A stretch of 36,677 nucleotides of DNA. Source: Maricaulis sp. GTDB lineage: Bacteria; Pseudomonadota; Alphaproteobacteria; Caulobacterales; Maricaulaceae. The stretch covers positions 1-36,677 of the forward strand of contig NZ_JASBRQ010000067.1 in NCBI RefSeq assembly GCF_030149425.1, read 5' to 3'. This document shows, in pieces, positions 1 through 36,677 of the stretch. The position numbers and the translations under genes are program-made. Each line of letters begins with the position of its first letter. The first letter of the stretch is position 1. The notes below the pieces were generated by a model. It saw only the letters and a list, made by a program, of their open reading frames with translations. It was not told where the DNA came from and searched no databases.

Positions 1-112
1 CAGGCCCGAAAAATCCAGTACGCGTTCGTTCGCATCCGTTGCGATCAACCTGGTGCTGCTGATTTCCGTCGCCGCCGGTGCGTTCTACGCTATTGCTCCG
101 GTTGCAGCGTGA
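1..112 (+). CDS. C-terminal end of an unknown protein with a hydrophobic tail (partial)
   Basis: An open frame enters from the left edge (codons begin at base 2) and stops at a TGA at 110-112, giving 36 residues. The last 25 or so residues are hydrophobic (Val, Leu, Ile, Ala), like a membrane helix ending right at the C-terminus, preceded by a short basic/serine stretch. The family cannot be recognised from this fragment. The 84 bases before the next gene hold no clear terminator. The reading frame is inferred from composition only. Confidence 0.45.
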   Translation, partial: RPEKSSTRSFASVAINLVLLISVAAGAFYAIAPVAA

Positions 113-196
113 TTTGGAATACCCGGTAGGGCTGGCCTCAAGGGCGCGTTAGACGCTTAACTGGGCCGGCCTTATCGATGAAAGGAAGGGAAGGGA

Positions 197-745
197 ATGA
201 AAGCACTGGGACATGCGTCCGTCGTTTCGGCCATAAAGGTCGCACTGGACGTGATCTGGGTACTCCTCTGGATTGCCCTGGCCATAGCTGCCTTTGTTCT
301 GCTCGCCGTCGCGGGTGCCTTCCTGATGGATTTCATGGGTTACGAGCCCAATGCGCTGTCAGTTCTACTGCAAGCGCTGCGTGAAAAAGGAATTTGGTTT
401 CCGCTGCTGATCGCCGAGATCGCCGCGGTGATGATTGTCGTCCACCGGCTGCGCCGGATCTTCATGACCTTGATCAATGGAGATCCTTTCGTGCCGGAAA
501 ATGCCGGGCATCTGCGCATTATCGCTCTTGCGATTGCGGGTTATCAGATCCTGGCCCAGGTCACCCAAGGCGTTGTCGCCATGCTGCTGACCCTGATGGA
601 CCGGTCCGTCGCCGGAGGCTCCGAGCTCGGGATTACGCCGGACATAGCTTTGGGACCGTGGATCGCCGTAGGCGCCCTGCTCCTGTTCGCGGAGATTTTC
701 CGCGAAGGCGCGAAAATGCGCCAAGAACAAAAATTGACGATCTAG
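197..745 (+). CDS. DUF2975-like integral membrane protein
   Basis: This 182-residue protein has about four predicted membrane helices (around residues 12-45, 70-90, 110-140 and 150-170) and a short charged C-terminus. Length, helix layout and the following gene fit the DUF2975 family, whose function is unknown. The start is ATG 197, preceded by a strong purine-rich Shine-Dalgarno stretch (GGAAGGGAAGGGA). The next gene, a small XRE-type regulator, begins 10 bases after the stop. Such membrane-protein/XRE pairs are common in bacteria, and the two are probably co-transcribed. The family call rests on pattern and context rather than a search. Confidence 0.75.
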   Translation: MKALGHASVVSAIKVALDVIWVLLWIALAIAAFVLLAVAGAFLMDFMGYEPNALSVLLQALREKGIWFPLLIAEIAAVMIVVHRLRRIFMTLINGDPFVPENAGHLRIIALAIAGYQILAQVTQGVVAMLLTLMDRSVAGGSELGITPDIALGPWIAVGALLLFAEIFREGAKMRQEQKLTI

Positions 746-755
746 GAGACGCCCC

Positions 756-989
756 ATGCCTATTCGCGTCACCCTGGACCGCATGCTCCTAGAGCGCCGC
801 ATGTCGCTGACTGAATTGTGCGACCGTGTCGGCATCACCATGGCGAACCTGTCCATCCTCAAGACAGGCAAGGCCAAAGCCGTACGCTTCTCCACCCTGG
901 AGGCGTTGTGCAAGGAACTGAATTGTCAGCCGGGAGACCTGCTCTCGTTTGACGAAGATGAGGAAGAAGGCCGCGACGCCGCCGAATAG
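756..989 (+). CDS. small XRE/Cro-type helix-turn-helix regulator (YozG-like)
   Basis: This 77-residue protein is almost entirely one DNA-binding domain. The helix-turn-helix lies around residues 16-45 (LTELCDRVGITMANLSILK), followed by the FSTLEALCKELNCQPGDLL block typical of single-domain XRE regulators, and an acidic tail. The start ATG has AGGAGA seven bases upstream. It follows the DUF2975-like gene by 10 bases and probably forms an operon with it. It may regulate that operon, which is inference from similar pairs; no operator was identified. A large inverted repeat follows at 1033-1123. Confidence 0.85.
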   Translation: MPIRVTLDRMLLERRMSLTELCDRVGITMANLSILKTGKAKAVRFSTLEALCKELNCQPGDLLSFDEDEEEGRDAAE

Positions 990-1032
990 GCGCGCGAGGC
1001 CGAACAGATTGTCCGCAGGAATGCGGGCAGAA

Positions 1033-1123
1033 CAGACGGCGGGAGTGGGCCTGCGCGGAACGCCCCTTCCCTAGAGAGTCCGGGCAGGCCATTTTCAGCC
1101 CCCCAGCGCACTCCCGCCGTCTG
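1033..1123. repeat. nested long inverted repeat between convergent genes
   Basis: The 15-base arm CAGACGGCGGGAGTG at 1033-1047 is perfectly complementary to 1109-1123. Immediately inside it, GGCCTGC at 1048-1054 pairs with GCAGGCC at 1084-1090. The right arm is followed by CCTTTTC. It lies between the XRE gene and the convergent rph gene, so it could terminate transcription from either side. The arms are long and the loop large for a simple terminator, so a REP-type mobile palindrome or a small structured RNA is also possible. Confidence 0.65.
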
Positions 1124-1198
1124 CCTTTTCTCCGATCAGGTGATCAGATCAAGATCACAGCATAATCAGTTGAGCAGGCCGCGCAATCTTGTGTCGGC

Positions 1199-1918
1199 CT
1201 ATTTGCTTTTCAGGGCCGCGAGCTGGGCCTCCGCCAGGTCCGCAACGCCGGCCCGGGCGAGATCAAACAATTCACCGAAGGCCGCTTCCGGGATCGGCTT
1301 GTCCTCGGCCGTGGCCTGGATCTCGACAATGCCGCCATTCGGCGTCAGCACGAAATTGGCGTCAGCCTCGGCCCGGTGATCTTCCTCATACTCCAGGTCG
1401 AGCCGGGTTTCCCCGTCGATAACGCCGCACGACACAGCCGCGAGCTGGCCAAACACCGGATCGGCCTTCAGGACGTCTTCTTCCAGCAGGTAGTTGGTCG
1501 CCATTTTCAGGGCCACCCAGGCCCCGGTAATGGCTGCGGTCCGGGTACCGCCATCGGCCTGGATCACATCGCAGTCGAGCGTGATCTGGCGCTCGCCGAG
1601 GACGTCCATATCGACCACGGCGCGCAGCGAGCGGCCGATCAGGCGCTGGATTTCCTGAGTCCGGCCGGACTGTTTGCCCGAGGCGGCCTCGCGGCGCATG
1701 CGCGAATGCGTCGAGCGCGGCAGCATGCCATATTCCGCCGTCACCCAGCCCTTGCCCTTGCCGCGCATCCACGGCGGCACGTTTTCCTCGACCGTCGCCG
1801 TACACAGCACGTGTGTACCGCCGAAACGGGCCATACAGGAGCCCTCCGCATAAACGGAAACACCGGTTTCCAGGCTGATTTCACGCAGGGCATCACGAGC
1901 GCGGCCGAAAGGTCTCAT
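1199..1918 (-). CDS. rph: ribonuclease PH
   Basis: RNase PH is a phosphorolytic 3'-5' exoribonuclease that trims tRNA precursors at the CCA end. The 239-residue protein matches the family's usual length. It starts with the typical [14 protein letters not shown] block, and conserved stretches include [16 protein letters not shown], the R-rich segment near residues 85-95 ([13 protein letters not shown]) and the [18 protein letters not shown] motif. Start ATG 1918 has GGAGA nine bases upstream. It is divergent from hrcA, an arrangement common in alphaproteobacteria. The usual downstream partners (rdgB, hemW) are not present here, and the gene converges on the XRE regulator. Confidence 0.97.
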
Positions 1919-2148
1919 CTAGGGTTCTCCAGAAGTGTCAGCGCCGCTGGTAGCGGTGATTGTGACCAAGCGCAACTGAAGGATCCTGACGGATTAGATG
2001 AAGCCCAGCGACCGCGATGCGGTCGCGAGTACCCGGACCGGGCTAGCATAGGCAGCAAGGCCGGACCGGGTATCGGCGCCTCCCAGGCCGCGGATCGGCA
2101 CCCATGACATCTGGGCCGCCCGCAAGACCTCGGAGATCAACTCACCGC
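1919..2148. other. intergenic region upstream of rph, with a short palindrome
   Basis: These 230 bases separate the rph start from the stop of a small secreted-protein gene on the same strand. I see no convincing coding frame. A perfect 8-base stem with a 3-base loop (GCGACCGC-gat-GCGGTCGC) sits at 2008-2026 and could be the terminator of the upstream small gene, although no T-run follows on the minus strand. The rph promoter presumably lies here but is not obvious. Confidence 0.45.
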
Positions 2149-2373
2149 CTAGTCGGGGAGGATGAAGTCATCTTCCTGGCGCAGCACAAGATACGTCTCG
2201 GTGTCCCAAGTCTGGGTTTCATAGTTCCACGTATAGGTGGTGCACTCGTTGTATGCATAGTTGTACCAGCCACACTCTGTGTAGGAGGGGTTGGCCAGCG
2301 CGGCACCGCCTAGCGCAGCGGATGACATCAGAGCGATCGCAGTTGCCGCAAGAGCTTTTGTAGACAAATTCAT
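2149..2373 (-). CDS. small secreted Tyr/Trp-rich protein of unknown function
   Basis: This 74-residue protein has a clear Sec signal peptide: a Lys near residue 6, a hydrophobic stretch, and a probable cleavage site after GAALA around residue 27. The mature part is only about 47 residues and is rich in Tyr, Trp and Thr, with two cysteines (ECGWYNYAYNECTTYTW) that could form a disulfide in the periplasm. The start is ATG 2373, chosen over the upstream TTG because GAGAAGG lies seven to eight bases before it. It sits alone between rph and hrcA. I do not recognise the family. Confidence 0.7.
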   Translation of the reverse strand: MNLSTKALAATAIALMSSAALGGAALANPSYTECGWYNYAYNECTTYTWNYETQTWDTETYLVLRQEDDFILPD

Positions 2374-2657
2374 CAATACACCTTCTCGACTGAGTTAACG
2401 GAAACACCTCCAGCCGAGCAGAGTCCGAAAATCTCACCACGATAAAATGGCGAAGCCAATCACTGCACGCCCGAAGTGAATCGACCCTATGTCCCGAGAA
2501 ATCTAAATACAACCCAAACTAGCCGAGTGTTTTATTTGAAAACAAAAGGCGTATTGCGAATATCTCCGATTGCAATTTACTGCTTAAGCGTGCTGTGACT
2601 TCTGAACTGTCATAGATCGATATTGATCCCAAAGCGTAACGTTTCTATCTGGAGCCA
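2374..2657. other. AT-richer divergent intergenic region upstream of hrcA
   Basis: These 284 bases lie between the divergent small secreted-protein gene and hrcA and are clearly AT-richer than the surroundings. A weak sigma-70-like pair is visible (TTGAAA at 2536-2541 and GAATAT at 2558-2563, spacer 16). A CCTATGT at 2486-2492 resembles a sigma-32 -10 box but lacks a convincing CTTG at the right distance. No CIRCE repeat (TTAGCACTC with its inverse) was found. Confidence 0.4.
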
Positions 2658-3722
2658 ATGAGCTTGGAGCCAACCTCGTCCCTCGCCGGGCTTGATAACC
2701 GCATGCGCACGATCTTTCGCGAGATCGTGGAGAGCTATCTGGAAACCGGCGAACCGGTGGGCTCCCGCACGCTGTCGCAAGCGGGCCGGTTATCGCTGTC
2801 GCCGGCCTCGATCCGCAATACCATGTCAGACTTGGCCCAGCTTGGCCTGCTGACCGCGCCGCACTCGAGCGCAGGCCGCCTGCCGACACATTCGGGCCTG
2901 CGCCTCTTCGTCGACGGCCTGTTGCAGATCGGCGAGCTCAGCGCCAATGAACGCCGCGCCATTGAAGGCCAGGTCGGAGCCAGCGGACGTCCGGTAAAGG
3001 ACCTACTCGGTGAGGCCTCGGCCATGCTCAGCGGCCTCGCAGGTGGTGCCGGGCTGGTAATGACACCGAAACAGGAAGCGCCGCTGCGCCATATCGAGTT
3101 CGTTTCGATCTCGCCGGTGGAAACCCTGGCGGTGCTGGTTTTCGCTGACGGGCATGTCGAGAACCGGTTGATGACAACGCCAGACGGCCTGCCGCCGGCC
3201 TCGCTGGTGGAAGCGGGCAATTACCTCTCGACCCGTCTCAAGGGCCGCACGCTGGGGGAGGCTCGTCGTGCCATCGAAGAGGAGATGGCCGCCCATCAGA
3301 CCCAGCTGGATGAGGCCGCCCAGTCGCTGGTGACGCGCGGTTTGGCGGATTGGGGCGGGCCGGAAGGCGAGCAATCGCTGATCATCCGCGGCCAGGCCAA
3401 ACTGCTTGAAAATGTCCAGGCGGCCGAGGACCTGGAACGCATCCGGCTGCTGTTTGACGACATTGAGCGCAAGCGCGAGCTGATCGCCCTGATGGACAAG
3501 GCGCGCGACGCTGATGGCGTCCGCCTCTTTATCGGGGCAGAAAATCCCTTGTTCAGCCTGTCGGGTTCAAGTGTGATCGTCGCTCCCTATATGAACAGCG
3601 AACAGGAAATTGTTGGGGCTCTGGGTGTAATTGGACCGACGCGTCTGAACTATGCCCGTGTTATCCCCCTCGTCGACTATACCGCGCGCGTGGTCGGGAA
3701 GATTCTCGACGGCGGACGCTAA
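2658..3722 (+). CDS. hrcA: heat-inducible transcription repressor HrcA
   Basis: HrcA represses chaperone operons by binding CIRCE operators. The 354-residue length is normal. The N-terminal winged helix contains the family signature: [20 protein letters not shown] followed by EPVGSRTL, then [12 protein letters not shown] and [15 protein letters not shown] (about residues 12-80). The C-terminal half carries the typical inserted and GAF-like parts ending in [19 protein letters not shown]. It is followed 21 bases later by grpE, the classical hrcA-grpE operon. No CIRCE element is visible in this window, so its target (probably groESL) should lie elsewhere. Confidence 0.97.
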
Positions 3723-3743
3723 AGACAGATTGCAGGAAGACCC

Positions 3744-4355
3744 ATGAGCGAAGCCGATAACAACCCGGCAACGGAAGCTGAAACCGAAGCGGTCGAGACC
3801 GAAGCCACGGATACGGCTCCGGAAGGCAAGACCGTTGAGCAATTGGAAGCCGAGCTGGACGACTTGCGCGACCGCCTTCTGCGCGCCGTTGCCGAAGAGC
3901 AGAACACGCGCCGCCGGGCCGAAAAGGAAAAGGCCGACACCCGCGCCTATGCCGTCACGGGTTTCGCACGCGACATGCTCGATGTCGCCGATAACCTGTC
4001 TCGCGCTGTCGCGGCGGTCGATGAGGCAAGCCTGGCGGAGGCCTCTCAGCCGCTGAAGAACCTGGTGGAAGGCGTCGCCATGACCGAGCGGGCCCTGCTG
4101 TCGAAGATGGAAAACCACGGCATTAAGCAGGTTGCACCGGAGCCGGGGTCGGCCTTCGACCCGAACCTGCACCAGGCCGTCGCCCAGATCCCCTCGGACC
4201 AGCCCGCCGGCACGATCGCCGCGGTCATGCAGACCGGTTTCGTCATTTCCAGCCGCACACTGCGGGCCGCCATGGTCGCAGTATCGGCGGGTTCACCGGC
4301 AGGCGGCGAAACGCCCTCCGGCGATACTGGTGGAAACGTTGATCTAAAGGCCTGA
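3744..4355 (+). CDS. grpE: nucleotide exchange factor GrpE
   Basis: GrpE releases ADP from DnaK during the chaperone cycle in the cytoplasm. The 203-residue protein has an acidic, disordered N-terminus (residues 1-30) and then a long coiled coil with the motif DLRDRLLRAVAEEQNTRRR. The C-terminal beta-domain has FDPNLHQAVAQ and GFVISSRTLRAAMV, which correspond to the family signature. ATG 3744 follows a GGAAG. It is co-transcribed with hrcA. Its partners dnaK and dnaJ lie about 4 kb downstream on the same strand. Confidence 0.96.
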   Translation: MSEADNNPATEAETEAVETEATDTAPEGKTVEQLEAELDDLRDRLLRAVAEEQNTRRRAEKEKADTRAYAVTGFARDMLDVADNLSRAVAAVDEASLAEASQPLKNLVEGVAMTERALLSKMENHGIKQVAPEPGSAFDPNLHQAVAQIPSDQPAGTIAAVMQTGFVISSRTLRAAMVAVSAGSPAGGETPSGDTGGNVDLKA

Positions 4356-4370
4356 CACAAGGCCGTGAAA

Positions 4371-4424
4371 CCCCTCGCCATCGGGCAAGCGCTGCGCCAA
4401 GATGCGCAGCGTTCCAGCGAGGGG
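4371..4424 (+). terminator. two-part stem-loop after grpE that covers the next gene's RBS
   Basis: CCCCTCGC at 4371-4378 pairs perfectly with GCGAGGGG at 4417-4424, and CGCTGCGC at 4390-4397 pairs with GCGCAGCG at 4404-4411 (loop CAAGAT). No T-run follows. The 3' arm contains the purine-rich GAGGGG that serves as the Shine-Dalgarno of the ATG at 4432. The element may therefore be a terminator for hrcA-grpE or a translational control hairpin. Confidence 0.55.
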
Positions 4425-4431
4425 TGTTCGC

Positions 4432-5961
4432 ATGCTGAATCTGCCGCAATGGGCGTTTGACGCCCTCTCCATCCTGACCCAGCTGTTTATCCTGGCGATC
4501 GGTGTGGCCAGTTTGATCGCGCTGTTCATGTATGCGCGAGACACGACCCAGACCGCCGATGCGGTACGGCGCAACTACCCAGTTGTGGGGCGTTTCCGCG
4601 GACTGTTTACAACGCTGGGCGAATTCTTCCGGCAGTATTTCTTCGCCCTCGACCGTGAGGAATTGCCGTTTAACCGGGCTGAACGCGACTGGGTCTATCG
4701 CGCGGCAAAAGGCAAGGGCGGCACCATCCCGTTCGGCTCGACCAAACCGATGACGCCCGTCGGCACTGCGCTTTTCGTCAATTGCCCCTTCCCGGTTCTG
4801 GACGATGACGCTGCCGCCACCCAGCCCATGCGCATCGGCCCGAATGCACGCCAACCTTATGATGCGCCTTCCTTTTTCAACATTTCAGGCATGAGCTACG
4901 GGGCCCTGTCGAAACCGGCTGTCCGGGCCCTGTCGAGCGGGGCGAACAAGGCGAATATCTGGCTCAATACCGGTGAGGGCGGTTTGTCATCCTATCACCT
5001 CGAGGGCGGTTGCGACATCGTCTTCCAGATCGGCACGGCCAAATTTGGTGTGCGCAATGAAGATGGCTCGCTGAGCGAGAAATCCCTGCGCGAAATTGCC
5101 GAACTGCCGCAGGTGAGAATGTTCGAGCTCAAGCTCTCCCAAGGCGCAAAGCCCGGAAAAGGCGGGATTTTGCCCGCGGCCAAGGTCAATAAGGAAATCG
5201 CCAAAATCCGTGGGATCACCGTCGGCAAGGCGGCCATTTCGCCGAACCGGCACCCGGATATCGACAGTGTAGCGGACCTTCTGGACATGATCGCCCGCAT
5301 CCGGGAGGTGTCAGGCAAGCCGGTCGGCATGAAGTTTGTCGTCGGCGCCTATGGCTGGCTGGAGGAATTGTGCCAGGAAATTCAGCGCCGTGGTGAGGAA
5401 AGCGCGCCAGATTTCTTTACCGTAGACAGCGGGGATGGCGGGACCGGGGCCGCCCCGATGGCGCTGATGGATAATGTCGGCCTTACGATCCGTGAAAGCC
5501 TGCCCATGGTGGCGGAAATTCTGCGCACATACGGCCTGAAACAACGCATTCGCATCATTGCCTCCGGCAAGCTTCTGATCCCCGGTGCGGTGGCCTGGGC
5601 GCTGGCTTCCGGTGCTGATTTTGTCCAGTGCGGGCGCGGTTTCATGTTCTCCCTCGGCTGTATTCAGGCCCTTAAATGTCATGAAAACACCTGCCCGACC
5701 GGCATCACCACGCACAAGAAAAGCCTGCAACGCGGTCTGGTTGTGCGAGAGAAATCCGACATGGTTGCCGACTATGCGCGGACGATCAAAGAACATGTCG
5801 AGATGATCGCCCATTCCTGCGGTGTGGCCGAGCCGCGCAAGCTTCAGCGCAAGCATGTGCGGATTGTCCAGGAGGATGGCCGATCGGTCCCCATGACCGA
5901 GCTGAACTTCGTCTCCGAAACCCTCACCAGCCCGGCCCGGGCGCCGCAGGATACCATCTGA
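4432..5961 (+). CDS. membrane-anchored FMN-binding glutamate synthase family protein
   Basis: The protein has 509 residues: one N-terminal membrane helix (about residues 12-35), then a domain like the FMN-binding synthase half of large-subunit glutamate synthase. Visible motifs are ISGMSYGALSKPAVRALS, LNTGEGGLSSYH, QLKLSQGAKPGKGG-type (here ELKLSQGAKPGKGG), DSGDGGTGAAP, and a C-x5-C-x4-C set at about residues 410, 416 and 421, which fits the [3Fe-4S] ligands of glutamate synthase. There is no glutaminase domain, so it is not a complete GOGAT; the substrate is unknown. The start MLNLPQW is preferred over the upstream GTG/ATG options because GAGGGG precedes it. A small membrane protein follows three bases later. 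Confidence 0.85.
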   Translation: MLNLPQWAFDALSILTQLFILAIGVASLIALFMYARDTTQTADAVRRNYPVVGRFRGLFTTLGEFFRQYFFALDREELPFNRAERDWVYRAAKGKGGTIPFGSTKPMTPVGTALFVNCPFPVLDDDAAATQPMRIGPNARQPYDAPSFFNISGMSYGALSKPAVRALSSGANKANIWLNTGEGGLSSYHLEGGCDIVFQIGTAKFGVRNEDGSLSEKSLREIAELPQVRMFELKLSQGAKPGKGGILPAAKVNKEIAKIRGITVGKAAISPNRHPDIDSVADLLDMIARIREVSGKPVGMKFVVGAYGWLEELCQEIQRRGEESAPDFFTVDSGDGGTGAAPMALMDNVGLTIRESLPMVAEILRTYGLKQRIRIIASGKLLIPGAVAWALASGADFVQCGRGFMFSLGCIQALKCHENTCPTGITTHKKSLQRGLVVREKSDMVADYARTIKEHVEMIAHSCGVAEPRKLQRKHVRIVQEDGRSVPMTELNFVSETLTSPARAPQDTI

Positions 5962-5964
5962 CCC

Positions 5965-6306
5965 ATGGGCAATACCCTGTTCTGGCTACGGTTCGTCCAC
6001 ACCGTCATTCTCGCCTATTGCATTGCCACGCTGTTACCCATGAGTGCCTATGCCCTTACCGGGCAAGGCGAGCAGATCGCGCTGACCGCCCTGCTCGGAC
6101 CGGTCCTGGTCTTTGTCGGCCTCGTGCTCAACCGTGGAACCTGCATCCTGCAGACGTGGGCCAAACACCTGACCGGCACGACGGAAGGCTGGGCGCGCGA
6201 TATTTTCTTCCTGCCGGAAAGCTGGGCCCTGAGCGTAGTGAAGGTGATGCTGCCGGTCTTTGTGCTCGTGATCGGCGGGGTCGGGGTGCGCTGGGCGATC
6301 GGTTGA
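5965..6306 (+). CDS. small integral membrane protein, partner of the FMN protein
   Basis: This 113-residue protein has about three hydrophobic segments (residues 8-30, 38-57 and 90-111) separated by a loop with a single Cys (NRGTCILQTWAKHL). It resembles DUF2784-type small membrane proteins in layout, but I am not certain. It starts three bases after the FMN-protein stop, so the two are very likely translated from one message and may form a membrane complex. That is inference from spacing and from the membrane anchor of the neighbour. The function is unknown. Confidence 0.75.
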   Translation: MGNTLFWLRFVHTVILAYCIATLLPMSAYALTGQGEQIALTALLGPVLVFVGLVLNRGTCILQTWAKHLTGTTEGWARDIFFLPESWALSVVKVMLPVFVLVIGGVGVRWAIG

Positions 6307-6385
6307 GCCTTACCGGTCTTTAAGCCTTCCGACATCAACCGGCTGTTTCGCGCCACCTAGTGTCTCCGCGGAAGGGGAGATGCTC

Positions 6386-7348
6386 ATGATCAAATTTATT
6401 CTGGCCGCCGGCGCGGCTGTAACCCTGGCTCAGGACGAACAGCCACGACCGGATCTTACCGCACTCATTGCCGAGGCGCGCAATATCGCGGTCCAGCATG
6501 GCGAAACGGTCTGGACAGGCTATGCCGATGCTCCGGGAACGATCATTCTCATCGATGGCGAGACTGAATTCCTGCTCTGTCATGACGGGCCGGCCGAGGG
6601 TTTCACGCGGCTGCAGCGCGACGACGTGACCGGCTGCGCGCTGGCCCGCCGTGACCGCAATTTCCCACCCAATTTCCTCGCCAGTTTCCCGGCGGTCGAC
6701 GGAACACCGTCAATCGTCGTCGGCACGCCGGAAGGGACCGGGCGCACGCCCGACGACTGGATGGTGACCCTGCTGCATGAGCGCGTTCACCAATACCAGG
6801 ACAGCCAGCCGGACAGTTTCGCCCGCGCCATGGCGCTTGACCTGCATGGTGGCGACCAGACCGGCATGTGGCAGATCAACTACGCCTTTCCCTATGAGGA
6901 TGCGGATACAGCCGCAGCGGTCCGGCAGCTTGCCGACCTGGCGCTAATGGCCGTGCAACAGCGCGGTGAGCCCGGGTTTGAGGCGGCAGCGCAGGACTTT
7001 GTCCGGGAAAGACAGGCTTTCCTCGCCTCCATCGATCCCGCCGATGCCCGCTATTACGACTTCCAGAGCTGGAAAGAAGGCGTGGCGCGCTGGAGCGAAC
7101 TGGCCATCGCGCGAGCCGGAGCAGAGGACAGCGCCCGGCTGGCCGGGTTCGCTGCAGCCCAGAATGCCCGGATGATCCGCGGCCTCGAAGCTGTCGATCT
7201 ACCCCGGCAGGGCCGGGTGGCCTTTTATGCGCTCGGGTCGGCAGAGGCGGAGATCCTCGAACATCTCGATCCCGCCTGGCGCTCCCGCTATCTGGACGAG
7301 ATGTATGATATGAGCGCGCTGTTCCAGCAGACGCTCAGCCCGGAATAG
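6386..7348 (+). CDS. secreted HExxH protein, putative metallopeptidase-like
   Basis: The 320-residue protein starts with a short signal-like segment (MIKFILAAGAAVTLA, probable cut before QDE). The motif HERVH at about residues 131-135, within VTLLHERVHQYQDSQ, is a canonical HExxH zinc site; a later glutamate in SWKEGVARWSE (about residue 230) might be the third ligand, which is inference. I do not recognise a named family. ATG 6386 is chosen over ATG 6380 because AAGGGGAG lies at proper spacing only for the second. Its 3' end overlaps the convergent alkB-like gene by 14 bases. Confidence 0.7.
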   Translation: MIKFILAAGAAVTLAQDEQPRPDLTALIAEARNIAVQHGETVWTGYADAPGTIILIDGETEFLLCHDGPAEGFTRLQRDDVTGCALARRDRNFPPNFLASFPAVDGTPSIVVGTPEGTGRTPDDWMVTLLHERVHQYQDSQPDSFARAMALDLHGGDQTGMWQINYAFPYEDADTAAAVRQLADLALMAVQQRGEPGFEAAAQDFVRERQAFLASIDPADARYYDFQSWKEGVARWSELAIARAGAEDSARLAGFAAAQNARMIRGLEAVDLPRQGRVAFYALGSAEAEILEHLDPAWRSRYLDEMYDMSALFQQTLSPE

Positions 7349-7976
7349 TCACCCGGCGCATGGTCAGATTGATGCGGCCGCCGCCGGGGAAGTGCTCGTC
7401 GGAGAGTAAGGTCGAGCTGCCCGGATAAATCCGGTCGACACCGTGATAGCAACGCCGTGACGCGCCGCCGAGCACGACAACATCGCCGGAACTGAGCACC
7501 ATGGACGCCGTCTTGCCGCCTCGCTTGGGTCCGCCAAGCCGGAAACGGGCCTTGTCGCCAAGCGAGACCGAGACAACAGCCGCGTCGGTGGCCTCCTCAT
7601 CCCAGTCGATATGCATGCCCATCTTGCTGGTAGGGGCATACCAATTGACCAGACAGGCTTCCGGTTCAGCAGGATAATCAGAGACTTCGCGCCATAGCGT
7701 CAGGAGAGTGTCAGGCATGGGCGCCCACGGCTGGCCGGTCTCCGGATGGCACGCTTCATAGCGATATCCCTTGGCCTTGTCGGTCACCCAGCCCAGCGGA
7801 CCGAAATTGGTCATCTGTACCGAAAGCGGCTGGCCCGTGCGCGGCATGGCCGGACGCCAGAAGGGTGCAGAGCGGCTGGCCGTGACCACGAGGTCAATCA
7901 GAGCCTGCTGGGCCGCGCGGTCAAAATAACCGGGTAACAGGCGGAAACCGCCAGGCATGGTGAAAGCGTCGGACAT
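7335..7976 (-). CDS. alkB: AlkB-family 2-oxoglutarate/Fe(II) dioxygenase
   Basis: AlkB proteins remove alkyl groups from 1-methyladenine and 3-methylcytosine by oxidative demethylation. The 213-residue length is typical. The iron ligands are visible as HxD in MGMHIDWDE and the distal His in RRCYHGVDRI; the 2-oxoglutarate-binding arginines are in GRINLTMRR near the C-terminus. The substrate loop FGPLGWVTDKAKGYRYE matches bacterial AlkB. The start MSDAF is preferred; an in-frame ATG 36 bases upstream is possible. It converges on and slightly overlaps the HExxH gene. An alkyltransferase fusion elsewhere in the window (16528-17376) supports an alkylation-repair role but is not adjacent. Confidence 0.92.
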   Translation of the reverse strand: MSDAFTMPGGFRLLPGYFDRAAQQALIDLVVTASRSAPFWRPAMPRTGQPLSVQMTNFGPLGWVTDKAKGYRYEACHPETGQPWAPMPDTLLTLWREVSDYPAEPEACLVNWYAPTSKMGMHIDWDEEATDAAVVSVSLGDKARFRLGGPKRGGKTASMVLSSGDVVVLGGASRRCYHGVDRIYPGSSTLLSDEHFPGGGRINLTMRRVTIPG

Positions 7977-8015
7977 GTCCGCGATATAGCCCGGCCGTGT
8001 GGCCCCGCCCACCCG

Positions 8016-8480
8016 TTATCGATCCGGCTTGCGATCCCGGCTCTCACCGCGGCGGCGACTGCCACGTCCGTCGCTGCGCCCGCTTTCACGTTCAACCTCT
8101 TCCGGCACGGTCTCCTCGGCGCGTGACTGTTGTCCGCCCTGCTGCAGGACATGGGTCAACTCATGGGCCAGAAGCCGGTTCTCGTTGTTGTTTCCTTGAC
8201 TTGCATCGCGGCCCAGGACGACATCGGCATCATCGGTATAGGCTCTAGCGTTGAGCTGATCGCTCATGGTCGAGGCGGCCGAGTCCGAGTGAACCCGCAC
8301 ATTGTCCGGGTCGGACCGGAACCGTTGTTCCATTTGCTGCCGGAGCTCGGTCGGCAATTCATCGCCACCGCCGGCGCCATTGTTCGAACCGGAATTTCCG
8401 TTTCCGGAATTGTCCTGGGCGGCGGCGCCAGCCGCCAGAGTCAAACTCGCTGCTACAGCAATCCAGGCCCGGATCTTCAT
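8016..8480 (-). CDS. secreted DUF4157-domain (eCIS core) protein with HExxH motif
   Basis: The 154-residue protein has a signal peptide (MKIRAWIAVAASLTLAAGAA, cut before QDN), a Gly/Asn/Ser linker (residues 24-39) and a compact DUF4157-like domain: VRVHSDSAAS, then LNARAYTDDADVVLGR, then NRLLAHELTHVLQQ with HELTH at residues 106-110. The C-terminus is a highly charged Arg/Glu/Asp tail. DUF4157 is usually found in large toxin-like or contractile-injection-associated proteins; here it stands nearly alone with a signal peptide. It is divergent from dnaK across 273 bases. Function is unknown; peptidase activity is an inference. Confidence 0.8.
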   Translation of the reverse strand: MKIRAWIAVAASLTLAAGAAAQDNSGNGNSGSNNGAGGGDELPTELRQQMEQRFRSDPDNVRVHSDSAASTMSDQLNARAYTDDADVVLGRDASQGNNNENRLLAHELTHVLQQGGQQSRAEETVPEEVERESGRSDGRGSRRRGESRDRKPDR

Positions 8481-8553
8481 TTCAGCCTCCCCGCTCTATT
8501 GCCTAGAGAATAGCATATGACTGCTCTAGAGCTGACGCATTGATGAACGCGCC

Positions 8554-8582
8554 CTTGCGCAAGACTTTCTCCCTCCCTAAAT
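8554..8582 (+). promoter_or_regulatory. candidate sigma-32 heat-shock promoter of dnaK
   Basis: CTTG at 8554-8557 and CCTAAAT at 8576-8582 are separated by 18 bases. This fits the alphaproteobacterial heat-shock promoter pattern CTTG-N17/18-CYTATNT with one mismatch in the -10 part. Transcription would start near 8590, giving an untranslated leader of about 165 bases before the dnaK ATG. The rest of the 8481-8753 gap shows no further gene. Confidence 0.55.
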
Positions 8583-8753
8583 CGCCTACCAAGCGCGGGG
8601 TCATTCCCGCCATCTATGAACCACGTCCGGTGTCGGCATCACCGGATCAGCACTGACGATCCCGAAGGGGGCTGTCCTACCGGTTATGCGGGCGCTTGCG
8701 TGCAAGGCCTGGAATTGGCGGCAGTCTCGCTGAATGAAACGGAGACGAGAATT

Positions 8754-10670
8754 ATGAGTAAGGTCATCGGCATCGACCTGGGTACCACCAACTCCTGTGT
8801 CGCAGTCATGGACGGCGATCAGCCCAAAGTCATCGAGAACTCCGAAGGCGCCCGGACCACCCCGTCCGTGGTCGCATTCGCGGAAGATGGCGAGCGCCTG
8901 ATCGGCCAGCCGGCCAAGCGCCAGGCGGTCACCAACCCGGACCAAACCTTCTTCGCCATCAAACGCCTGATCGGCCGCAATATGGACGATCCGACGGTCA
9001 AAAAAGACATCGACATGGTCCCTTACAAGATCGTGTCGTCGGACAATAATGCTGCCTGGGTCCAGGGCCGTGACAAGAAATACGCCCCGTCGGAAATCTC
9101 CGCCTTCATCCTGCAGAAGATGAAGGAAACGGCTGAAAGCTATCTCGGTTCTGACGTCACCCAAGCGGTGATCACGGTTCCGGCCTATTTCGACGATGCC
9201 CAGCGTCAGGCCACCAAGGACGCCGGCAAGATTGCCGGCCTGGAAGTCCTGCGCATCATCAACGAGCCGACCGCGGCTGCCCTGGCTTATGGTCTGGAGA
9301 AGAATGACGGCAAGACGATCGCTGTCTTCGACCTCGGCGGCGGTACCTTTGACGTTTCCGTTCTGGAAATCGGCGACGGCGTTTTTGAAGTGAAGGCCAC
9401 CAATGGTGACACCTTCCTCGGCGGTGAGGATTTCGACCTGCGGATCGTCGAATATCTCGCGGACGAGTTCAAAAAGGAAAACGGCATTGATCTGCGCCAG
9501 GACAAGCTGGCCCTGCAGCGCCTGAAGGAAGAAGCGGAAAAGGCCAAGAAAGAGCTCTCCTCGGCGAGCGCTTACGAAGTCAACCTGCCCTTCATCACCG
9601 CGGACGCGTCTGGCCCGAAACACCACAATATCAAGCTCTCCCGCGACAAGCTGGAAGCTCTGGTCGACGATCTGGTCAAGCGTACCCTCGAGCCCTGCAC
9701 GAAGGCGCTCAAGGATGCCGGCCTGTCGCCGTCCGACATTGATGACGTGGTCCTCGTTGGCGGCATGACCCGCATGCCGAAAGTCCAGGAAGCCGTGAAG
9801 TCCTTCTTCGGCAAGGACCCGCACAAGGGCGTGAATCCGGATGAAGTGGTCGCCATGGGTGCCGCCATCCAGGCTGGCGTTCTGCAGGGTGATGTCAAAG
9901 ACGTCCTCCTGCTCGACGTGACCCCGCTTTCCCTGGGTATCGAAACCCTCGGCGGCGTCTTCACCCGCCTGATCGAGCGCAATACGACGATCCCGACCAA
10001 GAAGTCCCAGGTCTTCTCGACCGCTGACGACAATCAGACGGCCGTGACCATCCGGGTCTCCCAGGGTGAGCGCGAAATGGCGGCGGACAACAAGCTGCTG
10101 GGTCAGTTTGATCTGGTCGGCATCCCGCCGGCACCGCGCGGCATGCCGCAGGTCGAGGTGACCTTCGACATCGACGCCAACGGTATCGTCAACGTGTCCG
10201 CCAAGGATAAGGCGACCGGCAAGGAACAAGCGATCCGTATCCAGGCCTCTGGCGGCCTGTCCGATGAGGACATCGACGCCATGGTCCAGGACGCTGAAAG
10301 CCATGCTGACGAAGACAAGAAGAAGCGCGAGCTGGTAGAAGCCCATAACGGTGCGGAAGCCATGGTTCACCAGACCGAAAAACAGCTCGAAGAGTTTGGT
10401 GACAAGGTTCCGGCGGCTGACAAGGAAGCCATCGAAACGGCTCTGAACGAACTCAAAGAGGTCAAGGATGGCGAAGACCTCGAAGCCATCCAGCAAAAGA
10501 CCCAGGCGCTGGTCCAGGCAACCATGAAACTCGGCGAAGCCATGTATGCTGCACAACAGGCGGAAGCCGGTGCGGAAGGCGAGACGAGCAACTCGGCAGC
10601 CGACGACGAAGTGGTCGACGCGGAATTCTCCGAAGTCGACGACAAGGACGACGCCAAGAAAGACGCTTAA
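8754..10670 (+). CDS. dnaK: molecular chaperone DnaK (Hsp70)
   Basis: DnaK binds exposed hydrophobic segments and folds or holds proteins using ATP, with DnaJ and GrpE. From ATG 8754 the protein has 638 residues, the usual length. Motifs include [17 protein letters not shown] at the start, the phosphate loop [32 protein letters not shown], and the linker [19 protein letters not shown]. The acidic C-terminus ends in [10 protein letters not shown] rather than EEVKDKK. An in-frame upstream start at 8616 would add 46 non-homologous residues and is rejected; GGAGA precedes ATG 8754. A sigma-32-like promoter lies upstream and a hairpin follows. Confidence 0.98.
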
Positions 10671-10681
10671 GGTCTGATCAA

Positions 10682-10707
10682 TCCGGCCGGGTGTATGCCC
10701 GGCCGGA
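10682..10707 (+). terminator. 10-bp stem-loop after dnaK
   Basis: TCCGGCCGGG at 10682-10691 pairs perfectly with CCCGGCCGGA at 10698-10707 around the loop TGTATG. Only a weak T-run (CTTTAG) follows, so it may terminate partially or protect the dnaK message end. It lies 11 bases after the dnaK stop, in front of the FkbM-type gene. Confidence 0.65.
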
Positions 10708-10726
10708 CGGACTTTAGGGGACAGTT

Positions 10727-11590
10727 ATGAGCGATCTGGATCCGGTGACGGCACCTTATGGTGCATTTTCACTGCCACCCTTTCAGGAGTGGTTGCGCCG
10801 GGCCGCGATGAAACTGCCCTCTGACCGGCTGCGCCGGAGCGCGGAATCGGTCGTGCGCCGCATCCTGATGTCCGGTGGTCGCAATATCGCCGATGTCGAG
10901 GTCTTTCCGGGTCAGCATGCCCGCGTTCACATGCGGGATAATCGCTGTGAAAAGCGCGCGTTTGTCGGCTCGAAAACCTGGGATAGCGGCGAGCGCGCAG
11001 CCATCCGCGAGGCGATTGCACAGGCGCCGGCAGGCCGCGACATCGTTTTCGTTGATGCGGGCGCCAATGCCGGGCTTTACACCCTCTCCGTTCTCGCAGA
11101 CGCCAAGTCGTTGGACCGCACCGTCAAAGTGGTCGCGGTCGAGCCGGACATGGAAAACCGCCGCCGGCTGGAGTTCAATCTGGCCGCATCCGGCGCGCAG
11201 AGCGTCACCGTCGCCCCCTTCGCGCTCGGCGCCGAAGAGGGCCTGGTCGACATGCTCCAGGACGATACTAATCGCGGCGAGGTTCGTATCGACGCAGACA
11301 GCACTACGGGGACAATCCCGATGAAACCGCTCTCCATGGTGCTGGAGAATGCCGGTGTCGACGCCGTCGACATCATGAAAATGGATATTGAAGGCTTCGA
11401 GGAACCCGTCCTCACCGCCTTCTTCGACATGTGGCCGCGCCAAAAATGGCCGCGAACCATATTGCTGGAAACGCTGCATGCGGGAGCTGCCATCACGGAT
11501 GGAGCCCCGGGTCTGTGCCTCGAGCGCGGCTATCAAGTCGCCAGCCAGATGCGGCAGAACGCGGTCCTGGTACTGCGCGATGGTGAGTAG
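10727..11590 (+). CDS. FkbM-family SAM-dependent methyltransferase
   Basis: This 287-residue protein has a Rossmann methyltransferase core: the SAM motif IVFVDAGANAGLYTLSVLA around residues 106-124, VVAVEPDMENRRRLEFNL, and IMKMDIEGFEEPVL around residues 218-231. The last is the FkbM-type DxEG motif. The N-terminal 90 residues are basic and less typical. FkbM enzymes are O-methyltransferases acting on sugars, lipids or natural products; the substrate here cannot be told. ATG 10727 follows GGGGAC. It sits between dnaK and dnaJ and ends three bases before dnaJ, so it is likely co-transcribed with dnaJ. Confidence 0.85.
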   Translation: MSDLDPVTAPYGAFSLPPFQEWLRRAAMKLPSDRLRRSAESVVRRILMSGGRNIADVEVFPGQHARVHMRDNRCEKRAFVGSKTWDSGERAAIREAIAQAPAGRDIVFVDAGANAGLYTLSVLADAKSLDRTVKVVAVEPDMENRRRLEFNLAASGAQSVTVAPFALGAEEGLVDMLQDDTNRGEVRIDADSTTGTIPMKPLSMVLENAGVDAVDIMKMDIEGFEEPVLTAFFDMWPRQKWPRTILLETLHAGAAITDGAPGLCLERGYQVASQMRQNAVLVLRDGE

Positions 11591-11593
11591 ACG

Positions 11594-12760
11594 ATGAGCA
11601 AGCGCGATTATTACGAAGTGCTGGGCGTGGACCGCGGCGCGGACGAAAAAACGCTGAAAACCGCCTATCGCAAGCTGGCGATGAAATACCACCCGGACCA
11701 GAACCCGGACAATCCGGAAGCCGAAGCCAAGTTCAAGGAAGTCGGTGAGGCCTATGCGGTGCTGTCCGATGGTGACAAGCGCGCTGCCTATGACCGCATG
11801 GGTCACGCCGCCTTCGAACAGGGCGGAATGGGTGGCGGCGGCGGCCAGGGTCCGTTTGGCGGTGCCGGGGCGGCCGAGTTCGCCGACATTTTCGAGCAGG
11901 TCTTCGGCATGGGTGGAATGGGCGGACGCCGCCGCAGTTCCAACGGCCCGGCCCGCGGCGCTGACTTGCGCTATGATCTGGAAATCAATCTGGAAGACGC
12001 TTTCCACGGTAAGGACACGACGATTGACGTGCCCACGGCGATGGAATGCGAACGCTGTGACGGTCAGGGCAATGAGCCGGGCACCGAGCTGGAAACCTGC
12101 CCGACCTGTTCCGGTGCCGGGCGGATCCGGCGTTCCCAGGGCTTCTTCACCATGGAGCAGACCTGTCCGCAATGCGGCGGTCGCGGCCAGTATGTGAAAA
12201 CCCCCTGTCAGGAGTGTGACGGGGTCGGCCGGGTGCGCAAGAACCGCACCCTGCAGGTCCAGATCCCGGCCGGCGTGGAAGACGGCACGCGTATCCGCCT
12301 CGCCGGTGAAGGCGAAGCCGGTGCGCGTGGCGGTCCGCGCGGTGATCTCTACATCTTTATCTCCGTGAACCCGCACGAATTGTTCGAGCGTGATGGCCCG
12401 AACCTGTATTGCCGGGCCCCTTCCTCCATGGTGCAGGCCGCTCTGGGCTGTTCCATCGAAGTGCCGACGATTGAGGGCGGCAAGGCGGAGATGAAAATCC
12501 CTGAAGGGGCTCAGACCGGGCGCCGGATGCGCCTGCGCGGCAAGGGCATGCCCCGTCTGCGCGGCGGCGCCCGTGGCGATATGATTGTTGAGCTGTTTGT
12601 TGAAACGCCGCGCAATCTCACGGACCGCCAGAAAGAGCTTCTGAAGGAATTCTGCGATCTCTCCGGCGAGGGGTGCAATCCGGATTCCGACGGCTTTTTC
12701 AACAAGGTCCGCCAGTTTTGGGATGACGTCACCACCGATGACGGACGCCCCAGCGCGTAA
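11594..12760 (+). CDS. dnaJ: chaperone protein DnaJ (Hsp40)
   Basis: DnaJ delivers substrates to DnaK and stimulates its ATPase. The 388-residue protein has a J domain (residues 1-70) with the HPD motif in [10 protein letters not shown], then a Gly-rich region, and four zinc-finger repeats [24 protein letters not shown] and CQECDGVG. The C-terminal client-binding part includes [16 protein letters not shown]. All four CxxCxGxG-type modules are intact. It starts three bases after the FkbM gene rather than directly after dnaK, the usual arrangement. Translation may be coupled to the upstream gene. Confidence 0.98.
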
Positions 12761-12819
12761 GCCTCAAGTCTCGCGAAACAGGTGACAAGCCGGCCCGGAC
12801 CGGCCTAGTGTCCGGCGCC

Positions 12820-13896
12820 ATGAGCGCGCGCCCTGAAACCAGCGAAAACGAAGACCGCTTCGAGCCTTTTGAACTGGCGATCTATCGCCTGTCACCGCTC
12901 GGTTTCTGGGGCACGACGCTGACGCTTTTCCTGCTCGCGGCCGGGTCCTATGCGTTGATCTCGACGCTGACCCAGCAGCCGCCGCTGATCGAAACCCGAA
13001 GCGATGGCAGCCGTGGCCTGCCCGATGTCGCCTGGATTGCCTTCGTCCTCTCCCTGATTTTCACAGCCGGGCCGGCCCTGACCGAAAATGGCCGCCGCTA
13101 TTGGGCCCGGTTTGCCCCCCAAGTAGCGCAGACCGTGGCCCCGGACGGGCGGCAACAGGCCCTGGCTTTCGGCGATGGCCGCCTGCCGGTCTCCACGCGC
13201 GGCATGTACCGGCTCATGGCGTTACTCGGCGTCATCGCCGGGCTCGGGCAAAACGCCCTGATCATGCTGCTGCAGCAGGCTCCACCTCACCTCTATCTTG
13301 GATCGGTCGGGCTGTGGTTCGTGCTGATTTCGCCACCGCTCTTCGCCGTGGGATTTCGCGCCGGCTACGATGTTGCCCGCGAAGGCGGGGCGCTGAAACA
13401 GCTGATCCGCGATCATGTCGAGGTCGATCTTTTCCATCTCGACCGGCTCAGCGTTTATGGCTCAATCGGTTTGCGCGCCGCCCTGTCCTGGATGGTCATG
13501 GCGGCCATTCTTCTGCTTTTCCTCGTCGATGCCAATCAACTCTGGTCCGGCCTGATCGGTGTCGGCTTTGCCATTATCGGGGCGGTGTCGGTCTTCACCA
13601 GCGCTGTACGGCCGGTCCACGACCGCATAAGACGCGCCAAAGCCGCTGAACTGGACCGCATCCATAACGCCATGTCGGAACAGCGTGAACGCGCGCTCAC
13701 CGGCGACCCGGACGCAGCCAGCGCATTGGCAGGCCTGACCGATTATGAAATCTGGATCGAACAACGGCCGGAATGGCCTCTTTCGCCAGGGGTCACGACC
13801 CGGTTTGCTTTTTACATCCTGATCCCGGTTGTTCCGATCGCCGGGTCCTATCTGTTCGAAAAAATCGCCGATTTCATGATTGCGGGGGGAAGCTGA
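12820..13896 (+). CDS. polytopic membrane protein of unknown function
   Basis: From ATG 12820 the protein has 358 residues with about seven hydrophobic segments (roughly residues 30-50, 68-88, 130-155, 160-180, 220-240, 245-265 and 325-345) and a charged cytoplasmic segment around residues 268-310 (RPVHDRIRRAKAAELDRIHN). I do not recognise a family. An upstream in-frame GTG at 12808 is possible but lacks a good ribosome binding site. The stop overlaps the start of dapB by one base (TGATG), which implies translational coupling and one transcript. Confidence 0.7.
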   Translation: MSARPETSENEDRFEPFELAIYRLSPLGFWGTTLTLFLLAAGSYALISTLTQQPPLIETRSDGSRGLPDVAWIAFVLSLIFTAGPALTENGRRYWARFAPQVAQTVAPDGRQQALAFGDGRLPVSTRGMYRLMALLGVIAGLGQNALIMLLQQAPPHLYLGSVGLWFVLISPPLFAVGFRAGYDVAREGGALKQLIRDHVEVDLFHLDRLSVYGSIGLRAALSWMVMAAILLLFLVDANQLWSGLIGVGFAIIGAVSVFTSAVRPVHDRIRRAKAAELDRIHNAMSEQRERALTGDPDAASALAGLTDYEIWIEQRPEWPLSPGVTTRFAFYILIPVVPIAGSYLFEKIADFMIAGGS

Positions 13897-14720
13897 TGAA
13901 TGACCGGGTCAATATCGCCGTGCTCGGACCGACCGGCCGGCTGGGCCAGGCCATCTGCAAGGCGATTATAGACAGTGCGGATTGCGCGCTGACCGGTGCG
14001 GTTGTGCGCGCCGATTCACAGCGGGCCGGACATGATCTCGGCGAGCTTCTGGACCGCACCCGGCTGGGTGTTGTCGCGGAAACCGAGCTGGAAGCCGCTA
14101 TCGCCGACGCCGACATCGTCATCGATGCCAGCCTGCCCTCAATGACCGTTGCTGCGGCGCAGAGACTGGCCGCACGCGGCGGGCCAGCGCTGATTACCGG
14201 CGTGACCGGTCTGACCGCTGACCAGGAAGAGCGTCTGGAAGCGGCCGCCAAGCAGATCCCCCTGCTCAAGGCCGGCAATTTTTCGCTCGGTGTCGCCCTC
14301 GCCGAAAGCCTGGTCGCCCAGGCGGCGGCCTTGCCGGCCCGGGACTGGGATATCGAGATCAATGAAACCCATCACCGCATGAAAACCGACGCCCCGTCAG
14401 GCACAGCGGTCATGCTGGGGCGGGCGGCGGCCAAGAAGCGCGGCGTCACCCTGGAGGAAGCCGGGGTCTGGTCCCGTCGCGGCTCCACCGGTCCGCGCGA
14501 GCTGGGGACCATCGGCTTCTCGGTCAATCGCGGCGGCTCGATCGTTGGCGAGCATGCCGTGCGCTTCATCGCCGAGCTCGAAGAATTGACCATTTCGCAC
14601 AAGGCCTATGACCGCGCCATCTTCGCCAAGGGTGCGCTGGAGGCGGCGCGCTGGATGGCCAATGGCGGTGCGGGCCGCTCGGCCGGGGCGTATTCGATGC
14701 AGAATGTGATCGCCGGCTGA
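13896..14720 (+). CDS. dapB: 4-hydroxy-tetrahydrodipicolinate reductase
   Basis: DapB reduces the dihydrodipicolinate precursor with NAD(P)H in lysine and diaminopimelate (cell wall) synthesis. The 274-residue protein has an N-terminal Rossmann motif IAVLGPTGRLGQA and the catalytic signature EINETHHRMKTDAPSGTA around residues 150-167. The glycine motif reads GPTGRLG rather than the common GAxGRMG, a conservative variation. The start MNDRVNIAV was chosen because it overlaps the preceding stop; an upstream in-frame start would run through the previous gene. The pairing with a membrane protein is unusual. Confidence 0.96.
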   Translation: MNDRVNIAVLGPTGRLGQAICKAIIDSADCALTGAVVRADSQRAGHDLGELLDRTRLGVVAETELEAAIADADIVIDASLPSMTVAAAQRLAARGGPALITGVTGLTADQEERLEAAAKQIPLLKAGNFSLGVALAESLVAQAAALPARDWDIEINETHHRMKTDAPSGTAVMLGRAAAKKRGVTLEEAGVWSRRGSTGPRELGTIGFSVNRGGSIVGEHAVRFIAELEELTISHKAYDRAIFAKGALEAARWMANGGAGRSAGAYSMQNVIAG

Positions 14721-14751
14721 TATCGCCTCAACTTGCCTGTCTGGGCGAACA

Positions 14752-14769
14752 CTGACATATCCGTGTCAG
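14752..14769. promoter_or_regulatory. palindromic operator candidate upstream of the YafY/WYL regulator
   Basis: CTGACA at 14752-14757 is the inverse of TGTCAG at 14764-14769, separated by six bases (TATCCG). It ends 21 bases before the regulator ATG at 14791, in promoter position. An 18-base palindrome directly before a helix-turn-helix gene suggests autoregulation; this is inference. Confidence 0.5.
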
Positions 14770-14790
14770 GGTAAGAAGGCAGGAGATGTC

Positions 14791-15480
14791 ATGAGGCGTG
14801 CGGAACGTTTGATCCGGATCGTGCAGGCGCTGCGCGAAGCCGCGCCCGGTGCCGTCACGGCCCAGGAAATGGGCGCCAGGTTCGAGGTCTCCGAGCGCAC
14901 GGTTTATCGCGATATTGCCCACCTTGTGGAATCCGGTGCGCCGATTGATGGCGAGGCCGGTGTCGGCTACGTCCTGCGGCCCGGCTTTGACCTGCCGCCG
15001 CTTAACTTCTCCTTCGAACAACTCGACGCCCTCGCGCTTGGCGCCCGTTTCGTCCGCGCCACGGCCGACCGCGACCTGGCAGCAGCGGCCGGTGAGGCCC
15101 TGGCCAAGATCGAACACGCCCTGCCGGACACCCACAAGGAACGCCTGCGCTCGGCCCCGCTATTCGCCTCGCTGCTCGATGAAAGCGTCCGCCCGGAAGC
15201 CTTCGCCCCGGTGCGCAATTCCATCACCGACAAACGCAAGCTGCGCATCCGCTATAATTCGCTGCAAGACGAGCAGACCACCCGCATCATCCGGCCGCTG
15301 GCGCTGACCTGTTTCGGCCGCGTCTGGCTGCTTACGGCCTGGTGTGAGCTGCGCGATGATTTCCGCTATTTCCGCGCCGACCGCATCGAACGCCTGACCG
15401 TGCTGGCGGAAAGCTTCGAGGACGAACCGGGCAAGCGCTTCGCCGATCTGCAGGCGCGCGATGAGGGCGCGGCCGGGTAA
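14791..15480 (+). CDS. YafY-type HTH/WYL-domain transcriptional regulator
   Basis: The 229-residue protein has an HTH_11 winged helix (residues 1-65, with VTAQEMGARFEVSERTVYRDI and the wing GAPIDGEAGVGYVLR) and a WYL-type ligand-binding domain (residues 135-215, with IRYNSLQDEQTTRIIRPLAL and FRADRIERLTVL). WYL domains are thought to sense nucleic-acid or small-molecule ligands. It is convergent with a glyoxalase I gene that ends three bases beyond its stop; YafY-type regulators are often paired with VOC proteins, so control of that gene is plausible but unproven. A palindrome lies in its promoter region. Confidence 0.9.
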   Translation: MRRAERLIRIVQALREAAPGAVTAQEMGARFEVSERTVYRDIAHLVESGAPIDGEAGVGYVLRPGFDLPPLNFSFEQLDALALGARFVRATADRDLAAAAGEALAKIEHALPDTHKERLRSAPLFASLLDESVRPEAFAPVRNSITDKRKLRIRYNSLQDEQTTRIIRPLALTCFGRVWLLTAWCELRDDFRYFRADRIERLTVLAESFEDEPGKRFADLQARDEGAAG

Positions 15481-15483
15481 AGC

Positions 15484-15942
15484 CTACCAGCTCCCGCTAT
15501 TCTCCATCGACGCCCAGGGCTCAGCCGCTTCCAGGCTGTCGCCGCGCTGCAGGAGCTCGACGGAAATCCCGTCCGGCGATTTGACGAAGGCCATGCGGCC
15601 ATCGCGCGGCGGGCGGTGGATGGTGTAGCCCATGCCGTCGAGGTGGGCGCAGGTTTCGTAGATATTCTCGACCCGGTAGGCGAGGTGACCGAAATTACGG
15701 CCGCCCGTGTACTCTTCCGGGTCCCAGTTATGGGTCAGTTCGATAGCAGGCAAGCCATCGGGGATCTTGCCGCCTTCATAGCCGGAGCGGGCGATATCCT
15801 CGTCCGTGGCCAGAAAAATCAGGGTGAAACGGCCCGGCTCGCTGTCGAAACGCGAGATTTCCTTCAGCCCCAGCCCGTCACAGAAAAAGCGCAGGCTCGC
15901 CTCGACATCGCTGACGCGGATCATGGTGTGAAGATATTGCAT
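15484..15942 (-). CDS. gloA: lactoylglutathione lyase (glyoxalase I, VOC family)
   Basis: Glyoxalase I converts the hemithioacetal of methylglyoxal and glutathione to S-lactoylglutathione. The 152-residue protein has two VOC half-repeats. Likely metal ligands are His 5 (MQYLHTMIRV), Glu in AIELTHNW (about residue 68), His in NFGHLAYRV (about 87) and Glu in GISVELLQRG (about 131). The FLATDEDIARSGYEGGK stretch is rarer than in E. coli GloA but fits proteobacterial homologues. It begins directly after the stop of an upstream membrane-protein gene (TAG-ATG), so it is in an operon with it. It converges on the YafY-type regulator. Confidence 0.9.
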   Translation of the reverse strand: MQYLHTMIRVSDVEASLRFFCDGLGLKEISRFDSEPGRFTLIFLATDEDIARSGYEGGKIPDGLPAIELTHNWDPEEYTGGRNFGHLAYRVENIYETCAHLDGMGYTIHRPPRDGRMAFVKSPDGISVELLQRGDSLEAAEPWASMENSGSW

Positions 15943-16518
15943 CTATTCGCTCGCCTTCTCGTTGGCAGTGTCCGTATCCGGTTTCGGATCAGGCCGCACA
16001 CGGCGGGCCCAGGCCGGGCGCGCACGGGGGATGACGACATCGTCCAGCGGCTCGCCGCGGGCGCGGGCCAGGGCAGCGCGGAATTCTTCAGGACGACGGG
16101 CATAGAAAAGCCGGGACGCGACAAACCCGACCCCGGCCCAGAGCGCGACCATGCCGAAGAACATGTAGAACATCCAGGGATAGTAGCCGACATCATACCA
16201 AGGCCCGCCATCCAGCATGGAGGTGAAGAGCGGCCAGACCCACATCAGGAAAACCCCGGCGATGGGGGAGATGATGATCACACCGAACAGCGTCCCGGCC
16301 GCATAGAGTGACCAGCGCGGTTCATGAGCGGCGATGAAAATGCCCTCGAACGTCTCCTGGTCGACCCCCTTGATCGTTCCCGGCGAGCGTTCCTGACGTA
16401 CCTCCCAGTCCTCACGGGCTTCCGTCGCGATCTGGCGACGGCCGAAATACCAGCGCGCCAGAAGCAGGGCGGCAACGGCGGTGAGGATGGCGGCGGCGTA
16501 GTAAAGCGGGTCGTACAT
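15943..16518 (-). CDS. membrane protein of unknown function upstream of gloA
   Basis: The 191-residue protein has three probable membrane helices (residues 5-24, 68-96 and 108-132) and a basic, proline-rich C-terminal tail. Between helices 1 and 2 lies a soluble loop (about residues 28-66) with DQETFEGIFIAAHEPRW. No known family was recognised. Its stop abuts the gloA start, and the alkyltransferase gene ends nine bases upstream of its start, so all three are likely in one leftward transcript. Confidence 0.75.
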   Translation of the reverse strand: MYDPLYYAAAILTAVAALLLARWYFGRRQIATEAREDWEVRQERSPGTIKGVDQETFEGIFIAAHEPRWSLYAAGTLFGVIIISPIAGVFLMWVWPLFTSMLDGGPWYDVGYYPWMFYMFFGMVALWAGVGFVASRLFYARRPEEFRAALARARGEPLDDVVIPRARPAWARRVRPDPKPDTDTANEKASE

Positions 16519-16527
16519 ACCCCCTAT

Positions 16528-17376
16528 TTAGCGTCTGGCCGCCTCATAGGCGAGCATGGCGCGCTTGCGTTCCACACCCCAGTGATAACCGGTCAACTTG
16601 CCATTGCCCGCCAGCACGCGGTGGCAGGGAATTAGCCAGGAGATCGGATTGGCGCCAACCGCCGCACCGACCGCGCGCGAGGCCTTGGCGGTACAGACCT
16701 GTTCCGCAACAGATTTGTAGGTCGTCGTCGCCCCGGCCGGGATCGCCAGCAGGGCGCGCCAGACCTGGCGCTGCCACGGCGTGCCGTACAGTGCCAACGG
16801 GATCGGCTTGTCGCCCGGGTCAACAAAGATACGGTCGGCCCATTCGCGGGCCAGCCCATCATCCCGGACAAATTCGGCCGCCGGATATCGCGCCTCAAGA
16901 TCGGCGAAGGCCGAGGCCTCGTCCGGATCAGCAAAGGCCAGCGCTGACAAACCCCGCGGTGCGATCAGAAACACACCCGGCCCGAACAGGGTCGGAGCCA
17001 CGCCCCAGCGGAAAGACAAGCCCTGACCGCGCCGGCGTGCATCGCCGGGTGTAACAGCTTCATGGGCTATGAAGAGGTCATGCAGGCGTCCGGGCCCGGA
17101 CAGGCCGGCCTCGAAACTGGCGTCCATCACGCTGGCCCCGTCGGCGATCGCCTCCCGCGCTGCGCCATGGGCGAGTGCATTGACATATTTCTTCGGCGAC
17201 AGACCAACCCAGCGGCTGAAGACCCGCTGGAAGTGGTGCGGTGACAGGCCCGCAAGTGTCGCCAGCGCGTCAAGATTGGGGTGATCGCGCCAGTTCTCAC
17301 CGACATAGTCGAGCACTTCAGTGACGCGCGGATAATCGCGGCTGGCTTCATCAAGCGTGTAAATCGGAGCGTTCAT
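16528..17376 (-). CDS. AraC-type HTH fused to methylated-DNA-cysteine S-methyltransferase
   Basis: Residues 15-110 form an AraC-type DNA-binding domain (LDALATLAGLSPHHFQRVFS and FEAGLSGPGRLHDLF); residues 115-280 form an O6-alkylguanine transferase-like part with the active-site PCHRV motif at about residues 251-255 and PWQRQVWRALLAIPAGATTTY upstream. This order is the C-terminal two thirds of E. coli Ada. The N-terminal zinc-cysteine domain that senses methylphosphotriesters is missing, so it is an Ada-like protein rather than full Ada. It probably transfers alkyl groups from DNA and may regulate genes; regulation is inferred. Confidence 0.9.
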   Translation of the reverse strand: MNAPIYTLDEASRDYPRVTEVLDYVGENWRDHPNLDALATLAGLSPHHFQRVFSRWVGLSPKKYVNALAHGAAREAIADGASVMDASFEAGLSGPGRLHDLFIAHEAVTPGDARRRGQGLSFRWGVAPTLFGPGVFLIAPRGLSALAFADPDEASAFADLEARYPAAEFVRDDGLAREWADRIFVDPGDKPIPLALYGTPWQRQVWRALLAIPAGATTTYKSVAEQVCTAKASRAVGAAVGANPISWLIPCHRVLAGNGKLTGYHWGVERKRAMLAYEAARR

Positions 17377-17395
17377 GGCGCCAGACTAGGCGCGC

Positions 17396-17947
17396 TTAAT
17401 GCAACGAACCACCCGGTTCTTGCGCCAAAGGGGTCTGCTTCGCATGGGCGAGCGCGTCTTTCAGGGCCGCGCCGAACGCCTCGCGTTCCGGCGGGCTGAG
17501 AAAAGAGCCCAGGACCAGCGATTTACCGTGCAAGGTCAGGGCGACCTGGGCGTGGTGTTGCTTCGGGTTGAGAATGCGCAAGGCGGCCCAGGCTGTCGGC
17601 ATGCGGAAGCGCCGGATATGCCCGGTCGCATGACGCCGCGTCACCTCGATATCGCGAGCATCGACCTTGACCCATTCGCGGGCCCGGCCATCGCGATAGG
17701 AAATGCGGAAGGCCAGCCAGACCAGAAGCGCATCGAGACCGAAGAAGGGCGTTACCGGCCAGGCGCCGATTGTGATGAAAATCACCCCGGCGACAAAGGA
17801 CACGATGGCGACGGCAATCATCAGCGCGATGAAAGCCGGATTGCGCAGCGACCGGTTCGGCGCCAATTCCGCATCCATGAAGAGCGGCCCGCCATGCGGT
17901 TCGACGGCCTCGGCTTCCGCCGGCCAGGTTTCCACGATTGTGCGCAT
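17396..17947 (-). CDS. DUF2244-domain integral membrane protein
   Basis: From ATG 17947 the protein has 183 residues. Two hydrophobic helices (about residues 40-65 and 68-90) are followed by a soluble part with REWVKVDARDIEVTRRHA, RFRMPTAWAALRI and LVLGSFLSPPEREAFGAAL, which match the pattern of DUF2244 proteins of alphaproteobacteria. Function unknown. A longer in-frame start at 18097 would run through the divergent nth start and is rejected. It shares a 61-base divergent promoter region with nth, an arrangement often seen in this group. Confidence 0.8.
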   Translation of the reverse strand: MRTIVETWPAEAEAVEPHGGPLFMDAELAPNRSLRNPAFIALMIAVAIVSFVAGVIFITIGAWPVTPFFGLDALLVWLAFRISYRDGRAREWVKVDARDIEVTRRHATGHIRRFRMPTAWAALRILNPKQHHAQVALTLHGKSLVLGSFLSPPEREAFGAALKDALAHAKQTPLAQEPGGSLH

Positions 17948-18008
17948 CGGCGGAAAATCTAGACCGCATGATCCGGCCGGCCAATGACAGAAGGTCGCAG
18001 GAAACGGG

Positions 18009-18746
18009 ATGACACTGACGCCGCGCTCTGCTTTGTCTGAGATCATGACTGATACCGCCAAGACGCCTGCCCCGAAACGCAAGAAGAAACGCGCCACCCC
18101 GGGCCTTAACCGGGAGGTCGCGCATGACCTCTTTGCCCGGCTGGCCCAGGACCGGCCCGCGCCGAAGACCGAGCTGGATTACACCAATCCCTACACGCTC
18201 CTGGTTGCCGTTGCCCTGTCAGCTCAGGCCACCGATGTTGGGGTCAACAAGGCGACCAAGCTCTTGTTCCAGGAAGCTGATACGCCTGAGAAGATGGTGG
18301 CCCTGGGCGAGGATCATGTGCGCGACCGGATCAAGACGATCGGCCTGTTCCGCAACAAGGCCAAGAATGTCATCGCACTGTCCAAGCGCCTGATCGAGGA
18401 ATATGGCGGCGAGGTTCCGGCCGACCGCGAGGCCTTGCAGACCCTTCCGGGTGTTGGACGCAAAACGGCCAATGTCGTGCTCAATGAGGCCTTCGGTGTC
18501 CCCACGATTGCTGTCGACACGCACATTTTCCGCGTGTCCAACCGCACCAAGCTGGCCCCGGGAAAGAACCCCGATGAAGTCGAAGCGCGGCTGGAGAAAA
18601 TCACACCGGATGAATACAAGCTGGGCGCACACCACTGGCTGATCCTGCACGGCCGCTATCTGTGCAAGGCGCGCAAACCGGAATGCTGGCGCTGTCCGGT
18701 CGAGGATTTGTGCAAGTTCAAGGACAAGACGCCGGCGCCGAAATGA
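18009..18746 (+). CDS. nth: endonuclease III
   Basis: Endonuclease III is a glycosylase/AP lyase that removes oxidised pyrimidines. The protein has the helix-hairpin-helix LPGVGRKTANVVL with the catalytic Lys, the catalytic Asp in TIAVDTHIFRVSNR, and the C-terminal iron-sulfur ligands C-x6-C-x2-C-x5-C in CKARKPECWRCPVEDLC. AGGAAA lies six bases before ATG 18009; a second in-frame ATG at 18045 gives a protein closer to E. coli Nth in length, so the start is uncertain by 12 codons. The extra N-terminus is Lys-rich (KRKKKR). It converges on an ATP-grasp gene across a palindrome cluster. Confidence 0.97.
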   Translation: MTLTPRSALSEIMTDTAKTPAPKRKKKRATPGLNREVAHDLFARLAQDRPAPKTELDYTNPYTLLVAVALSAQATDVGVNKATKLLFQEADTPEKMVALGEDHVRDRIKTIGLFRNKAKNVIALSKRLIEEYGGEVPADREALQTLPGVGRKTANVVLNEAFGVPTIAVDTHIFRVSNRTKLAPGKNPDEVEARLEKITPDEYKLGAHHWLILHGRYLCKARKPECWRCPVEDLCKFKDKTPAPK

Positions 18747-18767
18747 GTTTTCGCGCCTGCGGCGAAC

Positions 18768-18910
18768 ACCCCATCCGTCCCGCTGCTATGCAGCGCGCCA
18801 CCTTCCCCAACAAGGGGAAGGAGAAATAACGAGACGCCCTCCTCGCCCTTGATGGGCGAGGTGGATCGGCGCGAAGCGCCGGGACGGAGTGGGTACGCGG
18901 CGAAGCCGCG
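18768..18910. repeat. REP-like cluster of palindromes between convergent genes
   Basis: ACCCCATCCGTCCC at 18768-18781 and its imperfect inverse GGGACGGAGTGGGT at 18881-18894 bracket a series of perfect hairpins: CGCTGC-tat-GCAGCG (18781-18795), CCTTCCCC-aacaa-GGGGAAGG (18801-18821) and CCTCGCCC-ttgat-GGGCGAGG (18841-18861). A further one, CGCGGC-gaa-GCCGCG, follows at 18896-18910. This composition is typical of intergenic repeats I know from Caulobacter-like genomes. It separates the convergent nth and ATP-grasp genes and may also act as a two-way terminator. Confidence 0.75.
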
Positions 18911-18915
18911 AGAAA

Positions 18916-19800
18916 CTACCGGCTCAGAAGGTCCTTCAGCGCCTGGGCAAACACTTCACCCATGCCTTTGCCCTGTTCGGGATAGAGATAGGGCTCGATC
19001 AGCTCGACCTCGATCACGGCCAGCTCGCCATCGAGACCCCGCAGCATGTCCACGCGGGCGTAGAGCAATTCGCCCTCGATATGATCAAGCACAGCGCGAG
19101 CCCGGGCGATGTCGCCCGGTGCCGGTGTATGCGTCGCCTCATGACCGCCATAGCTGGACTGAATGCGGTAATCGCCCGCCTTGGCCCGCTTCAGGGCACA
19201 GTGAGAGAATTGCCGATTGAAGAAGAGGAAGGAATATTCGCCCTCTTCCACCACAGCCGGCAGGAAAGGCTGGATCATGCATTCGGCCAGCGGCAGTTCA
19301 TCGGCGGGCGGAAGGGCGGCGCCGCGCTGCAAACGCGCCTGGCGCCAGGCACCCGCGCCCAGAACCGGCTTCACAACGACCTCATCCGCGCCGATCTGAT
19401 CAAAAGCCGCCGCGATCGTGTCTGCATCGGCGCGCTCCCCCCAGACCGTCGGGATGGTTTTCGCCCCCGAGGCGGCGAGATCCTTGAGATAGGTCTTGCG
19501 CATATTCCAGCGCACGGTGTCGAGCGGGTTGAGCAAGCGGGACTGCCGGGCACATCGCTCAAGCACGGCATCATAGACGTCGGCCTGGTCCATATAGTCC
19601 CAGGTCGTGCCGATGATCACCGCATCATAGACAGACGGATCAAAGTCCGGGTCATCCCAGATCCGCACATCCAGTGGCAGGCCGGCCGCTGCGCAAGCCG
19701 GACCCAGCTCGGCGATTTCCAGATCATGCTCCCAATAATCCGACCGGGCATCCGGATGGTCTTTGAGCATGCAGCTGGCGGTGAGAAAGGCGATGTTCAT
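18916..19800 (-). CDS. ATP-grasp domain protein (glutathione-synthetase-like ATP-binding fold)
   Basis: The 294-residue protein has an N-terminal part like a preATP-grasp fold (MNIAFLTASCMLKD to about residue 100, with YDAVIIGTTWDY) and an ATP-grasp part from about 110 with EVVVKPVLGAGAWR, MIQPFLPAVVEEGEYSFLFFN and a metal-binding end ELAVIEVELIEPYLYP. It resembles the prokaryotic glutathione-synthetase ATP-binding group of unassigned carboxylate-amine ligases. The substrates are unknown. It converges on nth across the REP-like cluster; its start is 127 bases from the divergent PfkB kinase gene. Confidence 0.8.
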   Translation of the reverse strand: MNIAFLTASCMLKDHPDARSDYWEHDLEIAELGPACAAAGLPLDVRIWDDPDFDPSVYDAVIIGTTWDYMDQADVYDAVLERCARQSRLLNPLDTVRWNMRKTYLKDLAASGAKTIPTVWGERADADTIAAAFDQIGADEVVVKPVLGAGAWRQARLQRGAALPPADELPLAECMIQPFLPAVVEEGEYSFLFFNRQFSHCALKRAKAGDYRIQSSYGGHEATHTPAPGDIARARAVLDHIEGELLYARVDMLRGLDGELAVIEVELIEPYLYPEQGKGMGEVFAQALKDLLSR

Positions 19801-19927
19801 AGGCGGCGCTCCCGATATCGCGCTCTGCCTAAACGGACTGGTTTATGGCAGCAAGTCTTGAACTCTTTTGTCATGCGCTCTAGGTGTCGGCCCGACCTTC
19901 CGCCGCCTCTTCATGCAGGATTATCCC

Positions 19928-20932
19928 ATGTCTAACGCTTCCTACGACGTGCTTGCCGTCGGTAACGCCATTGTCGACGTTCTTTCCCCGGCAACCGATG
20001 AGTTTCTGGAAGCCCAGGGCATCGCCAAGGCGGCCATGACCCTGATCGACGAGGATCGTGCCAAGGAACTCTACGCCGCCATGGCACCGGGCAAGGAAGC
20101 CTCCGGCGGCTCCGCAGCCAATACGGTTGCCGGCATCGCTTCGCTCGGCGGTCGCGCCGCCTATATCGGCAAGGTCGCAAATGACCAGCTCGGCGAGATC
20201 TTCACCCATGATATCCGCGCAATCGGCGTTGATTTCGATACGCCGCCGCTGACGGACGGGCCGGCTTCGGCACGCTGCCTGATCAATGTGACGCCGGACG
20301 CCCAGCGCTCCATGTCGACCTTCCTCGGCGCCGCCGCTCTGGTGACCGAGGAGGATGTCGAACACGGCGCTGAGCAATTGCGCGCTGCCGAGATTGTCTA
20401 CCTGGAAGGCTATCTTTTCGATCGCGAGGAAGCCAAGCGCGGTTATGTCCGCGCCGCCGAACTGGCTGCCGCCTCCAACCGCCGTACCGCGCTGACGCTG
20501 TCTGACCTGTTCTGTGTCGAGCGTCACCGCCCGGCTTTCCAGCATCTGGTCGCCAACCATATCGACATCCTGCTCGCCAATGAGGCCGAGATCTGCGCCC
20601 TCTACGAGACTGATTTCGACAGCGCCATCGCGCGAGTGCGCAAAGAGGTCGAGATCGCCGCGGTCACCCGGTCTGAAAAGGGCGCGATGATTGTCTCCGG
20701 CGATGAAACGGCGGAAGTACCGGCCGCTCCGGTGGCCGAGCTTGTTGATACCACGGGTGCCGGTGACCTCTTCGCTGCCGGCTTCCTGCTCGGCCTGGCC
20801 CAGAAACGCTCGCTGGACGAAGCGGGCCGTATGGGGGCTATCGCCGCCGCCGAGGTCATCTCGCACTTCGGCGCACGCCCCGAGACCGGTCTGAAAGCCC
20901 TGGCAGAGCAGGCCGGCATCGAGTTTGAGTAA
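19928..20932 (+). CDS. PfkB-family carbohydrate/adenosine kinase
   Basis: The 334-residue protein has the ribokinase-fold signature: N-terminal ASYDVLAVGNAIVDVLSP, the glycine motif ASGGSAANTVAGIASLGG around residues 55-75, and the anion-hole/catalytic base motif DTTGAGDLFAAGFLLGL around residues 275-291. The NAIVD start is typical of adenosine kinase or sugar kinases of this family in alphaproteobacteria; the true substrate is not certain. The start ATG 19928 is preceded by GCAGGA; longer in-frame starts lack homology. It is followed by a GGDEF-EAL gene after 168 bases. Confidence 0.9.
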   Translation: MSNASYDVLAVGNAIVDVLSPATDEFLEAQGIAKAAMTLIDEDRAKELYAAMAPGKEASGGSAANTVAGIASLGGRAAYIGKVANDQLGEIFTHDIRAIGVDFDTPPLTDGPASARCLINVTPDAQRSMSTFLGAAALVTEEDVEHGAEQLRAAEIVYLEGYLFDREEAKRGYVRAAELAAASNRRTALTLSDLFCVERHRPAFQHLVANHIDILLANEAEICALYETDFDSAIARVRKEVEIAAVTRSEKGAMIVSGDETAEVPAAPVAELVDTTGAGDLFAAGFLLGLAQKRSLDEAGRMGAIAAAEVISHFGARPETGLKALAEQAGIEFE

Positions 20933-20981
20933 ACCGCCGGTAAACGGCTCAACTCAAATTTATCGAAAAAAATCTGCAGCA

Positions 20982-20996
20982 TTAACCACACCTCAA
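20982..20996 (+). promoter_or_regulatory. CtrA-like site upstream of the GGDEF-EAL gene
   Basis: TTAA-N7-TCAA at 20982-20996 differs in one base from the CtrA consensus TTAA-N7-TTAA and lies about 105 bases before the gene. It also overlaps a small inverted repeat, AACCAC at 20984-20989 and GTGGTT at 20997-21002. Evidence for CtrA is by motif only, in a window that otherwise looks Caulobacter-like. Confidence 0.35.
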
Positions 20997-21100
20997 GTGG
21001 TTGATGTCACTTTGCTCCTCGTAAAGGGGCAAAAGACGCATGAGCGCGCCCCGTTCTTGGTGGACCAAACGCAGCTTGGGGGCTGCAAAACGGGGTAAAG

Positions 21101-23212
21101 ATGGCACCCATCCGCAAAGCGGTGTCGCGGGTCATGCGTTCGCTGGTGATGAAGTTCACTATTCTCACCGGCATGTTGATCTTCGCGACCACCTCCATGC
21201 TGATGACGCTCGAGAGCATGTCTGCGCAACGGGAAACGCGCAATCTTGTGATCGAGCGGTCGATTGCGACGCTACAGGCGGCCGCAACGCGACTGGTGAA
21301 TCCAATCACCGTCCGCGACGATACAGCTGTCGAAGCTTACCTCCAGAACCTTCTCGACTCCGGCAATTTCACCGAACTCTACGTCATCAATAATCATCGC
21401 GAAGTGCTCGGCGAGGCCTATACGGACGACCGCACCAAGGGTGGATTGCGTGCCGCTAACCTCGCTGTCGTCTCTCTTGGCGCCGGAGATCTGCGCTATC
21501 AGCTCGACGGCATTACGCTGCAGGTCGCCGTCCCGGTCTACACCGAGGCCCGCCGCCTTGCGGGCATCGTTTATGCCAAGCAGGAATTGCACGAACTTGT
21601 GGCGTCCCGGAATGCCATGATCCAGCGCCAGGCGCTCCTCGCCCTGTTCGCGCTCGGCATCTTCCTGCCGATGGCAGCACTGCTCGTCGGCCGCGCCCTG
21701 CGCCCGATCAAAACCCTCACGGATGCTGCCCGTCTGGCGTCTTCGAAGACTCTGGACATGCGGATCCGGATCGATACCGGCGATGAGCTTGAAGTGCTGG
21801 CCAATGCGTTCAACCGCATGTTTGCGCGTCTCGACGGCAATCTGAAGCGGATTCACCGCCTGGCCTATGTCGACATGGTCACCGAACTGCCCAATCGCGA
21901 GCGCTTCCGCAAGGAAACCGAGCGCGTGGCACGCCGCTCACTGGAAGAAGGCGGGTCCGGCGCCGTTCTGTTCATCGATCTCGACCGTTTCAAGCGCGTC
22001 AATGACAGTCTGGGTATCGGGGAAGGCGATCGCCTGCTGGAGATGGTCGGCCGCCGCCTGACCGAAGTCGCACGTGGCTGTGACATGGCTGCTGACAATC
22101 TCACCGACCCGTCCATGGTCGCGCGTCTGGGTGGCGACGAATTCACTGTTCTGCTGCCGAAAATCACGGACAGTTCCGATGCGGCCCGCGTCGCCAACAA
22201 GCTCGTTGATGCGGTGCGCCTGCCGTTCGAGATCAGTGGCCACCAGGTTTTCCTCGGGGCCTCGATCGGGGTCGCTGTCTTCCCGCAGGACGGCGCTGAT
22301 CCGGAAACCCTGATGCGCCATGCCGACCTTGCCATGGCGCATGCCAAGCGGGCCGGCGGGTCTGCGGCACAATTCTTCGAGCCGACCATGAACCAGTCCG
22401 CTTTCGAGCGCCTGGTGCTGGAAAATGAGCTCCGCGATGCCGTGCAGAAAGACCAGCTCGTCGTTTACTACCAGCCCAAGCTGTTCATGAAGGATGGCGG
22501 CGTGGCCGGTGCTGAGGCCCTGGTGCGCTGGCAACATCCGACGGCCGGCCTGTTATCGCCCGGAGCCTTTATCGAGGCCGCCGAGGAATGCGGCCTGATC
22601 GGCGAGATCGGTGACTGGGTATTGCGCAAGGCCTGCCGCGACGCCGCGGAATGGCGCGCGCTCGGTCTTGATATCCCGGTTGCGGTCAATGTCTCGGCCA
22701 TGCAGTTCGAGCGCGAAGGCTTCTCCGCCTCGGTCAATGATGCGCTGGAAGACGCCAACCTGCCCCCGGAACTGCTCGAGCTCGAGCTCACGGAATCCAT
22801 TGCCATGGAAAACCCGGAGCGGGTGATTGAGCAGGTTCAGCCGCTGCGTGATCGCGGTGTCAGCTTCGCCATCGATGATTTCGGCACCGGGCACTCCTCG
22901 CTGTCCTATCTGACACGCATGCCGTTTGACGTGTTCAAGATCGACCAGAGCTTTGTCCGCGACATGGCGACCAATGATCACTCGCGCATTGTTGTCGAGA
23001 CTATTTTGGCCCTGGCCAATTCGCTGAAGCTGGAAACGGTCGCCGAGGGCGTAGAAACAGCGGAACAGATGACCATGCTGCGCGATCTCGGGGCGACCCT
23101 GGCCCAGGGCTTCCTGTTCGGACGCCCCATGCCCTTGACGAGCTTTGTTGAATTCGCCCAGGACGCCGCCAGCGATGATGACGATTTTGGCGATACCGCG
23201 GTCGGCATCTAG
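21101..23212 (+). CDS. membrane-bound GGDEF-EAL cyclic-di-GMP turnover protein
   Basis: The 703-residue protein has a membrane helix near residues 12-38, a periplasmic sensor-like region, a second helix (about 172-196), a HAMP-like part (about 197-250), a GGDEF domain (about 255-425, with RLGGDEFTVLLPK intact) and an EAL domain (about 435-690). EAL motifs are present: GAEALVRW, NVSAMQF, ELELTES, IDDFGTGHSS and FKIDQSFV, so phosphodiesterase activity is likely. No RxxD inhibitory site precedes GGDEF. It probably makes and/or degrades c-di-GMP to control motility or stalk/adhesion. The start has GGGGTAAAG directly upstream. Confidence 0.93.
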   Translation: MAPIRKAVSRVMRSLVMKFTILTGMLIFATTSMLMTLESMSAQRETRNLVIERSIATLQAAATRLVNPITVRDDTAVEAYLQNLLDSGNFTELYVINNHREVLGEAYTDDRTKGGLRAANLAVVSLGAGDLRYQLDGITLQVAVPVYTEARRLAGIVYAKQELHELVASRNAMIQRQALLALFALGIFLPMAALLVGRALRPIKTLTDAARLASSKTLDMRIRIDTGDELEVLANAFNRMFARLDGNLKRIHRLAYVDMVTELPNRERFRKETERVARRSLEEGGSGAVLFIDLDRFKRVNDSLGIGEGDRLLEMVGRRLTEVARGCDMAADNLTDPSMVARLGGDEFTVLLPKITDSSDAARVANKLVDAVRLPFEISGHQVFLGASIGVAVFPQDGADPETLMRHADLAMAHAKRAGGSAAQFFEPTMNQSAFERLVLENELRDAVQKDQLVVYYQPKLFMKDGGVAGAEALVRWQHPTAGLLSPGAFIEAAEECGLIGEIGDWVLRKACRDAAEWRALGLDIPVAVNVSAMQFEREGFSASVNDALEDANLPPELLELELTESIAMENPERVIEQVQPLRDRGVSFAIDDFGTGHSSLSYLTRMPFDVFKIDQSFVRDMATNDHSRIVVETILALANSLKLETVAEGVETAEQMTMLRDLGATLAQGFLFGRPMPLTSFVEFAQDAASDDDDFGDTAVGI

Positions 23213-23234
23213 GCCACCCTCACTGGCCCAACCC

Positions 23235-23263
23235 CTTGATTGATCCGGCCATCACGGCCAAAT
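23235..23263 (+). promoter_or_regulatory. weak sigma-32-like promoter candidate for hslV
   Basis: CTTG at 23235-23238, in the good -35 context CCTTGAT, is followed after 18 bases by GCCAAAT, a poor match to the heat-shock -10. It would start transcription just before the parS site. Support is position plus the known heat-shock nature of hslVU. Confidence 0.3.
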
Positions 23264-23268
23264 GCTGG

Positions 23269-23282
23269 GTTTCACGTGAAAC
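23269..23282. other. parS: parS site (ParB-binding centromere)
   Basis: GTTTCACGTGAAAC is a perfect 14-base palindrome identical to the core of the widely conserved bacterial parS site. It lies between the hslV promoter region and its Shine-Dalgarno (GGAG from 23283), about 10 kb from the probable origin, the usual distance. ParB would load here to form the partition complex. Only one copy was seen in this window; parA and parB themselves are not here. Confidence 0.9.
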
Positions 23283-23294
23283 GGAGCCCGGCCC

Positions 23295-23855
23295 ATGACC
23301 TCTTCCAGCACCGATGCATCGAACTGGCGCGGCACGACAATACTTGCCGTACGCAAGGGCGGAAAGCTCGTTCTGGCCGGTGACGGACAGGTCTCGATCG
23401 GCCCTACGGTCATGAAAGGCAACGCAAAAAAGGTTCGTCGCCTGGCTGGCGGCCAGGTCGTTGCCGGCTTTGCCGGAGCCACGGCGGATGCGTTTGCCCT
23501 GTTCGAGCGCCTGGAAGGCAAGCTGGAGCAATACCCGGCCCAACTCGCTCGCGCCTGTGTCGAACTGGCCAAGGACTGGCGTACGGACCGCTATCTGCGG
23601 CGTCTGGATGCGATGCTGGTCGTGGCCGACAAATCGGCAACCTTCCTGCTCACCGGGGCGGGCGATGTGCTTGAACCGGAAGACGGAGTCGTCGCCGTCG
23701 GCTCGGGCGGAAACTACGCTCTGTCAGCGGCCCGCGCGCTCTATGACTATGAAGCCGACCCGGAGCTCATCGCCCGGAAGGCGATGGAAATCGCGGCCAA
23801 GATCTGCGTCTACACCAATGAAAACCTGACGATCGAGATCCTGGAAGAGGGCTAA
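23295..23855 (+). CDS. hslV: ATP-dependent protease subunit HslV (ClpQ)
   Basis: HslV is the threonine peptidase of the HslVU protease that degrades misfolded and regulatory proteins after heat shock. The 186-residue protein has a short pro-segment, then the mature N-terminus [21 protein letters not shown], where the first Thr (residue 14) is the nucleophile. Conserved blocks include [29 protein letters not shown], and [19 protein letters not shown] 23295 has GGAG eight bases upstream, touching the parS palindrome. Its partner hslU starts 1.2 kb further on, behind two minus-strand genes. Confidence 0.97.
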
Positions 23856-23896
23856 ACCGGCGCGAATTGCGCGCGATCTGTGTGTGGTTCCGGTTT
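23854..23896 (+). terminator. possible stem-loop after hslV
   Basis: AAACCGG at 23854-23860 overlaps the hslV stop and is complementary to CCGGTTT at 23890-23896; inside is a GCGC-rich segment (GCGCGAATTGCGCGC). There is no T-run. It could separate hslV from the convergent gene at 23968. Confidence 0.35.
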
Positions 23897-23967
23897 GACC
23901 GCAGCCCCCGTCCGGTCCGCTTTGCGTGCGCTGGCGGAGGGGTTTGTGCGGGCGACCCTGAAAACCC

Positions 23968-24447
23968 CTAACTGACCAGCGGGCCACATTCGGCTTGCGC
24001 CGGTTCGCCATCGATCTGGATGATCTCCAGCAGGATCGCCGAGCCCAGCCGCATCTGGGTCTGGAAATAATACCGGCCGGAGGGCTGGCCATCGCGCAAG
24101 AGGTTGATACGGACCTGGCGTACCGCACCGAACACCCGAACCCGATAGCCACGCAGAAACTCTAGCGGGTCCCCGCCCAGCCGCACCGCGAGTTGGGCCC
24201 GCACCTCCGGCACCAGTTCCACATTCAATGAACCCCGATCACGATACTCGGGCATGGAGTTGAGAAAGCCCCGCGCACCATCGGCCCCGGCCCCGCACAC
24301 ATTCATCTCGACCCACATCGGCGCCAGCGGTGCATGCGGCTGGGCGATGGACTGGCGGATCGCCTCTTCGGCTTCGACCGCTTCGGGCAAGGCCAAGGCC
24401 GGGCCGGAGAAGAAGAAGAAAAGAGCAGGCAGGATTGTTCGGAGCAT
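23968..24447 (-). CDS. secreted protein of unknown function
   Basis: From ATG 24447 the protein has 159 residues with a signal peptide (MLRTILPALFFFFSGPALA, probable cut before LPEA). The mature part contains two Cys (VEMNVCGAG and QAECGPLVS) that could form a disulfide and is otherwise beta-like with RYYFQTQMRLGSAILLEII. A longer in-frame start at 24510 would spoil the signal peptide. I do not recognise a family. It is one of two minus-strand genes placed between hslV and hslU. Confidence 0.65.
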   Translation of the reverse strand: MLRTILPALFFFFSGPALALPEAVEAEEAIRQSIAQPHAPLAPMWVEMNVCGAGADGARGFLNSMPEYRDRGSLNVELVPEVRAQLAVRLGGDPLEFLRGYRVRVFGAVRQVRINLLRDGQPSGRYYFQTQMRLGSAILLEIIQIDGEPAQAECGPLVS

Positions 24448-24539
24448 GAGATCGGCAGCAAAACTGGATTTTGACGTGTTCTGCCGACTATATACACGCT
24501 TTGATCTCAACGGGGTGGCAAGGTGCAGATCGTGGCCGG

Positions 24540-24968
24540 CTAGGTCGCGAATAACTGCGTTTCGATATCGCGGAAGGTCTTGAATTCCAGGGCATTACCA
24601 GCCGGATCGCGGACAAAGAACGTGCCCTGCTCACCGGGCTGACCGGCAAAGCGGATATAGGGTTCAACGACGAAATCCGTGCCGGCCGCCTTGAAACGTT
24701 CGCCAAGGCTTTCCCACGCCTCCCAGTCCAGAACCAGACCGAAATGGCGGACCGGAACAGACTTGCCATCGACGCCGGCCGTCTGGCTGTCACTGCATTC
24801 CTCGGGCGAGAGATGGGCGACGACCTGGTGGCCGAACATGTCAAAATCGATCCAGCGATCCGAGGACCGGCCGATCCGGCAGCCAACCAGGCCGGTATAG
24901 AAGGCGCGGGCCGCTTCAAGATCATCAACCGGGAAGGCGAGGTGGAAGCGCGGCGGGGTCTGGCTCAT
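24540..24968 (-). CDS. VOC-family (glyoxalase/bleomycin-resistance-like) protein
   Basis: The 142-residue protein has two VOC-type half-modules: FHLAFPVDDLEAARAFYTGLVGCRIGR at the N-terminus (shown in part) and FFVRDPAGNALEFKTFRD near the C-terminus. Likely metal ligands are His in RFHLAF, His in VRHFGLVLD and Glu in NALEFK. This group includes isomerases, dioxygenases and resistance proteins; substrate unknown. The start is either ATG 24968 or ATG 24974; the latter has AAGG closer. It lies on the opposite strand between hslV and hslU. Confidence 0.85.
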   Translation of the reverse strand: MSQTPPRFHLAFPVDDLEAARAFYTGLVGCRIGRSSDRWIDFDMFGHQVVAHLSPEECSDSQTAGVDGKSVPVRHFGLVLDWEAWESLGERFKAAGTDFVVEPYIRFAGQPGEQGTFFVRDPAGNALEFKTFRDIETQLFAT

Positions 24969-25048
24969 GAGCATTCTGCCTTTCAGGACTGGTCCTAGCG
25001 GGTCTGCCTGATTACATGACAGGCGAAGTGATACAAACAAGAGCGATC

Positions 25049-26356
25049 ATGACCGATTTTTCTCCGCGCGAAATTGTCTCCGAACTCGACCGTTTCATCG
25101 TCGGCCAGGCTGATGCCAAGAAAGCCGTAGCCCTGGCCCTGCGCAATCGCTGGCGCCGCAAACAGCTCGACGCAGATCTCGCCGAGGAAGTGACGCCGAA
25201 AAACATCCTCATGATCGGACCGACCGGTGTCGGCAAGACCGAGATCTCGCGCCGCCTGGCCAAGCTCGCCAAGGCCCCCTTCATCAAGATCGAAGCGACC
25301 AAGTTCACCGAGGTCGGCTATGTCGGCCGTGACATTGATCAGATCGCCCGCGACCTAGTCGAGGTTGCCATCCACCTCGTGCGCGAACGCAAGCGCGAAG
25401 AGGTCAAGGCCCAGGCCGAGGCGCATGCCGAAGAGCGTGTGCTCGATGCCCTGGTGGGCCCCGGCGCCGGTGAATCCACTCGCGACTCCTTCCGCAAACG
25501 CCTGCGCACTGGTGAGCTCAACGACAAGGACGTCGAGATCCAGCTCGCCGAAGCCAGCGGCTCACCGCTGCAAATGCTCGATATTCCGGGCATGCAGGGC
25601 GGCGCCGGCGTCCTCAATCTGGGTGATATCTTCGGCAAAGGCTTCCCGCAGCAGACCAAGACCCGCCGCATGAAAGTCAAGGATGCTTACGAGCCGCTGG
25701 TCGCCGAAGAGGCTGACAAGCTGCTCGATGACAGCCAGATCACGGCCGAGGCCATCAAGCTGGCGGAGAATGAAGGCATCGTCTTCCTTGACGAGATCGA
25801 CAAGATCGCGGCTCGCTCCGAGGCCCGCGGCGCCGATGTGTCCCGTGAAGGCGTGCAGCGCGACCTGCTGCCGCTGATCGAGGGCACGACGGTCACCACC
25901 AAGCACGGCGCGATCAAGACCGACCATATCCTGTTCATCGCCTCGGGCGCTTTCCATGTCGCCAAACCCTCCGACATGCTGCCGGAGCTACAAGGCCGCC
26001 TGCCGATCCGGGTCGAGCTGTCCGCCCTGACCCAGGATGATTTCAAGCGCATTCTGACCGAGCCGGAAGCCAATCTGGTACGCCAGTACACCGCCCTCAT
26101 CGGTACCGAAGATGTCACGTTGAACTTCACCGATGACGCCATCGACGCGATTGCCGAACTGGCGGCAGAGGTGAACGCCTCGGTCGAGAATATCGGTGCC
26201 CGCCGCCTGCAGACGATCATGGAAAAACTGGTCGAGGAGATTTCCTTCACCGCTTCCGATCGCGCCGGTGAAGCGATTGAAATCACGGCCGATTATGTTC
26301 GCGAAAATGTCGGCGAACTGGCCAAGAATGCCGATCTGAGCAAGTTTATTCTCTGA
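25049..26356 (+). CDS. hslU: ATP-dependent protease ATPase subunit HslU (ClpY)
   Basis: HslU is the AAA+ unfoldase that feeds substrates to HslV. From ATG 25049 the protein has 435 residues, the usual length. It begins with [19 protein letters not shown]; the Walker A is [17 protein letters not shown] (about residues 53-69), the pore loop [14 protein letters not shown] follows, and the Walker B is [12 protein letters not shown]. Sensor and C-terminal parts ([23 protein letters not shown], given in part) are intact, and the C-terminus LSKFIL matches the HslV-docking tail. Upstream in-frame start at 25016 has no good ribosome site. Confidence 0.97.
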
Positions 26357-26513
26357 CTATCTGGCGGCGGATTGGCGGTCATACCCGGTATGACTGTTGA
26401 GCCGCCGCATTCCGGGCCGGCCCGCGCCCCCGGCCCAACCACCCGATTGAGTCTGCCCAAGGGCGTTTGGCCCGGAGCCGCAGCCCTCGGTGTTTGACTT
26501 CAAGGACCGTTCG

Positions 26514-26558
26514 CCCGCCCATCCACCTTGCCGATAATCGCCCGGGTGGATGGGCGGG
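26514..26558. terminator. 14-bp inverted repeat between convergent hslU and smr
   Basis: CCCGCCCATCCACC at 26514-26527 pairs perfectly with GGTGGATGGGCGGG at 26545-26558 around a 17-base loop. It lies in the 266-base GC-rich gap between two convergent genes, so a two-way terminator is likely; no T-run is visible. The rest of the gap has no supportable gene. Confidence 0.6.
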
Positions 26559-26622
26559 GGAGCGGGCCGGCACCGGCCAAGCGCGGCTCAAAAGCCAAGC
26601 AAGGCATTGCAGCCCATCCGCG

Positions 26623-27240
26623 CTACTTCACTCTCAAGGTCACATAAAACGCGCCGGCGCCACCATGTCTTGTGTGCGCACTTGAATACCCTGACACATA
26701 CTGACGCAAATTTGGTTTTCCCAACCATTCCGGTAGCTTCCGGCGAAGAACTCCGGGTTCATCAGGAAACTCCCAAGGCTCGTGATCGCGCTCTTTCGTG
26801 CGGCTCATCGCGCCCTTGCCGGTGATCACCAATACATTGCGATAGCCGTCCTTCCAGGCCATGGCGAGGAAATGGGTCAGGGTCGAAAGCGCCTGCTCCT
26901 GGGTCAGGCCATGCAGGTCGAGCCGGGCATCGATGTCGAGCTTGCCGCGCCGGACCCGCTTTTCTGTTGAGCGATCAACCGGGACCGGAGCCTGATGGTG
27001 CCGCGGCTGATGATGCACATCGACCGAGGCGCGGTGCTTTTTTGGCTTCGGCTTGGATTTCGGCTTCGCTGCAGCCGGTTTGGCCGGCTTTTTCTTGGCC
27101 ACAGCCTTGTTTTCCCGAGCAGATTCCACCGGCTCATCATTGAGCGAACGCGCCTTGGCCGCATCGAGCGGTGTCACGGAACGGGCGACCTTGCGCCAGA
27201 TCGCCTTTTCTTCCGGCTGAAGATCACGCTTGCGGCCCAT
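26623..27240 (-). CDS. Smr-domain DNA/RNA nuclease-like protein
   Basis: The 205-residue protein has a Lys/Ala/Pro-rich low-complexity N-terminal half (residues 45-95, with KKKPAKPAAAKPKSKPKPKK) and a C-terminal Smr domain: DARLDLHGLTQEQALSTL, then NVLVITGKG and, near the end, HGGAGAFYVTLRVK. Smr domains of this stand-alone type (YdaL-like) are small endonuclease-like proteins; the substrate is not known here. It is followed by mltA 3 bases upstream on the same strand, so it is in an operon with it. The position next to mltA and a Tim44-like gene is conserved in alphaproteobacteria as I recall it. Confidence 0.92.
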   Translation of the reverse strand: MGRKRDLQPEEKAIWRKVARSVTPLDAAKARSLNDEPVESARENKAVAKKKPAKPAAAKPKSKPKPKKHRASVDVHHQPRHHQAPVPVDRSTEKRVRRGKLDIDARLDLHGLTQEQALSTLTHFLAMAWKDGYRNVLVITGKGAMSRTKERDHEPWEFPDEPGVLRRKLPEWLGKPNLRQYVSGYSSAHTRHGGAGAFYVTLRVK

Positions 27241-27243
27241 GGC

Positions 27244-28488
27244 TCAGGCCGGCGGGGTGGCGTCGATAAGGCGCTGGGCCACGGCCGTTGGCAGGAAAGC
27301 GGTCCATTGTGCCTGAACCCGGGTGGTTCCAGCGCGGCGCTCAGCGGTTTCTCCCCAGCCCCAGAAAAAGTCTCCGCGCAGCGGGCCATTGATGGCGCCA
27401 CCGGAATCCTGGGCAATCACCAGTCCGGACCAGCCTTCAAGTTCGGGCAAGTCCGCGCTCATCCATACCGGTACCCCATGCGCATGATGGCGGGTATCAA
27501 CCGCGATCGAGGCCATGGGTGTGAGCGCGACGCCGGACGAACCGGCCGGTCCCAATTCAGGATCGGTGAGATCCTGGGTCTGGAAGAAGACATAGCGCGG
27601 ATTGACGCCGAACAGCTCAGCCGTGGCGTCCGGACCATTTTCCTCAAGCCAGGCTTCAATGCCCTGTTTGGAGGCAGCGTGAACCTCAAGCTCACCCCGC
27701 CGGATCAGCTCACGACCGATTGAGCGATAAGGCTGTCCGTTATGGGCGGAAAAGGCGGCGCGTTCCTGCCGGCCATCGGGATAGACGATACGGCCAGAGC
27801 CCTGAATTTGCAGGAAGAACACCTCAATCGGCTCACCCCAGGCAAAGACTTCTCCGGCATCCTCTTCTTCGATCTCCGAGCGTTCCTTGTAGAGCACAAG
27901 CCGTCCGTCGCGGACCTCACCGACAATGCGGCGTCCTGCCAGATCTTCTTCGAACAGGCCCAGGTCCACGGTCACGAGATCGCCAGGCCGGCGGCGCAAG
28001 GGCTGGCTGAAACGTGCCGTCGGGGTTTCAGAGACGTCTACATAGGGCTCGTAATAGCCGGTGAGCAGACCGCGCTCCTCACGGGTCTCGCTTTCCGGTT
28101 CCAACGCGGCCAGACGGATCGGTGTGAACTGGCTCTGGAAAAACCCGCGCGCCGCCTCAGCCTCCGGTGCTGTCATCAGGGCCGCCGCACACGCCGTTCG
28201 CCATTCACCAACGCGTCCGGCCCATTGCGCTTGTGGATTGAGCCAATCGTCCGGGGAGCGCCCATCCCAGCGGGCACAGGATCTCACAAAGGCCGACAAG
28301 GCGGCGCGGGGATCATTGCTGGACCAGCCGGGCAGCGCGTCCCAATGCGCCGGAATCAGATCAAGCGCCGTCGGCAGAACCGCCTCAGGTTCGCTCGGAG
28401 GTTCAACCGGTTCAGGCTCGGGAGGAGCCTGACAGGCGGCCAGGGTGAGAACGCCGGCGGCGGCGAGAAACTTAGGCCACAGCGACAC
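27244..28488 (-). CDS. mltA: membrane-bound lytic murein transglycosylase A
   Basis: MltA cleaves peptidoglycan glycan strands, giving 1,6-anhydromuropeptides. The chosen GTG start gives 414 residues with a signal peptide ending in a lipobox LTLAAC (Cys about residue 19), so it is an outer-membrane-type lipoprotein. The MltA domain is seen in LLTGYYEPYVDVSETP, FFLQIQGSGRIVYPDG and AHNGQPYRSIGRELI; the 3D-type double-psi barrel with the catalytic Asp is in GLVIAQDSGGAINGPLRGD. A GTG nine codons upstream is possible. The gene overlaps the stop of the Tim44-like gene by about 17 bases, indicating coupling. Confidence 0.94.
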   Translation of the reverse strand: MSLWPKFLAAAGVLTLAACQAPPEPEPVEPPSEPEAVLPTALDLIPAHWDALPGWSSNDPRAALSAFVRSCARWDGRSPDDWLNPQAQWAGRVGEWRTACAAALMTAPEAEAARGFFQSQFTPIRLAALEPESETREERGLLTGYYEPYVDVSETPTARFSQPLRRRPGDLVTVDLGLFEEDLAGRRIVGEVRDGRLVLYKERSEIEEEDAGEVFAWGEPIEVFFLQIQGSGRIVYPDGRQERAAFSAHNGQPYRSIGRELIRRGELEVHAASKQGIEAWLEENGPDATAELFGVNPRYVFFQTQDLTDPELGPAGSSGVALTPMASIAVDTRHHAHGVPVWMSADLPELEGWSGLVIAQDSGGAINGPLRGDFFWGWGETAERRAGTTRVQAQWTAFLPTAVAQRLIDATPPA

Positions 28489-29101
28489 TGGCGAGCACCC
28501 AGTTAGGATCCGCACTGTCGAGACGGCGCTCGAAGGTCCAGTATTCGGCCACGCGGGCGAGTTGCCCGAGATCGCCGGAAACGGTCTGGCCGTCAGAGCC
28601 GGTCACTTCGCTGGCAATATCCGCTTCAAACTTCACCTTGAGCCGGGCCACACCGTCATCAGCCGACGCATCGACGATATCGGTCGTAATGATGCGGTCG
28701 ACCTCGGTCTTGGCGGTTTCACCCTTGGCCCGGCGCTCATCAATCACCGCGGCGTAGCGGTCAAACACCTTGTCAGCGAGCAGGGTGCGCAGCATGTCCT
28801 TATCGCCGCGGGCAAAGCCTTCGATAATCATGCGATAGGCCTGACCGGCACCGTCAAGGAAGCCGTCCGGCGAGAAGCTGCGATCGGCCTGGGCAATGGC
28901 TTCAAGGCCAGCGGCTGCCGGACCCTCAAAGGCCGGACGGACCGGGGGAAGCCGGTCGCCGGCGCCATTGGCGCGCGATTTCGGCTCCGGCGCCTTGGGC
29001 GGCTCCATATGGCCTTCGCTCCGTCCGAGCACGCCGTAGAGCTTGATCGCGAAAAACACCGCCACACCGGCGAAAACGAGAAGGCTGAAGAGTTCGGTCA
29101 T
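28472..29101 (-). CDS. Tim44/TimA-like membrane-associated protein
   Basis: The 209-residue protein has an N-terminal membrane helix (residues 3-22), a proline/charge-rich linker and a C-terminal Tim44-like domain: AYRMIIEGFARGDKDMLRTLL, then the beta-sheet part with GVARLKVKFEADIAS and VAEYWTFERRLDSADPNWVLASV. Bacterial homologues (TimA) are related to mitochondrial Tim44, a protein-import motor subunit; the role in bacteria is unclear. The gene is divergent from secB, which is a suggestive protein-export neighbourhood. It overlaps mltA at its 3' end. Confidence 0.9.
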   Translation of the reverse strand: MTELFSLLVFAGVAVFFAIKLYGVLGRSEGHMEPPKAPEPKSRANGAGDRLPPVRPAFEGPAAAGLEAIAQADRSFSPDGFLDGAGQAYRMIIEGFARGDKDMLRTLLADKVFDRYAAVIDERRAKGETAKTEVDRIITTDIVDASADDGVARLKVKFEADIASEVTGSDGQTVSGDLGQLARVAEYWTFERRLDSADPNWVLASVAVA

Positions 29102-29320
29102 ATCAGTTTTGCCGCAGCTTGGCGGAGCACCCGGAGACCGGGCGGCCGGTTCGATTCCATGTATTCCCTAGATATAGGCGCAATTAGGCCCAACGTCAGC
29201 TTTTCCAATGACAGGCGGTTATCTTGCCGCAGTCGAGCCCTCATGCTAACGCCACCGCTCGATTTTTTAGCGGGGCGGACGTGTCGCCGGCTCCGCAGCA
29301 AAGCCCATCGGGGGACAATT

Positions 29321-29845
29321 ATGACCGACGCACCCGCTACGCCGGAACAGCCGCAGGCCCCGCAAGGCCCGGCGCTTCGCATCCTGACGCAATACATCAA
29401 GGATCTTTCCTTTGAAAACCCGGGTGCTCCGGACAGCCTGCGCGCCGGTGGCTCCGCGCCGAATATCGACATGGGGATCGATGTTCAGGCTCGCACCATC
29501 TCCCAGGGCATCTATGAAGTCACCCTGAACTTCTCCGCCAAGGCCGAACGCGGCGAAGGCGGCGATGTCGTCTTCATCGCCGAGCTGAGCTATTCCGGTC
29601 TGTTCGAGATGGCCAACATCTCCGACGCGGATCGCGAGCCCTTCCTGCTGATCGAATGCCCCCGCATGATCTTCCCGTTCGCGCGCCGCATCCTCGGTGA
29701 CATCACCCGCGATGGTGGTTTCCCGCCGCTGATGCTGGATCCGGTCGACTTTGCCGGCCTGTACCGCGCGCAGCTGGCCAAGCGTGCCGCAGCGACCGGT
29801 GGCAATGAGCCGAACGGCAATGGCGATCCGGCTGCTGCCAACTAA
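29321..29845 (+). CDS. secB: protein-export chaperone SecB
   Basis: SecB keeps precursor proteins unfolded and hands them to SecA. From ATG 29321 the protein has 174 residues. Motifs include ALRILTQYIKDLSFENPGAP, YEVTLNFSAKAERGEGGDVVFIAELSYSG (given in part), LIECPRMIFPFARRILGDITRDGGFPPLML (in part) and the ending DPVDFAGLYRAQL. GGGGAC precedes the start. A far upstream start in the same frame would cover the divergent Tim44-like gene and is rejected. It converges on dnaQ, whose stop lies three bases beyond. Confidence 0.97.
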   Translation: MTDAPATPEQPQAPQGPALRILTQYIKDLSFENPGAPDSLRAGGSAPNIDMGIDVQARTISQGIYEVTLNFSAKAERGEGGDVVFIAELSYSGLFEMANISDADREPFLLIECPRMIFPFARRILGDITRDGGFPPLMLDPVDFAGLYRAQLAKRAAATGGNEPNGNGDPAAAN

Positions 29846-29848
29846 GCT

Positions 29849-30550
29849 TCAGAGCTCTACGCTCAATTGAGACCAGACGGACGCGTCGCCCAGCTCTTCA
29901 ATGAAGGCTTTATGGGCGGCGCGTTCTTCGTTCTGGACCCGGCTGTCGAGCGTTTTGGGACGCGCCGGACGGGCTGGAAACTCAACAACGGCACCGGCGC
30001 CACCCGCTTCGCCGCGACCGGACAGGTCGAGCGCCCGCGTGCGCCCGCCGGTCAGTTCCAGATAGACCTCGGCCAGGAGCAGGGCATCGATCAGGGCGCC
30101 GTGCTTGTCGCGGGTTTCCAGCGAAATATCGAAACGCTTACACAGGGCGTCCAGAGATACATAGGACCCGGGGAACATGGCCCGCGCGATCGCGGCTGTG
30201 TCCTTGAAGCGGTCATCGGGATAGATCGGCTTGCCCAGCCGGGCCAACTCCATATTGATGAAACCCCGGTCGAAACCCGCATTGTGGGCGACCAGAACGC
30301 CATCTCCGACAAATTCCAGGAAAGCGTCCGCATGTTCGGCGAAGACCGGTTTGTCGGCGAGAAATTCGTCCGTCAGTCCCGTAATTTCAACGACTTCCTT
30401 GGGCGTTGAACGCTCCGGATTAACATAGGCATGATAGGTCCGGCCGGTGGGAATACAGTCGATGACCTCGACACAGCCCAGCTCGGTGATGCGGTCACCC
30501 GTATTGGGATCCAGCCCCGTGGTCTCGGTATCGAAAACGATTTCGCGCAT
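29849..30550 (-). CDS. dnaQ: DNA polymerase III epsilon subunit (3'-5' proofreading exonuclease)
   Basis: The 233-residue protein proofreads for DNA polymerase III. The DEDDh exonuclease residues are visible: Asp 7 and Glu 9 in MREIVFDTETTGLDP, Asp in VLVAHNAGFDRGFI (about residue 94), and His plus Asp in RDKHGALIDALLLAEVY (about 148-153). The C-terminal tail probably contacts the polymerase alpha subunit. It starts three bases beyond the coaE stop and is in the leftward group maf-aroE-coaE-dnaQ. Gene order matches alphaproteobacterial origin regions. Confidence 0.96.
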   Translation of the reverse strand: MREIVFDTETTGLDPNTGDRITELGCVEVIDCIPTGRTYHAYVNPERSTPKEVVEITGLTDEFLADKPVFAEHADAFLEFVGDGVLVAHNAGFDRGFINMELARLGKPIYPDDRFKDTAAIARAMFPGSYVSLDALCKRFDISLETRDKHGALIDALLLAEVYLELTGGRTRALDLSGRGEAGGAGAVVEFPARPARPKTLDSRVQNEERAAHKAFIEELGDASVWSQLSVEL

Positions 30551-30553
30551 CGT

Positions 30554-31150
30554 CTAAGCCTGTTTTTCTCGGATTGCCCTGATCACAGAACGCACTTGTT
30601 CGCGTGCATCCTCAAGGCCCTGCGACGTCTCGATCGCATAATCCGCCCGCGCCAGCTTGTCGGCGTCGGGCATTTGCCGGGCAATGATCGCATCAAGCTT
30701 ATCGGCAGTCATACCAGGTCGCTCCAGCACCCGCTCGCGGCGCACCGCATCCGGGGCGTGAACGACGACAACCGCATCCACCATCTTGTCTCCGCCGGTC
30801 TCGAACAGGAGCGGCACATCATAAACCACCATGTCCGAACCGCTTTCGGCCGCCGACTTGCTGAAACTCTCTCGCGCCTTTGACACCAGCGGGTGCACGA
30901 TTTTCTCGAGCCGTTCAAAACCGGACGGGTCCTCACGCAGGGCCGCGCTGAGGTGGGTGCGGTCAACGGCGCCATCAATCACCGTGCCGGGAAAGGCTTG
31001 GGCAATGGGTTCCACCGCCGCACCACCGGGCGCGTAAAGCTCGTGCACACAGGCATCACTGTCGAACACCGGAACGCCTTCAGCGATGAACAGCTTCGCC
31101 GTCGCCGACTTGCCCATGCCGATCGAACCAGTGAGGCCGATAATGATCAT
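30554..31150 (-). CDS. coaE: dephospho-CoA kinase
   Basis: CoaE phosphorylates dephospho-CoA to coenzyme A, the last step of CoA synthesis. The 198-residue protein starts with the P-loop IIIGLTGSIGMGKSATAKLF; the substrate part has VPVFDSDACVHELY and the lid region VVVVHAPDAVRRERVLERPGMT, then DYAIETSQGLEDAREQV. All are typical of the family. It overlaps the aroE stop by four bases (ATGA) and is followed by dnaQ, so it is within one tight operon. Confidence 0.96.
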   Translation of the reverse strand: MIIIGLTGSIGMGKSATAKLFIAEGVPVFDSDACVHELYAPGGAAVEPIAQAFPGTVIDGAVDRTHLSAALREDPSGFERLEKIVHPLVSKARESFSKSAAESGSDMVVYDVPLLFETGGDKMVDAVVVVHAPDAVRRERVLERPGMTADKLDAIIARQMPDADKLARADYAIETSQGLEDAREQVRSVIRAIREKQA

Positions 31151-31989
31151 GGGGTTTCACCCAGGGCGGCCATCAAGGGCGTGCGTACATCCACATCTGG
31201 CGCCGGCTGGCCGAAGAAGGCTTCAAAACTCGGCTTGCCCTGCTCGATCAGCATGCCCAGCCCGTCCACCGTCTTGTGGCCCGCCTCTTCTGCCGTGCGC
31301 AGGAAGGCGGTTTTCAGCGGCGAATAGACACTGTCGGCCACGATCAAGGGTTTGGAAGCCTTGGTAAAATCCATATCGAGAACCGGCTGGCCCGTCAGTC
31401 CCAATGAGGTGGCGTTGACGACGATATCGACATCGCTCACGACTTCCTCCCGGCCATCCCAGCCGGTGATTTCCGCAGCCGGTGCGATGCGGTCGCGCAA
31501 TGCTTTGGCCCGGTCCCGGTTGCGATTGGCGATAATGATGGAGGAGGCCCCGGCTTCAACCAGACCGTAAACGATCGACCGGGCCGCGCCGCCAGCACCC
31601 AGGACCAGGACACGCTGCCCGGCCGGATCACCGCCGGAGGCTTTTAGCGAGCCGATAAATCCAGGCGCATCTGTATTATCGGCATGCACTTCACCATCGG
31701 CAAATGTCAGCAGGTTGGCAGCACCGATCGCATCCGCCCGGTCAGATATTCTATGCGCGATAACAAGTGCTTGTTCCTTGTGGGGCAAGGTCACATTGAG
31801 ACCGGAAAGGCCCGAGCGTTGCAGCGCCAGGGCGACCGGCGCAAACATGTGCGGTGAGGCGATATAAGGCCCGTAAAGCGCATTCAGCCCGGCCGCTTCA
31901 ATCCAGTGGGCCATCATAAGCGGCGATAGCGAGTGAGCGATAGGCTGGCCGATCACGCCGGCCATCATGGCAGCACCGGTAGGCTTCAT
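31147..31989 (-). CDS. aroE: shikimate dehydrogenase
   Basis: AroE reduces 3-dehydroshikimate with NADPH in aromatic amino-acid synthesis. The 280-residue protein shows the substrate-binding signature GVIGQPIAHSLSPLMMAHW, then LNVTLPHKEQAL with the catalytic Lys, DNTDAPGFIGSL with the catalytic Asp, and the NADP-binding VLVLGAGGAARSIVYGL. The start overlaps the maf stop by four bases (ATGA) and its stop overlaps the coaE start. The operon maf-aroE-coaE-dnaQ is a hallmark of the origin-left flank in Caulobacter-like species. Confidence 0.96.
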   Translation of the reverse strand: MKPTGAAMMAGVIGQPIAHSLSPLMMAHWIEAAGLNALYGPYIASPHMFAPVALALQRSGLSGLNVTLPHKEQALVIAHRISDRADAIGAANLLTFADGEVHADNTDAPGFIGSLKASGGDPAGQRVLVLGAGGAARSIVYGLVEAGASSIIIANRNRDRAKALRDRIAPAAEITGWDGREEVVSDVDIVVNATSLGLTGQPVLDMDFTKASKPLIVADSVYSPLKTAFLRTAEEAGHKTVDGLGMLIEQGKPSFEAFFGQPAPDVDVRTPLMAALGETP

Positions 31990-32576
31990 GACAGGATCAC
32001 CTTTTTCTCACGCAGAACATCCATGAGCGGAATGAGCGGCAGGCCGAGGACGGCGAAATAATCCGCCTCGACCTTTTCGAACAATTGCGAACCGAGGCCC
32101 TCATAGGCATAGGCGCCAACGCTTCCGGTTAGTTCAAAGCCGGCTGTATCGAGGTAGAAGTCGAGAAATTCATCGGAGAAATCACGCACATGCAGGGTCG
32201 ATGTCTGCTGGTGTGTCCAGATTTCCTGACCACCCTGGCAGATCGACAGGCCGGAATGAAGGTAATGAACCTTGCCGCGCATCGCGATCAGGCGGTCGCG
32301 GGCAAGCGATCGCTCGGGCAATTTGTCCAGCAGCTGACCATCGAGTTCCATGGTCTGATCAGCGCCGAGGACAAATGCTTCCGGAATCTGACCTGACACA
32401 TCTTGTGCCTTGGCGCGGGCAAGGAGGGCAGCCATGTCACGCGGCGACAGGTCGGCATGCTCGCGCTTGAGCACATCTTCATCGACACCGGATTTATGCA
32501 CCCGGAACGGCACATTGGCCTGTTCGAGAACCTGCCGCCGGATCGCGCTGCCGGAGGCGAGAACAAAATCGGTCAC
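31986..32576 (-). CDS. maf: Maf-family nucleoside triphosphate pyrophosphatase
   Basis: Maf proteins hydrolyse non-canonical or modified nucleoside triphosphates, helping to keep them out of nucleic acids. The 196-residue protein has the family start FVLASGSAIRRQVLEQA, the ADQTMELDG catalytic region around residues 72-80, SLARDRLIAMRGKVHYLHSG, and AYAYEGLGSQLFEKVEADYF. The start overlaps the stop of the upstream PPDK-regulator gene by four bases, so the genes are translationally coupled. It is the second gene to the left of the origin. Confidence 0.95.
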   Translation of the reverse strand: MTDFVLASGSAIRRQVLEQANVPFRVHKSGVDEDVLKREHADLSPRDMAALLARAKAQDVSGQIPEAFVLGADQTMELDGQLLDKLPERSLARDRLIAMRGKVHYLHSGLSICQGGQEIWTHQQTSTLHVRDFSDEFLDFYLDTAGFELTGSVGAYAYEGLGSQLFEKVEADYFAVLGLPLIPLMDVLREKKVILS

Positions 32577-33415
32577 GCGCCCTTGCTCCGCTTGTCGTTG
32601 AGAAGGTTGATGATTTTCGCCGCGGTTTCTTCCACAGAACGCCGGGTCACATCAATCGATGCCCAGCCATGCTTGGCAAACAGGCGCTTGGCATGCAGCA
32701 CCTCCTCGCGCACGGAAAAATCGTCGACATAGTCGGTATCGCGATCCTCATTCAGGCTCAAAAGCCGGTTACGGCGGATCTGGACGATACGCTCCGGCGA
32801 TGCGGTAAGGCCGACAACGAGCGGGTTTTTCAGGGAATAGACCTGTTCCGGCAGCGGTACGCTCTGCACCAGTGGAATATTGGCGGCGCGATAGCCGCGA
32901 TGGGCCAGATAGATGGAGGTCGGGGTTTTCGAGGTCCGGCTGACACCCAGCAACAGGATATCCGCGCTTTCAAAATCCTCTCCCTGACCATCATCATGCG
33001 CCATGGTGTAGTTCAGCGCCTCGATGCGGCGGAAGTATTCGGCATCGAGCGAACGCTGGGCACCGGCGCGGCTCGCGACCGGCCGGCCGAGATAGGCACT
33101 GAGCGTGGCGAGCATGGGATCAAGCACGGCAATCGCCGGCGTTCCCAATTCCATGCACCGGGTTTCCAATTGCCGCCGCAGATCCGGATTGACGATGGTA
33201 TACATGACGATACCCGGATAGGCCTCAATCTCCTCGAGCACATGCGTCAGCTGGCGGGTGGAACGGACCAGGGCGTATAGATGTTCCAGCGGATTGGCGC
33301 CCTCGAACTGGGCCACCGAGGCGCGCATGACTTCCATCAAGGTCTCGCCCGTCGAGTCGGACACCATGTGAATATGGAAATTGGTCTCGAAAAGCGGGGT
33401 TTCAGCGTCGGTCAT
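32573..33415 (-). CDS. pyruvate, phosphate dikinase (or PEP synthase) regulatory protein, DUF299
   Basis: The 280-residue protein is a bifunctional kinase/pyrophosphorylase that switches pyruvate, phosphate dikinase or PEP synthase off by ADP-dependent phosphorylation and on again by phosphate. The family start (FHIHMVSDSTGETLMEVMRA) and the P-loop ADILLLGVSRTSKTPTSIYLA (about residues 149-169) are present, as are IPLVQSVPLPEQVYSLKNP and RNRLLSLN. This is the homologue of the Caulobacter gene next to the origin. It is transcribed away from the origin region and starts at its left edge. Confidence 0.95.
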   Translation of the reverse strand: MTDAETPLFETNFHIHMVSDSTGETLMEVMRASVAQFEGANPLEHLYALVRSTRQLTHVLEEIEAYPGIVMYTIVNPDLRRQLETRCMELGTPAIAVLDPMLATLSAYLGRPVASRAGAQRSLDAEYFRRIEALNYTMAHDDGQGEDFESADILLLGVSRTSKTPTSIYLAHRGYRAANIPLVQSVPLPEQVYSLKNPLVVGLTASPERIVQIRRNRLLSLNEDRDTDYVDDFSVREEVLHAKRLFAKHGWASIDVTRRSVEETAAKIINLLNDKRSKGA

Positions 33416-33851
33416 CGCAGCGGCCTGAACGTGTTTACCATTTGTTAATAAGTTGGGGAATTTTCCTCAATCACCGCAAGCGGAAAATCCGCCTGTGGGT
33501 ATGACCGGGTGCTACCCAACCTCATCCACAGAGTCTTCCACAGTTCGGGGCAATGTGTACAAGCCTGTGAACAGAAAAATCTGTGGACGGGACTGCGCAA
33601 GTTTTGCTCAGTTTTTCCACATTCTATGGTCACATAAACTATTGTTTTAATGAGAGTAATTGAGTTGTCCGGATTGTCCTGTCTGGAATTGTCCAGAGCT
33701 CGGTCCTACCGTCGAATTATCCGCGCTCTGAGGGAAAGCCATCTTCCCCCGAAACTCACGGCACAACGACTCCGACTCTTTCTTCATTCTTATTTAGAGA
33801 TATGAAAACGCCGCATTGAATTGGGCTGATAACAGCCCTAATCAGACCGGT
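33416..33851. other. oriC: probable chromosomal replication origin (oriC)
   Basis: These 436 gene-free bases separate the divergent PPDK-regulator gene and hemE, the place of the Caulobacter origin. DnaA-box-like sites cluster: TCATCCACA (33522-33530), TCTTCCACA (33534-33542), TTTTCCACA (33613-33621) and the reverse TGTGGGTAT (33494-33502) and TGTGGACGG (33582-33590). A CtrA-like TTTA-N7-TTAA lies at 33434-33448. An AT-rich stretch at about 33631-33664 may unwind. GANTC (CcrM) sites occur at 33531, 33768 and 33774. Assignment is by motifs and position, not by experiment. Confidence 0.85.
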
Positions 33852-34889
33852 ATGAGTGATGCTATCGAAAAGCCGCTTCTCGCGGTCCTGAATGGCGAGC
33901 GCCGTGACCCGCCTCCAGTCTGGATGATGCGCCAGGCTGGTCGTTATCTCGCCGAATATCGGGAAGTGCGGGCCAAGGCCAAGAACTTCATCGATTTCTG
34001 CTTCTCCCCTGACCTGGCAGCGGAAGTCACGCTTCAGCCGATCCGCCGGTTCGGCTTTGATGCAGCGATCATGTTCGCCGACATATTGCTGATCCCGATC
34101 GCTCTGGGCCGCAAGGTCTGGTTCGTGACCGGTGAAGGACCCAAGCTTGATGCTTTCGACGTTGCCGATGTCGATCAGCTGACGGAAGGGCAATCGAGAA
34201 AGGTGCTTGCACCGATCGCAGAGACCCTTCGGCGGGTGAAGCCGGAACTACCGGGTCATACCACCCTGATCGGCTTTGCCGGTGCACCCTGGACGGTTGC
34301 GACCTACATGGTCGAGGGCGGCGGTTCCAAGGACCGGTTCAAGACCCGTGTTGCCGCTTGGGACCAGGCTGATCATTTCGACGCCATGCTCGACAAGATC
34401 GCCGATGCGACAATCGAATATCTCGTCATGCAGGCCGAGGCCGGCGCCGATGTGCTGAAGATTTTCGACAGCTGGGCGGAAGGTTTGCCTGAACCGCTGT
34501 TTGAACGCGTCATCATCCGCCCGACACGCCGTATTGTTGAGGGCGTTCGCGCTGCCGGGGTGACCGTTCCGATCATCGGCTTCCCGCGCGGTGCCGGAAC
34601 GCTCTATCCGCGCTATGCGGAAGAAACCGGGATCACGGCTCTGGCGCTCGATACAGCTGTGCAGCCGGAATGGATGCACAAGGCACTGCCGGCCGACCTG
34701 CCGGTTCAGGGCCATCTCGATCCGGCCGCCTTGCGCTCGGGTGGTGCGGTCCTGAATTCCGAGGTGGATCGCCTGCTGGATAGTTGGGCAGACCGGCCAC
34801 ATATCTTCAATCTGGGTCACGGGATCACGCCAGACGTGCCTGTCGCCCATGTTGAAGCCATGCTTGCCCGGATCCGTAGCCGGGCCTGA
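33852..34889 (+). CDS. hemE: uroporphyrinogen decarboxylase
   Basis: HemE removes four carboxyl groups from uroporphyrinogen III in heme synthesis. From ATG 33852 the protein has 345 residues, as usual. The substrate-binding signature PPVWMMRQAGRYLAEYR sits near residue 20; IGFAGAPWTVATYMVEGG and IFDSWAEGLPEPLF follow, and the C-terminus has FNLGHGITPDVPVAHVEAML. An in-frame TTG at 33816 is unlikely. It is the first gene to the right of the origin region, followed by hemH after 15 bases; the three heme genes probably form one transcript. Confidence 0.96.
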   Translation: MSDAIEKPLLAVLNGERRDPPPVWMMRQAGRYLAEYREVRAKAKNFIDFCFSPDLAAEVTLQPIRRFGFDAAIMFADILLIPIALGRKVWFVTGEGPKLDAFDVADVDQLTEGQSRKVLAPIAETLRRVKPELPGHTTLIGFAGAPWTVATYMVEGGGSKDRFKTRVAAWDQADHFDAMLDKIADATIEYLVMQAEAGADVLKIFDSWAEGLPEPLFERVIIRPTRRIVEGVRAAGVTVPIIGFPRGAGTLYPRYAEETGITALALDTAVQPEWMHKALPADLPVQGHLDPAALRSGGAVLNSEVDRLLDSWADRPHIFNLGHGITPDVPVAHVEAMLARIRSRA

Positions 34890-34904
34890 TCGGAGCGCCT
34901 TCTC

Positions 34905-35933
34905 GTGCCGCAGAAAAAACTCGCCATCGTCCTGTTCAATCTTGGCGGACCGGACAAGCCGGAAGCGGTTAAGCCCTTCCTGCGTAACCTGTTTCGAGAT
35001 CCGGCCATTATTCAGGCGCCCGGTCCGATCCGGCAATTCCTGGCCTGGATGATCTCGACCCTGCGCGAGAAAGAGGACAAGGAGAACTACGCCAAAATGG
35101 GTGGCGGATCGCCGCTCATGCCGGAAACGGAAAAGCAGATTGCAGCGCTGCAGGCTGAACTTGAGAAGCGCTCGGGCGATTACGAGATCAAGATCTGGCC
35201 CGCCATGCGCTACTGGCATCCCTTCACCGAGGATGTGGCGCAGGAGGTCAAAGCCTGGGCACCGGATGAAACCGTGCTGCTGCCGCTCTATCCGCAGCTC
35301 TCGACCACGACGACCGGATCCTCGCTGGGCGCTTGGCGCAAGGCGGGCGGACCGGAAACCCGGACCGTGTGCTGCTATCCGACGGAAGCGAGCTTTATTC
35401 GCGCCCATGCCGAGCTGATCCGCCGTAAATGGCAGGAGAGTGGATCGCCGGAAAACTGCCGTATCCTCTTTTCAGCACACGGCCTGCCGGAGAAAATCGT
35501 CAAGGCCGGTGACCCTTATCAATGGCAGGTGGAGCAAACCTCTGCGGCCGTTGCTGAATTGCTTCCGGAACTGCCGGATACCCAGATCTGTTATCAAAGC
35601 CGGGTGGGTCCTCTGAAATGGATCGGTCCCTCGACGGAAGAGGCGATCGAGAAAGCCTCCCAGGACGGGAAGAATATCATCCTGACCCCGATTGCCTTTG
35701 TCTCCGAGCACATCGAGACCCTGGTCGAGCTGGACGAGGAATATGCCGAGCTCGCCGAGGAGCATGGCATCAAGACTTATCTCCGGGTTCCGGCCCTGGG
35801 CGTCGAACCGGCCTTTATCGAAGCCCTGGCCAATGCCGTTGACGGTGCCCTGGCGCGTGAGCCGGGTCTGGCGCCGGACACGGGCGCGCGGATTTGCCCG
35901 CTGAAACATACCGCTTGTCCCTGCAAGCTGTGA
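34905..35933 (+). CDS. hemH: ferrochelatase
   Basis: Ferrochelatase inserts Fe2+ into protoporphyrin IX, the last step of heme synthesis. The 342-residue protein starts at GTG (GGAG nine bases upstream) and shows LAIVLFNLGGPDKPEAV, LPLYPQLSTTTTGSSLGAW, the catalytic-His motif LFSAHGLPEKIVKAGDPY and PIAFVSEHIETLVELDEEY. The C-terminus CPLKHTACPCKL has three cysteines close together, as in the [2Fe-2S]-containing ferrochelatases described for Caulobacter; a cluster is therefore likely. It lies between hemE and hemJ. Confidence 0.96.
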   Translation: MPQKKLAIVLFNLGGPDKPEAVKPFLRNLFRDPAIIQAPGPIRQFLAWMISTLREKEDKENYAKMGGGSPLMPETEKQIAALQAELEKRSGDYEIKIWPAMRYWHPFTEDVAQEVKAWAPDETVLLPLYPQLSTTTTGSSLGAWRKAGGPETRTVCCYPTEASFIRAHAELIRRKWQESGSPENCRILFSAHGLPEKIVKAGDPYQWQVEQTSAAVAELLPELPDTQICYQSRVGPLKWIGPSTEEAIEKASQDGKNIILTPIAFVSEHIETLVELDEEYAELAEEHGIKTYLRVPALGVEPAFIEALANAVDGALAREPGLAPDTGARICPLKHTACPCKL

Positions 35934-35948
35934 TAAGACACTGAAATC

Positions 35949-36407
35949 ATGCTTCTCGCCGCCGCATATGACTGGCTCCGCGCCCTCCACATCCTCTCCG
36001 TGATCGCCTGGATGGCCGGCCTGCTCTATCTGCCGCGGCTATATGTCTATCACGCGATGGCGGAGCCGGGCGGCGAGTTTGACCGCACGGTGAAAGATCA
36101 GGAGCGCCGCCTGCTCAAGCTGATCATGAACCCGGCGATGATTGCCAGCTGGATCTTCGGTTTGCTTCTGGTCTGGGCCAATGCCGAGCGTGCCGGTGGC
36201 TGGTCGATCTTTCTGGACTGGGCGTGGATTGCGAAATTTGTCCTGATTTCGGTCATGACCGGCGTGCATCATCTTTATGCGATACGGTTCAAACACTTCC
36301 AGGCCGGCACAAATGACTGGCCGCACCGGCATTATCGCATCCTCAATGAGGTCCCCTTTGTCCTCGCCATCCTGATCGTGCTGATCGCGGTTGTGGCGCT
36401 GAAATAG
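35949..36407 (+). CDS. hemJ: protoporphyrinogen IX oxidase HemJ
   Basis: HemJ is the membrane-bound protoporphyrinogen oxidase of many proteobacteria. The 152-residue protein has four membrane helices; the first includes WLRALHILSVIAWMAGLLYLPR with a conserved His (residue 14), and later parts contain MNPAMIASWIFGLLLVW, VMTGVHHLYAIRF and RILNEVPFVLAILIVLIAVV. It follows hemH by 15 bases and completes the hemE-hemH-hemJ group. The next 221 bases up to an unfinished gene show no clear gene or terminator. Confidence 0.93.
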   Translation: MLLAAAYDWLRALHILSVIAWMAGLLYLPRLYVYHAMAEPGGEFDRTVKDQERRLLKLIMNPAMIASWIFGLLLVWANAERAGGWSIFLDWAWIAKFVLISVMTGVHHLYAIRFKHFQAGTNDWPHRHYRILNEVPFVLAILIVLIAVVALK

Positions 36408-36628
36408 CAGGCCGGGGCCCTTGCCCGCTTGACGCTGGGCGATGCCCATGGCAAGGCTAGGACAACTCGTTCAGAGACCTCTCTTTCATTGACGTTGTGG
36501 CAGGCCGGATTCGCGGCGCACGCGTCAATTACTGACACAGATATCGCCGATCCGAACGGCATCATCCTTGCTACACCCCAATGGACCTCGTCCGGGGTCG
36601 GCCCCGTTTCTCCATGCGTTGATTGATC

Positions 36629-36677
36629 ATGACCGAAGAAACCGCTTCCCTGCCTGCCCTGTTTGAAGGCCTGCAGC
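36629..36677 (+). CDS. start of an unidentified gene cut by the window edge
   Basis: An ATG at 36629 opens a frame that runs 16 codons to the edge (MTEETASLPALFEGLQ). It follows hemJ after a 221-base gap. In related species rho often lies near this position, but the 16 residues do not allow identification and I did not recognise rho's N-terminus here. Confidence 0.4.
   Translation, partial: MTEETASLPALFEGLQ

Follow-up and report, generated by a model that had tools for sequence, protein, structure and literature searches.

Among the described systems close to the one considered here is the chromosomal parS cluster of Caulobacter crescentus, which likewise belongs to a ParABS system with a closely related ParB. 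According to those parts of PMC5815017 that deal with parS placement, the Caulobacter sites are found roughly 8 kb away from the origin, an additional parS cluster is tolerated best when it is close to the native one, and in tests in E. coli ParB extended no further than some 2 kb from a single parS. Another precedent comes from Pseudomonas aeruginosa, whose parS3 and parS4 are, like the site described below, origin-proximal, intergenic and located before genes. In the sections of PMC5521831 devoted to these two sites, the adjacent genes rise in expression upon loss of parB or of parS, an excess of ParB represses both promoters provided that parS is intact, and some of the adjacent, ParB-repressed genes have putative stress roles. 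These are other genes, and the expression effects there were measured, whereas the Maricaulis case is known from sequence only. Among the papers listed by our literature searches, judged by titles and abstract openings, none reported Maricaulis parS sites or a parS linked to hslV.

Results

A perfect palindromic 14-bp parS core, GTTTCACGTGAAAC, is located at positions 23269-23282 (assigned to no strand) of the analysed stretch of 36,677 nucleotides of Maricaulis sp. DNA, called the window below. The initial annotation had placed such a palindrome in the hslV leader, in contact with the Shine-Dalgarno sequence, and both statements hold: the Shine-Dalgarno-like GGAG (23283-23286, plus strand) begins at the very next base, with a gap of zero, and the hslV ATG follows 8 nt past it, at 23295. 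The leader site is the sole match to the 14-mer in the window at up to one mismatch; none of 100 dinucleotide-preserving shuffles of the window contained such a match, and from base composition the 14-mer is expected 5.7e-5 times per window and 0.005 times per genome.

The 16-bp parS consensus is TGTTTCACGTGAAACA, and the full 16-bp form is not required for parS status. At hslV both outermost bases differ from it (GG..CG), leaving the full 16-mer incomplete, unlike 17 of the 19 parAB-side sites (listed for loci L040-L056), where it is present. Position 1 of the site numbering in the relevant part of PMC7383237 is a guanine, which we identify with the initial G of the 14-mer, and the deviating outer bases would then fall outside the numbered positions.

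In the genome from which the window derives (assembly of 88 contigs, 94.9% complete) the 14-mer at up to two mismatches occurs in six places, of which three are perfect, none has one mismatch and three have two. The further copies that the initial annotation had suggested looking for do exist: besides the perfect one in the window there are two on contig C20, near parAB, one in the mnmE-mnmG gap and one within the start of rsmG. This contig carries mnmE, mnmG, rsmG, parA and parB, in agreement with the earlier remark that parAB lies outside the window. Its ParB aligns with the Caulobacter ParB of known structure (6t1f, E 6.1e-73). R173 and G201 are described in the corresponding part of PMC7383237 as contacting parS and absolutely conserved in ParB, and six further contact residues, including G170, are named there as conserved; in our alignment, read by eye, R173 and G201 are kept in the Maricaulis protein, as are five of the other six, with serine at the G170 position. 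Another contig of the same genome (G000:C51:12051-12311, L008) shows one more ParB-like match, a weak one that stays under the family cut-off, within a 608-residue open frame.

The replication origin is presumably located between ppsR and hemE, as we assume from the Caulobacter-like gene order. The window has its densest cluster of DnaA-box-like sequences here (10 boxes, with two mismatches allowed, in the 400 bp that begin at 33343, against an average of 0.6), and the gap between ppsR (minus strand) and hemE (plus strand) is among the most AT-rich stretches of the window. At up to one mismatch the whole window has 3 DnaA boxes for 2.6 expected, i.e. no excess, and it has no CtrA-type TTAA-N7-TTAA site. 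From the gene order and the DnaA-box-like cluster we infer an origin in the ppsR/hemE intergenic region at 33416-33815, without strand assignment. The hslV site then stands 10.3 kb away in the window, close to the roughly 10 kb first estimated. In the three long-contig genomes where bracketing was measured (G005, G002 and G004; parAB is on a separate contig in the window's own genome and in G007), the inferred origin lies in all three between the hslV site, at 9.4-10.0 kb, and the two parAB-side sites, at 7.4-10.3 kb. This arrangement differs from Caulobacter, where the ParB zone as described in part of PMC5815017 is on the left arm, in that the inferred origin separates the hslV site from the parAB-side sites.

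Identical copies of the core in the hslV leader were found in five of 19 Maricaulis genomes (the present one, G000, together with G007, G005, G002 and, on the minus strand, G004), and in all five it is kept together with GGAG. Every one of them has the same bases in the 20 columns that start one position ahead of parS and run to the end of GGAGC, and the same GGCCAAATGCT upstream, whereas the fourfold-degenerate sites of hslV are only 37-49% identical between the three lineages to which these genomes belong; such invariance against such divergence argues that the hslV parS is under selection. Outside the genus, no perfect parS was found in the hslV leader of 40 genomes with an HslV match in our sample of the order, 24 of them assessed by reading of flanks (11 and 13, with an upstream stretch of about 180 nt in the case of G020) and the other 16 from where their perfect sites lie. 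Among the non-Maricaulis genomes G029 comes nearest, its three perfect sites being located downstream of hslV at distances of 3 to 5.4 kb. Among the 80 named loci, the leader site appears only in L065 (G007) and L067 (G005).

On the trees, the presence of the hslV site needs one change. In one tree the five genomes form a grade, with supports of 43 and 59; in the second they group together with support 69/87, and one change is enough in 99% of 200 bootstrap trees. The five may thus be a clade or a basal grade, and one gain, or a basal gain with one loss, would both be compatible with the trees. We had considered treating the five genomes as a proven clade and dropped this, given the support of 69/87 in one tree and the grade (43, 59) in the other.

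Most of the remaining genomes possess a similar site elsewhere. The form GTT[GCA]CACGTGAAAC, changed at the fourth core base only, is present in 12 of the 19 Maricaulis genomes (outside the window's own genome, the genome-wide search covered fourth-base changes of the core rather than every one-mismatch form). In 10 of the 14 genomes that lack the hslV site, this one-mismatch parS precedes an HTH-WYL regulator gene, at 80 to 118 nt from its start; dapB flanks the site on the other side in seven of the ten, the stretches read for G011, G018 and G012 not including it. In all six genomes measured, this WYL-side site and the parAB-side sites flank the inferred origin on opposite sides, the former 19.6-23.0 kb out, so the right-arm sites keep no fixed symmetry about the origin. 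For G008, G012 and G016, where the site and hslV are on different contigs, the arm was taken from gene order, and G013, with hslV and the site on one contig, is outside the six. By place, the GTT[GCA] form of G003 and G017 sits among the parAB-side sites instead.

The GTT[GCA] form is absent from all five genomes with the hslV site. Their WYL gap contains, in four of the five, nothing closer to the core than 5 mismatches, and G004 has its WYL gene at a different place on the contig. In the window the gap between dapB and the WYL gene, which is the alternative parS place in the ten others, spans 14721-14790 (no strand), and the gene itself 14791-15480 on the plus strand (Pfam PF13280, PF08279); the present genome has no parS upstream of it, no 14-mer of the 330 nt ahead of its start coming closer than 6 mismatches. 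Exactly one of the two right-arm sites is thus found in 15 of the 19 genomes. Since the label changes once on the tree, this exclusivity reflects few events, maybe one or two, and not 15. Neither site is present in G003, G017, G010 and G006 (4/19), by which a right-arm parS is not indispensable; the WYL gap holds a two-mismatch form in G003, only the inner CACGTGAA in G017 and no parS in G010 (best 5 mismatches), and the G006 assembly has no WYL gene.

We also asked whether the number of perfect sites compensates for the missing leader site and abandoned the idea, as the counts show no simple trade. Each of the five genomes with the hslV site has 3 perfect sites; the 14 without it have 2 in eight cases, 3 in three, 4 in one, and 1 and 0 in the last two, whose assemblies are 65% and 69% complete. 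As a separate observation, CTGACA/TGTCAG words occur in 2 to 4 copies within the 330 nt before the WYL gene in 16 of the 17 Maricaulis genomes read, G002 having none. They may represent a candidate operator of the WYL regulator (window area 14721-15480), and in ten genomes the one-mismatch parS lies among them.

Contact of parS with GGAG is also found beyond the genus. Three genomes of g21, another genus of this order (L201, L202, L204), have the same GTTTCACGTGAAACGGAG 7-9 nt before an ATG that, unlike in Maricaulis, belongs not to hslV but to an apparent small gene beside mnmE, its gene status being judged by eye. The exact 18-mer from which these g21 cases were drawn occurs in 13 of 398 genomes of the order: five times in an hslV leader, seven times beside mnmE or mnmG as identified by protein match, and in G017 within the mnmG-rsmG-parA stretch. 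Hence, leader placement of parS is not special to hslV.

The gene behind the site, hslV (23295-23855, plus strand), encodes the peptidase subunit of HslVU (NCBIfam NF003964, E 2.2e-83), and hslU (25016-26356, plus strand; TIGR00390) its ATPase subunit. The distance between the two genes varies widely in Maricaulis, being 1.2 kb here (23856-25015), some 4.1 kb in G013 and as much as 6.5 kb in G003 (L146, L154). A putative heat-shock-like hslV promoter, CTTGAT-N17-CCAAAT, is suggested by its motif at 23235-23263 of the plus strand. It is the single match to this motif on the plus strand of the window, where the heat-shock promoter pattern has no second match, for example before dnaK. Of the 19 Maricaulis leader rows, 17 show TTGAT and GCCA[AC]AT, and the remaining two (G015, G012) are misanchored. 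Compared with the RpoH1 consensus CTTGAA-N15-16-CCTATAT, as quoted in the relevant part of PMC4843759, the box fits only partially, with a spacing of 17 and a poor -10, and the promoter call is a weak one. The -10-like CCAAAT box is 5 nt away from parS in four of the five genomes with the site and 9 nt away in G004.

Discussion

The hslV-leader palindrome looks like a chromosomal parS, judging by its core match, by a ParB with the key residues in the same genome, by its proximity to the presumed origin and by conservation beyond neutral divergence. From our analysis, it would be logical to suggest, and we consider it likely, that it is a genuine chromosomal parS acting as an extra site of ParB nucleation and clamp loading on the arm opposite to parAB and mnmG, for which the hslV leader is mainly a tolerated address. 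ParB dimers would bind the parS core and close with CTP, and the closed ParB would then slide away from the site, into hslV and, upstream, into the EAL gene, where it would add to the segregation complex and possibly load SMC; by means of sites on both arms, ParB-loaded DNA would bracket the origin. Selection would keep a ParB loading site on the arm opposite to parAB, the address being free to change. The limited spread of ParB and the tolerance of a second cluster near the native one, as reported for Caulobacter in part of PMC5815017, fit a cheap extra site nearby. An occupied parS just past the -10-like box may also damp hslV transcription as a side effect, which, with P. aeruginosa as a precedent, we see as plausible.

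The same damping could be the very reason for which the site is kept, if ParB bound at the start site represses hslV and so couples HslVU to the segregation state or to the supply of ParB and CTP. The geometry speaks for such an operator: parS starts 5-9 nt past the -10-like box and ends at GGAG, by which it would cover the likely start site. Precedents are also available, since ParB represses promoters through intergenic parS3 and parS4 in P. aeruginosa (PMC5521831, in the part on these sites) and KorB, a clamp of the ParB family, acts as a repressor (as described in part of PMC11790492). However, the leader site is missing from 14 of the 19 Maricaulis genomes and the perfect site from all 40 non-Maricaulis genomes with an HslV match, 10 of those 14 have a near-parS at another gene, and in G004 the spacing from the box to parS is off by 4 nt; in P. 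aeruginosa itself a changed parS3 left the activity of the reporter promoter unaltered in the control strain without ParB excess, according to the same part of PMC5521831. Three things argue against hslV control as the selected purpose, namely the g21 leaders, a spacing that varies and the choice of another gene by related species. The near-parS at the WYL gene, on the same arm wherever it was measured, favours right-arm ParB loading over such control. Both this near-parS at another gene and the g21 leaders speak for a role in segregation, for which the leader would be a place that is tolerated. We regard an operator function as unlikely. In its fullest version, which we likewise hold to be doubtful, ParB would actually repress HslVU in the five genomes, which represent three early-branching Maricaulis lineages, through a start-covering parS and would tie the protease supply to ParB occupancy near the origin, while related lineages put their right-arm parS before the WYL gene.

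Far less credible is that the palindrome is kept not as a ParB site but as an RNA hairpin beside the ribosome site, where it would serve the leader as a thermometer or as a switch of translation. The leader RNA is predicted to fold into GUUUC-ACGU-GAAAC in all five genomes, and hslV is a heat-shock gene, but the hairpin is weak alone (-2.3 kcal/mol), loop and stem are invariant with no compensatory change, and the letters are exactly those of parS, which has its other two copies here inside rsmG and between mnmE and mnmG; we dropped this reading as weak and devoid of compensatory change. Chance or inherited neutral sequence, which the presence in only 5 of 19 genomes, perhaps of one clade, might suggest, is hardly believable with 0.005 copies expected per genome and 20 columns unchanged against 37-49% fourfold-site identity between lineages.

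One genus thus offers a natural comparison in which an additional right-arm parS is at either of two places, or is missing. It allows one to ask how ParB foci and SMC loading are affected when parS is present on either side of the origin, and if occupancy by ParB costs or controls its host gene. Should ParB be a true repressor of hslV, protease supply would be linked to ParB occupancy near the origin.

Some details of the gene content of the window concern other features. The 466-residue frame at 28445-29845 matches SecB only at residues 302-452, and its listed start is probably not that of SecB. Similarly, the DnaK family match in the frame at 8616-10670 begins at residue 47, and the true start is probably further in. 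Between dnaK and dnaJ, and in the same direction, an FkbM-type methyltransferase gene is located at 10727-11590, seemingly an unusual insertion.
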